From Thiobacillus sp. 0-1251 (lineage in GTDB: Bacteria > Pseudomonadota > Gammaproteobacteria > Burkholderiales > Thiobacillaceae): a stretch of DNA of 64,000 bases. Position numbers and translations under genes: made by a program. The stretch spans positions 124,001 through 188,000 of the forward strand of contig MKWL01000022.1 in the NCBI GenBank assembly GCA_001899305.1. Reading direction: 5' to 3'. The notes below the pieces were generated by a model that worked only from the letters and a program-made list of their open reading frames with translations, did not search any database and was not told the DNA's origin. Of the stretch, positions 1 to 64,000 are shown one piece after another; positions within the stretch are counted from its first letter, which is position 1; each line of letters begins with the position of its first letter.

Positions 1-681
1 GGTCTCAGCATGAGTGCGAGCGCATCGTTCTTAGGCTTTGGCGGGGATAGCTGGAAAGAGGAAGCGTTGCTCCATGACGGCAGCAAGATCCTCGTTACAC
101 GCACGGTCGAGCATGGTGGGCGTCATGAGATTGGGCAAAAGCCGCCGTACAAAGAACAGACCCTGACTTTCACTCTGCCGAGTACAAACCAGCGCATCAC
201 GTGGAAAGACGAATACAGCGAGGACTTAGGCAGCTCAAACTTTAACCCCATGCTGGTGGAGGTATTCGGGAACACAGCGTATGTATTGGTAACTCCCGCA
301 GGCTGTATTTCCTACAACAAGTGGGGCAGACCCAATCCACCCTACGTGGTCTTCAAATATCAAGGCAAGGAATGGAAGCATGTTCCGCTGAACGAACTGC
401 CAGCCGATGTCAAATTACCCAACCTCGTGATTTCTTCACCGGACGATGAGGCAAAGAAGGCGAACTATGGCGTGCTCTCCGTCGAAATGATCAAGCAGGC
501 GAATGAGGGATTTAGGCAACCTGAGTACCAAACCATTCTCCGAGCGCCATCGGCGATTTCAGATAACCGCTGCCTGAACTTGGTTCCGAGGAAAGGGGGC
601 GGTTGGGAAACGCCCGGCGGTTTTAGATCGATAAAATCAATCACCATTCCACCCCGCCCCAACGCTGAGACCAACAAGTAA
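1..681 (+). CDS. Hypothetical protein, 5'-truncated by window edge
   Basis: Function not recognised. The reading frame is open from base 1 to a TAA at 679-681. The first in-frame ATG is at 10, but the residues around it (GLSMSASAS, then FLGFGGDSWKEE) look like the end of a signal peptide with an AxA cleavage site, so the true start probably lies left of the window. The mature part has an SWKEE...LHDG opening and a conserved-looking YNKWGRPNPPYV core. I recall similar secreted or lipoprotein-like hypotheticals in proteobacteria, but no function is known to me. It converges on rep, with a 114-bp gap that holds no gene and ends in a small CTGAGG/CCTCAG dyad (782-799). Confidence 0.6.
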   Translation, partial: GLSMSASASFLGFGGDSWKEEALLHDGSKILVTRTVEHGGRHEIGQKPPYKEQTLTFTLPSTNQRITWKDEYSEDLGSSNFNPMLVEVFGNTAYVLVTPAGCISYNKWGRPNPPYVVFKYQGKEWKHVPLNELPADVKLPNLVISSPDDEAKKANYGVLSVEMIKQANEGFRQPEYQTILRAPSAISDNRCLNLVPRKGGGWETPGGFRSIKSITIPPRPNAETNK

Positions 682-795
682 TGGCTCACCGAGCGGCCGC
701 TTTCCAAAATCTTGAATGACTGCAACGGGTCGATAACGGCCTGTGGCCCCACGCCGCTCAGTCAATGGGCCGTGGGACTTTCTGAGGGGTAGGCC

Positions 796-2778
796 TCAGC
801 CTAGCATCGCCTTCAACGCCGCCAGCCGATCGCTGCCGCTGGCCTTGGCATCGGCGCTGGAGGGTTTTTCCGGCATGCGCACGTCGTCACCGAGCTCGTC
901 GATGAAGCGCGAGGGGTCGCAGGCGACCGTTTCGCGGGCGCGCTTGCGGCGCGAGCAATAGGACAGCGTCAGTGACTTCTTGGCGCGGGTGACGCCGACG
1001 TACATCAGGCGACGTTCTTCTTCCAGGCGGCCTTCGTCGACCGCGTCGCGATGCGGCAGGATGTTTTCCTCGACGCCGACCAGGAACACGTGGCCGAACT
1101 CCAGCCCCTTGGCGGCGTGCAGCGTCGACAGGCGCACGGCGTCGGGCTCTTCCTCCTCGCGGCCTTCCAGCAGGGTGATCAGGGCGATGGTCTGTGTCAG
1201 TTGCAGCAGATCCTTCTCGTCCTCTTCGCCTTTCTTGCCGATCCAGGCGGCGAATTCGAGCACGTTGTTCCACTTGCTCTGCGCGGCGCGCTGGTCGTCC
1301 TGGTCGAAGAGATACACCTCGTAGTCGATGGTCTTCAAGAGGTCGTTCAGCAGTTCGCCCGCCGGCTCGCGCGGCACGCGCTCTTCCATGCGGTTGATGA
1401 AGTTGCAGAACTCGATTAGCGGCGCCAGCTGACGCTCGCCGATCTGTGATGCGGCAGCGGCGGAAAACACCGCCTCGAACAGGCTGACGTGCAGGGTGGC
1501 GGCGACCTGGCCGAGCTTTTCCAGCGTCGCGGCGCCGATGCCGCGCTTGGGCGTGGTGACCGCGCGGATGAAGGCGGGATCGTCGTCGCTGTTGGCGATC
1601 AGGCGCAGGTATGAAATCACGTCCTTGATTTCGGCGCGGTCGAAGAACGACTGCCCGCCGGACAGCTGGTACGGCACTTTCTCGTTGCGTAGTGCCTGCT
1701 CGAAGATACGCGCCTGGTAGTTGCCACGATAGAGAATCGCGTAGTCGCGCCATTCGGTGCGGTGCTGGAATTTGTGCGACAGGAGCCGCATCACCACCGA
1801 TTCGGCTTCGTGCTCGTCGTCCTTGGTCGGCATCACCTGGATCGCGTCGCCAAGGCCGAGGTCGCTCCACAGGCGTTTCTCGAACAGCTTGGGGTTGTTG
1901 GCGATGAGGCTGTTGGCCGCTTTCAGGATGCGCACGCTCGAACGGTAGTTCTGCTCCAGCTTGACCACATGCAGGTGCGGGTAGTCCTCGTTCAGCTGGC
2001 GCAGGTTGTCGGCCGAGGCGCCGCGCCAGCCGTAGATCGCCTGGTCGTCGTCGCCGACCGCGGTGAACGCTGCGCGCACGCCGGTAAGCTTCTGCAGCAG
2101 GCGGTACTGCGCGACGTTGGTGTCCTGGTATTCGTCGACCAGGATGTGGCGCAGGCGGTTCTGCCACTTCTCGCGCAGCTCGGCGTGCGTATCCAGCAGC
2201 TCGGCCGGCAGGCGGATCAGGTCGTCGAAGTCGACCGCCTGGTAGGCGCGCAGGGTGGCGTCGTAGCGGTCGTAGATCCTGGCGTAGGCGCGCGCGTTGT
2301 CGTCCTCGGCCGTGGCGAGCGCGGCGGCGGGCGACTTCAGCTCGTTCTTCCACAGCGAGATGCGCGACACGGCGCGGCGGATTTCCTGCTTGTCCGTGGT
2401 CTTGAGGATTTCCGAGACGATGCCCGCGGCGTCGGCCGAATCGAGGATGGAGAACGCCGGCTTCAGCTCGGCGAATTTCGCGTCCTCGCGCAGCATCCTG
2501 AGACCCATCGAATGGAAAGTGGTGACGATCAGGCCTTTCGTGTTGACGCCCTGCGTGAGCTTGGCGGCGCGCTCCTGCATTTCGCGTGCGGCCTTGTTGG
2601 TGAAGGTGATCGCGGCGATCGAGCCCGGCTTGTAGCCGCACTCGCCGATCAGGTAGGCGATCTTGTGGGTGATCACCCGCGTCTTGCCCGAGCCGGCGCC
2701 GGCCAGCACCAGCAAGGGGCCGTCGAGATACTTCGCCGCTTCGCGCTGCGGCGGATTCAGTGCAGCGAGCAGGCTCAT
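796..2778 (-). CDS. rep: ATP-dependent DNA helicase Rep
   Basis: Superfamily 1A 3'-5' DNA helicase, expected to act at stalled replication forks. The 660-residue protein shows the UvrD/Rep motifs in order: Walker A GAGSGKT (residues 27-33), [10 protein letters not shown], the DEYQDTN helicase box, [13 protein letters not shown], and the C-terminal [11 protein letters not shown] and YVGVTRAK motifs. The N-terminus [14 protein letters not shown] resembles Rep more than UvrD, and the length is closer to Rep (about 670) than UvrD (about 720). The start was placed at 2778 rather than at further-upstream in-frame codons because its ATG overlaps the stop of the preceding glutaredoxin-like gene (ATGA), which suggests translational coupling. 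Confidence 0.93.
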
Positions 2779-3167
2779 GCCGCGCCGAATTCGCGGTTCA
2801 GATACGTATTGATGGCATCCGATTCGTACAGCCAGGTCTGCTTGCCCTGATCGTCGGTGATCAGCAGGCACGGAACCTGCGGCTTGCCGCCGCCCGCGAT
2901 CAGCGCGGCGCGGTGCGCCTCGTCATGCTGGGCGTCGCGCAGCTCGATGTTGAGCGACAGGCGCTGCATCGCCCGCCGGGTCTTGAGGCAGAACGGGCAG
3001 GTGGGGTAGTGGTACAGCGCCAGGCTGCGTGTGCGTGCGTCGACGTCCTGCTGCACTGCAGCGGGGCGCACGACGCCTTTCGGGCGTGTCAGCCAATAGC
3101 CCACGAGCATGAAGGGGGCGAGGATGAGGCGCAGGGTACGAAAAAACAGGCGGATCAGGGGTTTCAT
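2775..3167 (-). CDS. Glutaredoxin/GST N-terminal domain protein, membrane-anchored
   Basis: A 130-residue protein with an N-terminal hydrophobic helix (about residues 9-25) followed by a thioredoxin-fold glutaredoxin domain. The redox motif YPTCPFC gives Cys57 and Cys60, and the PQVPCLL segment supplies the cis-proline typical of glutathione-binding folds. Probably a membrane-tethered thiol-disulfide oxidoreductase; the substrate is unknown. The start at 3167 precedes MKPLIRLFF; a longer reading frame upstream lacks domain support. The stop overlaps the rep start by 4 bp. It diverges from apaH across a 78-bp region. Confidence 0.75.
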
Positions 3168-3245
3168 GGCGCAGACGTCACAAGAGGTTCGGGCGGGCGC
3201 GCTATGATGCAGGTCAACACAGCACACAAAGAAGCCGTATTTTAT

Positions 3246-4067
3246 ATGCCTACCTATGCCATTGGCGATCTTCAGGGATGTCACACGTCCCTGCTGCGTT
3301 TATTGGATGCGATCCGGTTCGACCCGGGCGCCGACCGGCTGTGGCTTGTGGGCGATCTGGTCAACCGTGGGCCGGAATCGCTGGCGGTGTTGCGGACGGT
3401 CAGGGAACTGGGCGACGCCGCCATCAGTGTGCTCGGCAACCACGATTTGCACTTGCTGGCGCTTGCCGAAGGTTTCGGGCGGGTGCACAAGGGCGATACG
3501 CTCGACGAGATACTGAATGCGCCGGACCGCGACGAGCTGCTGGTCTGGCTGCGACAGCAGAAACTGGCTTGGCGCGATGGCGAGTTTCTCATGGTGCACG
3601 CGGGCGTGCTACCGAGCTGGACGGTGGACGACACGATGCAGCATGCCGTGGAGGCGGAAGCTGCGCTACAAAGCCCGCATTACCGGGAATTCTTCGCGCA
3701 GATGTACGGCAATGCACCGGTGGCGTGGGATGCGTCGCTGCATGGCGTCGAGCGCCTGCGGGTGATCGTCAACGCCTTCACCCGACTGCGCTACTGTTCG
3801 GCGGCGGGCGAGATGGAATTCCACCACAAGGGCGCGCCGGGTACACAGCCGGCCGGCTGGCTGCCGTGGTTCGAAGTGCCGGGGCGCAGGAGCGCCGAGG
3901 CGACGATCGTCATCGGCCACTGGTCGACACTCGGGCTGATCAACCGCCACGACCTGATCGCGCTGGATACCGGCTGCCTGTGGGGCAGCCGATTGACCGC
4001 GGTCAGGCTGGAGGACCGGCAGGTGTTTGCGGTGCCGTGCCCGCAGGTTCGGCACCCGAAGTCCTGA
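3246..4067 (+). CDS. apaH: Bis(5'-nucleosyl)-tetraphosphatase, symmetrical
   Basis: Hydrolyses Ap4A to two ADP, removing alarmone-like dinucleotides in the cytoplasm. The 273-residue protein carries the metallophosphatase motifs GDLQGCH (residues 7-13), [11 protein letters not shown] and LGNHDLHLL, and the C-terminal [15 protein letters not shown] and DTGCLWG segments characteristic of ApaH (E. coli 280 aa). The start at 3246 gives the family N-terminus [11 protein letters not shown]; an in-frame ATG pair 42-45 bases upstream adds residues without domain support. Its 3' end overlaps the convergent acyltransferase gene by 65 bp. Confidence 0.95.
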
Positions 4068-4851
4068 AGCCCAGCAGTCTGGCGGTGGCGGCTTCCGCCT
4101 GCGCCGCCAGATCGCGCCGGTGGCCGTTGGGCAGGATGGGGTCGCCGAAATGCAGTTCGGCGACGAGGCCGGGCTCGCTGACGATCTGCTTCAGGCTTTG
4201 CCACATGCTGAGGTCGTCGATGTAGGCGGGTGCAGCGCTGTATTCGCCGTCCAGCGTGCGGTAGCGCAGGGCCGCCGGCACGATCGGACAATTCAGCTCG
4301 ACCGCCGGCTGCAGCAGCGACGGCATGAAGCGCCGCAGCCCCTTGCCGTCGCCGGTGGTGCCTTCGGGGAACACGGCGACCCAGGCGCCCGACTGCATCA
4401 GCGCCCGCATCTCGGTGTTGATGCGCGCCGTGTCGGCACGACGGCCGCGTTCGATGAACAGCGTGCCGGTCTTGTGTGCCAGCCAGCCGGCCACCGGCCA
4501 GTTGCGCACTTCGGCCTTGGAGACGAAGTGCACCCGCTGGGCCGCGTAGATCAGATAGATGTCCAGCCACGACACGTGATTGCATACCAGCAGCGCGCCG
4601 CCGGGCAGGCGGGGCGCGGTGTCCGCCTTCAGCCGTACGCCGAGTACCCGGAGCAGGCGCCGGGCCCAGGCCATGATGCGGCGATCCCGCTGGGCGGGGC
4701 TGAGCAGGGGGAAAATCAGTCCTGCCAGGACGACGCCCCAGGCCAGGTGAAGGGCCAGCAGGCCGATGCGGAGGACGCGGCGCAGAGGGGCGGGGAAATA
4801 GGCAAGGATCACCCGTTCATTGTAAGACTCATCCGATGAGACGGCGGGCAT
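4003..4851 (-). CDS. 1-acyl-sn-glycerol-3-phosphate acyltransferase family (OlsA-like)
   Basis: PlsC-family O-acyltransferase. It has an N-terminal hydrophobic helix, the catalytic NHxxxxD motif as NHVSWLD (residues 91-97) and the FPEGTT substrate motif (161-166). The family includes AGP acyltransferase and OlsA, which acylates lyso-ornithine lipid. The gene immediately follows an OlsB-like N-acyltransferase, so the OlsA role is the better inference, though a PlsC role is not excluded. The ATG at 4851 overlaps the olsB stop by 23 bp; a GTG at 4812 is an alternative start 17 bp after it, and neither has a clear ribosome-binding site. The 3' end overlaps apaH tail to tail. Confidence 0.8.
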
Positions 4852-5578
4852 AGTTGCGGTTGAGTTGCGCCATCGGCAGCAGCATCAAGAGATCGGCCGT
4901 ATTGAAATCGGGATCCCACGCCGGTTCGCCGCATACCATCGCGCCGAGCCGGGTGTAGCCCTTGATCAGCGGCGGCAGCGTTGCGGTCTGGCCTTCGTCG
5001 AGCGACTCGACGGGCAGGCGGTAGCGTGGCGTGGCGCGCCATTCGATCGGCGCGAGATGACGCTGGATGATCTGGCGGTACACGCTGGCCGCGACATGGC
5101 CGCCGTCCGCCATGCCGATGCTGGCGCAGCCGACGATGTATTCGTAGCCATAGCGCGTCATGTAGTCGGCCAGTCCGATCCACAGGCGGGCGATGACGGC
5201 ACCGCTGCGGTGCGCCGGATGCACGCACGAGCGTCCCAGTTCGGCCATGCGCGGGCGCAGGAATTGCAACCGGGTCAGGTCGAATTCCTGTTCGGAGTAA
5301 TAGCTGCCGACGCGCTTGGCGGCATCGGGCGGCAGGATGCGATAGGTGCCGACGACTTCGCCGCTGGCCAGATCGCGTACCAGCAGATGGTCGCAGAAGG
5401 GGTCGTACAGATCGATATCGTGCCCCGGCAGAACGGAGGACAGGCGCGCGCCCATCTCCTCGGCAAACACCTTGTGACGCAGGCGCTGTGCTTCGCGGAT
5501 TTCGTTGTCGTCCACCGCCAGCGAGATGTGGTAGCGGCTGGCGGATAGGGACGGTTGGGTGCTGAGAACGTCGAGCAT
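4829..5578 (-). CDS. olsB: Ornithine N-acyltransferase (OlsB-like)
   Basis: A 249-residue GNAT-fold acyltransferase of the OlsB/autoinducer-synthase-like group. Recognisable blocks are RLRHKVFAEEMGA, the HDID...CDHLLVRD segment, EVVGTYRILPP, LGRSCVHPAHRSG and the GCASIGMADGG motif. OlsB transfers a 3-hydroxyacyl chain from ACP to ornithine, the first step of phosphate-free ornithine membrane lipid synthesis. A good ribosome-binding site (GGGAG) lies just upstream of the ATG at 5578. It heads a two-gene unit with the O-acyltransferase downstream. Function is inferred from family motifs and this pairing. Confidence 0.82.
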   Translation of the reverse strand: MLDVLSTQPSLSASRYHISLAVDDNEIREAQRLRHKVFAEEMGARLSSVLPGHDIDLYDPFCDHLLVRDLASGEVVGTYRILPPDAAKRVGSYYSEQEFDLTRLQFLRPRMAELGRSCVHPAHRSGAVIARLWIGLADYMTRYGYEYIVGCASIGMADGGHVAASVYRQIIQRHLAPIEWRATPRYRLPVESLDEGQTATLPPLIKGYTRLGAMVCGEPAWDPDFNTADLLMLLPMAQLNRNYARRLIG

Positions 5579-5696
5579 GGGGCACTCCCATTGATGGAAT
5601 GCGCCCAGCTTAGAGACGGGGTGTTAACCCGACGTGACGTTCAGGTTTCGGAACGATGAACTACGAATCAGGGGATACCGGGAGATGGGCCCGGCT

Positions 5697-6161
5697 TCAG
5701 TGCGATACGCGTGTCGTTCCCCCACCCGACAATACCCGTACGCGATCGCCTACCCGGAATTCCTCGTCCGCCGCCTGGGTGATGGCGAGCATCCGTCCCG
5801 AATCGAGCTTGACCGTGATTTCCACGCCTTTCTGGCGAGTGGTTGCCTCTTCCGCGGCTGCACCGCCCAATCCGCCCAGTACCGCGCCAATCGCCGCACC
5901 GACCACGCTGCCCTTGCCGCTGCCTACCGTGCTGCCGGCCACACCGCCGACGACGGCGCCCGCGCCTGCACCGATCGGTGTCTTGGTCCCTTCGATATTC
6001 ACCTCACGCACCGACTCCACCACGCCCATCTGCACCTCCTGGACGGCCCGGGTCTGGTCGCGGCTGTAATCCTTGCCGCCGACGCCGCTGGCGCAGCCGC
6101 CAAGTAGTGCCAAGCTGGCTGTCATCAGGGTGACGGCAACGATGGTTGGGGTCTTCTTCAT
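5697..6161 (-). CDS. Glycine-zipper outer membrane lipoprotein (SlyB-like)
   Basis: A 154-residue lipoprotein. MKKTPTIVAVTLMTASLALLGGC is a lipoprotein signal peptide with lipobox LGGC (acylated Cys23). The middle carries glycine-zipper repeats (GAGAGAVVGGVAG, GSVVGAAIGAVLGG), typical of the 2TM glycine-zipper family (SlyB/PcP) of outer-membrane lipoproteins involved in envelope integrity. The C-terminus has a beta-rich VGDRVRVL segment. An AGGAC ribosome-binding site supports the start at 6161. It stands alone between divergent or differently transcribed neighbours. Confidence 0.85.
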   Translation of the reverse strand: MKKTPTIVAVTLMTASLALLGGCASGVGGKDYSRDQTRAVQEVQMGVVESVREVNIEGTKTPIGAGAGAVVGGVAGSTVGSGKGSVVGAAIGAVLGGLGGAAAEEATTRQKGVEITVKLDSGRMLAITQAADEEFRVGDRVRVLSGGGTTRVSH

Positions 6162-6226
6162 GGTGCGGGTCCTGTAGTTGCACACGTTTCACTATAGGGG
6201 GTGTGACCGTCGATTCTCGGCGTGGT

Positions 6227-7159
6227 TCAGAGCGTTTTGCCAAACGTGATCTTGAGCCGTCCGGCGATTTCCTGTCGGCTCGGCGCGTGGTTCTGACCGC
6301 CGCGGTGCTCGATCTTGATCGCACCCATCACGCTCGCCAGCTGGCCCGAGGTTTCCCAGTCGAGTCCGTGGACGATGCCGTACAGAATGCCGCTGCGGTA
6401 GGCGTCGCCGCAGCCGGTGGGGTCGAGGATGGCCGCCGGCCGCACGGCCGGGATGTCGATCTGCCCGCTGGCCGTGTGGATCACCGAACCTTCGCCGCCG
6501 CGTGTCACGATCAGCGCCTCGACATGGCGTGCAAGAGTGGCCAGATTTTCCCCGGTGCGGCTCTGCAGCAGCTCGGCTTCGTAATCATTGAGGATGACGT
6601 AGCTGGATTTGTGGACGCACTCCAGCAGTTCCTCGCCGGAAAACAGCGGCATACCCTGGCCCGGATCGAAGACGCATGGCACCCCCGCCTCGTGAAAGCC
6701 GCGCACGTGGCGCAGCATGCCGTCGCGGCCGTCCGGGGCGACGATGCCCAGCTTGAGATCCGGCACCTGACGCACGTCGTTCTCGTGCGAGTAGTTCATC
6801 GCGCCGGGGTGGAAGGCGGTGATCTGGTTGTCGTCGAGGTCGGTGGTGATGAACGCCTGCGCGGTGTAGGTGCCGGCGACATGGTGGATGTAGTCGCGCG
6901 GAATCGCCAAGGCGTCGAGACGCTCGGCATAGGCGGCGAAGTCGTCGCCCACGGTCGCCATGATCAGCGGCTCGCCGCCCAACAGCTTGAGGTTGTAGGC
7001 GATATTGCCTGCGCAGCCGCCGTACTCGCGGCGCATCTCCGGCACCAGGAACGACACGTTCAGCATGTGGATCTTGTCGGGCAGGATGTGGTGCTTGAAG
7101 TGATCCTGGAACACCATGATGGAATCGAAGGCGAGGGAACCGCAGATGAGGGTGCGCAT
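6227..7159 (-). CDS. PfkB-family carbohydrate/nucleoside kinase
   Basis: A 310-residue ribokinase-fold (PfkB) kinase. The N-terminus MRTLICGSLAFDSIM is typical, YGGCAGNIAYNL matches PfkB signature 1, and DPTGCGDAYRSGILYG matches signature 2 with the catalytic base in GCGD. Proteins of this branch are often annotated as adenosine kinase; the substrate cannot be decided from sequence, so only the family is assigned. The start at 7159 precedes the first beta strand; a longer frame upstream overlaps the divergent phospholipase-like gene and has no family support. Confidence 0.85.
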   Translation of the reverse strand: MRTLICGSLAFDSIMVFQDHFKHHILPDKIHMLNVSFLVPEMRREYGGCAGNIAYNLKLLGGEPLIMATVGDDFAAYAERLDALAIPRDYIHHVAGTYTAQAFITTDLDDNQITAFHPGAMNYSHENDVRQVPDLKLGIVAPDGRDGMLRHVRGFHEAGVPCVFDPGQGMPLFSGEELLECVHKSSYVILNDYEAELLQSRTGENLATLARHVEALIVTRGGEGSVIHTASGQIDIPAVRPAAILDPTGCGDAYRSGILYGIVHGLDWETSGQLASVMGAIKIEHRGGQNHAPSRQEIAGRLKITFGKTL

Positions 7160-7274
7160 GATGGGTGTGGGCTGAAAACGACAGCCCGGATTATACGCAG
7201 CCGGTTGGCCGGGATTCACGGAAGATTCATGCGCCTGACAGCGCAGGTTCACGCAGCGCGGCCATGCTGCGCGC

Positions 7275-8162
7275 ATGAACGTTGCCGCCCATGCCCACAC
7301 CCGCCGTACCGCCTTGCTCTGGTCGGTGCCTGCGCTGCTGTTTGCCGGCGATGCGCTGGCCTGGGGACTGATGACCCATGTGTACTTTGCGCAATTGCTG
7401 GTATGGGGCGTACCCCTGCTCGATCCTGCGCTGCGCCGCGCGGTGCGACGGTTTCCGCAGCGCCTGAGGGCCGGCGCCTGCCTGCCCGATCTGGCGCTGG
7501 TGGGCACGACTGCGGGGACTCGCGCATTCGACGCCAGCCACCGCTGGGAGACCGCCCACGCGCTATTGGATGCGGCGCACGACGACGAATCGCGGGCCTG
7601 TGCAGTCGGTGCAATGAGCCATCTGTGGGTCGACATCATTGCGCACAATCATTTCGTTCCCGCTCACGAGCATCTGTGGTGGAACGTGCCGATGCTCACG
7701 CATGCCGCCGCGGAATGGGCGATGGACCATCATATCTCGCGCCATCTGTTCAGTTCGTCAGCCCTGCTGTTGCAGATCGACGACTGGCTGGTGGACTATG
7801 TGGCGTGCAACTTCGATTGCTCGTCCGCCGCCAGCCGACGGGCAATCCGCCAATTGTCGAGTGCCGAACGCCTATTGCGGCAGAGCCGCCTGCCCCATGC
7901 GCTGCATGGCGTAGGGTGCGTGCTGGATCGCAAGCTTGCCACGCGTTTCGATTACTACATCCAGGAAGTGACGGCCCGGTTGCCGCAGATGAACCGGGTG
8001 CTGGCCGGCGAGGCGCCCGCCTGGCTGCCGGATTGTCCGCCGGTGGCGGTGGCACGCGAACGCATCGCCGCGCACGCGCCGGAACTGGTGGCATGCCGGT
8101 TGCCGCTGCCTGGGGACCTGTTCGAAGCCGAGGTGCAGCCGCGTTTCCGCAACGCAGCCTGA
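7275..8162 (+). CDS. Zinc-dependent phospholipase C-like protein
   Basis: A 295-residue protein resembling the bacterial zinc-dependent phospholipase C/S1-P1 nuclease domain. Features: an early hydrophobic segment (LLWSVPALLFAGDALAWG) with the mature Trp-Gly-x-x-T-H start (WGLMTHVYFAQ) expected for this fold, where the N-terminal Trp and His bind zinc, then HLWVDIIAHNHFVPAHEH and EWAMDHH, which provide further His/Asp ligands. The substrate is unknown. It is followed by a convergent PAP2 phosphatase 20 bp away, which fits a lipid-processing neighbourhood. Confidence 0.7.
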   Translation: MNVAAHAHTRRTALLWSVPALLFAGDALAWGLMTHVYFAQLLVWGVPLLDPALRRAVRRFPQRLRAGACLPDLALVGTTAGTRAFDASHRWETAHALLDAAHDDESRACAVGAMSHLWVDIIAHNHFVPAHEHLWWNVPMLTHAAAEWAMDHHISRHLFSSSALLLQIDDWLVDYVACNFDCSSAASRRAIRQLSSAERLLRQSRLPHALHGVGCVLDRKLATRFDYYIQEVTARLPQMNRVLAGEAPAWLPDCPPVAVARERIAAHAPELVACRLPLPGDLFEAEVQPRFRNAA

Positions 8163-8182
8163 GGTTTTTTAAAACAGGCGCC

Positions 8183-8728
8183 CTACAGCGCCAGCGAGAG
8201 GGCGGCGATCGTGCCGCCAAGCAGCGCACCCACCAGGACATCGCTCACGTAGTGCAGTCCCAGCACCAGGCGTGACAGCGCGACCAGCGCGGTGAAGGGC
8301 CATACCAGCCATCCCAGTGCCGGGTAGTAGGCCGTGACGACCGCACTGAAGACCACCGCATGCAGGGTGTGGCCGGAGGGAAAACTGAAGCGGTCGAGCG
8401 GCGCGGTCAGGCAACAGATCGACGGGCAGGCCTGATAGGGGCGCGGACGTTCGGTAGCGCCTTTCAGCCATTTGTAGATGAACGTGCCGACGAGGCCGGC
8501 CGTGATCATGTGGAGCACGGCCGGCAGGGCGTCCCATCCGTTCCAGGCGATCAGCGCCAGCATCAGCGCATACCAGAACACCCCGTCGCCGAGCCGGCTG
8601 GCGAGTCGTAGTAGGCCGACCTCCCAGTCGGGCAGGCGCACGCCGTTGAGGCGCTCCAGCCAGGCATGTTCGCGTGCGGCCAGTCGATCGAGGCCGTGGT
8701 GGGCAACCAGACTCAGACGATTTTGCAT
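8183..8728 (-). CDS. PAP2-family membrane phosphatase
   Basis: A 181-residue integral membrane phosphatase with the three PAP2 motifs: KWLKGATERPRP (KxxxxxxRP), PSGHTLHAV (PSGH) and SRLVLGLHYVSDV (SRxxxxxHxxxD). Several hydrophobic helices surround them, so it would hydrolyse lipid phosphates (phosphatidate or polyprenyl pyrophosphate class) at the membrane. The start at 8728 has a GAGGATT ribosome-binding site. The gene lies 10 bp after the glycosyltransferase stop, and the two probably form an operon. Confidence 0.87.
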   Translation of the reverse strand: MQNRLSLVAHHGLDRLAAREHAWLERLNGVRLPDWEVGLLRLASRLGDGVFWYALMLALIAWNGWDALPAVLHMITAGLVGTFIYKWLKGATERPRPYQACPSICCLTAPLDRFSFPSGHTLHAVVFSAVVTAYYPALGWLVWPFTALVALSRLVLGLHYVSDVLVGALLGGTIAALSLAL

Positions 8729-8738
8729 GGCGGAATCC

Positions 8739-9977
8739 TCATGAACGGACCGTCGGGGCCGCGGCAGGCCAATCCAGCTGGGGTTCGGTCGCGGGTTCGG
8801 GGTGGGCGAGACGCAGCAGCACCCGCTCGAAACTGTCGATGATGGCGTCCCACGACAATTGGGCGGCACGCGCGGCTGCAGCGGTGCCCAATCGGCGTTG
8901 CCGTGCGACATCAGGAGCCAGCGATGCCGCTTGGGCGATGAACGCCGCTTGATCCTCGGGCGCGACCTTGAGGCCGTTTTCGCCGTGCAGGATGATTTCT
9001 TCGGCGGCTGCGCAATCGTAGGCCACCACCGCGAGGCCGGAGGCCATCGCCTCGATCGTCACGTTGCCCCAGGTCTCGGTCAGGCTGGGGAACAGGAACA
9101 CGTCGCCCGATGCGTAATGTGCCGCCAGCGTCTCGCCGACCTGGGTGCCGCAGAATATCGCATCGGGCCGTTTGGCCTGCCAGCCGGCGCGTTCCGGGCC
9201 GTCGCCCACCAGCACCAGGCGGGTGGCCGGGTGCACCTGATGCATGGCATCGAAGGCGCTGAACACCAGGGACAGGTTCTTCTCGGCCGCCAGGCGACCC
9301 ACGTACAGCACCGCAGTCTCGTTCTCGCCCACGCCCCACTGCGCGCGCAAGGCCGCATCGCGGCGGCCGGGGTGGAACAGTTGCGTGTCCACCCCGCGCC
9401 CGATGATCTCGATGTTCTCGTAGCCGTGCGCCAGCAGTTCGCGGCGGATGCCTTCGGTCGGCACCAGCGTGACGGCGGCCTTGTTATGGAATTTGCGCAG
9501 ATAGGCGACGATGGCGCGGCGCAGCAGGCCGAAGCCGTAATGGCTGCTGTAGCTGTGGAAATTGGTGTGGAAGTCGCTCGCCACCGGCAGGCGCAGTTTG
9601 TTGGCGGCGGCCAGCGCCGACCAGCCGAGCGGGCCTTCGGTGGCGATCTGCACCACGTCCGGGCGCTGCCTGGTCCACAGCCGGGTCAGCGCGGCTTTCG
9701 CCGGCAGACCCATCTTCAGGCCTTCGTAACGCGGCAGCGCGATGCCGCGTTGCAAATGTTCGCTGAGGGTGGCGGTGGGCTGCGGCTGGTCGTCGGAATG
9801 CTGGCGCGGACGGATCAACTGCACCTGGTGATTGCGTACCTGCAGGCCGTTGACCAGGCGGCCGAGCGTCATCGCCACGCCATTGACTTCGGGCGGGTAG
9901 GTTTCGGTCACCACCGCAATGCGCAGTTGCGGGCGCATGGACGGAAGCGTCTGGCAGGTGAATTCGGCGGCATCCAT
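8739..9977 (-). CDS. GT4-family glycosyltransferase
   Basis: Retaining GT-B glycosyltransferase of CAZy GT4. The N-terminal domain has RIAVVTETYPPEVNGVAMT and DFHTNFHSY; the nucleotide-sugar domain has VLYVGRLAAEKNL, LVGDGPE and FPSLTETWGNVTIEAMASGLAVVAYD. This resembles glycolipid mannosyl/glucosyltransferases (MgtA/PimB group). With the adjacent PAP2 phosphatase it may make a glycolipid or polyprenyl-linked sugar; the acceptor is unknown. Start is uncertain: candidates are ATG 9977 (used here), ATG 9938 right before the first strand, and an upstream TTG at 10007. Confidence 0.83.
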   Translation of the reverse strand: MDAAEFTCQTLPSMRPQLRIAVVTETYPPEVNGVAMTLGRLVNGLQVRNHQVQLIRPRQHSDDQPQPTATLSEHLQRGIALPRYEGLKMGLPAKAALTRLWTRQRPDVVQIATEGPLGWSALAAANKLRLPVASDFHTNFHSYSSHYGFGLLRRAIVAYLRKFHNKAAVTLVPTEGIRRELLAHGYENIEIIGRGVDTQLFHPGRRDAALRAQWGVGENETAVLYVGRLAAEKNLSLVFSAFDAMHQVHPATRLVLVGDGPERAGWQAKRPDAIFCGTQVGETLAAHYASGDVFLFPSLTETWGNVTIEAMASGLAVVAYDCAAAEEIILHGENGLKVAPEDQAAFIAQAASLAPDVARQRRLGTAAAARAAQLSWDAIIDSFERVLLRLAHPEPATEPQLDWPAAAPTVRS

Positions 9978-10046
9978 GGGGCGCAGCATGCCCCTGCCGT
10001 GCGACAAACAGATGACGCCGAAGTGATGGTTTGGTGAAGCGGGTGC

Positions 10047-11594
10047 TCAGGCCGCGAGCGGCAATGCGTCCTGCGCGATCGAGCGCAGCAGCAGGATGTC
10101 GCGGTAGGCGCCCGGTTCGAAGCCGATGCGCGTGCCGCCCCGGTTGTCGTAAATCAAATCGTGGAAGAAGGCCTCGATATCCGGGGTATTCCAGACTTTC
10201 ACCAACTGTTCCAGCAGGTGCGGATACGCCTCCAGCCCCTGGCCGGCTTCGTTGTCCTGGGAAATCGGATGATCGGTGAGGTTGACGTTGAAATAGCGGC
10301 GGCATTCGGCGCTGGCGGCTGCATAGCCGACGGTATCGCCTTCGCGGTGCAGCAGGTCGAGCAGCAGCAGCCAGGGTACCGGCGACTCGGTCGGCGTGGC
10401 GCGCAGATGCTCCTGCAGCAGATGGATGGCCAGGTCGCCATGTCCGAAGGCCATGAACACTTCGGCCTGGTCGAGAACATCTTCCTTGACTTCGGTGCCG
10501 CTGGTTTGCTGGGGCGGGGCGATTTCCGGCATGCGCGGGGAAACGGACGGCGGCTCAGCCGGCATGTCGGCGCTCAATTCGGATAGCGTTTTCTCCGGCA
10601 TTCCCGTTTGCGTCCAGGGCGTGTCGCCAAGTGCGGGCCGGGCGGCGCGGGTGCGGCGCAGCAGCCAGGCGGCCAGCGCAATCAAGCTGGCCACGATCGC
10701 CATCGCCAGCAGATACAGCGGCCACTGGGCGGGTTGCGAGGACGTGGCAGGCGCGGGTGCCGTCGTGGGGGTGGCATGCCGGGCGGCTTCGAGCTCGGCA
10801 TTGCGGCGCTGCAACGCGGCGAGTTGGGCCTCCAAGTGCGCAAGTTTGCGGCCCAATGCCGTGTTTTCATCGGACAGTTCGGTGGCGGTCAGGCCATCGA
10901 GGCGCGGCTGCGTCAGGTCAGGCAGGCGCGTGTCGAGACGCAGCGCCACTGGCGTATCGTTCTGGCTGGATAGCTCGTGCTTTCCGGACAGCACCAGGCG
11001 CGGGACGCTTTCCTTCGGCGCGGCATGCACGCGGGGCGGGGTCTGGGTCCGCGCGGCCGCGTTCGGCGGTCGCGCGATGGACGTGGCCGCGCGATGGGAA
11101 GGTCGATGGGCGCGTCGAGGTGAAACGGGACGGGATGGGACAGCGGCGGGCGCCGGTCCGGTTTGCGCGCTTGCAGCGGGGACATTCTCGTTGAGGGGGG
11201 CTTCCGTCGCCACGGGAGGGTCGAGCAACACGACATACTCGCGTTGCAAGCGTACCTCGCAGTCCGAAACCAGCACGAACTGTACGATCGGATCATTTAC
11301 CGGGTAGGACGTACGGATGAGCAGGCGCGTCTGATCCCCGGCCCGTTCGATACTCAGTTTTGCGCGGAGCGGCGGTGCGACGCTGTTTGCGCTGCTGCCG
11401 AGGCTGAAGCAGTCCGCCGTCGTGTCGGCGGTCGCGCCGAGCAGGGTGACGGTCGCATTCAGGGACCGGCCCAGTTGCGAATGTACATTGATGTCGCCCA
11501 TGCCCAAGGCTACGGCGGAGCCGGCCTGGCACAGACTCAGAAGAAAGCAAACAGTTTTGAGGTTCACACAGTCGGAAAACGATAAGGGGCGCAC
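10047..11594 (-). CDS. FimV-like protein
   Basis: A 515-residue inner-membrane protein with FimV family architecture: signal peptide, the N-terminal GMGDINVHSQLGRSLNATVTL motif region, a Pro/Ala/Arg-rich linker (about 140-220), a short coiled coil (LAHLEAQLAALQRRNAELEAARH), one transmembrane helix (about residues 295-315), an acidic cytoplasmic part, and a C-terminal TPR-like domain containing EVFMAFGHGDLAIHLLQEHL. FimV proteins organise polar machinery and type IV pilus assembly; pilMNOPQ lies about 35 kb away in this window. The start codon appears to be GTG at 11594 with weak ribosome-binding context; a GTG at 11567 just before the signal peptide is an alternative. Confidence 0.78.
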   Translation of the reverse strand: MRPLSFSDCVNLKTVCFLLSLCQAGSAVALGMGDINVHSQLGRSLNATVTLLGATADTTADCFSLGSSANSVAPPLRAKLSIERAGDQTRLLIRTSYPVNDPIVQFVLVSDCEVRLQREYVVLLDPPVATEAPLNENVPAASAQTGPAPAAVPSRPVSPRRAHRPSHRAATSIARPPNAAARTQTPPRVHAAPKESVPRLVLSGKHELSSQNDTPVALRLDTRLPDLTQPRLDGLTATELSDENTALGRKLAHLEAQLAALQRRNAELEAARHATPTTAPAPATSSQPAQWPLYLLAMAIVASLIALAAWLLRRTRAARPALGDTPWTQTGMPEKTLSELSADMPAEPPSVSPRMPEIAPPQQTSGTEVKEDVLDQAEVFMAFGHGDLAIHLLQEHLRATPTESPVPWLLLLDLLHREGDTVGYAAASAECRRYFNVNLTDHPISQDNEAGQGLEAYPHLLEQLVKVWNTPDIEAFFHDLIYDNRGGTRIGFEPGAYRDILLLRSIAQDALPLAA

Positions 11595-11665
11595 ACCTCT
11601 ATTCCGGCTAAGAACGCCACAACTTTAGGGTGCAGCACCATATTGGCATGGTTTTTGTAATTCAC

Positions 11666-12043
11666 TCAACCCAATAGTACAAGCGCCCACACGACGACCA
11701 CGTTGGCCAGCGCGATCATCACGGCGGCACTGCCCATGTCCTTGGCGCGCTTGATGAGCTGGTGGTGCTCAAGGGAAATCCGGTCCACCGCGGCCTCGAG
11801 CGCCGAATTCAGCAATTCGACGATCAGCACCAGCAGCACCGCGCCGATCATCAGCGCGCGGCTTATTCCCGTCTGGCCCAGATAAAGCGCAAGCGGGATC
11901 ATCAGCAGCGCCAGAAACACTTCTTGCCGGAAGGCATCCTCATGCCTGAACGCGGCGGTGAGCCCGGCCCACGAATAGCCCGCCGCGTTCAGCACGCGCC
12001 GCAGGCCGGTCTTGCCCTTGTAGGGGCTGACGGGGTCGGTCAT
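11666..12043 (-). CDS. dgkA: Diacylglycerol kinase
   Basis: A 125-residue trimeric-type diacylglycerol kinase (E. coli 122 aa) that recycles diacylglycerol to phosphatidate in the inner membrane. It has the conserved [14 protein letters not shown] segment, three transmembrane helices and the [16 protein letters not shown] active-site motif. Its ATG overlaps the gcvPB stop (ATGA), so it should be translationally coupled to the glycine cleavage operon, an unusual partnership given no obvious metabolic link. Confidence 0.94.
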
Positions 12044-13503
12044 GCGTGGGCGGATGCGGCAGGTTTGTAGGCCAGATCGAGCTCGCGGGCGGCCTTGACG
12101 TCGTCCAGCCGCCGCACCGGCAGGCTGTAGGGCGCGCCCTTCACCAGATCCGGGGTGGTCTCGGCCTCCCGCTTGATCGCTTTCATCGCCTCGATGAAGC
12201 CGTCGAGCGTTTCGCGGCTCTCGGTCTCGGTCGGCTCGATCAAGAGGCATTCCGGCACCAGCAGCGGGAAATAGGTCGTCGGGGCGTGGTAGCCATAGTC
12301 GAGCAGGCGCTTGGCGAAGTCCATCGCCGACACGCCGGTGGCGTCCTTCAGCTTTTTCAGCGTGACGATGAACTCGTGGCTGGCGCGGCGCTCGGGATAG
12401 GCCAGGTCGAAGCCGGCTTCGCGCAGCTTCGCCATCAGGTAGTTGGCGTTGAGCGTGGCGTACTCGGCAACGCGGTGCATGCCCTCGCGGCCCAGCAGGC
12501 GCGCATAGACGTAGGCGCGCATGAGCACGCCGGCGTTGCCCATGTTGGCCGACATGCGGCCGATCGACTGCGGCAGGTCGGCCTCGGTCGCCAGCCGGTA
12601 GAAACCGTTTTCGTTCAGCACCAGCGGAATCGGCATGAACGGCAGCAGGCGCTGGGAGACGCCGACCGGACCGGCGCCTGGCCCGCCACCGCCGTGCGGG
12701 GTGGAGAAGGTCTTGTGCAGGTTCATGTGGATGACGTCGAAGCCCATGTCGCCGGGGCGCACCTTGCCGAGAATGGCGTTGAGGTTGGCGCCGTCGTAGT
12801 AGAGCAGGCCGCCGGCGTCGTGGACGATCTTCTGGATGTCGGCGATGGTTTTCTCGAACACGCCCAGCGTCGACGGGTTGGTCAGCATCAGGCCCGCGGT
12901 CTGGGGGCCGACCGCGGCCTTGAGCGCAGCGAGGTCGACGCTGCCGGTCGCGTCGGTGGGGATTTCCTTGACCGTGTAGCCGCACATCGTCGCGGTCGCA
13001 GGGTTGGTGCCGTGCGCCGCATCCGGCACGATGATTTCCCTGCGGGCCGTGTCGCCGCGCGCGTCGTGGTAGGCACGGATCATCGCCACGCCGGCGAATT
13101 CACCGTGCGCGCCCGCCATCGGCGCCATCGACACGCCGGCCATGCCGGTGATGTCCTTCAGCATCTCCTGCAGTTCGAACATGCTGGCGAGGAAGCCCTG
13201 GCCGGTCTCGTCCGGGCTCGCCGGATGGCGCGCCAGGAACTGCGGCAGCATCGCCAGTGAATTGCACGCGCGCGGGTTGTACTTCATGGTGCACGAACCG
13301 AGCGGGTAGAACTGCGTATCGATGGAGAAATTCTTCTGCGACAGGCGCGTGTAGTGACGCACGACGTCAAGTTCAGAGACTTCAGGCAGCGCAGGCGCAT
13401 CCTTGCGGCGCAATTCGGCGGGCAGGTCGTCGAGGCTGCCGCCAGCGGCGGGCAGTTGGGCGGCGGCGGTGCGGCCGGGACGGGAATGGTCGAATATCAG
13501 CAT
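12040..13503 (-). CDS. gcvPB: Glycine dehydrogenase (decarboxylating) subunit 2
   Basis: The PLP-bearing half of the split P-protein of the glycine cleavage system. The 487-residue protein contains the PLP-lysine region [17 protein letters not shown] and [20 protein letters not shown] near the N-terminus. With GcvPA it decarboxylates glycine and passes the aminomethyl group to lipoyl-GcvH. Start at 13503 ([11 protein letters not shown]) matches family length. It is separated from gcvPA by tpx, DUF3144 and a repeat element, whereas the two subunits are usually adjacent. Confidence 0.95.
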
Positions 13504-13515
13504 GGTGGTTAGACG

Positions 13516-13608
13516 TAAGGCGTGAAGGGTGAGGGATGAGGGGTGGGGCTGGGCAGGCGCGATGTTGTCTCGCAACCGTTCCTCACCCCTTTCCCCTCAC
13601 GCCTCACG
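13516..13608. repeat. GTGAGG-rich intergenic inverted repeat, copy 1
   Basis: Lies between gcvPB and tpx. A G-rich left arm (about 13516-13547, built of degenerate GTGAGGG/ATGAGGGG units) faces a C-rich right arm (13581-13608, CCTCACCCC and CCCCTCACGCCTCAC units), so an RNA from either strand could fold into a long imperfect hairpin. Four related elements sit elsewhere in the gcv and acc operons. Confidence 0.7.
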
Positions 13609-13611
13609 AAT

Positions 13612-14103
13612 TTATTTCAATGCAGCCAGTGCAGCGTCGTAGTTCGGCTCCTGCTTGATCTCGGGAACGAGTTCGGCATGGAGTACCTTGTTGTGCTCGT
13701 CCAGCACCACGACTGCGCGCGCCGTGATGCCGGCCAGCGGGCCGCTGGTGATGGCGACGCCGTAGTTCTTCATGAACTCGGCACCGCGCATGGTCGACAG
13801 CGTGGTCACGTTGTTGGTGCTTTCGGCGCCGCAGAAGCGGCTCATTGCGAACGGGAGGTCGGCCGAGATGATCAGCACGGCGGTGTTGCCGACGGCTGCA
13901 TCGTTGAACTTCTTGGTCGACGTCGCACACACCGGGGTATCGAGGCTCGGCACGATGTTGAGGATTTTTTTCTTGCCGGCGAAATCGGCCAGCGAGACGT
14001 CGGCCAGATCCTTGTTGACCAGCTTGAAATCGGGCGCGGTGTCGCCGACTTTGGGGAAGCTGCCTGCGACGTCGATGGGGTTGCCGCCTAGAGTCACTGC
14101 CAT
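13612..14103 (-). CDS. tpx: Thiol peroxidase (Tpx-type peroxiredoxin)
   Basis: An atypical 2-Cys peroxiredoxin that reduces hydroperoxides at the expense of thioredoxin. The 163-residue sequence follows E. coli Tpx closely: peroxidatic Cys59 in [11 protein letters not shown], resolving Cys91 in [14 protein letters not shown], then [14 protein letters not shown] and a C-terminal [13 protein letters not shown] strong AAGGAGA ribosome-binding site precedes the ATG at 14103. It is inserted within the glycine cleavage operon, between gcvPA/DUF3144 and gcvPB. Confidence 0.95.
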
Positions 14104-14175
14104 GATTGCTCTCCTTGAATAAATCGATTAAATGCCGGGCACTAGAACGATAACGCCCGATCCATTTCCTGCCAA

Positions 14176-14460
14176 TTAACTGCCGTGCTGGTCGTAGCGC
14201 GCCAGATGTTCATCCAGGTTCTCGCGCAGCATTTTTTCGTATTGGTCGAGGAAATAAGCGATCGCAGCCTCTTTTTCCGCGATCAGCTGTTCCTTGCTCT
14301 CTGATGCCGCCGTGATGACGAAGGCGTTGAATCTCGAGGCTGCAAATAGCGCGCATGCGCTGACCCGGCTGGGCTTCACCTCGTTCAGGTGGGTATTGGC
14401 CAACTGAATGAACGAGTCGGTCATATCCCAGAATTGCTTGTCCCGCAGTACATCGCTCAT
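14176..14460 (-). CDS. DUF3144 family protein
   Basis: A 94-residue cytoplasmic protein of unknown function. The sequence (FWDMTDSFIQLANTHLNEVKPSRVSACALFAASRFNAFV) matches my recollection of the DUF3144 family, small all-helical proteins of proteobacteria. It starts at ATG 14460 with a GGAG ribosome-binding site in the 12-bp spacer after gcvPA. No catalytic motif is visible. Its position between gcvPA and tpx implies co-expression with glycine catabolism, but no role can be assigned. Confidence 0.72.
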   Translation of the reverse strand: MSDVLRDKQFWDMTDSFIQLANTHLNEVKPSRVSACALFAASRFNAFVITAASESKEQLIAEKEAAIAYFLDQYEKMLRENLDEHLARYDQHGS

Positions 14461-14472
14461 GCTTGACTCCAA

Positions 14473-15864
14473 TCAGCTCTTGTACGCACACGGCGGGGCT
14501 TCGCGCCGTTTCGAAAGGATACGTTCCATTTGTTGCGCGTAGTGGTCGAGATCCGCTGGGGTCTTGGTTTCGGTGACGCACACCAGGATCGCCTGCCCGA
14601 GTTCGGGATACCAGCCGGAGATGTCCAGTCCGCCAAGGATGCCCTGCGCACGCAGTGCGCGCAGCACGTCACGCGCGTTGTCGTTGAGCTTCAACACCAC
14701 TTCGTGGAAGAAGGGCGAAGCGAATGCGCGTGTGACGCCGGGAATCGCTGCGAGCTTGTCGGCCAGCGCCACGGTGTTGGCGTGGCTGTTGGCAGCGACT
14801 TTCGCCAAACCCTGCGGTCCCAGCAGCGACATGTACTGCGTCGCCGCGGTGACCACCAGGCCCTGATTGGTGCAGATGTTGGAGGTGGCCTTGGAACGGC
14901 GGATATGCTGCTCGCGGGCCTGCAGCGTCAGTGCGAAACCCGGCTTGCCGTCGAGGTCGACGGTACGGCCGACGATGCGCCCGGGCATCTGCCGCACGAA
15001 CTCCTGGCGGCAGCACATGAAGCCGAAATAGGGTCCGCCCGAGGCCATCGGCGCGCCCAGCGGCTGGCCTTCGCCCACGGCGATGTCGGCGCCCACGATT
15101 TGATTGTTCTGGCCGCCCCATTTCCCGGGCGCTTCCAGCACCGACAGCGTGGTCGGGTTGACCAACGCGATCGCCAGCGCATTTTTGTCATGTGCCCAGT
15201 CGGTCAGCACGTGCACGTCTTCCAGCACGCCAAAAAAATTCGGTTGTGGAATGACGAGGCCGGCGAAGCTGCCTGGATCGCCCGGCAGCACGGTCTGGCC
15301 GGTCGCAGCATCAAAATCAAGCTCGACCAGCTCGATGCCCTGGTTCCTGACCGTGGTGTCGACCACGCGGCGATAGATCGGGTGCACCGTCTTCGGCACC
15401 AGTACGCGGCGCGAGGTCTTGTGCGAGCGGACCGCCATCAGCACTGCTTCGGCCAGCGCCGAGGCACCGTCATAGAGCGAGGCGTTCGAGACGTCGAGCC
15501 CGGTCAGCCGGGTCATCATGGTCTGGTATTCGTAGATCAGCTGCAGCGTGCCCTGGCTCGCTTCGGCCTGGTAGGGCGTGTAGGCGGAGTAGAACTCGCC
15601 GCGCGTGGTGATCTGCCAGATGGCCGCCGGAATGTGGTGCTCGTAGACACCGGCGCCGATGAAGTTGGACCAGAAGCCGTCCTGCGACGCGCGTTCCTGC
15701 ATCAGTCGCGTTACTGCCATCTCGGGCAGGCCGTCGGGCACGTCCTTGAGCTTGCCGGTCTTCAGCGCGGGCGGGATTTCGTCGAACAGGTCTTCGATGC
15801 TTTTGGCGCCGATGGCGCCAAGCATGGCAGAGACGTCTTCTTCAGTGTGGGGGATGAAGGGCAT
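14473..15864 (-). CDS. gcvPA: Glycine dehydrogenase (decarboxylating) subunit 1
   Basis: The first half of the split glycine cleavage P-protein, 463 residues. It starts [15 protein letters not shown], typical of GcvPA, and contains [23 protein letters not shown] and the glycine-rich [19 protein letters not shown] segment. It lacks the PLP lysine, which sits in GcvPB, and the two form the active heterodimer pair. It lies between gcvH (upstream) and DUF3144. Confidence 0.95.
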
Positions 15865-15870
15865 TTTATT

Positions 15871-15953
15871 GGGGAGAGGTGATAGGGGTTAGGGGTGAGG
15901 AATGCGCTGGCGCAAGAGGGGGGTTCCTGACGCCTTACCCCTCACGCCTCACC
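15871..15953. repeat. GTGAGG-rich intergenic inverted repeat, copy 2
   Basis: Lies between gcvPA and gcvH. Left arm about 15871-15900 (GGGGAGAGGTGATAGG, then GGTTAGGGGTGAGG), right arm 15926-15953 (CCTGACGCCTTACCCC, then TCACGCCTCACC), with a loop containing the short palindrome GCGCTGGCGC. Same unit vocabulary as the copies at 13516, 16358 and 19718. Confidence 0.7.
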
Positions 15954-15956
15954 GTA

Positions 15957-16346
15957 TCAATGCGCTTCGGACTCGACCAGCTTCTGGTAAGCCGCGGCGT
16001 CGAGCAGTTCGGCGGCATCGCCGGCATTGGTGGGCTTGAGCTTGAACATCCAGGCACTGTAGGCGTCCTTGTTCACGGACTCGGGGCTGGATTCCACGTC
16101 GCCATTGGCAGCAATCACTTCGCCGGCCACGGGCGCGTAGACGTCGGATGCGGCCTTGACCGACTCGACCACGGCGCATTCCTCGCCCTTGGCAAGCATG
16201 CGGCCGGTAGCCGGATTTTCGATAAAGACCATGTCGCCGAGCAGATCCTGCGCGTGATGGGTGATGCCCACGGTCAACGTGCCGTCGGCTTCGACGCGCA
16301 CCCATTCGTGGCTGGGGGTGTATTTGAGGTCAGCGGGAATGCTCAT
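15957..16346 (-). CDS. gcvH: Glycine cleavage system H protein
   Basis: The lipoyl carrier of the glycine cleavage system, shuttling the aminomethyl group from the P-protein to GcvT. The 129-residue protein has the standard [17 protein letters not shown] start and the lipoylation site ESVKAASD with Lys64. A GGAG ribosome-binding site supports the start at 16346. It lies directly between gcvT and gcvPA in the operon. Confidence 0.97.
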
Positions 16347-16357
16347 GGTTTCTCCAG

Positions 16358-16421
16358 GTAAGGGGTTAGGGTAAGGCGTGAGAAGCGGTTGCTATGCACC
16401 TGACCCCTCACGCCTCACGCC

Positions 16422-16426
<5 letters not shown>
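16358..16426. repeat. GTGAGG-rich intergenic inverted repeat, copy 3
   Basis: Lies between gcvH and gcvT. Left arm about 16358-16381 (GTAAGGGGTTAGG, GTAAGGCGTG), right arm 16398-16426 (CCTGACCCC, then CCTCACG units in tandem). The right arm overlaps the gcvT stop: the TGA at 16424-16422 is part of a GTGAGG unit on the minus strand. Confidence 0.68.
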
Positions 16427-17504
<1,078 letters not shown>

Positions 17505-17516
17505 GGGGCGGGCACC

Positions 17517-17554
17517 AAAAATAAAAAAGGGTGAAGCGAGGATGCGCTCCACCC
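17517..17554 (-). terminator. Intrinsic terminator in the glycine riboswitch leader
   Basis: On the minus strand GGGTGGAGCG (17554-17545) can pair with CGCTTCACCC (17538-17529), ten pairs including one G-U, with a 6-nt loop, followed directly by a U-rich tract. It lies just after the second aptamer and 13 bp before gcvT. Its 5' arm abuts the 3' end of aptamer 2, so aptamer folding and terminator formation could be mutually exclusive. Confidence 0.75.
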
Positions 17555-17762
17555 CTCTGTCCTTGGTACCTGAGAGATTACAGCGGCTGATCCAATGAAC
17601 CAGCGGGCTGCTGCCCCTTCGGTGGCAGTTGTGCGGATATGTCCAGTCCGCGACTGCGCTCTCCAGAGTGTTCCGGTTGTTGCGGTCCTTTTGCCTGAGC
17701 GATTCCGGGTGGGTTACGCCTTCGGCGGCACGATGTTCATGCACTCTCCCGCAACGGGAGTG
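17545..17762 (-). promoter_or_regulatory. Tandem glycine riboswitch upstream of gcvT
   Basis: Reading the minus strand, two copies of the glycine aptamer core are visible. Aptamer 1 has GGGAGAGTGCATGAACATCG, CCGCCGAAGGCG, CGCTCAGGCAAAAGGACCGC and a closing ACTCTGGAGAG. Aptamer 2 has TGCCACCGAAGGGGCA, a long P3, CTCTCAGGTACCAAGGACAG. These are the conserved signatures of the gcvT-type riboswitch. Its position before gcvT and a following terminator indicate glycine-dependent control of the cleavage operon, most simply activation when glycine is plentiful. Confidence 0.93.
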
Positions 17763-17807
17763 CGCACTATACCGAAGAAGCGCTGGGCCGGCTAGCTTGA
17801 CGCTATA

Positions 17808-18830
17808 TCAATACGTCAGTTGTAGGTTGAAGCCCATCGGCGTCAGGTCGTGCACGGTCAGTGGCAGGCTCAGGGGCTGTTCGCTGCGCGCGGGAATGCC
17901 CGCGGAGATGCGCTGGGCGTCGCCGAGGTACTCGCTGGGGGCGAAGCTGCGGCGCGCGAGCGGACGGTTGTGCTGGTCGGTCAGGGTCAGCACGAGTACC
18001 GGCCAAGCCTGGACATGATTGGCGCGGTTGCCCAGGGTAAGCGTGAGTTTGAGGCGCCCGCTGGCCTCGGTTTGCAGGTCGGAGCCGACGATCTGCAGCA
18101 GCGCCAGGTTTTTGGGAAGTGAAAGTGTGCAGCCGAGCGCTGCGCAGGCTTGTTCGAGTGCGGGTCGGGTTTGCGGCAGCCGGCTCACCAGGGTGTCGCG
18201 CAGAAAATAAGTGGTTTGTGCCAGCAGCACGACAAGCAGCAACAGACTGGCCGTTCCCCACACCCAGGGACTGAGGCGGCGGGGCGAGGACGGTATGCGT
18301 GCCTTGCCGGGCATCGGGGAGGCATATTCGATGCGGGCGGCGGGGGGCGCTTCGGCAGCGGTGGACCGGCGCAGGGGTGTGGCGGGTTCGGGCGGATAAC
18401 CAGGGGTGGTGTGGATCTGCGGCAGTGGACCGAGGTCGTCCGGAACCGGAATGTCCGGGTCGATCAGTATGATCGAATCCAGGTCGAACGATGTCTCGCG
18501 CTGAACGATCCCGCGTGGGGTGTCGGCAACCGCGATGCCTTCCTCTTCTGGCAACGGTGCGGCAGGGGGTGCCTCGTCGGCCGTGTCCGGGGTGTCGGCA
18601 GTCGTGGCTTCTTGTTCGGCAGACGGGTGGGTTTCAGGCTGCGGAGGCGGTTCGACCAGCTCGGGTTCTGGCTGGGGCAGCGGCGAGCCGTCTTCCATGA
18701 GCAGGCTCAGCCGTGCATCGAAGGCCGTGCCGCACACGCTGCATTGCACCCAGCCCTGCGCGGCGTCGAGCTGGTCTGTGCCGAGACGGAATACGCTGGC
18801 GCAGTGCGGACAGGTGGTGCGGTAATTCAC
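17808..18830 (-). CDS. Zinc-ribbon and DUF3426 domain membrane protein
   Basis: A 340-residue protein with an N-terminal zinc ribbon (two CxxC pairs: CPHC at about residues 8-11 and CSVC at about 31-34), a long acidic Pro/Glu-rich linker, one transmembrane helix (about residues 195-215, WGTASLLLLVVLLAQTTYFL) and a C-terminal DUF3426 beta domain (NRPLARRSFAPSEYL). This MJ0042-type finger plus DUF3426 layout is common next to prmA in betaproteobacteria; function is unknown. It starts at a GTG whose bases overlap the prmA stop (GTGA, 18827-18830). Confidence 0.85.
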   Translation of the reverse strand: MNYRTTCPHCASVFRLGTDQLDAAQGWVQCSVCGTAFDARLSLLMEDGSPLPQPEPELVEPPPQPETHPSAEQEATTADTPDTADEAPPAAPLPEEEGIAVADTPRGIVQRETSFDLDSIILIDPDIPVPDDLGPLPQIHTTPGYPPEPATPLRRSTAAEAPPAARIEYASPMPGKARIPSSPRRLSPWVWGTASLLLLVVLLAQTTYFLRDTLVSRLPQTRPALEQACAALGCTLSLPKNLALLQIVGSDLQTEASGRLKLTLTLGNRANHVQAWPVLVLTLTDQHNRPLARRSFAPSEYLGDAQRISAGIPARSEQPLSLPLTVHDLTPMGFNLQLTY

Positions 18831-19717
18831 CGCTTGACGCCAGCCAGACGCACCCAGCCCTCGTCGATGGTGGGCGGGTCGAAGTCAAACCAGTCGCGGT
18901 AGACCGCCATGACCTCGTCGGCCTGTTCGGCCAGGATGCCGGACAACACCAGCCGTCCGCCGGCGCGTACCCGGCTGGCCAACAGCGGCGCCATGCCCTT
19001 GAGCGGATTGGTGAGGATGTTGGCGACGACGATGTCATATTGGCCCGGTGTGAGTTCGCCGGGCAGGCAGAAATGGGCGGAAACCTCGTTCAGCGCGGCG
19101 TTGTCGCGCGATGCGTTGACGGCCTGGGCATCGATGTCGACGCCGTCGACGCGCACGGCGCCCAGCTTGACCGCTGCGATGGCAAGAATGCCGGAGCCGC
19201 AACCATAGTCCAGCAGCGTTTCACCGCCGGCGAGCTGCGTATCCAGCCAGCGCAGGCACAGACGCGTGGTGGGATGGCTGCCGGTACCGAATGCCAGGCC
19301 GGGATCGAGCTTGAGGTTGATTGCGCGGCTGTCTGGCGCGTCGTGCCAGGTCGGCACGATCCACAGGCGCGGCGAGATCGGGATGGGATCGAACTGCGAT
19401 TGCGTGAGGCGTACCCAGTCCTGCTCGGCCACGGTGTCGATCGTGTAGTCGGTCGGAGCGGGAATGCCAGCCTGTTTTGCCGCAGCAGCCAGCGTTTCCG
19501 CCACGTCGGCATCTTCGTCCAGTAGTACCACCGCGATACTGTGCGGCCACAATTCGGCAGTCGGATGATCCGGTTCGCCGAACAGCGGGGTTTCGTCCAC
19601 CGTGCCGGCGTCGGCGTCTTCCAGCGACACCGATAGCGCACCCACATCCATCAGCGCGTCGGACAATGGCTCGGCCTGTTTGGATTCGACGAGGATGCGA
19701 ACGGATTGCCAGGGCAT
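18827..19717 (-). CDS. prmA: Ribosomal protein L11 methyltransferase
   Basis: SAM-dependent trimethylation of ribosomal protein L11. The 296-residue protein has the N-terminal substrate-recognition domain, then the class I methyltransferase core: DPGLAFGTGSHPTTRLCL, motif I LLDYGCGSGILAIAA, motif II VDGVDIDAQAV, and NILTNPL. Length and order match E. coli PrmA (293 aa). It lies between accC and the DUF3426 gene in one minus-strand unit; its ATG abuts the repeat element at 19718. Confidence 0.95.
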   Translation of the reverse strand: MPWQSVRILVESKQAEPLSDALMDVGALSVSLEDADAGTVDETPLFGEPDHPTAELWPHSIAVVLLDEDADVAETLAAAAKQAGIPAPTDYTIDTVAEQDWVRLTQSQFDPIPISPRLWIVPTWHDAPDSRAINLKLDPGLAFGTGSHPTTRLCLRWLDTQLAGGETLLDYGCGSGILAIAAVKLGAVRVDGVDIDAQAVNASRDNAALNEVSAHFCLPGELTPGQYDIVVANILTNPLKGMAPLLASRVRAGGRLVLSGILAEQADEVMAVYRDWFDFDPPTIDEGWVRLAGVKR

Positions 19718-19808
19718 AGGGGATGAGGCGTGAGGGGTGAGGGGTTAGGCGGGATGGCGGTGCGTGGAGAGAGGGCTGCGCCTCACTCCTTACGCCTCAC
19801 CCCTCACG
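19718..19808. repeat. GTGAGG-rich intergenic inverted repeat, copy 4
   Basis: Lies between prmA and accC. Left arm 19718-19749 (GGATGAGGCGTGAGGGG, TGAGGGGTTAGG), right arm 19781-19808 (CCTCACTCCTTACGCC, then TCACCCCTCACG). The right arm encodes the last codons of accC (Arg-Glu-Gly-stop), so the element has invaded or replaced the natural gene end. Confidence 0.7.
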
Positions 19809-21152
19809 CTTCTCTCCCGCCAGCTTGTGCTCCAGATAATGGATGCTGGTGCCGCCGGCGATGAAAGCCGCGTCGTTCATCAGTTCCTGGTGCAGCGGGA
19901 TATTGCTGTGGATACCCTCGACCACCATTTCCATCAGCGCACCGCGCATGCGGGCGATGGCCTGGTCGCGGGTGTCGCCGTAGGCGATCAGCTTGCCGAT
20001 CATCGAGTCGTAATGCGGCGGCACGTAGTAGCCGTGGTACACATGCGAATCGACGCGGATGCCAGGACCGCCGGGCGCATGGTAGTTGGTCAGCTTGCCG
20101 GGGCTGGGGATGAAGGTCGTCGGATGCTCGGCGTTGATGCGGCATTCGACGGCATGGCCCTTGAAGGTGATGTCCTTCTGTTTCCACGGCAGTTTCTCGC
20201 CAGCAGCGACGCGGATCTGCGTCTGCACGATGTCGATGCCGGTAATGAGTTCGGTCACCGGATGTTCAACCTGCACCCGGGTATTCATTTCGATGAAGTA
20301 GAACTCGCCGTTCTCGTAGAGGAATTCGAAGGTGCCGGCGCCGCGGTAGCCGATCTTGCGGCAGGCTTCGGCACAGCGTTCGCCGATCTTGTCTCGGAGC
20401 TTGGCGTCGAGCCCGGGGGCCGGCGCCTCTTCCAGCACCTTCTGGTGGCGGCGCTGCATCGAGCAGTCGCGTTCACCCAGGTGAACGGCGTTGCCGTGTT
20501 CATCGGCGAGGATCTGGATTTCGATGTGGCGCGGGGTCTGCAGAAATTTTTCCATGTAGACCATGGGATTGCCGAAAGCCGCCCCAGCCTCGGTCTTGGT
20601 CATGGTGACGGCGTTCAGCAACGCGGCTTCGGTATGCACGACGCGCATACCGCGGCCGCCGCCGCCGCCGGCTGCCTTGATGATGACCGGGTAGCCGATA
20701 CGGGCGGCGGTCCGGACGATCTCGTCGGGATCATCGGACAAGGCGCCGTCGGAGCCGGGCACGCACGGCACCTTGGCTTCGAGCATCGCCTGTTTGGCGG
20801 CGACCTTGTCGCCCATCAGGCGGATATTGTCGGGACGCGGGCCGATGAAGGTGAAGCCGGACGACTCCACGCGCTCGGCGAAATCTGCATTTTCCGACAG
20901 GAAACCATAGCCGGGATGGATGGCGGCGGCATCGGTGACTTCGGCGGCGGCGATGATCGACGGCACGTGCAGATAGCTCTGTGCCGAGGGCGCCGGGCCG
21001 ATGCAGACCGATTCGTCGGCCAGCTTCACATACTTGGCGTCGCGGTCGGCTTCGGAATACACAGCGACCGTCTTGATGCCCATTTCGCGGCAGGCGCGCT
21101 GGATACGCAGGGCGATTTCACCGCGGTTTGCAATCAGAATCTTTTCAAACAT
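19797..21152 (-). CDS. accC: Acetyl-CoA carboxylase biotin carboxylase subunit
   Basis: Carboxylates biotin on AccB using ATP and bicarbonate, the first half-reaction of acetyl-CoA carboxylase in fatty acid synthesis. The 451-residue protein begins [17 protein letters not shown] and has the ATP-grasp glycine loop ([11 protein letters not shown]), the [15 protein letters not shown] segment and [16 protein letters not shown]. The ATG at 21152 has a GGAGA ribosome-binding site. Oddities: the start codon lies inside a predicted 19-bp hairpin loop; an upstream mini-ORF repeats the first 11 residues; and the C-terminal REG comes from a repeat element. Operon aroQ-accB-accC-prmA. Confidence 0.96.
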
Positions 21153-21180
21153 TTGGGTTCTCCGCGGCGAAATCGCCCTG
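21108..21180 (-). promoter_or_regulatory. Predicted 19-bp hairpin enclosing the accC start codon
   Basis: The minus-strand RNA has a 5' arm at 21180-21162 (CAGGGCGATTTCGCCGCGG) and a 3' arm at 21126-21108 (CCGCGGTGAAATCGCCCTG) inside accC. They pair over 19 positions with one G-U wobble. The 35-nt loop holds the accC ATG (21152-21150), and the ribosome-binding GGAGA straddles the stem end. A second hairpin (ACGGCC/GGCCGT, 21195-21181) abuts the 5' arm. Folding should limit ribosome access to accC unless the stem is opened. The structure is seen in sequence; the regulatory role is inference. Confidence 0.65.
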
Positions 21181-21273
21181 ACGGCCTTCGGCCGTTGCGC
21201 GTTTTGGCTTCGCCGCTGCGCTGCCTGACGGCAGCTGGTCTCCGCGGTTGGCGATGAGGATTTTTTCAAACAT
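21145..21273 (-). CDS. 42-codon upstream ORF duplicating the AccC N-terminus
   Basis: A small frame starting ATG at 21273 and stopping TGA at 21147-21145, overlapping the accC ATG in another frame. Its first 11 residues, [11 protein letters not shown], are identical to AccC, with six nucleotide differences that are all silent third-position changes; residue 12 is Asp where AccC has Glu. The remaining 31 residues ([18 protein letters not shown] and onwards) are unrelated and low in complexity. No good ribosome-binding site is visible upstream of its ATG. It may be a translated leader peptide coupled to accC, or a relic of a second biotin carboxylase gene or a partial duplication. Translation is unproven. 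Confidence 0.5.
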
Positions 21274-21280
21274 GGTTTAG

Positions 21281-21405
21281 GGGGAGAGGCAGGATTCAGG
21301 ATTCAGGATTCAGGGGATGCGCGGCATTGCCGCGTCAATGAACGAGGCATGAAGCACCTTCCCTGACCTTGAATCCCTGACCCTGGCCTCTGAATCCTTT
21401 CCTCA
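21281..21405. repeat. Intergenic inverted repeat with GGATTCA units, copy 5
   Basis: Lies between accB and accC. The left part (21281-21316) has GGGGAGAGGC followed by three tandem GGATTCA units and CAGGGG; the right part (21361-21405) has CCCTGACCTTGAATCCCTGA and CCTCTGAATCCTTTCCTC in the opposite sense. The GC-rich middle carries GCGGCATTGCCGC. The overall architecture matches the GTGAGG elements but the unit differs. Confidence 0.6.
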
Positions 21406-21849
21406 AGCAATCACAAACAAGGGTTCGCCGTATTCCACCGGCTGACCATTTTCGACCAGGATGGCCTTGATGACGCCACCCTGATCCGCCTCGATCTCGT
21501 TCAGCAACTTCATTGCCTCGATGATGCACAGCGTGTCGCCGGCATTCACATTCTGGCCGACCTCGGCAAAGTTTTTGGAACCGGGCGCCGGAGCGCGGTA
21601 GAAGGTGCCGACCATAGGGGAACGCACGACATGCCCCTCGGGGACAGCGTCTTCCACCGGGGCCGCGACGGGGAGGGCCGCGACCGGGGCGGCCGTCTGT
21701 ATCATTTGCGGTGCGTGCGCCATCATCATCGGCGCGCCAGCGATGCTTTTGGCGATGCGGACTTTTTCTTCACCCTCGGTGATTTCCAGCTCGGCAATGC
21801 CCGAGGCTTCGACCAGGTCAATGAGCTTTTTCAGTTTTCTGAGATCCAT
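21403..21849 (-). CDS. accB: Acetyl-CoA carboxylase biotin carboxyl carrier protein
   Basis: Carries biotin for acetyl-CoA carboxylase. The 148-residue protein has the N-terminal [23 protein letters not shown] domain, an Ala/Pro-rich linker, and the C-terminal biotinyl domain with the AccB thumb and the EAMKLLNE site (biotinylated Lys114). The start at 21849 has an AGGA ribosome-binding site and overlaps the aroQ 3' end by 32 bp. The aroQ-accB-accC order is the classical proteobacterial one. Confidence 0.96.
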
Positions 21850-22348
21850 GGGGGGTCCTGTTTTGAAGGTGACGCAGCGCATATTCCAGCGCCAGTTCGT
21901 AGCCGTGCGCGCCCAGACCGGACACCACGCCAACGGCGAGGTCGGAGAAATACGAGTGGTGGCGGAAGGATTCGCGCGCGTGAATATTGGAAAGATGAAC
22001 TTCGACAAATGGTATGGCGGTCGCTGCCAGTGCGTCGCGCAGCGCAACGCTGGTGTGGGTGTAGGCCGCCGGATTGATGACGATGAAATCCACGTGGTCG
22101 CGGGCAGCCTCGTGCAGCCGGTCGATCAGGGCGCCTTCATGGTTGTGCTGAAAGGTTTCGACGTGTGCCCCGGAGGCTTCTCCCAGGTTGACCAACGCAC
22201 GATTGATGTCGTCGAGCGTGGCGAGACCGTAATGTTTGGGTTCGCGGCTGCCCAGCAAATTGAGATTGGGGCCATGCAACACCAGGACATGTGGGCGCAG
22301 ACTGGGGACCGATTTGGCCGACGTGCGGCTGGTTCGTTTGGTCGTCAT
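21818..22348 (-). CDS. aroQ: 3-dehydroquinate dehydratase, type II
   Basis: Third step of the shikimate pathway, dehydrating 3-dehydroquinate. The sequence has [18 protein letters not shown] with the catalytic Tyr of the mobile loop (HYGLATLDD), the [21 protein letters not shown] motif, and [17 protein letters not shown] with the catalytic His. At 176 residues it is longer than the usual 150 because of a basic 18-residue N-terminal extension and a C-terminal tail. A second in-frame start nearer the fold was not found, so the annotated start is kept. Confidence 0.93.
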
Positions 22349-22406
22349 GGCGGCGAGTTTGCCGTAAATGGGGGTAAATTGTCTAGATATTGACGCTAAA
22401 TCACAA

Positions 22407-22934
22407 CTATGAGCCGATTTTGTCCAGCGCTTGTTCGAGCGTGGCGCGCGGCAGCCGGCCCAGGTGGCTCAATGCGACATGGCCGTCGCGATCGAGCACG
22501 ATCGTATACGGGAGCGCGCCGCTCGGATTGCCAAGCTGTCGGGCCAGATTGTGCGCGGCTCCTTCGCCGATCAGGATCGGATAATTGACGGACACGCGTT
22601 GCAGGAATTGTGTGACGTTGGTCGAATTGTCGATGGCGATGCCGACAAATTCCACGCCTTTAGGCCGATATTGGCTGCGCAGGGCAACGAAATCCGGTAT
22701 TTCCTCGCGACACGGTGCACACCAGCTGGCCCAGAAATTCAGTACGACGACCTGCCCGCGCCATTGTGACAGCGGTTGCCGGCGCCCTTGCGCATCCGGA
22801 AAACCGAGCTGCCACAGCCCCGAGACCGCGGACGCAGCGGGCGTTTTGGGCGCATAGCGTGTCTGCGCCAGCCAGATTCCCGCTGCCAACGCAGCCAGGA
22901 CCAGGGGGAGGCCATACAGCAGTTTTTTTTGCAT
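22407..22934 (-). CDS. TlpA-family thiol-disulfide oxidoreductase
   Basis: A 175-residue periplasmic thioredoxin-like protein anchored by one N-terminal helix ([19 protein letters not shown]). The redox motif FWASWCAPC gives Cys72 and Cys75, and [12 protein letters not shown] carries the cis-proline. Its location downstream of resB-ccsB suggests it reduces apocytochrome c cysteines (ResA/CcmG role) for heme attachment, a functional inference from context. Start at 22934 (MQKKLLYG). Confidence 0.87.
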
Positions 22935-22957
22935 AGGGGATGGCGCGTCGTTAAGTT

Positions 22958-22981
22958 CCCCATCCTGAAAACAGGATGGGG
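22958..22981. repeat. Perfect 10-bp hairpin between ccsB and tlpA
   Basis: CCCCATCCTG and CAGGATGGGG separated by AAAA, in the 112-bp spacer between the tlpA-like gene and ccsB. No T-tract follows on the minus strand, so it is not a convincing terminator; an mRNA-processing or stabilising hairpin is possible. A weaker GGCAG/CTGCC dyad lies nearby. Confidence 0.6.
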
Positions 22982-23046
22982 ACAGGGCGCTCAGGCAGCC
23001 TGGACTGCCGGGGGACGCGGGGAGACACAGCCATCAGGTCGGCTGT

Positions 23047-24186
23047 TTACAGCGTACCGTAGGAATGCAGGCCCGACAGGAACATGTTCACGCCGAGGAA
23101 GGCGAACGTCGTGACGAGCAGGCCGCCCAGCGCCCACCATGCGAGCATCGGTCCGCGCAGGCCCTTGACCAGGCGAATGTGCAGCCAGGCGGCGTAATTG
23201 AGCCACACGATCAGCGCCCAGGTTTCCTTCGGGTCCCACGACCAATAGCCGCCCCAGGCTTCGGCTGCCCACATGGCACCGAGGATGGTGGCGATCGTGA
23301 AGAAGGCGAAGCCGATCGCGATGGACTTATACATGACGTCGTCGATCACTTCGAGTTTGGGTAGGCGGCTGGCAAGGATGCCGCGCTGCGCCAGCAGGTA
23401 GGCGGCGCCCAGCATGGCGGAAATCGAGAACGAGCCGTATCCGATGAAGTTGGCCGGGACGTGCAGCTTCATCCACCAGGATTTGAGTGCCGGTACCAGC
23501 GGCTGGATTTCATGTGCGCCGCGATCCAGGGCGTACCACAGGATGAAGCCTACGGCTGCCGAGATCACCAGCAGCACGAAGGCGCCCATCTGCCTCGTCT
23601 GGTAACGCGCTTCGTAATACAGGTACAGCATCGCGGTGATCAGGCAGAACAGTACGAACACTTCGTACAGGTTGGAGACCGGAATATGGCCGACGTCGGT
23701 GCCGATGAGATAGGACTCGTACCAGCGCACCATCAGGCCGATGAAGCCCAGTGCGACGGCAGACCATGTCATCGCGGTAGCCGTTTTCATCGTGAACGCG
23801 GAACGTGCCAGCAAACCTACCCAATAGGTCAGGGTGGCGAGCACGAACAAGGCGCACATCCACATGATGGCGGCCTGGCTGGAAATCAGGTACTTGAGGA
23901 AGAAGGCTTCATCCATGCGTGCCAGGTTGTCGTGGTACTGGCTGATGGCGAACAGGCTGACCGCGCCGACAATGATGAAGAGCGGGCGGAACGATTTCCA
24001 GAACCAGCCGAATACCGCCAGCGCCGGAATGGCCGCCAGCAGAATACCCTTTTCGTACGGATCCATGAATTCGCCGAAACGTGAGAGCGCGAACAGGCCG
24101 CTCGACGCAATGATGACAGCGAACAGCCAGTCGAACCACGACAGGCGCTTCAGGAGCGGGGCGGGTTGATGCAGGGCGAGTTCCAT
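23047..24186 (-). CDS. ccsB: Cytochrome c biogenesis protein CcsB/CcsA (system II)
   Basis: A 379-residue polytopic membrane protein that, with ResB/Ccs1, exports heme and ligates it to apocytochromes c. The diagnostic tryptophan-rich heme-handling motif is present near the C-terminus (WGGYWSWDPKETWALIVWL), and multiple hydrophobic helices fill the rest. The ATG at 24186 (MELALHQPAPLLKR) was chosen over a longer frame that overlaps the resB end. It lies 16 bp after resB. Confidence 0.93.
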   Translation of the reverse strand: MELALHQPAPLLKRLSWFDWLFAVIIASSGLFALSRFGEFMDPYEKGILLAAIPALAVFGWFWKSFRPLFIIVGAVSLFAISQYHDNLARMDEAFFLKYLISSQAAIMWMCALFVLATLTYWVGLLARSAFTMKTATAMTWSAVALGFIGLMVRWYESYLIGTDVGHIPVSNLYEVFVLFCLITAMLYLYYEARYQTRQMGAFVLLVISAAVGFILWYALDRGAHEIQPLVPALKSWWMKLHVPANFIGYGSFSISAMLGAAYLLAQRGILASRLPKLEVIDDVMYKSIAIGFAFFTIATILGAMWAAEAWGGYWSWDPKETWALIVWLNYAAWLHIRLVKGLRGPMLAWWALGGLLVTTFAFLGVNMFLSGLHSYGTL

Positions 24187-24202
24187 GATTGTGACCTCCG
24201 GA

Positions 24203-26215
24203 TTACTTGGCAAGCGTGTCGAGCGCCTGGGCGTGTTGGGTAAACTCTTTTTCGAAGTCTATCGTGTGTTTGGCCGATGACATGGCCAGCAGGGCGTGGC
24301 CAGGTTTGATGCGCAGCCAGACGCGTCGTTCGCGTACAAAGAGCATGAAGAATACGCCGAGTGTCAGCAAAAACGAACCTAAATAGACCACGTTCTTCCC
24401 GGGCGACCGGGTAAGCTGCAGGCCGCTCGCCTTGACCTCGTCATAATGCATCAACTGCAGGTAGATCGGCGCGCCGTAGACAAACATGTCGCTGACGCTG
24501 TTGAGCGTGTCGCGTACCAGCCAGCCGGTAGCGTCATCGGGCTTGGGTTCGGGCAGATGGGCCTGGCGGTTGGCGATTCTCAGGGCCTCGTATGCCGTAA
24601 GTTCAAGAATGCGCAGATAGGTGCCCGCCGCTTTTTCGCGCTCGGCGGCGGGTACGTTGGTTTCGATGAACTGGCCCAGGGTCTGAAACCCGCCTTTGGC
24701 AAACAAAGCCAGCACCTGCGCGGCGCTATTGGTCAGCTTGCCCTCGATTTGCGGGTCAGACGCATTTTTCGGCAGGGCTTGATGGGCAAAATTGGCCGCG
24801 ATTTCATGCCGCCATGCGGGATTCAGCAGGGCGCCGCGCAGCCGCATGAACGTCTCGAGGTTGCCGTCCGCGTCGAGGGGCATGCGCATGTAACGGAAGG
24901 CCTCGTTCGGCGCGTCGCGCACGCCCGACATCATGTACCAGCGGCCATCGAGTTCGAGTGGCAGCATGTAATTGCTGAATTCATGTGCCTGCCCGCGCGA
25001 ATCGCGCAGCTTGTACTGGAAGCTGGGGCCGACGTTGCGCAGATGCTTCTTGTCGCTGATCGGGCTGCCGCCCAGCACACTCATGGTGCTGCCGGTTTCA
25101 GCGGCGTCGCCGCCCATGTTCTCGATATTGAAAGGCCGGAAGTCGGTGAACTCCAGCGTGTAGTCGCCGGCCTCGCTGGTCAGCGTGGCATTCTGGTGCA
25201 CGGTGCCTTCGATCGGGAAGGGCGAGTCCGTAGGCGCAAACAGGTTCCAGCCGCGGAGGCTCAGCCGGGTGCCGCCATCGGCAAAGCTGGCCTGGTAGAT
25301 CGCGATACCGTCCTGGATCAACGGATGGTTGACGGCAATCGTCGCATCGCGGATTTTCTTTCCTGAGCGGTCGAATATTTCGAGATCGCTCTCGAAATTC
25401 TTGGGTTGCCCCGTCGTGTAATGTTCGATGCGGAATTGCTTGAGTGCCACGGTGAAAGGCAGATCCTGAACCAGATAGCCGTCAGCCACATTCAGAAAAA
25501 CCACGTCGGCACTGGATCCTTCCGGGATTTGTACACTCCCGCGAAACGACGGATTGGAGGGAGATAGACGCGAAATTGCCGGTACCTGGCTCTGCGGAAT
25601 GTCGCGGGTCTCGATTTTCTTGTAGCCCAGCAGTTGCTGCACCTTGAATACCAGATTGCCGTCTATCAGGCCGCCGATGCAGATCATCACGATGGCCGAA
25701 TGCGCGAGAAAATAGCCGAGACGGTTCCAACTGCCAGCTTTGGCGGCGAGTAATACGCCTTCTTCGCGCGGCAGGTTTTTCACCTTGTAGCCCTGGCCTT
25801 CGAGGTAGTGCTGCACGCTGGCAGCGAGGGCTTCGGGCGTCTGGGTCGTGACCGCCTCGTGCTTGTGCTTGAATGCGTTCAGCGATTGTTCGCTGACGTG
25901 CTCGCGAAAGCTTTTCATCTCGCGTGCAAAGTTCGGTGCATTGCGGTAAATACAGACGGTGGTGGAGACGACCAGAAAGGTCAGGATGACCAGAAACCAG
26001 GCTGCGTGATAGACATCGTACAACCCCAGTTTTTCATAGGCCTCGAACCAGAACGGCCCGAACTGGATGATGTAGTTGTTGTAGGGCTCGGCCTGCTTCA
26101 GTACGGTCCCGATAATAGAGGCGACAGCCAGGATGGACAGCAGACTGATCGCGAAACGCATCGAGCTCAACAGCTCGAACACGGATTTTCCGAAGGACGG
26201 GGACGTGGAATTCAT
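24203..26215 (-). CDS. resB: Cytochrome c biogenesis protein ResB/Ccs1
   Basis: The 670-residue partner of CcsB in system II cytochrome c maturation. It has the N-terminal SMRFAISLLSILAVASIIGTVLKQ helix typical of ResB, further transmembrane helices around 75-95 and 170-190, a large periplasmic domain, and a C-terminal helix (NVVYLGSFLLTLGVFFMLFVRERR). Use of system II instead of Ccm is common in betaproteobacteria. It lies downstream of the cytochrome c4 gene but after a terminator, so it probably has its own promoter. Confidence 0.93.
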   Translation of the reverse strand: MNSTSPSFGKSVFELLSSMRFAISLLSILAVASIIGTVLKQAEPYNNYIIQFGPFWFEAYEKLGLYDVYHAAWFLVILTFLVVSTTVCIYRNAPNFAREMKSFREHVSEQSLNAFKHKHEAVTTQTPEALAASVQHYLEGQGYKVKNLPREEGVLLAAKAGSWNRLGYFLAHSAIVMICIGGLIDGNLVFKVQQLLGYKKIETRDIPQSQVPAISRLSPSNPSFRGSVQIPEGSSADVVFLNVADGYLVQDLPFTVALKQFRIEHYTTGQPKNFESDLEIFDRSGKKIRDATIAVNHPLIQDGIAIYQASFADGGTRLSLRGWNLFAPTDSPFPIEGTVHQNATLTSEAGDYTLEFTDFRPFNIENMGGDAAETGSTMSVLGGSPISDKKHLRNVGPSFQYKLRDSRGQAHEFSNYMLPLELDGRWYMMSGVRDAPNEAFRYMRMPLDADGNLETFMRLRGALLNPAWRHEIAANFAHQALPKNASDPQIEGKLTNSAAQVLALFAKGGFQTLGQFIETNVPAAEREKAAGTYLRILELTAYEALRIANRQAHLPEPKPDDATGWLVRDTLNSVSDMFVYGAPIYLQLMHYDEVKASGLQLTRSPGKNVVYLGSFLLTLGVFFMLFVRERRVWLRIKPGHALLAMSSAKHTIDFEKEFTQHAQALDTLAK

Positions 26216-26243
26216 GGGGGCAGCAATACCCTCTAGGGCACCA

Positions 26244-26273
26244 GAAAAAAAAGGGTGACCTGCGTCACCCTTT
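26244..26273 (-). terminator. Intrinsic terminator after cytochrome c4
   Basis: Minus-strand hairpin: AAGGGTGAC (from 26272) pairs with GTCACCCTT across a 4-nt loop, followed by a run of eight T. It lies between the cytochrome c4 stop and resB start. Confidence 0.85.
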
Positions 26274-26299
26274 CATCGACTCGGATGCGGTCAATAAGT

Positions 26300-26926
26300 T
26301 TAACGCAAGCCCTGAATATAAGCAGCCACGGCTTTCATGTCAGCATCCGTCATCTTCGCCGCGATGGTGCGCATCATCTTGGCGCCGTCGTTGGCACGCG
26401 TCTCTAGGCGGAAATTGTTCAGCTGTGCGTAAATGTATTCGCTGTGCTGTCCGGCCAGGCGCGGAAACTGGACGGGGACGCCCTTGCCTTGGGGGCCGTG
26501 GCAGGATGCGCACGCCGGCACGCCAGCGCCTTGTACGCCGCCACGGAAGATTTTCTGGCCCAGCAGCGCCAGTTCCTGATCCTTGGAAGTCCCGGGCTTG
26601 GGCTGCTGGGCGCTGAAGTAGGCCGCCAAGTTCAGCATGTCCTGCGGACTGAGACTGGCGACGATGCCGCCCATCACCGCATTTTTGCGCTCACCCGACT
26701 TGAAGTTGGTGAGTTGCTTGTCGATGTATTCCGCATTCAGGCCGGCTAGCCTGGGATTGGCCGCGACGGTGCTGTTGCCGTCCGCCGCGTGGCAGCCTGC
26801 GCAGACTTGATTGACGATGCTTTCAGCCGCCTTGGGATCGCCTTTGCTGGCCGGGCCCGCAGCAGGTTCGTTGGCAAAAGCGGAGGTGGCGGCCAGTGCG
26901 GCAACCAGTGAGACGACGAGTTTCAT
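26300..26926 (-). CDS. Diheme cytochrome c4
   Basis: A periplasmic diheme electron carrier of 208 residues. It has a signal peptide ([20 protein letters not shown]), two heme-binding CxxCH motifs (CAGCH at 42-46 and CASCH in the second half), and the duplicated domain layout with matching PRLAGL and PRLAGQ segments after each heme site. Cytochrome c4 typically feeds electrons to terminal oxidases. The ATG at 26926 has an AGGAG ribosome-binding site. Located beside the cytochrome c maturation genes. Confidence 0.93.
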
Positions 26927-26983
26927 CAAAAGCTCCTGAAGCTTGCAAAACTTGGGAAAACGGGTAGTTTAGCGGCAACTAAT

Positions 26984-27661
26984 ATGACTGCCAAGCCCGT
27001 GCTCAATCGCGCTCAATTCCATACCTCGGTCGCCCAGCTGCGCGATTTGCCCTACAGTCGCGCCGAGATTGCGTTTGCCGGGCGATCGAATGCCGGAAAA
27101 TCCAGTGCGATCAATCTGTTAACGCGTAAAAACCGTCTGGCGTTTACGTCCAAAACGCCAGGGCGGACGCAGCTTATCAATTTTTTCGAACTGGATGCCG
27201 ACACCTATCTGGTCGATCTGCCCGGCTACGGCTATGCGAAAGTGCCGCCGGAAGTGAAAGCAAAATGGGAAGGCCTGCTGTCGCGTTATCTGCAGGAGCG
27301 TGAGGCGCTGGTCGGCATGGTGCTGATCATGGACGCGCGCCACCCGCTTACGCCGCTGGACCGACAGATGCTCGACTGGTTTACGCCTACGGGCAAGCCC
27401 GTACATATATTGCTGTCGAAGGCCGACAAACTTTCGAACAGTGAGAAGGCATTGACGTTGCGCCGTGTCAAGCAGGAACTCTTGTCGCAAGCGTGCATCA
27501 CTGTGCAACTGTTCTCAAGCCTCTCCCGCTTGGGTGCTGAAGAAGCCGCCGCTTTGATCGAAGGCTGGCTTGGCCATGCACACCCGGTCACGACCGGCCC
27601 TAACCCGGTGCCTGGCGACGCCCAACAAAAAAGCCCCGACCAAGGGAGGGATCGGGGCTAA
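26984..27661 (+). CDS. engB: Ribosome biogenesis GTPase EngB (YsxC/YihA)
   Basis: Essential-type GTPase in large ribosomal subunit assembly. The 225-residue protein has G1 GRSNAGKS (33-40), the G2 TPGRTQ segment, G3 DLPGYGYA, and G4 LSKADKL. The last dozen residues ([12 protein letters not shown]) are not family-like: they are encoded by the first hairpin of the RNA element that follows, and the stop codon lies at that hairpin's end. Diverges from cytochrome c4. Confidence 0.95.
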
Positions 27662-27712
27662 AAAATGCCTTAAGGGGATTAAGGCATCCCGCTCAGGGAG
27701 GAGAAGCGGGAG
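27631..27712 (+). ncRNA. Three-hairpin RNA element upstream of hemB (hemB-motif candidate)
   Basis: Three consecutive perfect stems: AGCCCCGA/TCGGGGCT (27632-27659), ATGCCTTAA/TTAAGGCAT (27665-27687) and TCCCGCT/AGCGGGA (27687-27711). The loops are CCAAGGGAGGGA, GGGGA and CAGGGAGGAGA, each with one or two GGA motifs. A conserved hemB RNA motif upstream of hemB is described in betaproteobacteria, and I believe this is it, though I cannot check the alignment. GGA in loops is also the CsrA/RsmA recognition pattern. It could act as a cis leader or a processed small RNA. Confidence 0.65.
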
Positions 27713-27759
27713 ACGATACGAGACCGTCTATTCCGTAGAGCAACCTTGGGCTGAAATAG

Positions 27760-28803
<1,044 letters not shown>

Positions 28804-28874
28804 ACTTTCGTGTCATAGGGGCCGATAGAAAGCAAGTGGGGAATGGATTTTTCCCGGTATGTCAGGAGCGCAAG

Positions 28875-29657
28875 GTGACGCTGAGTTTGAGTAAGTTGAT
28901 CGGGCGCGGCCGGAGCATCGCTGATGATTTTGACAAAACCATCATCAGCTTTGAGTCGCCCTACCGCCTCAAGGATCTGAGCCCGTTGTCGGAAGGCGAG
29001 CCGGAAACCCAGGAAGAACGTCTGGGCGAAAAGCTTTTCAAGCTGCGTTTTGCGCAGCAGGACGAGGTGTTCAATCATGCCAGCATGCTGGTGCAGAAAC
29101 GCTATGCTTGGCGCGGTTTTCCCAAGGCACAACTGAAAAAATACCCCAATCGCATCACGATTCTGTCGTTTCACCAGGAAAAAATCGTCGGGACCGTTAC
29201 CGTCGGCTATGACTCGGAAGAAGGCATGCTGGCCGACGAAATCTACAAGCCTGAAATCGATGCGCTCCGCGCGCAGGGCAAGCGGGTCGGCGAACTCAGC
29301 AAGCTTGCCATCGATGAGAATATCGGCTCCAAGCAACTGCTCGCCAGCCTTATCCATATCGCATATCTGTATGGCGTGATCCACGAATGTACCGATGCCA
29401 TCATCGAAATCGTGCCCCGCCACAAGGCCTTCTATGAAAGGATGCTGGGCTTCAAGCAGATTGGCGAGGAGAAAATGAACAACCGGGTCAATTTTCCGGT
29501 GTTGCTGATGCATCTGGAACTGGATTACATGCGGAAACAGATCGAGGCGCTTGGCGGCAAGGGCAAGGCCGCCAAGGATCGTAGCCTCTATCCGTATTTT
29601 TTCTCGGCACATGACCAGGAAGGCATTCTTGGGCGCTTGCTGCGGGAGGAAACCTGA
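28875..29657 (+). CDS. FeeM-like N-acyltransferase (long-chain N-acyl amino acid synthase)
   Basis: A 260-residue GNAT-fold protein resembling the N-acyl amino acid synthase FeeM group (LRFAQQDEVFNHASMLVQKRYAWRGF, then a strand ITILSFHQEKIVGTVTVGYD, GELSKLAIDENIG and ERMLGFKQIGEEKMNN). Such enzymes transfer acyl chains from acyl-ACP to an amino acid. GTG at 28875 is preferred over an upstream GTG because of the AGGAG ribosome-binding site. It is followed 11 bp later by a ThiF-like gene, a pairing that suggests a shared pathway. Substrate unknown. Confidence 0.75.
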   Translation: MTLSLSKLIGRGRSIADDFDKTIISFESPYRLKDLSPLSEGEPETQEERLGEKLFKLRFAQQDEVFNHASMLVQKRYAWRGFPKAQLKKYPNRITILSFHQEKIVGTVTVGYDSEEGMLADEIYKPEIDALRAQGKRVGELSKLAIDENIGSKQLLASLIHIAYLYGVIHECTDAIIEIVPRHKAFYERMLGFKQIGEEKMNNRVNFPVLLMHLELDYMRKQIEALGGKGKAAKDRSLYPYFFSAHDQEGILGRLLREET

Positions 29658-29668
29658 ACTCGACTGAC

Positions 29669-30535
29669 GTGCCCTCCTTCGATTACCACGAAGCGTTTAG
29701 TCGTAATATCGGCTGGTTAACGCCGAATGAGCAAACCCTGCTGCGCGGCAAGAAAATTGCCATTGCCGGGCTGGGGGGGGCGGGCGGCGTGCATCTGCTG
29801 ACGTTGGCCCGCCTGGGTATTGGGAAATTCCACGTGGCCGACCTCGACGACTTTGCCCTGGTGAATTTCAACCGGCAGGCAGGGGCCAGCCTGGGCAGCC
29901 TGGGTCAGCCCAAGGCGCGGGTCATGGCGGGCCTGGCACGCGAGATCAATCCCGAACTGGATATCCAGGTATTCGACGAAGGGGTGCAGCCGCATAATGT
30001 GGACGCATTCCTGGACGGCGTTGATTTGTACGTGGATGGCCTGGATTACTTCGTTTTTGCGGCTCGCAGACTGGTCTACGATGCCTGCCGCGCCCGCGGC
30101 ATCCCAATTACCTTTGCGGTTCCGCTTGGTATGGGCGCGGCCGTGCTCAATTTCCTGCCGGACGGCCCCAGTTTCGACGATTATTTTCGGCTGGAGGGCA
30201 CCCCCGAGGACGAATGGCCGACCCGCTTCCTGGTTGGGTTGGCTCCCGCTCTGCTTCACCGCGGCTATCTGGTTTATCCCGAAATCGTCGACTTCAAGAC
30301 CCAGCGCGTCCCGTCGACCGGCTTGGCATGCCAGTTATGCGCGGGGATGGCCGGTACCGAGGCCCTGAAGATCCTGCTGGGTCGGAGTAAGGTACGTGGC
30401 GTTCCCCACAGCATGCAATTCGACGCCTACACCGGCAAACTGAAGCACGTCTGGCGCCCGGGCGGCAATGCCCATCCGCTCCAGTGGTTAGCGATCGCGT
30501 ACGTCAACTGGCGCCTGTCGCGCGCGCGCCAGTGA
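29669..30535 (+). CDS. ThiF/MoeB/HesA-family adenylyltransferase
   Basis: An E1-like enzyme of 288 residues. The Rossmann ATP site is IAIAGLGGAGGVHLLTLARLGIG, followed by VADLDDFALVNFNRQAG, the E1 adenylation motif; a QPKARVMAG helix follows. Only one clear CxxC (CQLC) is seen near the C-terminus, so a full zinc site is uncertain. These proteins adenylate a C-terminal glycine of a ubiquitin-like partner or a small acid; none of the usual partners (ThiS, MoaD, sulfur relay) is adjacent. Start is a GTG at 29669. Likely co-transcribed with the FeeM-like gene. Confidence 0.8.
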   Translation: MPSFDYHEAFSRNIGWLTPNEQTLLRGKKIAIAGLGGAGGVHLLTLARLGIGKFHVADLDDFALVNFNRQAGASLGSLGQPKARVMAGLAREINPELDIQVFDEGVQPHNVDAFLDGVDLYVDGLDYFVFAARRLVYDACRARGIPITFAVPLGMGAAVLNFLPDGPSFDDYFRLEGTPEDEWPTRFLVGLAPALLHRGYLVYPEIVDFKTQRVPSTGLACQLCAGMAGTEALKILLGRSKVRGVPHSMQFDAYTGKLKHVWRPGGNAHPLQWLAIAYVNWRLSRARQ

Positions 30536-30728
30536 CGTTTCGCTCGTCGCGTCCGGCCAGCACAGGGTGTGCTCGGCCTGTCTCAAGCCACTGCAATCCT
30601 TTCCGGTGGAGGTCGCACCGAGCAGCCGCATCGCCTTATTTGACAGGTGTCGGTTTTTTTTACATTTCGCCTTGTGGTGCCCAAGGTGGATTTGCGTAAT
30701 ATGTTGATACGTATGGATATTTTTTAAC

Positions 30729-30744
30729 TGGCACACGCTGTGCT
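30729..30744 (+). promoter_or_regulatory. Sigma-54 promoter for the PepA-like gene
   Basis: TGGCACACGCTGTGCT fits the -24/-12 consensus (TGGCAC-N5-TTGC) with correct GG-N10-GC spacing and one mismatch. Transcription would start about 30755, some 50 bases before the pepA ATG. PrsR, a sigma-54 activator, is encoded 7 kb away. Confidence 0.72.
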
Positions 30745-30806
30745 TTATGTTGGCCAAGGCAAGGAAGGCGAATGCCCAGATCAGAAGTCAACTCAAGGAG
30801 CACGAA

Positions 30807-31631
30807 ATGAAATTCAATATGAAATTGGTGCAAGCAGGTTTGGTTGCAGCGATGGCCACGGCAAGTGCCGGTTCCATGGCTGCCGTGTTTAACGATTTTC
30901 AGGTGACCGAAGGTTCTGTCCCCGGCGCCACGGCGAACACTTTCACGGCCGACAAAATTACCGGCAACTATGTGGAAGTCGTTACGTTCAACCCGCTGAG
31001 CGCCACTTCAGGCACGTTTGCCACCTCCATCAAATGGCAGGCTGGTCAGTACGTTGCGAATGACGGCACGACCCCTGTTCCCAACCAACTCGGTTCGTTG
31101 TTCCCGCAACAATACGGTCTGTATGGCCTCTTGCAGGGCTCCGGTTCGTACTCGACCAGCGGCGCGGGTGTGACCACCTTCACGTTTAACCCGGGTGGCA
31201 GCCTGAACGTCTGGATTGATCCCAATAGCAACACGACCTTTACCGCACCGGCCACGGGTAATCTCGCATGGACGACGGGAAATACCGGCGATCCTGATTA
31301 CCTGATCGCAACCGGTGCTCTGTTTGGTGGTCAAGGTACGCTTGACCCCACTCTGCAGACTTGTAATGGCGGCATTAACTGCGGCAGCTTCGGCACGACG
31401 ACCAGCTTCCTGCTGACGGCGCTCGGCTCGCAGTATTTCACCGCTCCGGTGCCCTTCTACAACGTTTCGTTCGAATCGGGCCAGTTGAACTCCTTCGTGG
31501 TGGCTGGCACGCAGACCATCAATGGTTCGCTGGACGTGGTATTCGGTGTGCCTGAGCCGACCAGCATCGCGCTGATGGGTCTGGGCCTGGTCGGATTGGG
31601 TGTGAGCCTGCGTCGCCGCAAGCAAGCCTGA
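30807..31631 (+). CDS. PEP-CTERM protein, PepA-like (flocculation-associated)
   Basis: A 274-residue exported protein: signal peptide (MKFNMKLVQAGLVAAMATASAGSMAA), a beta-rich mature part starting VFNDFQVTEGSVPG, and a C-terminal sorting signal VPEPTSIALMGLGLVGLGVSLRRRKQA (PEP motif, hydrophobic helix, basic end) for exosortase processing. The N-terminal half resembles, as I recall it, PepA of Zoogloea-type floc formers, which is needed for EPS retention. AAGGAG ribosome-binding site before the ATG at 30807. A strong terminator follows and a sigma-54 promoter precedes it. Confidence 0.85.
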   Translation: MKFNMKLVQAGLVAAMATASAGSMAAVFNDFQVTEGSVPGATANTFTADKITGNYVEVVTFNPLSATSGTFATSIKWQAGQYVANDGTTPVPNQLGSLFPQQYGLYGLLQGSGSYSTSGAGVTTFTFNPGGSLNVWIDPNSNTTFTAPATGNLAWTTGNTGDPDYLIATGALFGGQGTLDPTLQTCNGGINCGSFGTTTSFLLTALGSQYFTAPVPFYNVSFESGQLNSFVVAGTQTINGSLDVVFGVPEPTSIALMGLGLVGLGVSLRRRKQA

Positions 31632-31653
31632 TCGATCGCAGTACGCATGAGTG

Positions 31654-31687
31654 AAAACCCCAAGGCTCAGGCCTTGGGGTTTTTTAT
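31654..31687 (+). terminator. Intrinsic terminator after the PepA-like gene
   Basis: CCCCAAGGC / GCCTTGGGG stem with a TCAG loop, preceded by AAAA and followed by TTTTTT. Ends the monocistronic PepA-like transcript. Confidence 0.92.
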
Positions 31688-32156
31688 TTTGCTAGGGCCC
31701 GTGAATAGACAAAACATGAATCCGTCATGCTTGCGGGCTTTTGTGGATGTGGCCCCATTAAGCTGGCGTTGCATACTGAAGCACTTATTATCTGGAATGA
31801 CTCAAGAACACTATCGGCAGCATCCCTCGGCGCTCCCTTATGCGGAATCGGAGAATGGCCGGGTGAACATGCAGGCGGTAATAACGACTATCTTGACTTG
31901 ATAACTGCTGCTTCAGGCTTTTGGAGTGTCCGGCAGCGTAAGGTGAAGTCACACTGCAACTCCCTGAATGGGGGAACGTGCCTGTAACGGCGGACTAGGA
32001 AGGATGTCTCGGCTCTTCTCGCGCTGAAATCTTAAGAGGCTATTGTCTCCAGACTTCTGGGCAGCGCGGTTGTTATGGCTATAACGCAGCTTTTAAGAAA
32101 GCGACCCATCTTTACGATGGGCCGTTCATTCGGGTTTGAGTCAGGGATAAGTGTGA
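31688..32156. other. Intergenic region with no recognised gene
   Basis: About 470 bp between the PepA-like terminator and the convergent PrsT stop. Only short unconvincing reading frames are present and I recognise no RNA gene or mobile element. A CCCATC/GATGGG hairpin at 32105-32121 followed on the minus strand by a loosely T-rich stretch may terminate the prs operon. Base composition is slightly lower in GC than the flanking genes. Confidence 0.5.
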
Positions 32157-34964
32157 TTAGTGGTTGCTGGAGCTCTGGATGGTTTTCAGCAAGATGCTAG
32201 CCTTGTCGCGTTCGTCGAAGCGCTGTGATGACGCTAGTAGTTTCTGCAGCAGGGCTTGGGCTTGGGCGCTTTGCCCGGATTTGGCCAACGCTACGGCCCA
32301 GTGGTATTGCACGGAGGGCGTTTCCGGCATGGCTCGGGCAGCCTGCTTCAATAAAGGGGTCGCCTCTTGGGTTTTGCCTTGTTGCAAAAGACTCCAGCCA
32401 TACGTGTCCATGACGACGGGATTGGTGGGTTGTAGCCCATAGGCACGTTGCGCGTAACCGAAAGCTGCAGGATCGTTCTGTTCCTCGAGCAGGGCGGCCA
32501 GGTTGTTGAGTGCCATCACATGATTGGGCGTGGCATTAATAATTTGCTGGTACTCGGCAATGGCCTGGCTGGTTTGTTGCTTTTGTAGATAGAACCCCGC
32601 CAGATACATGCGGAAAACACTGTCATTGGCATGTTGCTTGAGCCATTGCTGAGCGACTTGTTCGGCTTGGCCGGACTTCCCTGCCCGCAGCAGGGCCAGA
32701 TGGTAGGTGGCCGCGGTATCCGAAGATGGCGCGATTTGATAGGCGCGTGCCAGGGCTTGTAAGGACGCATCCGGTTTCTTGAAACGTGCGGCCAGTTCGG
32801 CTTCCAGGTTGTATCCGGTCGCAGCCTGAGGATTCAGCGTCTGGATCGCGCGCGCTTCCTGCAGGGCATTCTCCTGCTGGCCTTGTGCGGCATACAGACC
32901 GGCCAGCGCAATATGCGCATCAAGATAATTGGGCGTAAGACGAATTGATTTCTGCAGTGATTTCAGGGCTGCATTCATGTCGCCGGCAACCCGTTGCGCC
33001 CAGGCCAGTCGATACCAGGCAACGGCTGAATTGGGCGACCGGTTGGTGACATTAGTATAGGTGTCGATTGCATCCTTCTTGTGTCCGGCACCGAGTTGAG
33101 CCTGACCCAGGTTGTCGAGAAATGCCGGGTTGCCATTGTTGGCCTGGGCGGCTTTCTGCGCCACTTCAAGGGCTAGTTCAGGTTGCCGTGTTTGGTTCAG
33201 GTAATACAGAGTCAGCTGGCTCACGGGTTCAAGCGCATCCGGATGGGATTGGATGGCTTTCTTGAGATACGTCACGAATTCAGTCTGATCTCCCAAGGCC
33301 AAGGCAATACGCGCCTGTCCCATGAGTGCGCCAAGGTTGTCAGGCGATTTCGCCAGAATGCGTTTGAAGCGTTCGCTTGCCTGGGCGGGTTTCTTTTCCG
33401 CGATATCCAGACTGGCCAAGGCGCTGGCTGCAGGCAAGAAGCCGGCGTCCAGCGTCAGGCTATGTTCAAAAGCCTGTCGCGCGGCTGCCGAATCGCGCTG
33501 CATGAGATGAACACGGCCCACCAGTAAATAAGGGAGCGGATTGGTGGGCTGGGCGGCAGCCATTTTCTGTAAGGTGCCGAGCGCACCCTTGAGGTCGGCC
33601 TTGCCGACTTCCGAGGTCGCAAGCAGCAGGTAGGCCTGAGGATCTTCCGGATTGGCTGTGATGACGGATTCAAGTCCCTGAATGCCCTGTTGATCGCCAG
33701 TACGCAACTGGTTTTGCGCCAGGGTCCCGCGGATAACCGTATCTTTCGGATCAATGGTGCTTGCCTGACTCAGATAGGCCATACCGCGCTCGGTTTGCCC
33801 CAGATTAAGTGTCGCCTGCCCGGCAAGCAGGTAAGCCTTGGCGTTGTTTCGCTGCGCGAGCAGCGGTTCCAGGGTCTTGATCACATCGGCATTGGCGCCC
33901 ATGCGCAACTGGGTGGCGGCCAGGAGCAGGCGCGCTTCGGGAAGCTCGGTCGTGCTGAGAACGCGGTTGAAGCTGGAAAGGGCGATCTCATCGTTCTTGA
34001 GGGCATAGTTGATCGTGCCATAGAGCAGGTTCGCTTGCGGGTTGTCAGGGTTGTCCTTGAGAACCTCCTGTAGCAGGTTGACGGCTTCGTTGTTCTTCTT
34101 TTCCTGGTAATACAGATAGGCCTTCAGATATTTGGCCAGTAAAGCCTGAGGGCGCAGGCTGTTGAGTCGCTTGATCTCGGTTTCGGCTTCCTTCACGCGA
34201 TTGACCGACAGCAGGGTCATCGCCTTATAGGCGATGGCGTTGAAATCCTGGGCTTTGATCGTGAGCGCGTGGTCATAGGCGGCAAGCGCGTCGTCGGGCC
34301 GTTGGATGGCACGATAGAGATCGCCCAGCAGATACCAGGATTCCAGGCGGCTCGGATCGAGCGTGGTGGCCTGCTTGGCGCTGGCTACCGCTGCGTCGGT
34401 GCGGCCCGCACTGTATTCGCAGCGCGCACGTCCCAGATAGCCCGGGGCGAAGGATTTGTCCAACTGGATCGCGCGGTCGAACAATTGGCAACCTTCAGGA
34501 TACTTGCTGAGACCGAGGAGGGCATTGCCGCGCAGATCCAGGATCTGGACCAGGATGCCGGGTTCCTCCGTATCGACTGCGGGCAGCGTGTCGAGAATCT
34601 GCTGGAAATTGCCTTGATAAAGCTGCGCCCGGGCGACCGGGATGCGTGCGCTTTTCGGGTTGATGCCGAGCTTCACCGCTTTGTCGAGCTGGGTTTCCGC
34701 CTCGCCACCCAGCCGCAGGTCGAGGTAGGCGTTACCCAGTAGCCAGCGTGCCTGCGCGTTGTTGGGATCCTTCTGCACCGCATTTTTCAGTTCGAGGATG
34801 CTGGCCCGCGTATCGCCTTTGCTCTGGAAATCCTTGGCGCGCTCGATGTGCTCTTCGACACTTAAATGGGCACTGCGGTCGCAGCCAGACAATGGAACCG
34901 CCGAGGCAAATACCAGGGCGAGCGAAAGGGCGAGCGGTGCGATACGTGGAAAATGGGAGCGCAT
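32157..34964 (-). CDS. prsT: PrsT-type TPR lipoprotein of the PEP-CTERM system, copy 2
   Basis: A 935-residue lipoprotein almost wholly of tetratricopeptide repeats. The N-terminus (MRSHFPRIAPLALSLALVFASAVPLSGC) has a lipobox ending in Cys28, and the first repeat reads DTRASILELKNAVQKDPNNAQARWLLGNAYL, typical of the PrsT family encoded with PrsK/PrsR near exosortase loci. PrsT is thought to function in EPS or protein export at the outer membrane or periplasm; the exact role is unproven. Separated by 7 bp from an upstream paralogue of nearly equal length. Confidence 0.88.
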   Translation of the reverse strand: MRSHFPRIAPLALSLALVFASAVPLSGCDRSAHLSVEEHIERAKDFQSKGDTRASILELKNAVQKDPNNAQARWLLGNAYLDLRLGGEAETQLDKAVKLGINPKSARIPVARAQLYQGNFQQILDTLPAVDTEEPGILVQILDLRGNALLGLSKYPEGCQLFDRAIQLDKSFAPGYLGRARCEYSAGRTDAAVASAKQATTLDPSRLESWYLLGDLYRAIQRPDDALAAYDHALTIKAQDFNAIAYKAMTLLSVNRVKEAETEIKRLNSLRPQALLAKYLKAYLYYQEKKNNEAVNLLQEVLKDNPDNPQANLLYGTINYALKNDEIALSSFNRVLSTTELPEARLLLAATQLRMGANADVIKTLEPLLAQRNNAKAYLLAGQATLNLGQTERGMAYLSQASTIDPKDTVIRGTLAQNQLRTGDQQGIQGLESVITANPEDPQAYLLLATSEVGKADLKGALGTLQKMAAAQPTNPLPYLLVGRVHLMQRDSAAARQAFEHSLTLDAGFLPAASALASLDIAEKKPAQASERFKRILAKSPDNLGALMGQARIALALGDQTEFVTYLKKAIQSHPDALEPVSQLTLYYLNQTRQPELALEVAQKAAQANNGNPAFLDNLGQAQLGAGHKKDAIDTYTNVTNRSPNSAVAWYRLAWAQRVAGDMNAALKSLQKSIRLTPNYLDAHIALAGLYAAQGQQENALQEARAIQTLNPQAATGYNLEAELAARFKKPDASLQALARAYQIAPSSDTAATYHLALLRAGKSGQAEQVAQQWLKQHANDSVFRMYLAGFYLQKQQTSQAIAEYQQIINATPNHVMALNNLAALLEEQNDPAAFGYAQRAYGLQPTNPVVMDTYGWSLLQQGKTQEATPLLKQAARAMPETPSVQYHWAVALAKSGQSAQAQALLQKLLASSQRFDERDKASILLKTIQSSSNH

Positions 34965-34971
34965 GAGAACC

Positions 34972-37752
34972 TCAGGGGGTGGCGGTCAGTTGTTGGTAAA
35001 GCGCACGGGCCTCGGTATCGCCCTGGAAGCTGATGCGGCGATCGAGCAGTGACTTGAGCTCCTGTCGGGCGCGGGCCTTGTCTCCGTTTGCGTTGAGTGC
35101 ATAGGCCAGATGCCACTGGATGTCTGCATTGTCGGGTGCCTTGGATTGCGCGTTTTTCAATGTATCCAGTCCCTTGGTCGCATTGCCCATGCGAACCTGC
35201 AGCCATCCATAGGTATCGAGCACATCCGGATTGTCGGGTTTCAGTTTCAGTGCCTGTTCGGCAAAGAGCAGAGCCCGTTTGTCGTTCAGCTCCGACAGCG
35301 CCCACGCCAGGTTGTTCAGCACGAGCAGATTGCCGGGATTGCTCTTGTCCAGCATCAGATATTGCTCGACAGCGGCTGCGTACTGTTTCCGCTTGAGCAG
35401 GTTTTCTGCCAGGGCGGCGCGCGTGCTGGCATCCTGAGGATGGGTGGCCAGCCAGTCGGCGAGACGCTTCTCGCCGGCTTCGGCGCGTTGGGTGAGATTG
35501 AAGACCTGCAGTTGACGTATCAATAGCGCGCCGGAAGGCGCCAGTTTCTGCGCGCGCTCGAACGCGGCAAGTGCGGTCGCGTAGTCCTTGCGGGCCAGTG
35601 CGGCATCGCCCTCGAGCGCGAAACCAGTCGGGGAAGTGGGTTTTTGCTGTTGAACCTGCTTGGCGAGTTTGAGCGCATCATCGAAATGCGCGCTCTGGAT
35701 CTCGACGCCGCCGAGCATCAGTTGCGCATCCAGGAAATCGGGCTGGATGCGCAACGCTTTCCTCAGGGTCTCGCGTGCGCCGTCGAGATCCTTGGCGACG
35801 ATCTGGGCGTTGGCGAGCTTGATGAGCGGGACGGTCTTTCCTGGCACGCGTTCGACCAGTTTTCTGAAGCTGGCCAGCGCGTTAGTGGTATCTCCCAGCG
35901 CCAACTGGGTGGTGCCGAGTAGGTCGTGGGCTGCCGGATTGTCGGGCTGGGCGTCGACGGCCTCACGCGCCACGGCAAGTGCCTGCGATTTGTTGCCCTT
36001 GGCCAGCAGGTAGCGCGCCAGCGCCACCCTCGGCGGCAGCGCCTGCGGATGCGCCGCGGCGGCTTTTCTCAGCCAGCTCTCGTAGGCCTTTTCATCATGG
36101 CTGCGCAGACTCAGATCTGCCAATGCGAGCATGGCGTCGAGGTGCTGCGGGTCTGCCTTGAGGATGCCTTCGAAACGCTGGCGTGCTGCGGCCGGCTGCT
36201 TGTTTTTTAGATCGAGTTGCGCCAGGTTGGCCGCGGCGGGGAAGAATTTGGGGTCGAGCTTGAGCGCCTGCTCAAAGCTGCCGCGCGCCCTGGCCGTGTC
36301 CTGCTTGCCGAGATAGGCCGCCCCCCGGTAGTTCCAGACCAGGGGATTGGCGCCCTGTTTCTTTTCCAGTGCAGCGATGGTGGTCAGCGCCGCATCGAAC
36401 TGTTTGTGTTCCAGCTGATTGAGAATGATGACGGTATCGGCCCGCCCGCCCGCGCCTTCCATGCCGGCGGCGGTTTGCAGATCGGCCATGGCGCGGCTGT
36501 CGCCCTGCGCCAGCCGGGCAATGCCGAGTTCGGTGCGGATGGCGGCGCTGTCGGGGCTGCGCTGTGCGGCCTGCTCGAAATACGTCGAGGCCTGGGCAAA
36601 GTCTTTTTTGGCCAGCGCGATTTCACCGGCGACGGTCAGCACACCGGCGTCATGGCTGGCCGACCTGAGTGCAGGCGCCAGCGTGGCCGCTGCATCATCG
36701 GGGCGCCCCTGGCGCAGCTGCGAGGCGGCCAGCAGACGCACTGCATACAGATTGCTCGGGGTGGCTTTGATCACCTTGTTGAGATCCGCCTCGGCAATCT
36801 GCAGATTGCCGAGCGCGTATTCGATCGAGCCATGCAGCAGCAGTGCAGGAACGTAATCGGGGGCTGCCTTCAGTACCGAGGCGAGGCGGTCGCGCGCGCT
36901 TTCATTTTTCTTCTCGCGAAAATCGATCAGCGCCAGGGTATAGCGCGTCTGCAGGCTGTTGGGGGTGATTTTCAGGGCGGCATCGGCATCCTTGCGTGCC
37001 TCGTCCAGCTTGTTGTCGGAAATGGCAATGCCGGCCAGTGCGAGCAGCGTACTGCTATGTTGTGGATCGATTCGCAGCACTTCACGATAGACAGCAGCCG
37101 CTTCGGCCGGTTTGCCCGACGTGCGCAACAGATCGCCTTTCAGCAACAGGCTGTCGCGGTGCCTGGGGTCGATGCGCAAGGCCTGGCCGAGATCCTGCAT
37201 GGCCTTGACCGGGTCGCCATCGGCCAGGGCCAGTTGCGCCAGCGCGAGGTGGACTTCGGGATTACGGGGCGCTGCGGCCAGTGCGTGCTGCAGCATCCTG
37301 CGGGCGTCCTCCTTGTGCTTCAGGCCAAGTTCGGCAGTGGCACGCAGCGCCTGCAGGGTGGCGCCATCGGGATCGCTGTCGACCGGGGCGGGCAGTTCGT
37401 CCAGCACGCGCTGGTATTCGCGTTGGCCCAGCAAGGCCCGGGCGATCATGGGATTGACGGTGGCGGCGGGGAAACCGGCTTCGCGAGCGCGGCGGAATTC
37501 CTTTTCCGCGCTGGGCAGATCAAGCTGGGCGAAATACAGCTTGCCCAGTTCGAAGCGCGCCTCGGCGTTTTTCTCGTCCTTGGCCACGGCGTTTTTCAGC
37601 TGGATCATCGCGGCCTTGTAATCGCCTGCCGCGAGTTTCGTCCGTGCTTCGGCGACCAGGGCCGAACTGTTCTCCCCGCCACAGGCCGACAGCAGACAGG
37701 CGCCAAGCATGAGGGCCGACAATAGCCGGGGGGCGGGGAGCGTGGGCGACAT
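34972..37752 (-). CDS. prsT: PrsT-type TPR lipoprotein of the PEP-CTERM system, copy 1
   Basis: A 926-residue TPR lipoprotein parallel to the downstream copy: signal peptide MSPTLPAPRLLSALMLGACLLSAC with acylated Cys24, first repeat DYKAAMIQLKNAVAKDEKNAEARFELGKLYF, and repeats to the end with NNLAWALSELNDKRAL near the C-terminus. It resembles the neighbour in layout but many aligned positions differ, so the duplication is old. It lies 47-50 bp downstream of prsR and is probably co-transcribed with prsK and prsR. Confidence 0.9.
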   Translation of the reverse strand: MSPTLPAPRLLSALMLGACLLSACGGENSSALVAEARTKLAAGDYKAAMIQLKNAVAKDEKNAEARFELGKLYFAQLDLPSAEKEFRRAREAGFPAATVNPMIARALLGQREYQRVLDELPAPVDSDPDGATLQALRATAELGLKHKEDARRMLQHALAAAPRNPEVHLALAQLALADGDPVKAMQDLGQALRIDPRHRDSLLLKGDLLRTSGKPAEAAAVYREVLRIDPQHSSTLLALAGIAISDNKLDEARKDADAALKITPNSLQTRYTLALIDFREKKNESARDRLASVLKAAPDYVPALLLHGSIEYALGNLQIAEADLNKVIKATPSNLYAVRLLAASQLRQGRPDDAAATLAPALRSASHDAGVLTVAGEIALAKKDFAQASTYFEQAAQRSPDSAAIRTELGIARLAQGDSRAMADLQTAAGMEGAGGRADTVIILNQLEHKQFDAALTTIAALEKKQGANPLVWNYRGAAYLGKQDTARARGSFEQALKLDPKFFPAAANLAQLDLKNKQPAAARQRFEGILKADPQHLDAMLALADLSLRSHDEKAYESWLRKAAAAHPQALPPRVALARYLLAKGNKSQALAVAREAVDAQPDNPAAHDLLGTTQLALGDTTNALASFRKLVERVPGKTVPLIKLANAQIVAKDLDGARETLRKALRIQPDFLDAQLMLGGVEIQSAHFDDALKLAKQVQQQKPTSPTGFALEGDAALARKDYATALAAFERAQKLAPSGALLIRQLQVFNLTQRAEAGEKRLADWLATHPQDASTRAALAENLLKRKQYAAAVEQYLMLDKSNPGNLLVLNNLAWALSELNDKRALLFAEQALKLKPDNPDVLDTYGWLQVRMGNATKGLDTLKNAQSKAPDNADIQWHLAYALNANGDKARARQELKSLLDRRISFQGDTEARALYQQLTATP

Positions 37753-37801
37753 TCGGGTCTCCTGTATTTTTGTAGGAATTGTAAAGTCGAAAGGGTGGCG
37801 T

Positions 37802-39154
37802 TTATTTCATGCCGATTTTGGCCATCAGGTCATACAGGGTGGGACGGGTGATGCCGAGTAGCTCGGCAGCCTGGGCGATGCTGCCGTCGCTGTGCGCGAG
37901 CGCGCGGCTGACGGCCAGGCGTTCCGCGTTTTCGCGCGCCTGACGCAGGTTGAACGGGGGAGGCTCGGTGTGGCCGGTGTCGAGTCCGAGGTCGGCTGCC
38001 GTGATCTGGTTGCCTTCAGCCATGATGGTGGCGCGTTTGATCAGGTTTTCCATCTCGCGCACATTGCCGGGCCAGGCATGGGCTTCCAGTGCACCCAGCG
38101 CGTCGGCCGTGAAGCCGCGGATGTTGCGACCCTGTTCGCGCGCATAGCGTTCGAGGAAGGCTTGCGCCAGCAATACGGCGTCGCCGGGACGCTCGCGCAA
38201 CGGCGGGATTTTCACCGAGATTTCAGACAGGCGGTAGTACAGATCCTCACGGAAACTGCCTTCGCGAATCATGTCGGCAAGATCACGGTGGGTGGCGCAG
38301 ACGACGCGCACGTCCACCGGGATCTCGCCGCGGCCGCCCAGGCGCTCGATCACGCGTTCCTGCAGGAAGCGCAGCAGCTTGGCCTGCAGCGGCATCGGTA
38401 GATCGCCGATCTCGTCGAGAAAGAGCGTGCCCTCGTTGGCATATTCGATACGACCGATGGTTTGTTTGGCGGCACCGGTGAAGGCGCCTTTCTCATAGCC
38501 GAACAATTCGGATTCCAGCAGGGTGTCGGGAATGGCCGCGCAGTTGATGGCGACGAAACGCTTGCCGGCACGCGGCGACAATTCGTGAACGCCGCGTGCC
38601 AGCACCTCCTTGCCGGTACCGGATTCGCCCAGCAGCAATACGGTGGCGTTGGCCGGCGCGACTTTTTCCACGGTACGGCAGATCTTCAGCATGGGCTCAC
38701 TGCTGGTGATCAGCCCTTGCAGGGCGGAGACGCGCTGTTTGGCGGCGAGCATCCTGTTCTCGATCTCCAGTGCATGGACATGCAGGGCACGGGCGATCAT
38801 CAGGGCCAGCACGTCAGGGTCGAAGGGTTTCTGGAAGAAGTCGTAGGCACCGAGATGGATCGCTTTCACCGCATTGCTGCGATCGAGGTTGCCGGTGACG
38901 ACGATGATCTTGGTGGATGGCGCAAGCGACAGGATCTGCTGCAGTGCTGCCAAGCCTTCGGTGGCGCCGTCGACGTCGGGTGGCAGGCCGAGGTCGAGCA
39001 GTACGACCGGAGGCTCGTGGCGGCGCAATTGGGCGATGGCGCTGTCGCGGTCGGCGGCCATGACCAGTTCGTAATCGGCGAGACTCCACTTCAGCTGCTT
39101 TTGCAGTCCGGGATCGTCTTCGACCAGCAGTATCTTTTGTTTGGCGTCGCTCAT
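37802..39154 (-). CDS. prsR: PEP-CTERM response regulator PrsR (NtrC family)
   Basis: A 450-residue sigma-54-dependent activator: receiver domain (residues 1-125, phospho-acceptor Asp54 in VVLLDLGLPPD), AAA+ domain with Walker A GESGTGKE, the sigma-54 contact motif GAFTGA and Walker B GTLFLDEIGD, and a Fis-type helix-turn-helix (SIAQAAELLGITRPTLYDLM). This is the PEP-CTERM-box regulator PrsR. It probably activates the sigma-54 promoters noted before the PepA-like gene. Its ATG overlaps the prsK stop (ATGA). Confidence 0.94.
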   Translation of the reverse strand: MSDAKQKILLVEDDPGLQKQLKWSLADYELVMAADRDSAIAQLRRHEPPVVLLDLGLPPDVDGATEGLAALQQILSLAPSTKIIVVTGNLDRSNAVKAIHLGAYDFFQKPFDPDVLALMIARALHVHALEIENRMLAAKQRVSALQGLITSSEPMLKICRTVEKVAPANATVLLLGESGTGKEVLARGVHELSPRAGKRFVAINCAAIPDTLLESELFGYEKGAFTGAAKQTIGRIEYANEGTLFLDEIGDLPMPLQAKLLRFLQERVIERLGGRGEIPVDVRVVCATHRDLADMIREGSFREDLYYRLSEISVKIPPLRERPGDAVLLAQAFLERYAREQGRNIRGFTADALGALEAHAWPGNVREMENLIKRATIMAEGNQITAADLGLDTGHTEPPPFNLRQARENAERLAVSRALAHSDGSIAQAAELLGITRPTLYDLMAKIGMK

Positions 39155-41235
39155 GCGGCGTCTCCTCCAGCAGGTGAATGATTGTCCAGCGGCAGGCTGA
39201 GACGGAAGTGGGTGCCAAGGCCGGGTGTACTGTCCACCTCGATGTTCCCGCCCAGGGCGCGCAGGGTCTCACGACATTCATAGGCACCGATACCCATGCC
39301 GGCTCCCTTGGTCGAATCGAATGGCTGGAATAGCCGGGTACGGATGAATTCGTCGTCCATGCCGCATCCGGTGTCGACGATTTCAATAACCGCCCGTCCG
39401 GCCTCCTCGAATCCTCGCAGCGTGACCTGGCCGGTCGGCGGCGTGGCCTCAAGCGCATTTTGCAACAAGTGGCCGATCGCGCGGGCGAGTCGATCGCGCT
39501 CGGCGCGCACGCGCAGGGATGCGGGTGGCAATTCCAGGGTGGGGCGCAGCTTGAATGCCTGTTTGCTGGTAACGGCTTCATCAAGGATGTCGGCCAACAC
39601 CACCGACTGCGCCTGGGTTGCATCGCTGCTCCGGCGTAATTGCGCCAGCACCTTGTTCATACGGGTAACTGCGTTCGCCACCGTATCCAGCATGTCGGCC
39701 TGGAACTCGGGCTTGTGCTTGTGTTTCTCCGCATTGGCCAGCAACAGTGACAGTTGGGCAATCAGATTTTTCAGGTCGTGGATGACGAAAGTCGTGGTGC
39801 GATTGAACGATTCGAACTGGCGCGCCACGATCAACTGATTGGATGCCCGCATCTGGGCCAGATGCGCTGCCGCCTGACGGGCCGCTACCTTGAGCAGGTC
39901 GCTGACTTCCCAGTTGAACGTGACATTGCCCAATGAGTGTTTCAACACGACAAATCCGAGCAGTTCCTCGTGCAGCATCAGCGGAACGACCAGCCAGGCG
40001 TTGTCGGCGTGCTCGAGCCATGCCGGCGTACTCAGGTCGCCGTACAGATCGCGGCGTACTTTCATTTCGTCCAGGTCCACCACCCATTGCTTGCTGGCAA
40101 GCCATTGAATGAACGGCGCATCGGCAGGCTCGGTTCCCTGGAGATCGGCCCAGTTCCAGTGGCTGGCGCGTTGATAGCCGGCATCGCCTTCGCGCATCCA
40201 GAGTGCCCCACCAGGGCTTTCGAGCAGCCCGGCCAGCGCCTCGACTGCGCGTTCGCATAGCTGCTCGCCGGGCCGGCCTTCGGTGAGGGTGCGGGTGAAG
40301 TTGAGCCACTCTTCGCGGTAGTCGTAGCGATAGCTGAAAAAATGCTTGGACAGGAACACGCGCAAGCGGGCGCGCAAGGTGCCGGAGAACATCAGCAGCA
40401 CCAGCAGCATGGCGGCGGCGAAGATGAAGATGGTTTGCACCACATTGCCCCATTCGCCGCCGAACAGGCGCAGGTAATAGCCTGCGCTGGCCATCAGCAG
40501 CAGATAGATGCCCGCCGCCAACAGGCTGGCGGTATGGAACGCCATGCTGCGTGACAAGCCGACCGGCGCGGCCCATTCCGGGTTGCGGGCGGCGGAGACC
40601 GCGATCAGCGGCGTCACCAGGGCGGCCACATAGCCCCGTGCAGCCCATACCTGGGCATCCATGGCATTGAACAGGGCGGCATTGGCGTAGAGATAGAAGT
40701 CGTAAACGAAGAGCCCGCCCAGTCCCAGACAGAGGAATTTGATTGCCCAGCGGTCTTCCGGTCGGGTACTGCGGTACACCTGCTCGGTGAGCACCAGGCC
40801 CATGACGGTCAGCAGAACCAGCCCCAGATTGCCCGCCCAGCGCGCCAGCACCGGCTGGGTCGGCGCAATGAAGGGGTAGATGCTGGCGAGAAGCAGAACC
40901 CCGACGAGTATGCCGCTCAGGATGCGGATGAGACGGATCGGCGCGGGCAGGACGGCGTCGGAGGGCAGGCGCAGTTGCAGGATGTACAGCAGGAGTGCCA
41001 GCCATGCGCCATTGCGTGCGACTTCCGCCGCCAGGCCGAGTTGGGGGGGCAAGGCACCTAAGGCCGTAAGCGCCGAAAATGCACCCCATGCGGCGCTCAG
41101 CCCGGTCGCGAGCACCAGTTGGCGGCCTTGCGGACGGCGGCGCCAGCTGGCGACGATCAGACCGGAGAGGCCGAGATAGGCGAGCGCTGCCAGTCCATAA
41201 CCGACGGCGGCCAGGAGAAGCAGGGTGTCGGGCAT
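39151..41235 (-). CDS. prsK: PEP-CTERM sensor histidine kinase PrsK
   Basis: A 694-residue sensor kinase. About eight N-terminal hydrophobic helices (residues 1-290) are followed by a GAF-like region, the HisKA-type H-box FVIHDLKNLIAQL (His486) and an HATPase domain with DTGCGMDDEFI and GMGIGAYECRETLRALGG. This layout is specific to PrsK next to exosortase-linked EPS genes. It is translationally coupled to prsR. The signal sensed is unknown. Confidence 0.93.
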   Translation of the reverse strand: MPDTLLLLAAVGYGLAALAYLGLSGLIVASWRRRPQGRQLVLATGLSAAWGAFSALTALGALPPQLGLAAEVARNGAWLALLLYILQLRLPSDAVLPAPIRLIRILSGILVGVLLLASIYPFIAPTQPVLARWAGNLGLVLLTVMGLVLTEQVYRSTRPEDRWAIKFLCLGLGGLFVYDFYLYANAALFNAMDAQVWAARGYVAALVTPLIAVSAARNPEWAAPVGLSRSMAFHTASLLAAGIYLLLMASAGYYLRLFGGEWGNVVQTIFIFAAAMLLVLLMFSGTLRARLRVFLSKHFFSYRYDYREEWLNFTRTLTEGRPGEQLCERAVEALAGLLESPGGALWMREGDAGYQRASHWNWADLQGTEPADAPFIQWLASKQWVVDLDEMKVRRDLYGDLSTPAWLEHADNAWLVVPLMLHEELLGFVVLKHSLGNVTFNWEVSDLLKVAARQAAAHLAQMRASNQLIVARQFESFNRTTTFVIHDLKNLIAQLSLLLANAEKHKHKPEFQADMLDTVANAVTRMNKVLAQLRRSSDATQAQSVVLADILDEAVTSKQAFKLRPTLELPPASLRVRAERDRLARAIGHLLQNALEATPPTGQVTLRGFEEAGRAVIEIVDTGCGMDDEFIRTRLFQPFDSTKGAGMGIGAYECRETLRALGGNIEVDSTPGLGTHFRLSLPLDNHSPAGGDAA

Positions 41236-41257
41236 GGTCGGTTCCGGGCGCGTGCGC

Positions 41258-42652
41258 TCAGCGCACGCCCTTTCCCCACAACACGACTTGCGCGGTCTGG
41301 AACAGGATCATGAGATCGAGGAACAGGCTGTGGTTCTTGACGTAGTAGAGATCGTATTGCAGCTTGTGCATGGCGTCTTCGTCGCTCGCGCCGTACGGGT
41401 AACGCACTTGAGCCCAGCCGGTGATGCCGGGTTTGACGGTGTGGCGTACGCCGTAATAGGGGATTTTCTGGGTCAGGTCCGCCACGAAATAGGGGCGCTC
41501 GGGGCGCGGGCCGACAAAACTCATGTCGCCGAAGAAAACGTTGAAGATCTGCGGCAGCTCGTCAATGCGGGTGCGCCGGATAAAACGTCCGGTGAGTGTG
41601 ACGCGGCTGTCGTTCTGGCCGGCCCAGCGCGGCTTGCCATCTTTTTCGGCGTCGACGCACATGCTGCGGAACTTGAGGATGGTGAAATTGCGGCAGCCTT
41701 GTCCGACGCGTTCCTGACGGTAGAGTACCGGCCCCGGACTTTCCAGTTTGATCAGCAGGGCCGCGAGGGCCATGATCGGCAGGCAGACGACCAGCATGGC
41801 GGCGCTCACCAGCAGATCGAACAGGCGTTTGGCCGTGTCGCGCAGCATGCCCTGGTGAAACCCTTCGGACAGGATCATCCAGCTGGCATTCATCGAGTCG
41901 AGTTGCAGATGGCCGTTCTCGCGTTCGAAGAAACTCGACAACTCAAGGATGCGTATGCCGTACAGCTTGCACTTGAGGAGGTCCTGCACCGGCATGCCGC
42001 CGCCGCGGCGGTCGCGCACGGCGAGGATGATTTCGCTGATTTGCAGGCGAAGCGCCAACTCGGGAAGCGGCTCCTGGGTGTCGAGAATACGAGCATGATC
42101 GACGAAATGATGACTACCGCCCATCGGCAGATAGCCGATGACCTGGACATTGCTGGCGCGGGAACGCTTGGCCAGCATGGCTTCGACATGGGCGGCGCGG
42201 CTACCGGTGCCGATCACCAGGGCGCGGGTCTTGAGCGCGCCGACGCGTGCCCAGCGAATGAACAGGGCACGACTGAGCAAAATACCCAGCAATGCCAATC
42301 CGAAAGACAGAAGGAAAGCGCCCCGCCCGACCAGCAAAGCGGGAAAGAAGTAGAACAGCAAGCTCATGGTCACCAGGCCCAGTCCGAAACTCAGGCCCAG
42401 GCGCTGCAGCAAGGCACGTACTCCACCCTGCCATTCGAGATCGTATAGTCCGCTTGCGGTCATCAGCCCCAGCATGACGACGGCGAAGGTCAGGGCCTTG
42501 GGCAGCAGAGGGTCGAGCTCAGGCGGAATCACGCTGCCATCCAGGAAGCGGGCGCTTACCCCGGCGTAGATCGACCCGCCCAGGATCAGCGTTTCGATCA
42601 ATACCAGCAGCAATAAATTCAGCGGCACGTAGTGCCGGAAAAATCTGATCAC
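41258..42652 (-). CDS. Exosortase-associated sugar transferase (EPS priming enzyme)
   Basis: A 464-residue polyisoprenyl-phosphate hexose-1-phosphate transferase of the PEP-CTERM EPS type. The N-terminus has several transmembrane helices, a central Rossmann-like domain (ALVIGTGSRAAHVEAML), and the C-terminal catalytic domain KRLFDLLVSAAMLVVCLPIM, ESPGPVLYRQERVGQ, KFRSM, and TRIDELPQIFNV, FVGPRPERP. It would load the first sugar on undecaprenyl phosphate for EPS. Start is a GTG at 42652. It lies 22 bp upstream of prsK and shares the operon. Confidence 0.92.
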   Translation of the reverse strand: MIRFFRHYVPLNLLLLVLIETLILGGSIYAGVSARFLDGSVIPPELDPLLPKALTFAVVMLGLMTASGLYDLEWQGGVRALLQRLGLSFGLGLVTMSLLFYFFPALLVGRGAFLLSFGLALLGILLSRALFIRWARVGALKTRALVIGTGSRAAHVEAMLAKRSRASNVQVIGYLPMGGSHHFVDHARILDTQEPLPELALRLQISEIILAVRDRRGGGMPVQDLLKCKLYGIRILELSSFFERENGHLQLDSMNASWMILSEGFHQGMLRDTAKRLFDLLVSAAMLVVCLPIMALAALLIKLESPGPVLYRQERVGQGCRNFTILKFRSMCVDAEKDGKPRWAGQNDSRVTLTGRFIRRTRIDELPQIFNVFFGDMSFVGPRPERPYFVADLTQKIPYYGVRHTVKPGITGWAQVRYPYGASDEDAMHKLQYDLYYVKNHSLFLDLMILFQTAQVVLWGKGVR

Positions 42653-42687
42653 AGCCGTTCACTCATAAGAACCATGGAGGGTGAGTG

Positions 42688-42703
42688 AGCATCTTCCATG
42701 CCA
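42688..42703 (-). promoter_or_regulatory. Candidate sigma-54 promoter for the sugar transferase-prs operon
   Basis: Minus strand TGGCATGGAAGATGCT matches the -24/-12 form with correct GG-N10-GC spacing and two mismatches. It lies about 36 bases before the GTG of the sugar transferase gene. If used, PrsR would autoregulate its own operon. Confidence 0.45.
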
Positions 42704-42725
42704 GAGCATGCGGCAATGAGAATGA

Positions 42726-43301
42726 TCAAATGAGCGTCCTGACCTGTGGCAAGCGCAAGCGACGCGGGCTGCCATCGGCTTGCAGGCGTTTCATGTTACG
42801 CAGTTCGGAGGCGGGGTAGACGACCAGATCGACCCGGGCCCGTGGATCGTCGATCATGAAGCGCGGATAGATTCGCCCCGGGGTGTCCGAGGCTCTGTAT
42901 TCACCGGCCTGATAGGCTGCAGGCAGGCGCATCAGCAGAAATTCGACGTCTTTCTGGTGGTCGGTGAACAGTTGCAGGTTGATGTCGGCATGCGGGCCGG
43001 CCGTCCCATTGAGTACCGACCCGGTAAGGTGAGGGTCGAAATCCACGAGTTGTTCCATGTATTCGATCGCGGTTTGTCGCAGCAGTGTCAGTTGCGCCCG
43101 GGTTTCGTCGGTCTGGTAAATGGCCTGGTAGCTGCGTAGCGCTTCTTCGATCTGCTGGTTGTCCGGCAGATTGCCACTGTCGGGTGCGCCGAGCTGGCGC
43201 GCCGCCTTGCGTTTGGCGCTGCCATAATCGAGGCTGCCGTCCTCGGCCAGTATGCGGGCCGCGGCATGGGCGATGCGGCGGCGCATATCCTGATGTTTCA
43301 T
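42726..43301 (-). CDS. Nucleotidyltransferase-like protein of unknown function
   Basis: A 191-residue protein of uncertain function. The helical N-terminus (MKHQDMRRRIAHAAARILAEDG) is followed by LTGSVLNGTAGPHADINLQLFTDHQKDVEFLL, which resembles a nucleotidyltransferase G-S...D/E-x-D/N strand arrangement, then ARVDLVVYP with a possible third acidic residue. Related proteins are sometimes annotated as a fragment of UDP-N-acetylmuramate-alanine ligase, which I do not believe. It is translationally coupled to PBP1a by an ATGA overlap. Confidence 0.55.
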   Translation of the reverse strand: MKHQDMRRRIAHAAARILAEDGSLDYGSAKRKAARQLGAPDSGNLPDNQQIEEALRSYQAIYQTDETRAQLTLLRQTAIEYMEQLVDFDPHLTGSVLNGTAGPHADINLQLFTDHQKDVEFLLMRLPAAYQAGEYRASDTPGRIYPRFMIDDPRARVDLVVYPASELRNMKRLQADGSPRRLRLPQVRTLI

Positions 43302-45676
43302 GGCGGCGTTCCGGTTCCATGCAGGAGGGTCGCGGGATCCGATGGCGTCTCGGTGCCTGTGCTCCATCCGGCCGGCGGCGCGTCGGGCGGCGGAAACTCC
43401 TGGTAGAAATGTTCAACCATGCCGCCTGAGGTCGCGCCCAGGATATGTCCCAGGAATTCGCCTATCAGGGTGTCGGGCAGACGCGTGCCGGTGTTCGGGT
43501 CGATATTCACGTTGATGATGCCGCTGGGCATGGTCCAGTCATGCTGCGGCATGTTTTTCAGCGTCGGTCCCATGAATCCCATCCAGATCGGGAGCGCAGA
43601 TTGCGCCCCGGTTTCGTGCCGGCCGAGGGAACGTGGCTGGTCGTACCCCATCCAGGCGATAGCCACCAGGTCAGGCGTGTAACCGGCAAACCAGGTGTCG
43701 CGTGCATCGTTGGTCGTGCCGGTTTTGCCGGCGATGTCGCTGCGTCCAAGCTGGCCTGCGCGTGCACCCGTGCCGTAGCGCACCACGTCCTGCATCATGT
43801 TCGTCATCAGCCAGGCATTGCGCGGATCGATTACGCGGGGCGCGTTCGAGCCCACCGTTTGCGGCTTGGCTTCCATCAGCAGGCGGCCATCCTTGTCGTA
43901 GACTTTGTCGATCAGATAGGGTTTGACGCTGAAACCGCCGTTGGCGAAGACGCCATAAGCCGCAGCCAACTGGAGCGGGGTGACGCTGCCGGCCCCGAGC
44001 GCCATGGTGAGGTAAGGTGGATGGCGAGCGGGATCGAAACCAAAGCGGCGGATGTAGTCGCGCGCGTAGTTCGGACCGATGCCTTGCAAGATGCGTATCG
44101 ACACCAGGTTGAGCGATTTGGTCAGAGCCGTGCGCATGCGCACCGGGCCGCTGGTGTCGCCGTCGTAGTTCTGCGGTTCCCAGGCAGTGCCGCCGGCCTC
44201 GTCGGCACTGAGCGTCAACGGCATGTTGTCGATCATGGTGGCGGGGGTATAGCCTTTTTCCAGCGCGGCCGAGTAGATGAACGGCTTGAAACTCGATCCC
44301 GGCTGTCGCCAGGCCTGCGTCACGCGATTGAATTTGTTGCGGTGAAAATCGAAACCGCCGACCAAGGCGGTGATGGCGCCGTCATTCGGATTCAGAGCCA
44401 CCAGTGCGGCTTCCACTTCGGGAAGCTGAGCGAGCCGCCATTGCTGCGGCTTGCCCGTCGCCTGTACACGCACGACCGCTCCGGGGACGAGCTGCCGGCC
44501 TTTTTTTCCTGCCACCCAGTTGGCCACCCATTTGAGCGAGGCGCCCGAAATGTCGACCACCGTGTCGTCGTCCAGTTGGGCACGGATCATTTTGGGGGTG
44601 ACGCTGACGACCACGGCCGGTTGCATGTCGCTGACCGGCGCGAGATCTTCCAGTGCGCTGGCGATGGCCGCTTCGCGCTCGGTTTTGTCGGCGGGCAGGC
44701 TGATTTCCTTCTCCGGGCCGCGATAGCCGTGGCGCTGGTCATAGTCGGCAATGCCTTGCCAGACCGCGAGATCGGCCGCGGCCTGTTGGGCGCGGCGTAG
44801 CGTGGTGACGGCCTTGTAGCCTGAGCTGTAGATGGATTCGCCGTATTTCTCGAACAGGGTCTGGCGCACCATTTCGGCGACGTAGTCGGCCGAAACATCT
44901 GTTTGCTGGCGTGCCTGGCGAATGACCAATTTCTGTTTGACGGCAGCTTGCCAGGTCGGCTGGTCGATGAATTTGAGCGCGCGCATCCGCCCCAGGACAT
45001 ATTCCTGACGTGCCTTGGCGCGCGGGAAATTGACCACAGGGTTGTAACGAGACGGTGCTTTCGGCAAGCCTGCAAGCATGGCGAATTCCGCCAGCGACAA
45101 TTCGCGCATCGGCTTGCCGAAGTAAGTGCGCGCGGCAGCTTCGAAGCCGTAGGCGCGTTGGCCGAGATAAATCTGGTTGAGGTACAACTCGAGAATTTTG
45201 TCCTTCGACAGGCTGTGTTCGATCTTCATCGCCAGCATGGCTTCGGACAGTTTGCGGGTGAGCGTCTTCTCGTTCGACAGGAAGAAGTTGCGGGCTACCT
45301 GCATGGTGATGGTCGAGGCGCCTTCCTTGGCGCCGCCGGATACCAGGTTTGACATCGCAGCACGCAGCACGCCCAGCGTATCGACCCCGCCATGCTCATA
45401 GAAGCGCTCGTCTTCAGCGGCGATGATCGCCTGCTTCATATAGGTCGGGACTTTATCGATGGCGATGAAGGCCCGGCGTTCTTCACCGAATTCGCCGATC
45501 AGGGCGCCGTCAGCCGTGAAGACGCGCAACGGCAGCTTGGGTTTGTAGTCTGTCAGCGCTTCGAGCGGCGGCAGGTTCGGGTAAATCAGGGCTGCAGCCA
45601 ATCCGGCCAGTGCCGTGCCGACGACGCCGAGGCTGACAATCAATGCCAGTGCGTAATGCCACCATTTCGAAAACAT
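43298..45676 (-). CDS. mrcA: Penicillin-binding protein 1A
   Basis: Bifunctional peptidoglycan glycosyltransferase and transpeptidase, 792 residues. A TM helix (WWHYALALIVSLGVVGTALAGL) is followed by the GT51 domain with IIAAEDERFYEHGGVD and KEGASTITMQVARNFFLS, a PBP1A linker, and the transpeptidase with the SxxK site in RQPGSSFKPFIYSAALE, and the KTGTTNDARDTWF box. Start at 45676 with AAGGAA ribosome-binding site; a longer frame upstream is not supported. Diverges from pilM, the usual proteobacterial arrangement. Confidence 0.95.
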   Translation of the reverse strand: MFSKWWHYALALIVSLGVVGTALAGLAAALIYPNLPPLEALTDYKPKLPLRVFTADGALIGEFGEERRAFIAIDKVPTYMKQAIIAAEDERFYEHGGVDTLGVLRAAMSNLVSGGAKEGASTITMQVARNFFLSNEKTLTRKLSEAMLAMKIEHSLSKDKILELYLNQIYLGQRAYGFEAAARTYFGKPMRELSLAEFAMLAGLPKAPSRYNPVVNFPRAKARQEYVLGRMRALKFIDQPTWQAAVKQKLVIRQARQQTDVSADYVAEMVRQTLFEKYGESIYSSGYKAVTTLRRAQQAAADLAVWQGIADYDQRHGYRGPEKEISLPADKTEREAAIASALEDLAPVSDMQPAVVVSVTPKMIRAQLDDDTVVDISGASLKWVANWVAGKKGRQLVPGAVVRVQATGKPQQWRLAQLPEVEAALVALNPNDGAITALVGGFDFHRNKFNRVTQAWRQPGSSFKPFIYSAALEKGYTPATMIDNMPLTLSADEAGGTAWEPQNYDGDTSGPVRMRTALTKSLNLVSIRILQGIGPNYARDYIRRFGFDPARHPPYLTMALGAGSVTPLQLAAAYGVFANGGFSVKPYLIDKVYDKDGRLLMEAKPQTVGSNAPRVIDPRNAWLMTNMMQDVVRYGTGARAGQLGRSDIAGKTGTTNDARDTWFAGYTPDLVAIAWMGYDQPRSLGRHETGAQSALPIWMGFMGPTLKNMPQHDWTMPSGIINVNIDPNTGTRLPDTLIGEFLGHILGATSGGMVEHFYQEFPPPDAPPAGWSTGTETPSDPATLLHGTGTPP

Positions 45677-46027
45677 CCGATTCCTTCTTTGGAGACGCCA
45701 TACATTTGGAAATCCGCACCCAATATCGAGCCCCGGGTGGGGCGGCGGGTCCGTCTCGATAACCCGCTGTTTCTTATGCACATGGATTCGTCACGTGCCG
45801 AGCAGGGTACTTGGGAGCCCCCATGCGCCGGCGTGTTGTTCGAATCTGCCCTGCGATGCCTAAAGTTTCCGCCGATTATAGGCGTTAGTGGTGTTGGAAA
45901 TTGGACACATATGTTCAACTCCAATGTAGTCGCAAGAAAAAAACTGTTAAAAACCGTGTGTTGTTGCTAGCATCTAAAAACAATAATAAGAAAAAGCGCC
46001 AACCCACAGAAGTGTAAAGGAAAACTC
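45677..46027. promoter_or_regulatory. Divergent promoter region between mrcA and pilM
   Basis: About 350 bp separating divergent PBP1a and pil operons. No gene is recognised. The part nearest pilM is A/T-rich (GAAAAAAACTGTTAAAAACC and AACAATAATAAG, about 45935-45992), consistent with promoters, but no clear -35/-10 pair could be fixed by eye. AAGGAAA just before 46028 is the pilM ribosome-binding site. Confidence 0.5.
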
Positions 46028-47116
46028 TTGCACCTGAATATCAATCTAGACTGGCTGTCTGCCAAGGGTCTGCCCATCCTGGGGCTCGACATCAGTACGA
46101 CTGCGGTCAAACTGGTGGAGTTGTCCGACGCAGGGAAAGGCATGTTGCGGGTGGAACGCTACGTCATCGAGCCCTTGCCCAAGGATGCCGTGACAGACGG
46201 CAATATCGCCAATCTCGATCAGGTGGCCGATGCTTTGCGGACCGCTTGGAAGGATCTGGGGACGCGGATCAAGAATGTGGCCCTGGCATTGCCGTCGTCG
46301 GCCGTCATCACCAAAAAGATCCTGGCCCCGGCCAGCCTCAAGGGGATCGACCTGGAGAACCAGGTGGAGGCCGAGGCCAACCAGGTCATTCCCTTTTCGC
46401 TCGATGAGGTGAATCTGGATTTCCAGGTGCTCGGCCCGTCGCCCAGCAGCCCGGACGATATGCAGGTCCTGCTTGCCGCGGCACGCAAGGAAAAGGTCGA
46501 GGATCGCGTGGCGGCCGTCGAGGCGGCCGGCCTGAAGGCGCTGATCATGGACGTCGAATCGTATGCCACGCAGACCGCCTACGAACAGATTGCCCATCTG
46601 CTGCCCCATAGCGGTGCCGGACAGACCGTGGCGATCATCGACGTGGGTGCGCAGAACATGCACATCAATATCCTCAACGACAACGAATCGGTTTACCTGC
46701 GCGAACACGGTTTTGGCGGCAACCAGCTCAACAACGAAATCTCGCGACGCTACGGCATGACCAGCGAAGAGGCCGAAAATGCCAAGCGCAAGGGCACGCT
46801 GCCCGAGAGCTATGACATGGAAGTGCTGCAGCCCTACAGTGAAACCCTGGCCATGGAAATCGGCCGTGCCCTGCAGCTCTTCACGACCTCGACACAGTAT
46901 CGCAAGGTCGACCAGATCCTGCTGGCCGGTGGCGGCGCCATGATTCCCGGCATCGATGAAGTGGTCGCGCAGCGCACGGGCACGCCGACGATGGTGGTCA
47001 ACCCGTTTGCCAACATGGCCGTCGGCTCCAAAATCCGGCCTCAGGCATTGACCGCCGATGCGCCTTCTCTCTTTGTCGCTTGCGGCCTCGCCATGCGGAG
47101 GTTTGACCCACAATGA
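46028..47116 (+). CDS. pilM: Type IV pilus assembly protein PilM
   Basis: A 362-residue actin-like cytoplasmic ATPase fold protein. LGLDISTTAVKLVELS is the phosphate-1 loop, IIDVGAQNMHINIL the second phosphate loop, and ILLAGGGAMIPGIDE the adenosine motif. PilM binds the N-terminal tail of PilN and links the inner-membrane platform to the motors. Start appears to be TTG at 46028, favoured by AAGGAAA at the right spacing. First gene of pilMNOPQ, with 4-bp overlaps down the operon. Confidence 0.93.
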   Translation: MHLNINLDWLSAKGLPILGLDISTTAVKLVELSDAGKGMLRVERYVIEPLPKDAVTDGNIANLDQVADALRTAWKDLGTRIKNVALALPSSAVITKKILAPASLKGIDLENQVEAEANQVIPFSLDEVNLDFQVLGPSPSSPDDMQVLLAAARKEKVEDRVAAVEAAGLKALIMDVESYATQTAYEQIAHLLPHSGAGQTVAIIDVGAQNMHINILNDNESVYLREHGFGGNQLNNEISRRYGMTSEEAENAKRKGTLPESYDMEVLQPYSETLAMEIGRALQLFTTSTQYRKVDQILLAGGGAMIPGIDEVVAQRTGTPTMVVNPFANMAVGSKIRPQALTADAPSLFVACGLAMRRFDPQ

Positions 47117-47691
47117 TCCGCATTAACCTCCTCCCCCACCGCGAACTTGCGCGTGCCGCCCGGCGACGCCAGTTCAATATCCTGCTTGGCATTGCCGTTG
47201 CGACGGGTGTTCTGGTTGTCGTTGTGGGACATAGCGTGATTGCCGCACGGCAGTCAAACCAGGAAGCGCGCAATGCTTATCTAGAACAGGAAATCGCCAA
47301 GCTTGATGGCCAGATCGGCGAAATCAAGAAAATCCGCGAACAGACGCAGGCATTGCTGGCACGCAAGCAGGTCGTCGAAACCTTGCAGTCCAACCGTACC
47401 GAAGTCGTCCATTTGTTCGACCAGATGATCCGCCTGCTTCCGGACGGTCTCTATCTCAAGTCCTTCAAACAGGCGGGCGATATCGTCACGATCAGCGGCT
47501 ATACCCAGTCGAGCGCGCGCGTTTCCACATTGATGCGGAATCTCGACGGTTCGCCCTGGTTCGAATCGGCCACGCTGGTCGAGATCAAGGCCGCCACCGT
47601 GAACAATCTGCGCGCCAACGAGTTCGTGCTGACCGTCAAGCAGACGCATCAGCAACCGGACAGCGCGAATGACAAGGGGGGCAAGGCATGA
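47113..47691 (+). CDS. pilN: Type IV pilus assembly protein PilN
   Basis: A 192-residue bitopic inner-membrane protein. The cytoplasmic tail MIRINLLPHRE is the conserved PilM-binding motif; a TM helix (ILLGIAVATGVLVVVVGHSVI) and a coiled-coil periplasmic domain (EQEIAKLDGQIGEIKKIREQTQ) follow. Forms a heterodimer with PilO in the alignment complex. Overlaps pilM and pilO by 4 bp each. Confidence 0.94.
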   Translation: MIRINLLPHRELARAARRRQFNILLGIAVATGVLVVVVGHSVIAARQSNQEARNAYLEQEIAKLDGQIGEIKKIREQTQALLARKQVVETLQSNRTEVVHLFDQMIRLLPDGLYLKSFKQAGDIVTISGYTQSSARVSTLMRNLDGSPWFESATLVEIKAATVNNLRANEFVLTVKQTHQQPDSANDKGGKA

Positions 47692-48308
47692 CCCTGGACG
47701 AACTCAATAAACTCGATCTGAAGACGCTGGCCGACTGGCCGCTGCCGACCAAGCTCGTTGCGCTGGCATTCCTGTGCGTGGTGATCGTGCTGGCAGGCTG
47801 GTGGTTCGACTGGCGCGGCGGAATGGAAACGCTCGATACCGCGAAGCAGAAGGAAACCGAGCTGCGCAGCGTGTTCACCACCAAGAAGAATCAGGCCATC
47901 AATCTGGATGCGTACAAAAAGCAGCTGGCCGACATTGAGCAGGCGTTCGGCGCGTTGTTGAAGCAATTGCCGAACAAGCAGGAAATGGATGCGCTGATCA
48001 CGGACGTCAACCAGGCAGGCCTGGGGCGCGGCCTGCAGTTCGACCTGTTCCGGCCCCAAGCCGAGACGGTGTCCGAGTTCTATGCCGAAACGCCCATCCA
48101 GGTCAAAGTGACCGGCGGCTATCATGACATTGCCGCCTTCGTCAGCGATGTCTCCAAGCTGCCGCGCATCGTGACTTTGCAGGATATTTCCATGCAGCCG
48201 GCGAAGGATGGCGTGCTGAATATGGACGCCATCGTCAAGACCTACCGTTATCTGGACGACGACGAGGTCATCGCCCGGAAACAAAAAGCCAAGGAGCAAA
48301 AGAAATGA
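47688..48308 (+). CDS. pilO: Type IV pilus assembly protein PilO
   Basis: A 206-residue inner-membrane protein with one TM helix (LVALAFLCVVIVLAGWWFDW), a coiled-coil segment and a ferredoxin-like periplasmic domain (IQVKVTGGYHDIAAFVSDVSKLPRIV). Partner of PilN; connects the cytoplasmic platform to PilP and the PilQ secretin. The C-terminus is lysine-rich. Overlaps pilP by 4 bp. Confidence 0.94.
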   Translation: MTLDELNKLDLKTLADWPLPTKLVALAFLCVVIVLAGWWFDWRGGMETLDTAKQKETELRSVFTTKKNQAINLDAYKKQLADIEQAFGALLKQLPNKQEMDALITDVNQAGLGRGLQFDLFRPQAETVSEFYAETPIQVKVTGGYHDIAAFVSDVSKLPRIVTLQDISMQPAKDGVLNMDAIVKTYRYLDDDEVIARKQKAKEQKK

Positions 48309-48802
48309 AGCGCCTGGCCATTGTATTGATAGTTACCGGTTTGAGTGGCTGCGGCAGCGGCGACATGGACGATCTGCACCGATTCGTCGCCGAAACCGGC
48401 AAGGACATGCAAGGGAAAATCGATCCACTGCCGGAGGTGAAGGCTTACGAGCCGTTCAGTTATGCGGCCTTCGATCTGCCCGATCCCTTCAAGCCGAGAA
48501 AGCTCTCGACCGGCGGAGGCGGCGGGATGCAGCCCGATCTCACCCGTCCGAAGGAGCCTCTGGAAGCCTTCTCGCTTGAGACGCTGAAAATGGTGGGCGT
48601 ATTGTCACAGAACGGGGTCAACCAGGCGGTGATCAAGACACCGGACAATGCGATTTACCACATCAAGAAAGGCAATTACATGGGCCAGAATTTCGGCCTG
48701 GTCACGCAGATCAGCGATAGCGAAGTGACGCTGCGTGAAATTGTCCAGGATAGCGCCGGGGATTGGTCAGAGCGTACCAGCACCCTGAATTTGCAGGAAT
48801 GA
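48305..48802 (+). CDS. pilP: Type IV pilus lipoprotein PilP
   Basis: A 165-residue lipoprotein with signal MKRLAIVLIVTGLSGC (acylated Cys16), a PFSYAAFDLPDPFKPRK segment typical of PilP, and a C-terminal beta-sandwich (LETLKMVGVLSQNGVNQAVIKTPDNAIYHIKKGNYMGQNFG) that docks to the PilQ N0 domain. Fourth gene of pilMNOPQ. Confidence 0.94.
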   Translation: MKRLAIVLIVTGLSGCGSGDMDDLHRFVAETGKDMQGKIDPLPEVKAYEPFSYAAFDLPDPFKPRKLSTGGGGGMQPDLTRPKEPLEAFSLETLKMVGVLSQNGVNQAVIKTPDNAIYHIKKGNYMGQNFGLVTQISDSEVTLREIVQDSAGDWSERTSTLNLQE

Positions 48803-48832
48803 TTTGTAGTACTGAATTTCAAAGAGGCTGAC

Positions 48833-51145
48833 ATGAATGCATTGCCGAAAATTGCCCAGAAAATGACCCGCCACCTGTTCGGGCTCATCCTATTCACAGG
48901 TTTGGTGCTGCCGTTCGCGGTGCGCGCTGCCGACGCGCCGCCCACGGGCAATGCTGTGCAAAGCGTCGAAACCACGACCTTGCCTGGCGGCAAAGTCGTG
49001 GTACGCGTCAATCTCAAGAAGGCGCTGGCGGCCACACCGGCCGGCTTTACGGTCGGGAATCCGCCGCGCATCGCACTCGACCTGCCCGACACGGGGAATG
49101 CGCTAGGTCGCAACACCGTCGAAGCCAATCTTGGCCCGCTGTCGAGCGTGAATGTGGTCCAAGCCGGGACCCGGACCCGCCTGGTACTCAACCTGAACAA
49201 ATCGGTTGAGTATGAAGCCAGCGTGGACGGCAAATCCCTTCTGATCGCCCTGGGCGATGTCGGGGCCAGTGCTGCGCCCGTGAATGTCAGCCCGCGTTTT
49301 GCCGAAGCGGCGGCCGATGGCGCGCGTCACACGATTCGCGACGTCGATTTCCGGCGCGGCGCGGCGGGCGAGGCGCGTATCGTGACGACCCTGTCCGACG
49401 CCCAGGCCGGGATCAACATCCGCCAGCAGTCCAACGGCGTCGTCGTCGACTTCATCGGCACCGAACTGCCCAAGGCCTTGCAACGTCGTCTCGACGTGGC
49501 GGATTTCGGTACCCCGGTACAGACCGTCGAAACCTATACCCTGGGCGACAACACGCGCATGGTGATCCAGCCCAAGGGCGGCTGGGAATACTCCGCCTAT
49601 CAGACCGACAACAGCTTCATCGTCGAAGTCAAACAGAGCGATGATGCCCAGAAGAAAACGGCCGACGGCAAGGTGAAATACACCGGCGAGAAACTCTCGC
49701 TCAACTTCCAGAACGTCGAAGTGCGTTCGGTACTGCAGGTCATCGCTGATTTCACCGGCCTCAACATCGTCGCCAGCGACACCGTGACCGGCAACCTCAC
49801 GCTGCGGCTGAAAGACGTGCCATGGGATCAGGCGCTCGACCTCATCCTGCAGACCAAAGGCCTCGACAAGCGCCAGAACGGCAATGTGATCTGGATCGCG
49901 CCCAAAGACGAGTTGATGACCAAGGAAAAGCTGGAGTTCGAGGCGAAGAATCAGGTGGCCGATCTGGAACCGCTGACGACCGAGTACATCCAACTCAACT
50001 ATATGCGGGCGGATGATGCGCAAACCATGCTGTATGGAGCTGCCGGCGGGGCAGGCGGGAATGCGGCTGGAAATAATTCCGTGAACTGCTCCGCCCAAGC
50101 GGCAGGCCTGACGGGTTCGGCCATGCAGAACATGCAAAAAAGTCAGGCCGACAACGAACAGAAAATTCTCACCAAGCGGGGGCGGGCGACCTATGAACTG
50201 AAGACCAATACCCTGATAATCACTGATACGGCGCGCAAGATTCAGGAAATTCGTGAACTGCTCGCACGTCTGGATGTGCCAGCCCGCCAGGTGATGATCG
50301 AGGCACGGGTGGTCACCGCACAAAGTGGTTGGAGCCGAGATTTGGGTGCTAAGCTCGGGCTTGCTGCGATTAACCGTACTGGCCGCTACCAGACTGGCAT
50401 TGGGGGCGCTCAGAGTGAAGCATCCGCCCTCACGCAAGGTTTCTTCCCGCAGTCATCGACGATGGGATCTGTTCCTAATCCGAGTGCAACCGATCCGTTT
50501 GCTCGGGCGCAAGTTCCTGTGTTCAACACTGGTACTAACATGGTCAATTTCCCGGCAGGAACCGGCGCAGCACAAATCGCCATGTCCTTGCTGGATGCGT
50601 CGACTGGAAATCTGCTTAGTCTGGAACTATCAGCGCTGGAAGCAGATAACCGCGGGAAAATTCTGTCCAACCCGCGGGTCATGACCTCCAACCAGAAACC
50701 CGCAGTGATTCTTAATGGCACTCAGATTCCCTTTATCACTCCCGGTTCGTCCACTGCTCCCGCAACGGTGACGTTCAAGGATGTATTCTTGTGCTTGTTG
50801 GTAGACCCGCAGATCCTCAACAATGACTCGCTCATCATGACGATTGAAATTCAGAAAGACAACGTTGACCCGACCGGAACCGTGTCTCTGGGGCAAGGTA
50901 TTACGGCACCGGCCATCTCGACCAAGCGGGTCAAGACCCAGGTTCGAGTCAATAATGGCGAGACCCTCGTGCTGGGCGGCATATTCGACCAGACTGAGCT
51001 CAACAATGTGTCGAAGGTTCCTTTCCTGGGGGATGTGCCGATATTGGGCAATCTCTTCAAGCAGAAATTTAAACAGGACAATAAAACTGAACTGATTATT
51101 TTCATCACCCCGCGCATTATCGACGATCGTCTGTCGATACGCTAA
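48833..51145 (+). CDS. pilQ: Type IV pilus secretin PilQ
   Basis: The 770-residue outer-membrane secretin pore for the pilus. Signal peptide (residues about 1-33), two AMIN domains for peptidoglycan binding (about 40-130 and 160-270), the secretin short STN domain (KLSLNFQNVEVRSVLQVIADFTGLNIV), an N1-type repeat (LEPLTTEYIQLNYMRADDAQTML), and the secretin beta barrel with VILNGTQIPF, VNNGETLVLGGIFDQTE and VPFLGDVPILGNLFK. Preceded by a 30-bp gap. A terminator follows. Confidence 0.95.
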   Translation: MNALPKIAQKMTRHLFGLILFTGLVLPFAVRAADAPPTGNAVQSVETTTLPGGKVVVRVNLKKALAATPAGFTVGNPPRIALDLPDTGNALGRNTVEANLGPLSSVNVVQAGTRTRLVLNLNKSVEYEASVDGKSLLIALGDVGASAAPVNVSPRFAEAAADGARHTIRDVDFRRGAAGEARIVTTLSDAQAGINIRQQSNGVVVDFIGTELPKALQRRLDVADFGTPVQTVETYTLGDNTRMVIQPKGGWEYSAYQTDNSFIVEVKQSDDAQKKTADGKVKYTGEKLSLNFQNVEVRSVLQVIADFTGLNIVASDTVTGNLTLRLKDVPWDQALDLILQTKGLDKRQNGNVIWIAPKDELMTKEKLEFEAKNQVADLEPLTTEYIQLNYMRADDAQTMLYGAAGGAGGNAAGNNSVNCSAQAAGLTGSAMQNMQKSQADNEQKILTKRGRATYELKTNTLIITDTARKIQEIRELLARLDVPARQVMIEARVVTAQSGWSRDLGAKLGLAAINRTGRYQTGIGGAQSEASALTQGFFPQSSTMGSVPNPSATDPFARAQVPVFNTGTNMVNFPAGTGAAQIAMSLLDASTGNLLSLELSALEADNRGKILSNPRVMTSNQKPAVILNGTQIPFITPGSSTAPATVTFKDVFLCLLVDPQILNNDSLIMTIEIQKDNVDPTGTVSLGQGITAPAISTKRVKTQVRVNNGETLVLGGIFDQTELNNVSKVPFLGDVPILGNLFKQKFKQDNKTELIIFITPRIIDDRLSIR

Positions 51146-51160
51146 TCGCGGCTGACATCC

Positions 51161-51190
51161 AAAGCGCGGGCGTGTCCCGCGCTTTTTTTT
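51161..51190 (+). terminator. Intrinsic terminator after pilQ
   Basis: AAAGCGCGGG / CCCGCGCTTT stem with a 5-nt CGTGT loop and eight T. It separates the pil operon from aroK 63 bp downstream. Confidence 0.92.
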
Positions 51191-51253
51191 CGCCTTGATT
51201 TTTTGCGTTTGTTCAGCGCTATCCATTCGGCCGCTCTCAATTAGAATGGCGCC

Positions 51254-51805
51254 ATGAGCAAGCGAGACAATCTATACCTCGTCGGGTTGATGGGGGCGGG
51301 CAAGACTACCGTGGGGCGGCTGCTGGCCAAGCATTATGGGTGCGTCTTTTACGACTCGGACCACGAAATCGAGGCGCGAACCGGCGTCAAGATTCCGGTC
51401 ATATTCGAGATCGAAGGCGAGGCGGGTTTCCGTAAACGCGAAGAGGCTGCGATCGCTGACCTGACAGGCTTGTCTGGCATCGTTCTGGCCACAGGGGGTG
51501 GTGCGGTCCTCTCGGCGGCCAATCGCAACAATCTGAAAAAAAATGGGGTGGTGATTTATTTGCGCGGCATGCCCGAGCATTTGTATGAGCGTACGCGGCA
51601 CGACCGCAACCGCCCTTTGCTGCAAACCGAGAATCCGCTCGCCAGGCTGCGGGAACTGTTCAAGCAACGTGACCCGCTGTATCGCGAAGTGGCCGACATC
51701 GTGGTGGATACGGGCCGACAGAGCGTGGCAGGCATGACCCGCGTGCTCTACGGCAAGCTGGATCTGCTTAAAAGCGGATTGCCTTTGCCTGACACGGCGG
51801 GCTGA
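51254..51805 (+). CDS. aroK: Shikimate kinase
   Basis: Phosphorylates shikimate in aromatic amino acid synthesis. The 183-residue protein has the P-loop GLMGAGKTT (11-19), the shikimate-binding [18 protein letters not shown] and the GGGAVLS motif, with the RDRNRPLL lid. It follows pilQ as usual, but aroB, the usual next gene, is missing; a beta-helix protein begins on the base after its stop. Confidence 0.95.
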
Positions 51806-53056
51806 ATGCGGCGGGCCGTCAGCGCAGCATGGCTTTGCTTGCTGGCGGGGACAGCGGCCGCAACGGATTACCGTGCGAATGCACAGGATTACCTCGATTA
51901 TGTGCGTCGCCTGCAACCTGGCGATCGCTTGCTGCTGGAGGCAGGCGATTACCGGCAGGGTTTGCCTTTGCGCAATTTGTCCGGTGAGGCCCGTCAGCCT
52001 ATTGTCATCGAGGCGGCCTCGCCTAGCGCGCCGCCGCGTTTCCTCGCCCGGCCGGGCGCCAATACGATCAGTCTGGTCGACGTTCGCCATCTGGTATTAC
52101 GCCACCTGGAACTCGATGGTCGTAATCAGCCGGTGGATGCAGTCAAGGCCGAAGGCCACAGCCGCTATGCTGACTTCATTACGCTGGACCGTCTTTACAT
52201 TCACGACCATGCCGCATCACAACAGAATGTGGGCATTTCAACCAAGTGTCCGGCATTCGGCTGGGTGATCCGGGGGAACCGTATCGAGCGGGTTGGCACC
52301 GGCATGTACCTTGGCGACGCCGATGGTTCGGATCCTTTCGTCGGCGGCGTGATCGAGGCCAATCGGGTTTCCCATACGCTGGGCTACAACCTGCAGATCA
52401 AGCATCAGGCTGGCCGTCCCGCCGGCCATGCCGATCGCTACGATACGGTGATTCGCTACAACGTCTTTTCCAAACAGGATGCGATACCTGGGCCGCAGGC
52501 ACGCCCCAACGTCCTGCTTGGGCATTTTCCGCTGGCCGGAGCGGGCAGCGAGGACCGCTATCTGGTCTACGGCAATTTCTTCCAGCACAATCCTAGCGAG
52601 GCATTATTGCAGGCGGAGGGACGTGTGGTGCTCTACGACAATGTCTTCGTCAACGGCGGCGGCGACGCGATCCATATCCAGCCGCACAACGATGTGCCGC
52701 GTGACTTGGCTATTTTCTCCAACACCGTGCTGGCGTCTGGCACAGGCATCCGGGTGCGCCATGCCGTAGGCACGCCCTATCGCCAACGCGTGCTCGCCAA
52801 TGTGATAGCCGCCTCGACACCTTTGCAGGCAGTTGAGGCAGCGTACAACGTCGCCTTGGCCTATCGACCTGATCTACTGGACGTTGCCGTATCGGACCTG
52901 ACGCCGGACCTGCTGGGACCGCATTCGCAAGGTGGCCGCCTGCCACAAGATCTGGTTCGCGAACTGGTGGCCTATCCCGGCTGGCAGGCGGCGGCGTATC
53001 CCGGCGCAAGCGTTTCATCCGCTTTGCAGCACACACTGGATTCATCCTGGCCATGA
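51806..53056 (+). CDS. Secreted right-handed beta-helix protein
   Basis: A 416-residue exported protein. The N-terminus (MRRAVSAAWLCLLAGTAAATDYRA) is a signal peptide with AxA cleavage. The rest resembles parallel beta-helix folds of the pectate lyase/polysaccharide lyase kind: periodic short strands such as NTISLVDVRHLVLRHLELDG, ADFITLDRLYIHDHAA, GWVIRGNRIERVGTGMYLGD, DTVIRYNVFSK, RVVLYDNVFVNGGGDAIHIQPH. No catalytic residues can be assigned. It starts on the base after the aroK stop and overlaps the VanZ-like gene by 4 bp, so the three are one transcript. May process or bind EPS. Confidence 0.7.
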   Translation: MRRAVSAAWLCLLAGTAAATDYRANAQDYLDYVRRLQPGDRLLLEAGDYRQGLPLRNLSGEARQPIVIEAASPSAPPRFLARPGANTISLVDVRHLVLRHLELDGRNQPVDAVKAEGHSRYADFITLDRLYIHDHAASQQNVGISTKCPAFGWVIRGNRIERVGTGMYLGDADGSDPFVGGVIEANRVSHTLGYNLQIKHQAGRPAGHADRYDTVIRYNVFSKQDAIPGPQARPNVLLGHFPLAGAGSEDRYLVYGNFFQHNPSEALLQAEGRVVLYDNVFVNGGGDAIHIQPHNDVPRDLAIFSNTVLASGTGIRVRHAVGTPYRQRVLANVIAASTPLQAVEAAYNVALAYRPDLLDVAVSDLTPDLLGPHSQGGRLPQDLVRELVAYPGWQAAAYPGASVSSALQHTLDSSWP

Positions 53057-55365
53057 ACGGCCGCGCGCAGCCCCCCGCCAACTCAAGAGCTTTGCTGTGG
53101 CTGGTCGCACTGGGCTACACCGTATTTGTCATCTACGGCAGCCTGGTGCCGCTCAAATTTCATGCGTTGCCATGGGATGTCGCCGTGGCCCGATTTGGGG
53201 CAATCCCGTTTCTCAAGCTCGGGATCGGGTCGCGTGCCGACTGGGTCGCCAATCTGCTGCTGTTCATTCCGCTGACCTATCTGTGGATGGGTGCCATGAC
53301 AGGCGGGAGCGGCCGCGTGCACAACCTGTTGGCCACACTGGCGTTGATTCCGGCTGCTACTGCATTGAGCATCGGCATTGAATTCACCCAGCTGTTTTTC
53401 CCGCAACGCACGGTGTCGCAGAATGACATCTTTGCCGAAACGCTTGGGGGTTTCATCGGTGTGCTGGCATGGTGGATGACAGACAGGCGGTTCGTCGACT
53501 GGTTGCAAGCCTGGCAGCACAACCATGCTCGTGCCGCACTCGCCGAGCGTCTGGCCTGGACATACCTGGCGGGTGTCGTCGTTTACAACATCCTGCCGCT
53601 CGATCTGACCATCAGCCTGGTCGAGATTTTTCATAAATGGCGGGACGGCATGGTGGTGCTGATTCCGTTTGGCGATTTGCCGCATGACCCTGCCACGGCC
53701 GTCTATGAAATTGCCACCGATGCGCTGATTTGGACGCCGTTGGCCTTGCTGTGGCGACTGGACGGAACACGCAGTGCGTGGCGCGCATGGGGCATGACGC
53801 TGGCCGCGGCGACCGGCTTGGAATTCGCGCAGTTGTTCGTCTTTTCCCGCGTCAGCGATGTGACCGACATTCTGACGGCTTCGCTTGGCGGCGCGCTGGG
53901 CAGTGTCGTCGGCGGACGTCTGGCCAAACGTGAAGCACATGACAGCGCGCCGGTGAAGTGGGGGACCTGGCTGCCTTTTGCGCTGGCTGCAGGGTGGATG
54001 GGGGTACTGCTGTTCGTGTTCTGGTTTCCCTTCGATTTCCGTACCGACGGCGCGTTCATCAAAGACCGGCTCGACTTCGTACAGCGGGTACCGTTCGAGG
54101 TGTATTACTTCGGCACCGAATACCGGGCCATCACTGAAGTCTTGCGCAAGACGCTGTTCTTTGCGCCGCTGGGCGGATTGCTGGCATGGGGCGTGGCCCG
54201 CCAGCCGTGGCGCTGGCGGGCCACACTATTTGCGGTAGCCATGCTGGTGCTGGTCGGGATGCCTGCGCTCATCGAATTAGGGCAAGTGATGTTGCCGGAA
54301 AAGATCGCCGACACTACCGACTGGCTACTGGCCTGGCTGGGCGGGCTGGCGGGCTATGGCGTGGCACGCCGCATCTTGCGGGCGCCCCGGCATGTCACCC
54401 TGCCACGGGCTTCTCATTGCGCGGAGCCCGAATCCTCGGCCGCACCCCGGGCGACACGGATGCGCTGGCAGATGCCGCTTGTCCTGGGCGGCATGGGCGT
54501 ACTGTTCTGGGGCGCCGCCCACGCACCCTTCGTACCGTACAACGTACGCGAACTGCTGCGGCAGGATAATGCCTGGCTGTCGGCGCTGCTGCTCGCGGTG
54601 GCGTGCTACTGGCTGGCCGTCTGGCCCGTGTGGCTGGCGCGCCGGCCGGCGTCCGGCCTGGCCCGTCTGGCGCAATTGCCCCTGGGGCTGCTGGTGTATG
54701 GCGCCATCGCTTTTTTATTGCTGGATGCGGCCGTGCCGGATGAGAGTCTTTTCGATCTGGCCGGCAGTCCGGTGCTGGGCTGGCCCGGGCAGTGGGAACT
54801 CGGATTGCGCTGGGTGGCGTTAGCCGCAATACCCGGTACGTTGATCTATCTGGCTGCGCAAACCGTGCGCCGCTGGCGCGGGCGGCGATTGAGCGCCCTG
54901 CATTTCTGGGCGGCGCTTCCGGTCTTGGGCCTGGCCTATTGGGGCGTGGTCATCCAGGCCGATACCGACAATCTGGTCGAGTTGATGGCTACGCCGCAGC
55001 CGCTGGCTTTTACGGCCTTGAGTGCCTGGCTCTATATTGTGTTCCTGGCATCTGCCCTGCTCGCTTCGCCTGCAATGGGTGCGCAACGCATTTTGCGGCT
55101 GGTCAGCCCACTGGTTTCGTTGCCCCTCGCCGCCTTGTTCTTGCACCTCGGACTGGCCGGCACGCTCGACAAGTACGGCCAGCAATTCTCGGCCCTGCAG
55201 TTCCTGCTGAGTACCGACCGCCAGCATTACGCTGCGATGCCTGTCATCTGGCTACGTTACAGCGCGTTGCATGTGCTTGTCATTGCAACGCTTGCCTTCA
55301 TACAATGGCCGCACTTTCGCGCCGCTCAACGGCTTCATGCCCCTACCCGCCATGCCTCTCATTGA
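53053..55365 (+). CDS. Membrane protein with three tandem VanZ-like domains
   Basis: A 770-residue polytopic protein in which a VanZ-like unit is repeated three times. Each unit has an entry motif (SLVPLKF, NILPLDL, FWFPFDF at about 30, 179, 323), then ExxQ (E110-Q113, E257-Q260, E408-Q411) and a D about 15 residues later in a D...LGG helix (DIFAETLGG, DILTASLGG, DWLLAWLGG). The last 300 residues hold further hydrophobic helices without the motif. VanZ proteins are linked to glycopeptide tolerance and, in EPS loci, to unknown membrane roles. Starts ATGA-coupled to the beta-helix gene. Confidence 0.8.
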   Translation: MNGRAQPPANSRALLWLVALGYTVFVIYGSLVPLKFHALPWDVAVARFGAIPFLKLGIGSRADWVANLLLFIPLTYLWMGAMTGGSGRVHNLLATLALIPAATALSIGIEFTQLFFPQRTVSQNDIFAETLGGFIGVLAWWMTDRRFVDWLQAWQHNHARAALAERLAWTYLAGVVVYNILPLDLTISLVEIFHKWRDGMVVLIPFGDLPHDPATAVYEIATDALIWTPLALLWRLDGTRSAWRAWGMTLAAATGLEFAQLFVFSRVSDVTDILTASLGGALGSVVGGRLAKREAHDSAPVKWGTWLPFALAAGWMGVLLFVFWFPFDFRTDGAFIKDRLDFVQRVPFEVYYFGTEYRAITEVLRKTLFFAPLGGLLAWGVARQPWRWRATLFAVAMLVLVGMPALIELGQVMLPEKIADTTDWLLAWLGGLAGYGVARRILRAPRHVTLPRASHCAEPESSAAPRATRMRWQMPLVLGGMGVLFWGAAHAPFVPYNVRELLRQDNAWLSALLLAVACYWLAVWPVWLARRPASGLARLAQLPLGLLVYGAIAFLLLDAAVPDESLFDLAGSPVLGWPGQWELGLRWVALAAIPGTLIYLAAQTVRRWRGRRLSALHFWAALPVLGLAYWGVVIQADTDNLVELMATPQPLAFTALSAWLYIVFLASALLASPAMGAQRILRLVSPLVSLPLAALFLHLGLAGTLDKYGQQFSALQFLLSTDRQHYAAMPVIWLRYSALHVLVIATLAFIQWPHFRAAQRLHAPTRHASH

Positions 55366-56314
55366 CGTTTTCAACGGCGACGCCGACGGTCTTTGCGCGC
55401 TGCACCAGCTGCGCCTTGCCGATCCTGCCGACTCCGAACTGGTGACCGGACCCAAGCGCGATATCAGCCTGCTGAAACGGGTCCAGGCCGGCACAGGCGA
55501 TCGCGTCACCGTGCTCGACATCGCCCTGTCGAAAAACCGTGACGCGCTGGACCGGATTCTCGAAGCAGGGGCAGAAGTACGCTACTTCGATCACCACCAG
55601 CCGGGCGACATTCCCGTGCATCCCCATTTCGAGCCGCACATCGATACCGACGCCAACGTCTGCACCAGTCTGCTGGTGAACCGCTACTTGCAGGGCCAGC
55701 ATCTGGCGTGGGCGGTCACCGCAGCGTTCGGTGACAATCTTGCCGATGCGGCACGACAGGCCGCCACTCCACTGAATCTGTCGGCTGACCAGTTGGCGCA
55801 GCTGCAATCGCTGGGCGAATGTCTCAATTACAACGGCTATGGCGAAACGCTCGACGACCTGTTTTACGACCCGGCCGAGTTGTATCGTCAAATGCGTCCG
55901 TTTGCCGACCCCTTCGCGTTCATCGCCGAGTCGGCCGCCTATCGAACGCTGAAGGCCGGCTACCAGGAGGACATGACGCGAGCCGTTGCCCTGGATGCGG
56001 CGGAAGCGCGTGCTGCCGGGCGCATCTTCATGCTGCCTGCCGAGAAATGGGCGCGGCGGATTTCCGGCGTGTTCGGCAATCAACTGGCAGTCGAGTCTCC
56101 CGCGCAGGCGCATGCCGTGCTCACAGCCAAGCCGGGTGGCGGCTATGTCGTCAGCGTGCGTGCCCCGCTGGTGGCCAAGTCCGGCGCGGACGAACTATGC
56201 AGCCAGTTCGACACCGGCGGCGGGCGCAAAGGAGCGGCCGGCATCAATCATCTGCCTGACACCGAGGTTGGCCGGTTTATTGCTACATTCTTTGCGGTCT
56301 TTTCCCGGAGCTGA
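55352..56314 (+). CDS. DHH-family phosphoesterase
   Basis: A 320-residue DHH superfamily protein. The N-terminus MPLIDVFNGDADGLCALHQL carries the metal-binding Asp residues, VTVLDIALSKN gives another, and YFDHHQPG is the DHH motif; a C-terminal GGGRKGAAGINHLP resembles the DHHA1 substrate-binding motif of NrnA-type enzymes. NrnA-type enzymes degrade nano-RNA and dephosphorylate pAp. It sits directly before an APS kinase gene (3-bp gap) and three sulfotransferases, so pAp recycling is an attractive but unproven role. Start at ATG 55352 overlaps the VanZ gene by 14 bp; ATG 55337 is an alternative. Confidence 0.78.
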   Translation: MPLIDVFNGDADGLCALHQLRLADPADSELVTGPKRDISLLKRVQAGTGDRVTVLDIALSKNRDALDRILEAGAEVRYFDHHQPGDIPVHPHFEPHIDTDANVCTSLLVNRYLQGQHLAWAVTAAFGDNLADAARQAATPLNLSADQLAQLQSLGECLNYNGYGETLDDLFYDPAELYRQMRPFADPFAFIAESAAYRTLKAGYQEDMTRAVALDAAEARAAGRIFMLPAEKWARRISGVFGNQLAVESPAQAHAVLTAKPGGGYVVSVRAPLVAKSGADELCSQFDTGGGRKGAAGINHLPDTEVGRFIATFFAVFSRS

Positions 56315-56317
56315 ATC

Positions 56318-57946
56318 GTGAATCAACTGATCGCACCCTACGGCGGAACCCTCGTCAATCTGATCGATCCCGCGAAAAGTGTCGCACTCAAGCAGGAGGC
56401 CTTGAGCCTGCCTTCGCTCGATCTGGACTGGCGGCAACAGTGCGAACTTGAAATGCTGCTGACGGGCGCCTACTCACCGCTCACCGGCTTCATGACACGT
56501 ACGCAATGCGAGCGCGTCGAAACAGATAGCCAACTCGACGATGGCACGTTCTGGCCCCTGCCGGTCACGCTCGCCAGCAAGCAGAAAGCCGCCGCCGACC
56601 TGAAATCGGGGGATCGGGTGGCCTTGCGCGACGGCGAAGGTTTCATGCTTGCAATATTGACCGTCAGCGACGCTTGGGAAACTGGCGGCATCCGGCATCT
56701 GGGCGGGGCGATCGAGGGGGTGGCCCTGCCGCCGCATCCTGATTTTGCCGGTCTGCGCGCCACCCCGGCCGAACTGCGTGCGTTGTTTGTCCGGCGCGGC
56801 TGGCGGCGGGTGGTGGCCTGGCAGGCGCGCCAGCCGATGCATCGCGCGCAATTCGAATTCTGTCTGAAAAGTGCGATCGAAAACGAGGCCAACCTGCTGC
56901 TGCATCCGCAGGTGGGAGGGGATATTACCGAGGCGCCGGCGTACTTCGGCCTGGTGAGAAGTTTTCTCGCCATTCGCGAACGCTTCCCGGCTGCCACGAC
57001 CCAGTTGTCGCTGCTGCCGGCTCCGCCGCGCGAGGGAAGCGCCCGCGCACTGCTGCTGCGCGCCATCATTGCACGCAACTACGGATGCAGCCTGCTGGTC
57101 GCAGGCGGTGAGCATCAGTCTGACGGCGATTGCAGGCGGGGTGAAGACCTCATCCATACGCACACTGATCTGCCTGTGACGGAACTGGCCGGGAAGATCG
57201 GGGTACACCTCATTCCCTATCCGCGCATGGTGTACGTGGAAGACCGTGCCGAGTATTTACCCGAGCCCGAAGCACCTGCCGGCGCGCGTTTGCTCACCCT
57301 GAGCGGCGAGGAATTCCAGCGCCGCATGCAGAGCGGGCTGAAAATCCCCGACTGGTACAGCTTCCCCGAAGTGATTGCCGAATTGCACCGGCAGAGTCCG
57401 CCGCGCGAACGCCAGGGCTTCACCGTGTTTTTCACCGGCCTGTCCGGGGCAGGAAAATCCACCCTGGCGCGCGCGCTGGCGGCACGCCTGATGGAGATGG
57501 GCGGTCGCTGTGTCACCCTGCTCGACGGCGACATCGTCCGCCGCCATCTTTCATCCGAGCTCGGCTTCACCAAGGCGCACCGTGACATCAACGTGCGTCG
57601 TATCGGCTTTGTCGCGTCCGAAATCACCAAGAACCGTGGCATCGCCATCTGCGCCCCCATCGCACCGTATCGCCAGACTCGCCGCGATGTGCGCAGCATG
57701 ATCGAAGCAGTCGGCGGCTTCGTCGAGATCCACGTCGCCACCCCGATCGAGACCTGCGAATCGCGCGACCGCAAGGGCTTGTATGCCAAGGCGCGTGCCG
57801 GACTGATCCCCGAGTTCACGGGGGTGTCCGATCCTTACGAAGTGCCTGAGAAACCGGAACTGGCGATCGATACGACGGGTCTGGGCATCGATGAGGCCGT
57901 GCAGCAGATTCTGCTGAAGCTCGAGCACGAGGGGTATTTGCGGTGA
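56318..57946 (+). CDS. Sulfate adenylyltransferase-like / adenylylsulfate kinase fusion
   Basis: A 542-residue fusion. Residues 1-365 have the ATP sulfurylase fold, but the catalytic motif usually QxRNxxHxxH reads QARQPMHRAQ (169-178), keeping the first His and losing the second, and the GRDHAG loop reads GGEHQS (263-268). The C-terminal APS kinase domain is intact: P-loop GLSGAGKST (374-382), DGDIVRRHLSSELGF, RDINVRRIGF and the lid. It should therefore make PAPS from APS, while sulfurylase activity is doubtful. GTG start at 56318 has a GGAG ribosome-binding site. Followed by a sulfotransferase 10 bp later. Confidence 0.85.
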   Translation: MNQLIAPYGGTLVNLIDPAKSVALKQEALSLPSLDLDWRQQCELEMLLTGAYSPLTGFMTRTQCERVETDSQLDDGTFWPLPVTLASKQKAAADLKSGDRVALRDGEGFMLAILTVSDAWETGGIRHLGGAIEGVALPPHPDFAGLRATPAELRALFVRRGWRRVVAWQARQPMHRAQFEFCLKSAIENEANLLLHPQVGGDITEAPAYFGLVRSFLAIRERFPAATTQLSLLPAPPREGSARALLLRAIIARNYGCSLLVAGGEHQSDGDCRRGEDLIHTHTDLPVTELAGKIGVHLIPYPRMVYVEDRAEYLPEPEAPAGARLLTLSGEEFQRRMQSGLKIPDWYSFPEVIAELHRQSPPRERQGFTVFFTGLSGAGKSTLARALAARLMEMGGRCVTLLDGDIVRRHLSSELGFTKAHRDINVRRIGFVASEITKNRGIAICAPIAPYRQTRRDVRSMIEAVGGFVEIHVATPIETCESRDRKGLYAKARAGLIPEFTGVSDPYEVPEKPELAIDTTGLGIDEAVQQILLKLEHEGYLR

Positions 57947-57956
57947 GCCCGGTCCG

Positions 57957-59519
57957 ATGCTTTCCCGTTCTGCCGGGGCGCGGAAGACGATGAGCGGTTC
58001 CCTGCAGCGTGGCTACGCCGCACTTCAGGCGCGCAACGTGCCGGAGGCCATCAAGTGGTTCGAGCGGGCGATCGGGGAGAATCCGGAGGATATCCAGGCG
58101 ATGTCCTGGCTGGGCCAGACCCTGTGCAGCGTGGGACGCCGGGTGGAGGGATTCGAACGCCTGCGCGAATCGGGACGGCGCCTGCTCGAGACGGCGCGCC
58201 AGCGTGGCGATCTCAAGCCGGTGCTCGATATCGCCCAGCAAATGCAGCAGTGGAGCGACTTTGCCGGGGCGCACGAACTGCTCGAGCAGGCAGCCGCGAT
58301 CAACGACAGTGAGTTTCGCGTATTCCAGATGCTTGCGGTGACGCGGGCCCAGTTGAACAGGACGGCGGCTGCGCTCGATGCTGGCCGGCGGGCTGCCGCA
58401 ATGTTGCCGGCGAACAGCATGATGCAGATCCTGCTGGCAAGCCTGGAGGCCGATGCGGGGCTGAACGAAGCGGCACGTGACCGCCTGGAGACCGCGTTGG
58501 CCGCACCGCTGGAACCCCGCGAGGCGTTCCGTGCGCACAAGGAATTGGCACGGGTGCTCGACAAGCTCAAGGCGTACGACCAGGTCTTCTCCCATCTGCA
58601 TGCCTCGGCCAACCTGTCCGCGTCATTGCCCGAGTATGCGCAGCAGAATCCGGCGCTGCTGCCGAACATGATCCGCGCCAACACGGCGGGTTTCGATCGC
58701 GACCTCATGGGGCGCTGGTCCGGCACGGCTTTTCCGCCGGAGTTGCCGCCGCCGGTTTTCCTCGTCGGCTTCTTCCGCTCCGGCACCACATTGGCCCAGG
58801 AGGTATTGGGTGCCCATTCCGGCGTCCACGTCGCCGACGAGGCCGATTTCGTCTGGGCCATGCAGCGCGAGCTTCATCAGAAGGTCGGCGGGAGCGAGAG
58901 CACGGCGGACAAGCTGCGCAAACTGAACCATGCGGACATCCTGCACCTGCGTGCGTTCTACTGGAATCGTGTCCGCGATCGTTTTGGCGACGCCGTGGGG
59001 GAACGCAGGCTGGTAGACAAGTTCACCCTGAATACGCTTGATCTCGGCCTGATCAATACCGTTTTCCCCGATGCCAGGCTGGTATTCGTCCTGCGCGATC
59101 CGCGCGACGTCTGCCTGAGCTGTTTCATGCAGCTCATGGTGCCGTCGCCCGCGACGGTCCATCTGCTCAGCTGGCAAGGAACGGCCGACTTCTATGCCAT
59201 GGTGATGGCGTGGTGGCGGCACATCCGGCCGCAGCTGACGATGGACGTCATCGAGTTCCACTATGAAGATGCGGTCGTCCAGTTCGAGCCGACTTTCCGG
59301 CGCGTCTTCGACGCACTGGGACTGGCCTGGGATGATGACGTGAAGCGATTTCACGAGCACGCAGCGAATAAACACATCGCCAGTCCCAGCCGCACGCAGG
59401 TGGCGCAGCCCCTGTATGCCTCCTCGGTGGGCCGCTGGCAGCACTATACGGCGGAGTTCGCGCCGGTGACCCCTACCCTCGAACCGTACATCGCCGCCTT
59501 CGGCTCCGCTCCTTTCTGA
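57957..59519 (+). CDS. TPR-domain sulfotransferase
   Basis: A 520-residue protein with an N-terminal tetratricopeptide region (about 15-240) and a C-terminal PAPS-dependent sulfotransferase domain. The 5'-phosphosulfate loop is PVFLVGFFRSGTTLAQE (starting at P266), and the 3'-phosphate-binding segment is FVLRDPRDVCLSCFMQ. The best resemblance is to protein or tyrosyl sulfotransferases rather than small-molecule ones, but the acceptor is unknown. Probably co-transcribed with the APS kinase fusion. Alternative ATG at 57990. Confidence 0.85.
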   Translation: MLSRSAGARKTMSGSLQRGYAALQARNVPEAIKWFERAIGENPEDIQAMSWLGQTLCSVGRRVEGFERLRESGRRLLETARQRGDLKPVLDIAQQMQQWSDFAGAHELLEQAAAINDSEFRVFQMLAVTRAQLNRTAAALDAGRRAAAMLPANSMMQILLASLEADAGLNEAARDRLETALAAPLEPREAFRAHKELARVLDKLKAYDQVFSHLHASANLSASLPEYAQQNPALLPNMIRANTAGFDRDLMGRWSGTAFPPELPPPVFLVGFFRSGTTLAQEVLGAHSGVHVADEADFVWAMQRELHQKVGGSESTADKLRKLNHADILHLRAFYWNRVRDRFGDAVGERRLVDKFTLNTLDLGLINTVFPDARLVFVLRDPRDVCLSCFMQLMVPSPATVHLLSWQGTADFYAMVMAWWRHIRPQLTMDVIEFHYEDAVVQFEPTFRRVFDALGLAWDDDVKRFHEHAANKHIASPSRTQVAQPLYASSVGRWQHYTAEFAPVTPTLEPYIAAFGSAPF

Positions 59520-59543
59520 ATCCGGCGCGGCACGCCAGCATCC

Positions 59544-61367
59544 TCATTCCTGGTAGCCGAAGCGGTCGATGAACGGCTGCAAGGTCGCCATGACCGGCTG
59601 GAATTCGTCCTCATAGCGTTTCCAGCGGTATCTCGCGTGCTGGTAGATCGGCTGGGTGACCTGGTGGTAGCTGGGCGTCTGAATGGCAAGCCGCTGCTGC
59701 GCATGACGCGTGTGCTCCAGTACGGCATCGCTCCAGCCCACACCGATGAATTCCAGTAGTTTCCTGGCTTCCGGCTCGAAATTCGTGATCAGGTCTTCGT
59801 AGCGAATGCGTTGCCACTGAAGCGGAATATGCTCGGTGGTTTCATGCCAGGCTTCCATTACCCGAGCGTAGATTTCCGCAATGTTTTCCAGGCTGACGAA
59901 CCCGGCCATGGCGTCGTTGTGGGCAAAGCTCTGCATCATGCAGCTCAGCGCGACGTCACAGGGATGGCGGAGAGCGAGAATGAAGCGGGCCTCGGGAAAA
60001 ACCCGCCAGATCAGGGGAACGGACACGATGTTGAGCGGCAGCTTGTCCACCAGCCGGCTGCCGGACCGGCGCACCAGATGACGTTCCGCTTCCTGAAAGT
60101 AGAGCCTGCGCAACTCGAGAATGTGCGCCTCGCTGAGTGCTTGCAGCGCACCGCTGCCGCCGCCGGTCAACGCCAGGAAGGCCTGTTCCATGACCGCCAC
60201 CATGGGCTTCTCTTCCAGGGCCTGCAAGGCCGGATGGCTGTCAAGAACCTGTTCGAGGAGGGTTGTGCCGGAACGTGGAAACCCGATCAGAAAAATCGGC
60301 GTGTCTTCCGAAGGAGGGGGTTCCCGCTGATCGAGTCCGGATGCTTCGCTGCCCAGCCACGTCCGGGCCTGATCGATGCGGGCGAGAAAGCGGGCGCGGC
60401 TGCTGCCGTCCGGATCGGTGGCCTGGTCCACACCGCGCTTGCCTGCGCTCAGGTGCGGCATGACCTGTTCCGTATTGCCCATCCGGTCATGCAATTGCCC
60501 GAGCAGCAAATGAACCTCGCAGCGCGTTTCCAGGGGCATGGGGTGGTCGAGGATGCGTTCCAGCCTGGCCACGCCCTCGGCCAGGCGATCGTTCCGCCGA
60601 TCCAGGCGGGCTGCCACCAGATTGAGGAGGGGATGGTCGGGCGCGGAAGCCAGCCCGCGTGTCACGGCCGCTTCCGCTTCGTCGAGGTTCCCCAGTCGCT
60701 CGAGCAGTTCACCTTGCTTGGCCAGAACGTCCGGCGAATCCGGGCGTCGCGACAACGCTTGCCGGTAGCACTCGAGGGCTCCGTCCATGTCCCCCGTTTT
60801 TTCCTTCAGGCTGCCCAGGTTGGCGAGAACCTCGATGCTGTCGGGTCGTTGTCCGAGAGCCAGTTGCAGGAAGTGAGCTGCCTCGTCGATCCGGTTCAGG
60901 GTGAGCAGCAGGGCGCCCAGATCGCTCAGCGCTTCAAACTGGGTGGGCCGCAGCGCGAGCGCCTGGCGCAGGCTGGATTCGGCATCGTGCAGTTGGCCTG
61001 ATTGCAGCAGGGCGTTGCCGAGCAGATAGTGCAGATCGGGATAGTCCGGTTTGAGCCGGATCGCCTGGCGGTAGCACGACATGGCGTCTTCCAGCTTGCC
61101 TTGACATTGCAACGCCACGCCAAGGGTATGGTGGGCGAAGGTCTGATTCGGCGCGAGCAGCACCGCCCGTCGCCCACTGGCTTCCGCCTCGGCGTAACGG
61201 CCCAGGCGACGCTGGGTCGCGCCAAGCTTGACCCAGGCTTCCACGTCAGTGGGGTCGGTCTTGCAGACGCCGGCATACAGCGTCAGCGCTTCCTCCAGCC
61301 GATTTGCCAGGGCGAGGCCGTCGGCCTTGGCTTTTTTGCTTTGGGTCAGGATGTTCTTCTTTGCCAC
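59544..61367 (-). CDS. TPR-domain sulfotransferase, paralogue A
   Basis: A 607-residue protein with about eight TPR units (residues 10-300) and a C-terminal sulfotransferase domain: PIFLIGFPRSGTTLLEQVLDSHP (from P357) for the 5'-phosphosulfate, KLPLNI, and RFILALRHPCDVALSCMMQ for the 3'-phosphate. It pairs closely with the next gene on the minus strand and converges with the plus-strand sulfotransferase (24-bp gap). Compared with its neighbour it has two extra TPR units (about 68 residues). GTG start at 61367. Confidence 0.87.
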   Translation of the reverse strand: MAKKNILTQSKKAKADGLALANRLEEALTLYAGVCKTDPTDVEAWVKLGATQRRLGRYAEAEASGRRAVLLAPNQTFAHHTLGVALQCQGKLEDAMSCYRQAIRLKPDYPDLHYLLGNALLQSGQLHDAESSLRQALALRPTQFEALSDLGALLLTLNRIDEAAHFLQLALGQRPDSIEVLANLGSLKEKTGDMDGALECYRQALSRRPDSPDVLAKQGELLERLGNLDEAEAAVTRGLASAPDHPLLNLVAARLDRRNDRLAEGVARLERILDHPMPLETRCEVHLLLGQLHDRMGNTEQVMPHLSAGKRGVDQATDPDGSSRARFLARIDQARTWLGSEASGLDQREPPPSEDTPIFLIGFPRSGTTLLEQVLDSHPALQALEEKPMVAVMEQAFLALTGGGSGALQALSEAHILELRRLYFQEAERHLVRRSGSRLVDKLPLNIVSVPLIWRVFPEARFILALRHPCDVALSCMMQSFAHNDAMAGFVSLENIAEIYARVMEAWHETTEHIPLQWQRIRYEDLITNFEPEARKLLEFIGVGWSDAVLEHTRHAQQRLAIQTPSYHQVTQPIYQHARYRWKRYEDEFQPVMATLQPFIDRFGYQE

Positions 61368-61458
61368 AGTCTGGGGTCGAAATGGGAAGCGTCTAGTGTA
61401 GAAGGTGGAGCAGCGATCAAATGGCGGCTATTGCAGGATTGCAGGGCACGTTCGGCGA

Positions 61459-63105
61459 TCAGTGCGGAGTTGAGGCTTCAGGGATTGCGTCGGCCTCGCT
61501 GTAGCCGAATTGCTGGATGAAGGGCTGCAGGGTGGGCAGGATGGGTGTGAAGGCGGTCTGGTAGCGTTTCCAGCGGTATCGGGCGTGCTGGTAGATCGGC
61601 TGGGTGACCTGGTGGTAACTGGGCGTGTTGATGAGGGCGCGTTCCTGGGCATGGCGGGTGTGACCGAGCACGGCGTCATCCCAGCCCACGCCAAGGAAAT
61701 CCAGCAGCGAGCGAGCCTCGTCCTCCAGGTTCGTGATCAGGTCTTCATAACGTACCTGATGCCAGCGCAGGGGCAGATGGGCTGCGTAGTCGAGCCAGCT
61801 CCCCATTACCTTGGAATAGATCTGTGCAATGCCATTGAGGCTGACTAAGCCAGCCATGGCATCGTTGTGGCCGAAGTTCTGCATCAGGCAACTTAAGGTG
61901 ACGTCGCAAGGATGGCGGAGGGCAAGGATGAAGCGGGCTTCGGGGAAGACCCGCCACAGCAAAGGGACGCGCACGATATTGAGCGGCAGCTTGTCCACCA
62001 GCAAAGCGCCGGGCTGCCGATCCAGAAGGCGTTCTACTTCCTCCCAATAGACCTGGCGCAGATGGGCGAGTTGCGGCTCTGACAGATTCGCCAGCGCATC
62101 GGGTCCGCCACCGGTCAAGTTCATAAAGGCCTGCTCCAACATCTCGGCCATGGGTTTTTCTTCCAGGGTCTGCAGGCGAGGATGGCTGTCCAGGAGCTGT
62201 TCCAGCAGGGTGGTGCCTGAGCGTGGAAAGCCGACCAGGAAAATCGGGGTCTTATCCTGGGCGACGGCAGAGGGGGGCGTCGCCAGATTGTCGCTCATCC
62301 AGGCGCGGGCGGTCTCGATGCGGGCCAGAAACCGGCTGCGGCTCTGGCCGTTGGGATCGGTGGCCAGCGCGACACGGCGCTTTCCCTCGATCAGGTGGGG
62401 CAGGACCTTGTCCGTGTTGCCCAGGCGATCATGGAGCTGACCAAGCAGCAAATGGATCTCGGCGCGGGTCTCCTGGGCCACCGGCTGGTTGAGAACACTC
62501 TCCAGCCGGGCGGCCGCTTGGGCATGGCGGCCGGCACGCCGGTCCAGGCGGGCAGCCACCAGATTAAGAATGGGATGATTGGGCTCCCGGGCCAGACCGC
62601 GGGCCAGGATCTCTTCTGCTTCCCCCACATTGCCGGCTTTTTCCAGCAGTTCGGCGCGCTTGGCCAGCACGTAGGCGGAGTCGGGTTGCAAATCCAGTGC
62701 GCGATGGTAGAGCTCGAATGACTCCTGTACACGCCCCTGCTGTTCACGCAGCCGGGCGAGATTGGTGATCGTTTCCGCAGAATTCGGCCGCTGTGCAAGG
62801 GTGTGTTCCAGGAGTGTGGCTGCATCATCCAGCTTGCCTTGGCCTTGCATGGCGAGGGCCAGTGTGTGCTGGGCAAAAGCCAGATTGGGCGCAAGCTTGA
62901 GTGCCCGGCGCGCGCTCGCCTCGGCTTCAAGGTAACGGCCGAGGCGATACTGCGTTGCCCCCAGCTTGGCCCAGGCTTCCTCATCGCTTGGGTCGGTCTT
63001 GCTTACAGCCTGGTATAAGGTACACGCTTCCTCAAACCGCCCGTCCAGGGCCAGCTGGTTGGCCTGGGCTTTCTTGCCGCGGGTCAGGATGTTCTGCTTG
63101 CTCAC
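61459..63105 (-). CDS. TPR-domain sulfotransferase, paralogue B
   Basis: A 548-residue paralogue of the downstream gene. N-terminal start MSKQNILTRGKKAQANQLAL is near identical in pattern to MAKKNILTQSKKAKADGLAL of the other copy; five to six TPR units precede the sulfotransferase domain with PIFLVGFPRSGTTLLEQLLDSHP (from P287) and RFILALRHPCDVTLSCLMQ. C-terminal halves align throughout, including NTPSYHQVTQPIYQHARYRWKRY. A nine-residue C-terminal extension is unique to this copy. GTG start at 63105. A recent tandem duplication is likely. Confidence 0.87.
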   Translation of the reverse strand: MSKQNILTRGKKAQANQLALDGRFEEACTLYQAVSKTDPSDEEAWAKLGATQYRLGRYLEAEASARRALKLAPNLAFAQHTLALAMQGQGKLDDAATLLEHTLAQRPNSAETITNLARLREQQGRVQESFELYHRALDLQPDSAYVLAKRAELLEKAGNVGEAEEILARGLAREPNHPILNLVAARLDRRAGRHAQAAARLESVLNQPVAQETRAEIHLLLGQLHDRLGNTDKVLPHLIEGKRRVALATDPNGQSRSRFLARIETARAWMSDNLATPPSAVAQDKTPIFLVGFPRSGTTLLEQLLDSHPRLQTLEEKPMAEMLEQAFMNLTGGGPDALANLSEPQLAHLRQVYWEEVERLLDRQPGALLVDKLPLNIVRVPLLWRVFPEARFILALRHPCDVTLSCLMQNFGHNDAMAGLVSLNGIAQIYSKVMGSWLDYAAHLPLRWHQVRYEDLITNLEDEARSLLDFLGVGWDDAVLGHTRHAQERALINTPSYHQVTQPIYQHARYRWKRYQTAFTPILPTLQPFIQQFGYSEADAIPEASTPH

Positions 63106-63146
63106 TATGCCAGCCTTGGATCAAAACATTCATTTTAGGGGGCAAT

Positions 63147-63175
63147 GAAAACGGCGGCCAGAGGCCGCCGTTTTT
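63147..63175. terminator. Bidirectional-looking terminator near the PEP-CTERM gene
   Basis: ACGGCGGCC / GGCCGCCGT stem with a 3-nt loop, flanked by AAA and TTTTT so either direction could be terminated. It lies 18 bp after the PEP-CTERM gene stop on the minus strand, before the sulfotransferase start. Confidence 0.85.
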
Positions 63176-63192
63176 CTGGATGCCGCAGGGAA

Positions 63193-63993
63193 TTAAGCGG
63201 TTTTGCGGCGACGAGCAGCCCCCAGACCGGCCAAGCCGAGACCCAGCAGGGCCAGGGTAGCGGGCTCGGGGGTGGGGTTGGGGCCGGGAGGCTGGATCGT
63301 CGGCGCGAAGCCGTCCAGGTACACGTAACCGGCGTGACCGCCGTAGGGGCAGTCGGAGGCAAGCAGCGACAGGGTCAGGTCATGACCCACGATGCTGGTG
63401 CCGCCGGCGCCTGCAGTGGTGAGGTCGATATGCTCAAGCTGCCAGCCGCTGCCATACCATGAGCCGTATTGAGTAAACAGACCCGATGCAGACGCGGAAC
63501 TGAAGGAGCGGGTGAGCAGGACGGTGTTGGTGGTGTTGTCCGTCAGCGTCAGGGAGAAGTAGTCGGAGTTGTTCAGGCCATGCGAGGATTCCAGCACGGC
63601 GTTCCACTGGAAGTAGATGTCGTTGTCCGTGTAGTTGGCGACACTCTGGGAAATCGTGGAGACGGAGTAGTTATTGATGGAGTTGTTCACCCGCACCGAG
63701 TAGTTGCCGTTGTAGACCGTGTTCTGGCCGGTGTAGGGATCCGTGCCCGCGCTCATGATCGTGTTGACGGGTGTGCCGCCGGCGTATTGCGGGGCGGTCG
63801 GCAAGGCGCCGCCCGTATATGGGACGGACACACTGGGACTGCAACCGGAACTGGAGGTGGTCCAGCAGCCACCGCCCTGGGTCCAGCCAGAGAGGTCGCC
63901 GGTCTCAAAACCGCCATTCACGAACGCCGCCGAGAAGGCGGGGCCGGAGACCATCACGGAGATGGCCAAGGCTAACGAGGATTTTTTCATCAT
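63193..63993 (-). CDS. PEP-CTERM exported protein
   Basis: A 266-residue secreted protein: signal peptide MMKKSSLALAISVMVSGPAFSAAF, a Gly/Ser/Thr/Tyr/Asn-rich beta-type mature domain (VNGGFETGDLSGWTQGGG, then NYSVRVNNSINNYSVSTISQSV), and the exosortase signal TPEPATLALLGLGLAGLGAARRRKTA. The region YTGGALP...YTGQNTVYNGNYSV is tyrosine-rich, which would suit sulfation by the neighbouring sulfotransferases (inference only). It reaches within 7 bp of the right edge, so promoter and ribosome-binding site are not fully visible. Confidence 0.88.
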   Translation of the reverse strand: MMKKSSLALAISVMVSGPAFSAAFVNGGFETGDLSGWTQGGGCWTTSSSGCSPSVSVPYTGGALPTAPQYAGGTPVNTIMSAGTDPYTGQNTVYNGNYSVRVNNSINNYSVSTISQSVANYTDNDIYFQWNAVLESSHGLNNSDYFSLTLTDNTTNTVLLTRSFSSASASGLFTQYGSWYGSGWQLEHIDLTTAGAGGTSIVGHDLTLSLLASDCPYGGHAGYVYLDGFAPTIQPPGPNPTPEPATLALLGLGLAGLGAARRRKTA

Positions 63994-64000
63994 GATGTTC

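Follow-up and report, generated by a model that had tools for sequence, protein, structure and literature searches.

A duplicated gene start ahead of accC: a short, possibly mobile cassette that may couple biotin carboxylase genes to a leader frame

Two starts in front of accC

Why should a gene for a central metabolic enzyme begin twice? The locus that raises this question lies in 64,000 nucleotides of Thiobacillus sp. 0-1251 (contig MKWL01000022.1, positions 124,001 to 188,000; hereafter the window, to which all coordinates refer). There accC, on the minus strand from 21,152 to 19,797, encodes the biotin carboxylase subunit of acetyl-CoA carboxylase, its first 430 residues scoring 751 bits against NCBIfam TIGR00514, for which the cut-off is 626.5. 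The gene upstream, an open reading frame called at 21,403 to 21,849 on the same strand with its start set at MDLRKL, we take to be accB, for the biotin carboxyl carrier protein, from reading its translation. Between the two lie, in the direction of transcription, a 129-base spacer and a leader open reading frame of 42 codons plus TGA (21,273 to 21,145), which ends eight bases into accC. Its TGA (21,147 to 21,145) overlaps accC codons 2 and 3, the TTT of codon 2 (21,149 to 21,147) forming the stop together with the following GAA.

The leader begins as the gene does. A direct repeat of 35 nt occurs at the leader start (21,273 to 21,239; leader codons 1-11 plus GA) and, by sequence reading and repeat search, at the accC start (21,152 to 21,118), with 83% identity and six differences, all of them silent in codons 1-11. 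The two ATGs are 121 nt apart, and the copies are separated by an insert of 86 nt (21,238 to 21,153) that bears three small hairpins and a GGAG read by eye as the Shine-Dalgarno-like site of accC (21,163 to 21,160). Half of this GGAG falls within the 5' arm of an inverted repeat that encloses the accC start. An earlier note, made from the letters of the window, had described this inverted repeat (arms 21,108 to 21,126 and 21,162 to 21,180, each of 19 nt, around a 35-nt loop, with one G-U pair), the 42-codon frame from 21,273 with its TGA over the accC start, and the identity of its first 11 residues with AccC through six silent differences; all of this is confirmed.

In the cassette-less Thiobacillus genomes that were read, accB is followed by the spacer and a plain accC start. 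The upstream copy of the 35 nt occupies just that place, directly after the spacer, and the leader is for this reason most simply seen as the old accC start, behind which 86 bases and a second start copy would have been placed. We refer to this arrangement as the cassette.

The spacer has a character of its own. Between 21,298 and 21,398 it forms an imperfect inverted repeat built from short direct repeats (CCTGAATCCTGAATCC ... GGATTCAG), and in several Thiobacillus genomes that lack the cassette the spacer is laid out alike, from other repeat words, so that it reads as a fast-changing intergenic palindrome.

The leader frame, its stop and the stem

Is the second start only a scar, or is it tied to the first? 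The arrangement was compared over 46 of 47 loci, which gave 51 units; one locus (L085), whose gene is cut off by the end of the contig, was set aside. Fifty units are readable, one unit of L035 being interrupted by a run of N. Loci from the same genome that were seen to be identical in sequence entered the count a single time, although other duplicates may remain. The distance from leader to gene is 121 nt in 41 units, 118 in five, and 115, 116, 117 and 113 in one each; 121, 118 and 115 are all 1 modulo 3. All 46 units of spacing 121 or 118 keep the leader frame open to the next start. A set of 37 units was examined for stops within the insert: the leader frame lacks them in all 37, the remaining five frames each contain them in 11 to 15 units, and shuffled inserts contain them in 42%. 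Stops in 11 of 37 inserts also dispose of an N-terminal extension of AccC read in the accC frame.

The leader stop overlaps the next start or falls just inside it in 48 of the 50 readable units. In 47 it comes 5 or 8 nt inside (an overlap of 8 nt in 41 and of 11 nt in six), and L188 has the overlap TGATG. The leaders of L180 and L182 stop short of the gene by 21 and 17 nt, so strict overlap can be dispensed with; at L114 the ATG is shifted one codon upstream.

The stop is supplied by the gene itself, as ATGTTTGA or ATGTTTAA, and the gene pays for it in codon choice. Codon 2 is TTT in 39 of 39 cassette-bearing genes beginning MFEK, VFEK, MFKK or MFNK, as against 22 of 48 cassette-less MFEK, MFKK and MFNK genes (Fisher's exact test, 2.7e-9; 6 of 54 cassette-less genes, of other kinds, were left out). 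Thirty-eight of these 39 use the TTT for the leader stop, L188 having another. Within Thiobacillus the counts are 11 of 11 with the cassette and 11 of 29 without (3.2e-4; 29 of 30 cassette-less loci were readable). Genes beginning MFTK reach the same end by another route, with ACT at codon 3, which makes TAA, in 4 of 4 in-frame cases; their own leaders have ACC in 4 of 4, as does the gene of the frame-broken case L180. The rows are related by descent and the p values accordingly optimistic, but the leader copies, as judged from these codons, can serve as an internal control despite kinship. At L173 and L177 (genomes G122 and G272, of one family) the leader reads MFTK and the gene MFNK, the two copies having parted alike in both genomes.

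What does the leader encode? The earlier note had proposed coupling through a leader peptide; beyond codon 12 the peptide as such shows no amino-acid conservation. For codons 13-40 in 37 units of spacing 121, pairwise diversity is 0.33, 0.26 and 0.28 at codon positions 1, 2 and 3, without codon-position bias, and pN/pS, about 1 in the leader frame at 0.98, is 0.48 and 1.37 in the other two (sequence pairs with more than 20 differences left out). A functional tail peptide is thus unlikely, and it is the passing ribosomes rather than the peptide that appear to matter. Three leaders tested against Pfam gave no domain match. Codons 1-11 behave differently, keeping their amino acids with 162 silent and 34 replacement differences from their own gene starts over 46 loci. 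We read these leaders as former functional gene starts, though selection on a short peptide may also contribute. The conserved codons also led us to weigh ribosomal bypass from leader codon 11 into accC and RNA splicing between the repeats; neither seems required. That the overlapping stop is conserved argues for ribosomes travelling as far as the stop, and the leader starts may simply be former gene starts.

The same comparison brings out the pairing of the RNA. On the minus strand the insert forms H1 (21,220 to 21,235; six pairs, GNNA loop), H1b (21,206 to 21,214; three pairs, GNA loop) and H2 (21,181 to 21,195; six pairs, mostly a GNA loop), followed by the 5' arm of the start-masking stem H3 (21,162 to 21,180). 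This arm is complementary to the gene on both sides of the insertion junction, and its partner, recognized by repeat search and covariation, lies in accC codons 9-15 (21,108 to 21,126) and spans that junction. Over 33 sequences, 92% of the cells of this four-helix structure are paired (99.5% in H1, 99.0% in H1b, 90.4% in H2 and 89.1% in H3). The earlier note had suggested looking for covariation of the arms across relatives, and it is there: 21 of 34 pairs have changed on both sides, in 104 cells (4 of 6 in H1, 2 of 3 in H1b, 6 of 6 in H2 and 9 of 19 in H3). None of 500 shuffles matched the both-side changes or the covariation score, one equalled the count of further pair types, and controls with slid partners gave 4-10 such pairs. 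H2 is displaced by three bases in five sequences and scored partly unpaired there, and the outermost pairs of H3 are weak, the first being unpaired in 19 of 33 sequences and the second in 13.

The 5' arm is fitted to the gene behind it. Among 27 representatives of the 46 loci it makes 14.9 Watson-Crick pairs with its own gene and 13.2 with other genes, a difference reached in none of 20,000 permutations; the better fit holds within and beyond the 35-base repeat, and in the 18 accC loci alone the outer ten pairs give p 5e-5. A fixed offset was used in scoring L177, L178 and L120, which makes the test conservative, since on inspection the pairing of the L177 and L178 arms is shifted by one base.

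Predicted energies agree with a hidden second start. The RNA of 21,090 to 21,290 folds at -78.1 kcal/mol (z -3.5, with 0 of 200 shuffles as low), and the hairpin of the window by itself is predicted at -38.1 kcal/mol. Opening the gene start would cost 15.8 kcal/mol on average and the leader start 7.5 over 45 loci (L035, with its N run, was excluded), against 8.5 for the accC start of 29 cassette-less Thiobacillus genomes; the gene start is the costlier in 44 of the 45, the exception being L036 of G060. By these predictions the gene start is masked by a structure that upstream translation would open.

Taken together, the open frame, the constraint on the stop codon, the covariation and the predicted opening energies support by comparison the earlier note's proposal that translation of the leader melts the stem and delivers ribosomes to the gene, and from the constraint on the sequence we infer that the gene is coupled to its leader. 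The original gene start, comprising its upstream context and 35 nt of coding sequence, would have become the start of the leader, the insert bringing the small hairpins, the Shine-Dalgarno-like site and the second copy of the start. Ribosomes would begin at the original start, which is open, and in translating some 41 codons would unwind the stem by which the second start is otherwise hidden; on stopping at gene codons 2-3 they would restart there, helped by the GGAG. The stem would meanwhile keep free ribosomes off the second start, so that output would remain tied to the original one.

Occurrence and inheritance of the cassette

Whose device is this? The earlier note proposed a device for acetyl-CoA carboxylase, and here the comparison departs from it in two respects: the cassette stands before several biotin carboxylase paralogues rather than accC alone, and it is no fixed part of the genus, occurring in 11 of 56 Thiobacillus genomes searched. 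It looks mobile or often lost. The 56 include three genomes without any match and one (G003) with a weak match of the paralogue kind only, and absence is not shown for these four. In the order, 25 of 399 genomes carry the cassette at 86 bits or more by a covariance model built from 32 sequences with the gene start included, and seven more match at 52 bits or less. In a search of the class, 34 of 369 genomes matched; the 30 loci listed among these 34 matches have two starts in one case (that of the window), one start in 26 and none in three, as judged by motif. The earlier note had held that absence from close relatives, with arms that do not covary, would speak against it; most relatives do lack the cassette, but where it is present the arms covary.

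All recognized cassettes precede a biotin carboxylase gene, accC or a paralogue. The first 430 residues of ten genes behind a cassette were scanned, and all ten are biotin carboxylases; three (the window, L113 and L189) pass the accC equivalog cut-off, and the seven below it are taken as paralogues. Two genomes, G122 and G440, have two cassettes each, before two genes, and in the second of G440 (L189) the leader start is much changed. A scan of GTDB with one genome per species, using a 27-base pattern of the insert without the gene start, returned 38 stretches, 22 at the start of a biotin carboxylase gene and 16 unrelated coding matches. Across the 399 genomes of the order the core pattern gave 56 matches, of which 25 are the known cassettes, 18 others look on inspection like chance coding matches and 13 were not fetched; in what was inspected, no cassette stood at a gene other than biotin carboxylase. 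Thiobacillus, Gallionella, Ferrigenium, Pseudothauera, Methyloversatilis, Pseudogulbenkiania and Chitinimonas are among the carriers, and the carriers found belong to the Betaproteobacteria, in several families and with the cassette before several genes. The genome of the window (G000) has a single copy and no dispersed repeat of the cassette, which rules out a repeat family of its own genome. At L183 (genome G147, positions 1480-1627), one of the seven weaker matches of the order, a diverged leader-like copy of the AccC start stands 147 bases upstream of the gene with a different insert, at 51.6 bits; it could be a decayed cassette or an independent duplication.

How has the cassette been inherited? 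On a tree of accC from 40 Thiobacillus genomes (L024 was not usable), its presence needs 8 changes, compared with 9.7-9.9 in shuffles, and the well-supported branches force only 3 of the 8. Distances between inserts follow those between accC genes within Thiobacillus (rho 0.88, 55 pairs). Over 26 accC loci the distances of insert and AccC protein correlate at rho 0.40 for all pairs and at 0.10 (p 0.09) for pairs not both from Thiobacillus, and the insert of G102, from another family, differs by 13% from one Thiobacillus insert; saturation under structural constraint could be another cause of such flat distances between families. On a poorly resolved tree of the inserts the gene class changes 4 times, as against 14.5 in shuffles, and the well-supported branches force one change. 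Units stand in tandem at L072, L104, L111, L118 and L085, and probably at L035. About 200 nt upstream of the last unit of L035 (genome G042) lies a second leader copy, then a run of N, then a piece like the last unit, either a tandem array or an assembly gap within one. Two loci have direct repeats without a mismatch that extend past the ATG on its upstream side, by 10 nt at L113 and by 7 nt at L182, to lengths of 42-45 bases; such repeats look recent, as after an insertion or duplication.

From these comparisons it is concluded that the cassette has been gained or lost often and then inherited, and that it has probably passed from family to family and from one paralogue to another. Its scattered occurrence, the tandem units, the service of two paralogues in one genome and fresh repeats of 42-45 bases together suggest a mobile insert like the Mycobacterial interspersed repetitive units (MIRUs). 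The explanation that we favour, and hold to be probable, is therefore a short, likely mobile cassette specific for the starts of biotin carboxylase genes and made translationally transparent. Some observations sit uneasily with it. The rho of 0.88 within Thiobacillus is as expected of vertical inheritance with many losses, restriction to biotin carboxylase genes is unusual for a mobile repeat, and the amino-acid keeping of leader codons 1-11 is accounted for only indirectly. Intrastrand template switching can also produce matching arms in the absence of selection, and the genomes examined for a Y1 transposase, described below, yielded no mobilizing enzyme.

The reading that comes next, which we consider doubtful, is a host regulatory device, inherited vertically and lost often and without scar through the 35-nt repeats, in which leader and stem would adjust or monitor how much biotin carboxylase is made, for instance by keeping AccC in ratio to AccB or by shutting it off when translation of the leader fails. 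Coupling itself is common to this reading and to the mobile cassette. A host device would explain why the stem arms track each host gene, why insert distances follow accC within Thiobacillus, why each recognized cassette precedes a biotin carboxylase gene and why the cassette would be kept where recombination between the repeats would remove it cleanly. It is hard to reconcile with presence in a minority of genomes, both in the genus and in the order, with a tail peptide that is not conserved and the lack of any obvious sensor, and with distances of insert and AccC that hardly correlate between families.

The locus offers a compact natural experiment on how an essential gene can take an insertion among its opening codons and still be expressed. 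Coupling is predicted for an enzyme central to the making of fatty acids and for carboxylases related to it. The structured element covaries well and has no counterpart in the Rfam copy searched (seven weak matches in 20,900 to 21,500 of the window, none reaching the gathering score). The cassette may represent a new class of very small mobile element specific for one gene family.

Folded DNA, relics and known systems

If the cassette moves, how does it find its target? One proposal, which we regard as unlikely, is that it homes as folded single-stranded DNA, the GNNA and GNA hairpins acting as recognition sites. Its 19-nt arm, which can pair with the sequence on either side of the junction (CCGCGGnGA and AATCGCCCTG), would guide insertion at the conserved ANRGE codons of biotin carboxylase genes; the duplicated start and the coupling frame would then only make insertion in an essential gene tolerable. 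The loops are suggestive. RNA tetraloops follow a GNRA rule, and a pyrimidine at the third place is foreign to it. Among the 41 units of spacing 121 the loop of H1 is GNNA in 37, with a pyrimidine at the third place in 18 of these 37, that of H1b is GNA in 39 and that of H2 is GNA in 28, displaced H2 helices being counted as misses. Extraordinary stability in DNA is described for mini-hairpins with GNA and GNNA loops (PMC4686876), the cassette folds as DNA with z -5.8, the arm is centred on the insertion junction, and the recent-looking repeats of 42 and 45 nt fit such an event. Against this, no mobilizing enzyme was found in 33 cassette-bearing and 33 cassette-less genomes examined for the Y1 transposase PF01797, which is present in 15 and 24 of them and so shows no association and is rejected as the mobilizer; 72,556 plasmid records held no match to the cassette; and the inner 16 pairs of H3 have 34 G-T cells but only 9 A-C cells (8 and 9 distinct events), a weak hint of RNA pairing.

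A by-product, in which an old duplication has left frame and stem as effectless relics, is very improbable and already disfavoured by the codon tests. Inverted repeats are known to be perfected by template switching, the pairing here would be kept by quasi-palindrome correction, and some leader starts do decay (L189, L166), but this leaves unexplained the TTT and ACT constraint on the gene, the absence of stops in the leader frame only and the covariation in H1, H1b and H2.

The mobile cassette, our preferred reading, can be set beside several known systems. Regulatory leader peptides of the erm, trp and tnaC types are short open reading frames that precede a gene whose start lies in structured RNA; the cassette differs in that its peptide after codon 12 is not conserved and no regulatory run of codons is seen by eye. 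REP/RAYT and IS200/IS605 elements are palindromic repeats moved by Y1 transposases, with small stable hairpins and possibly a single-stranded DNA stage. The cassette shares the hairpins and possibly the single-stranded DNA, but it is single-copy in the genome of the window and its presence does not go with PF01797.

MIRUs, by contrast with this single copy, are dispersed over many loci of a genome. The cassette resembles them, by its sequence, as an insertion at a gene start with a coupled open reading frame. One source (PMC12548453) describes MIRUs in terms similar to a translated, gene-keeping insert and says that they couple at a spacing of -4 nt. In the cassette the overlap is mostly 8 nt (41 of 50 units; 11 nt in six), a single gene family is targeted, and the first 35 nt of the gene itself are present twice. 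A stem of 19 pairs, fitted to the host gene, surrounds the start, and the carriers found belong to the Betaproteobacteria rather than to the mycobacteria. Overlap, target range, start duplication and stem all differ, and we therefore call the cassette, compared with MIRUs by their description, MIRU-like rather than a MIRU.

A search of the open PMC literature found no description of such a device among the papers listed. Translational coupling by RNA unfolding or termination-reinitiation, as outlined in PMC12548453 and PMC6728339, resembles it in the overlap of stop and start, the masked start and the Shine-Dalgarno-like restart site; there the partner is a neighbouring gene, whereas the cassette would couple to a leader made from the gene's own beginning. 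A survey of frame transitions enters as translational coupling a cluster of biotin carboxylases that comprises 128 genes from 44 genera (PMC3711429), and this cluster may be the accB-accC pair or may include the cassette.
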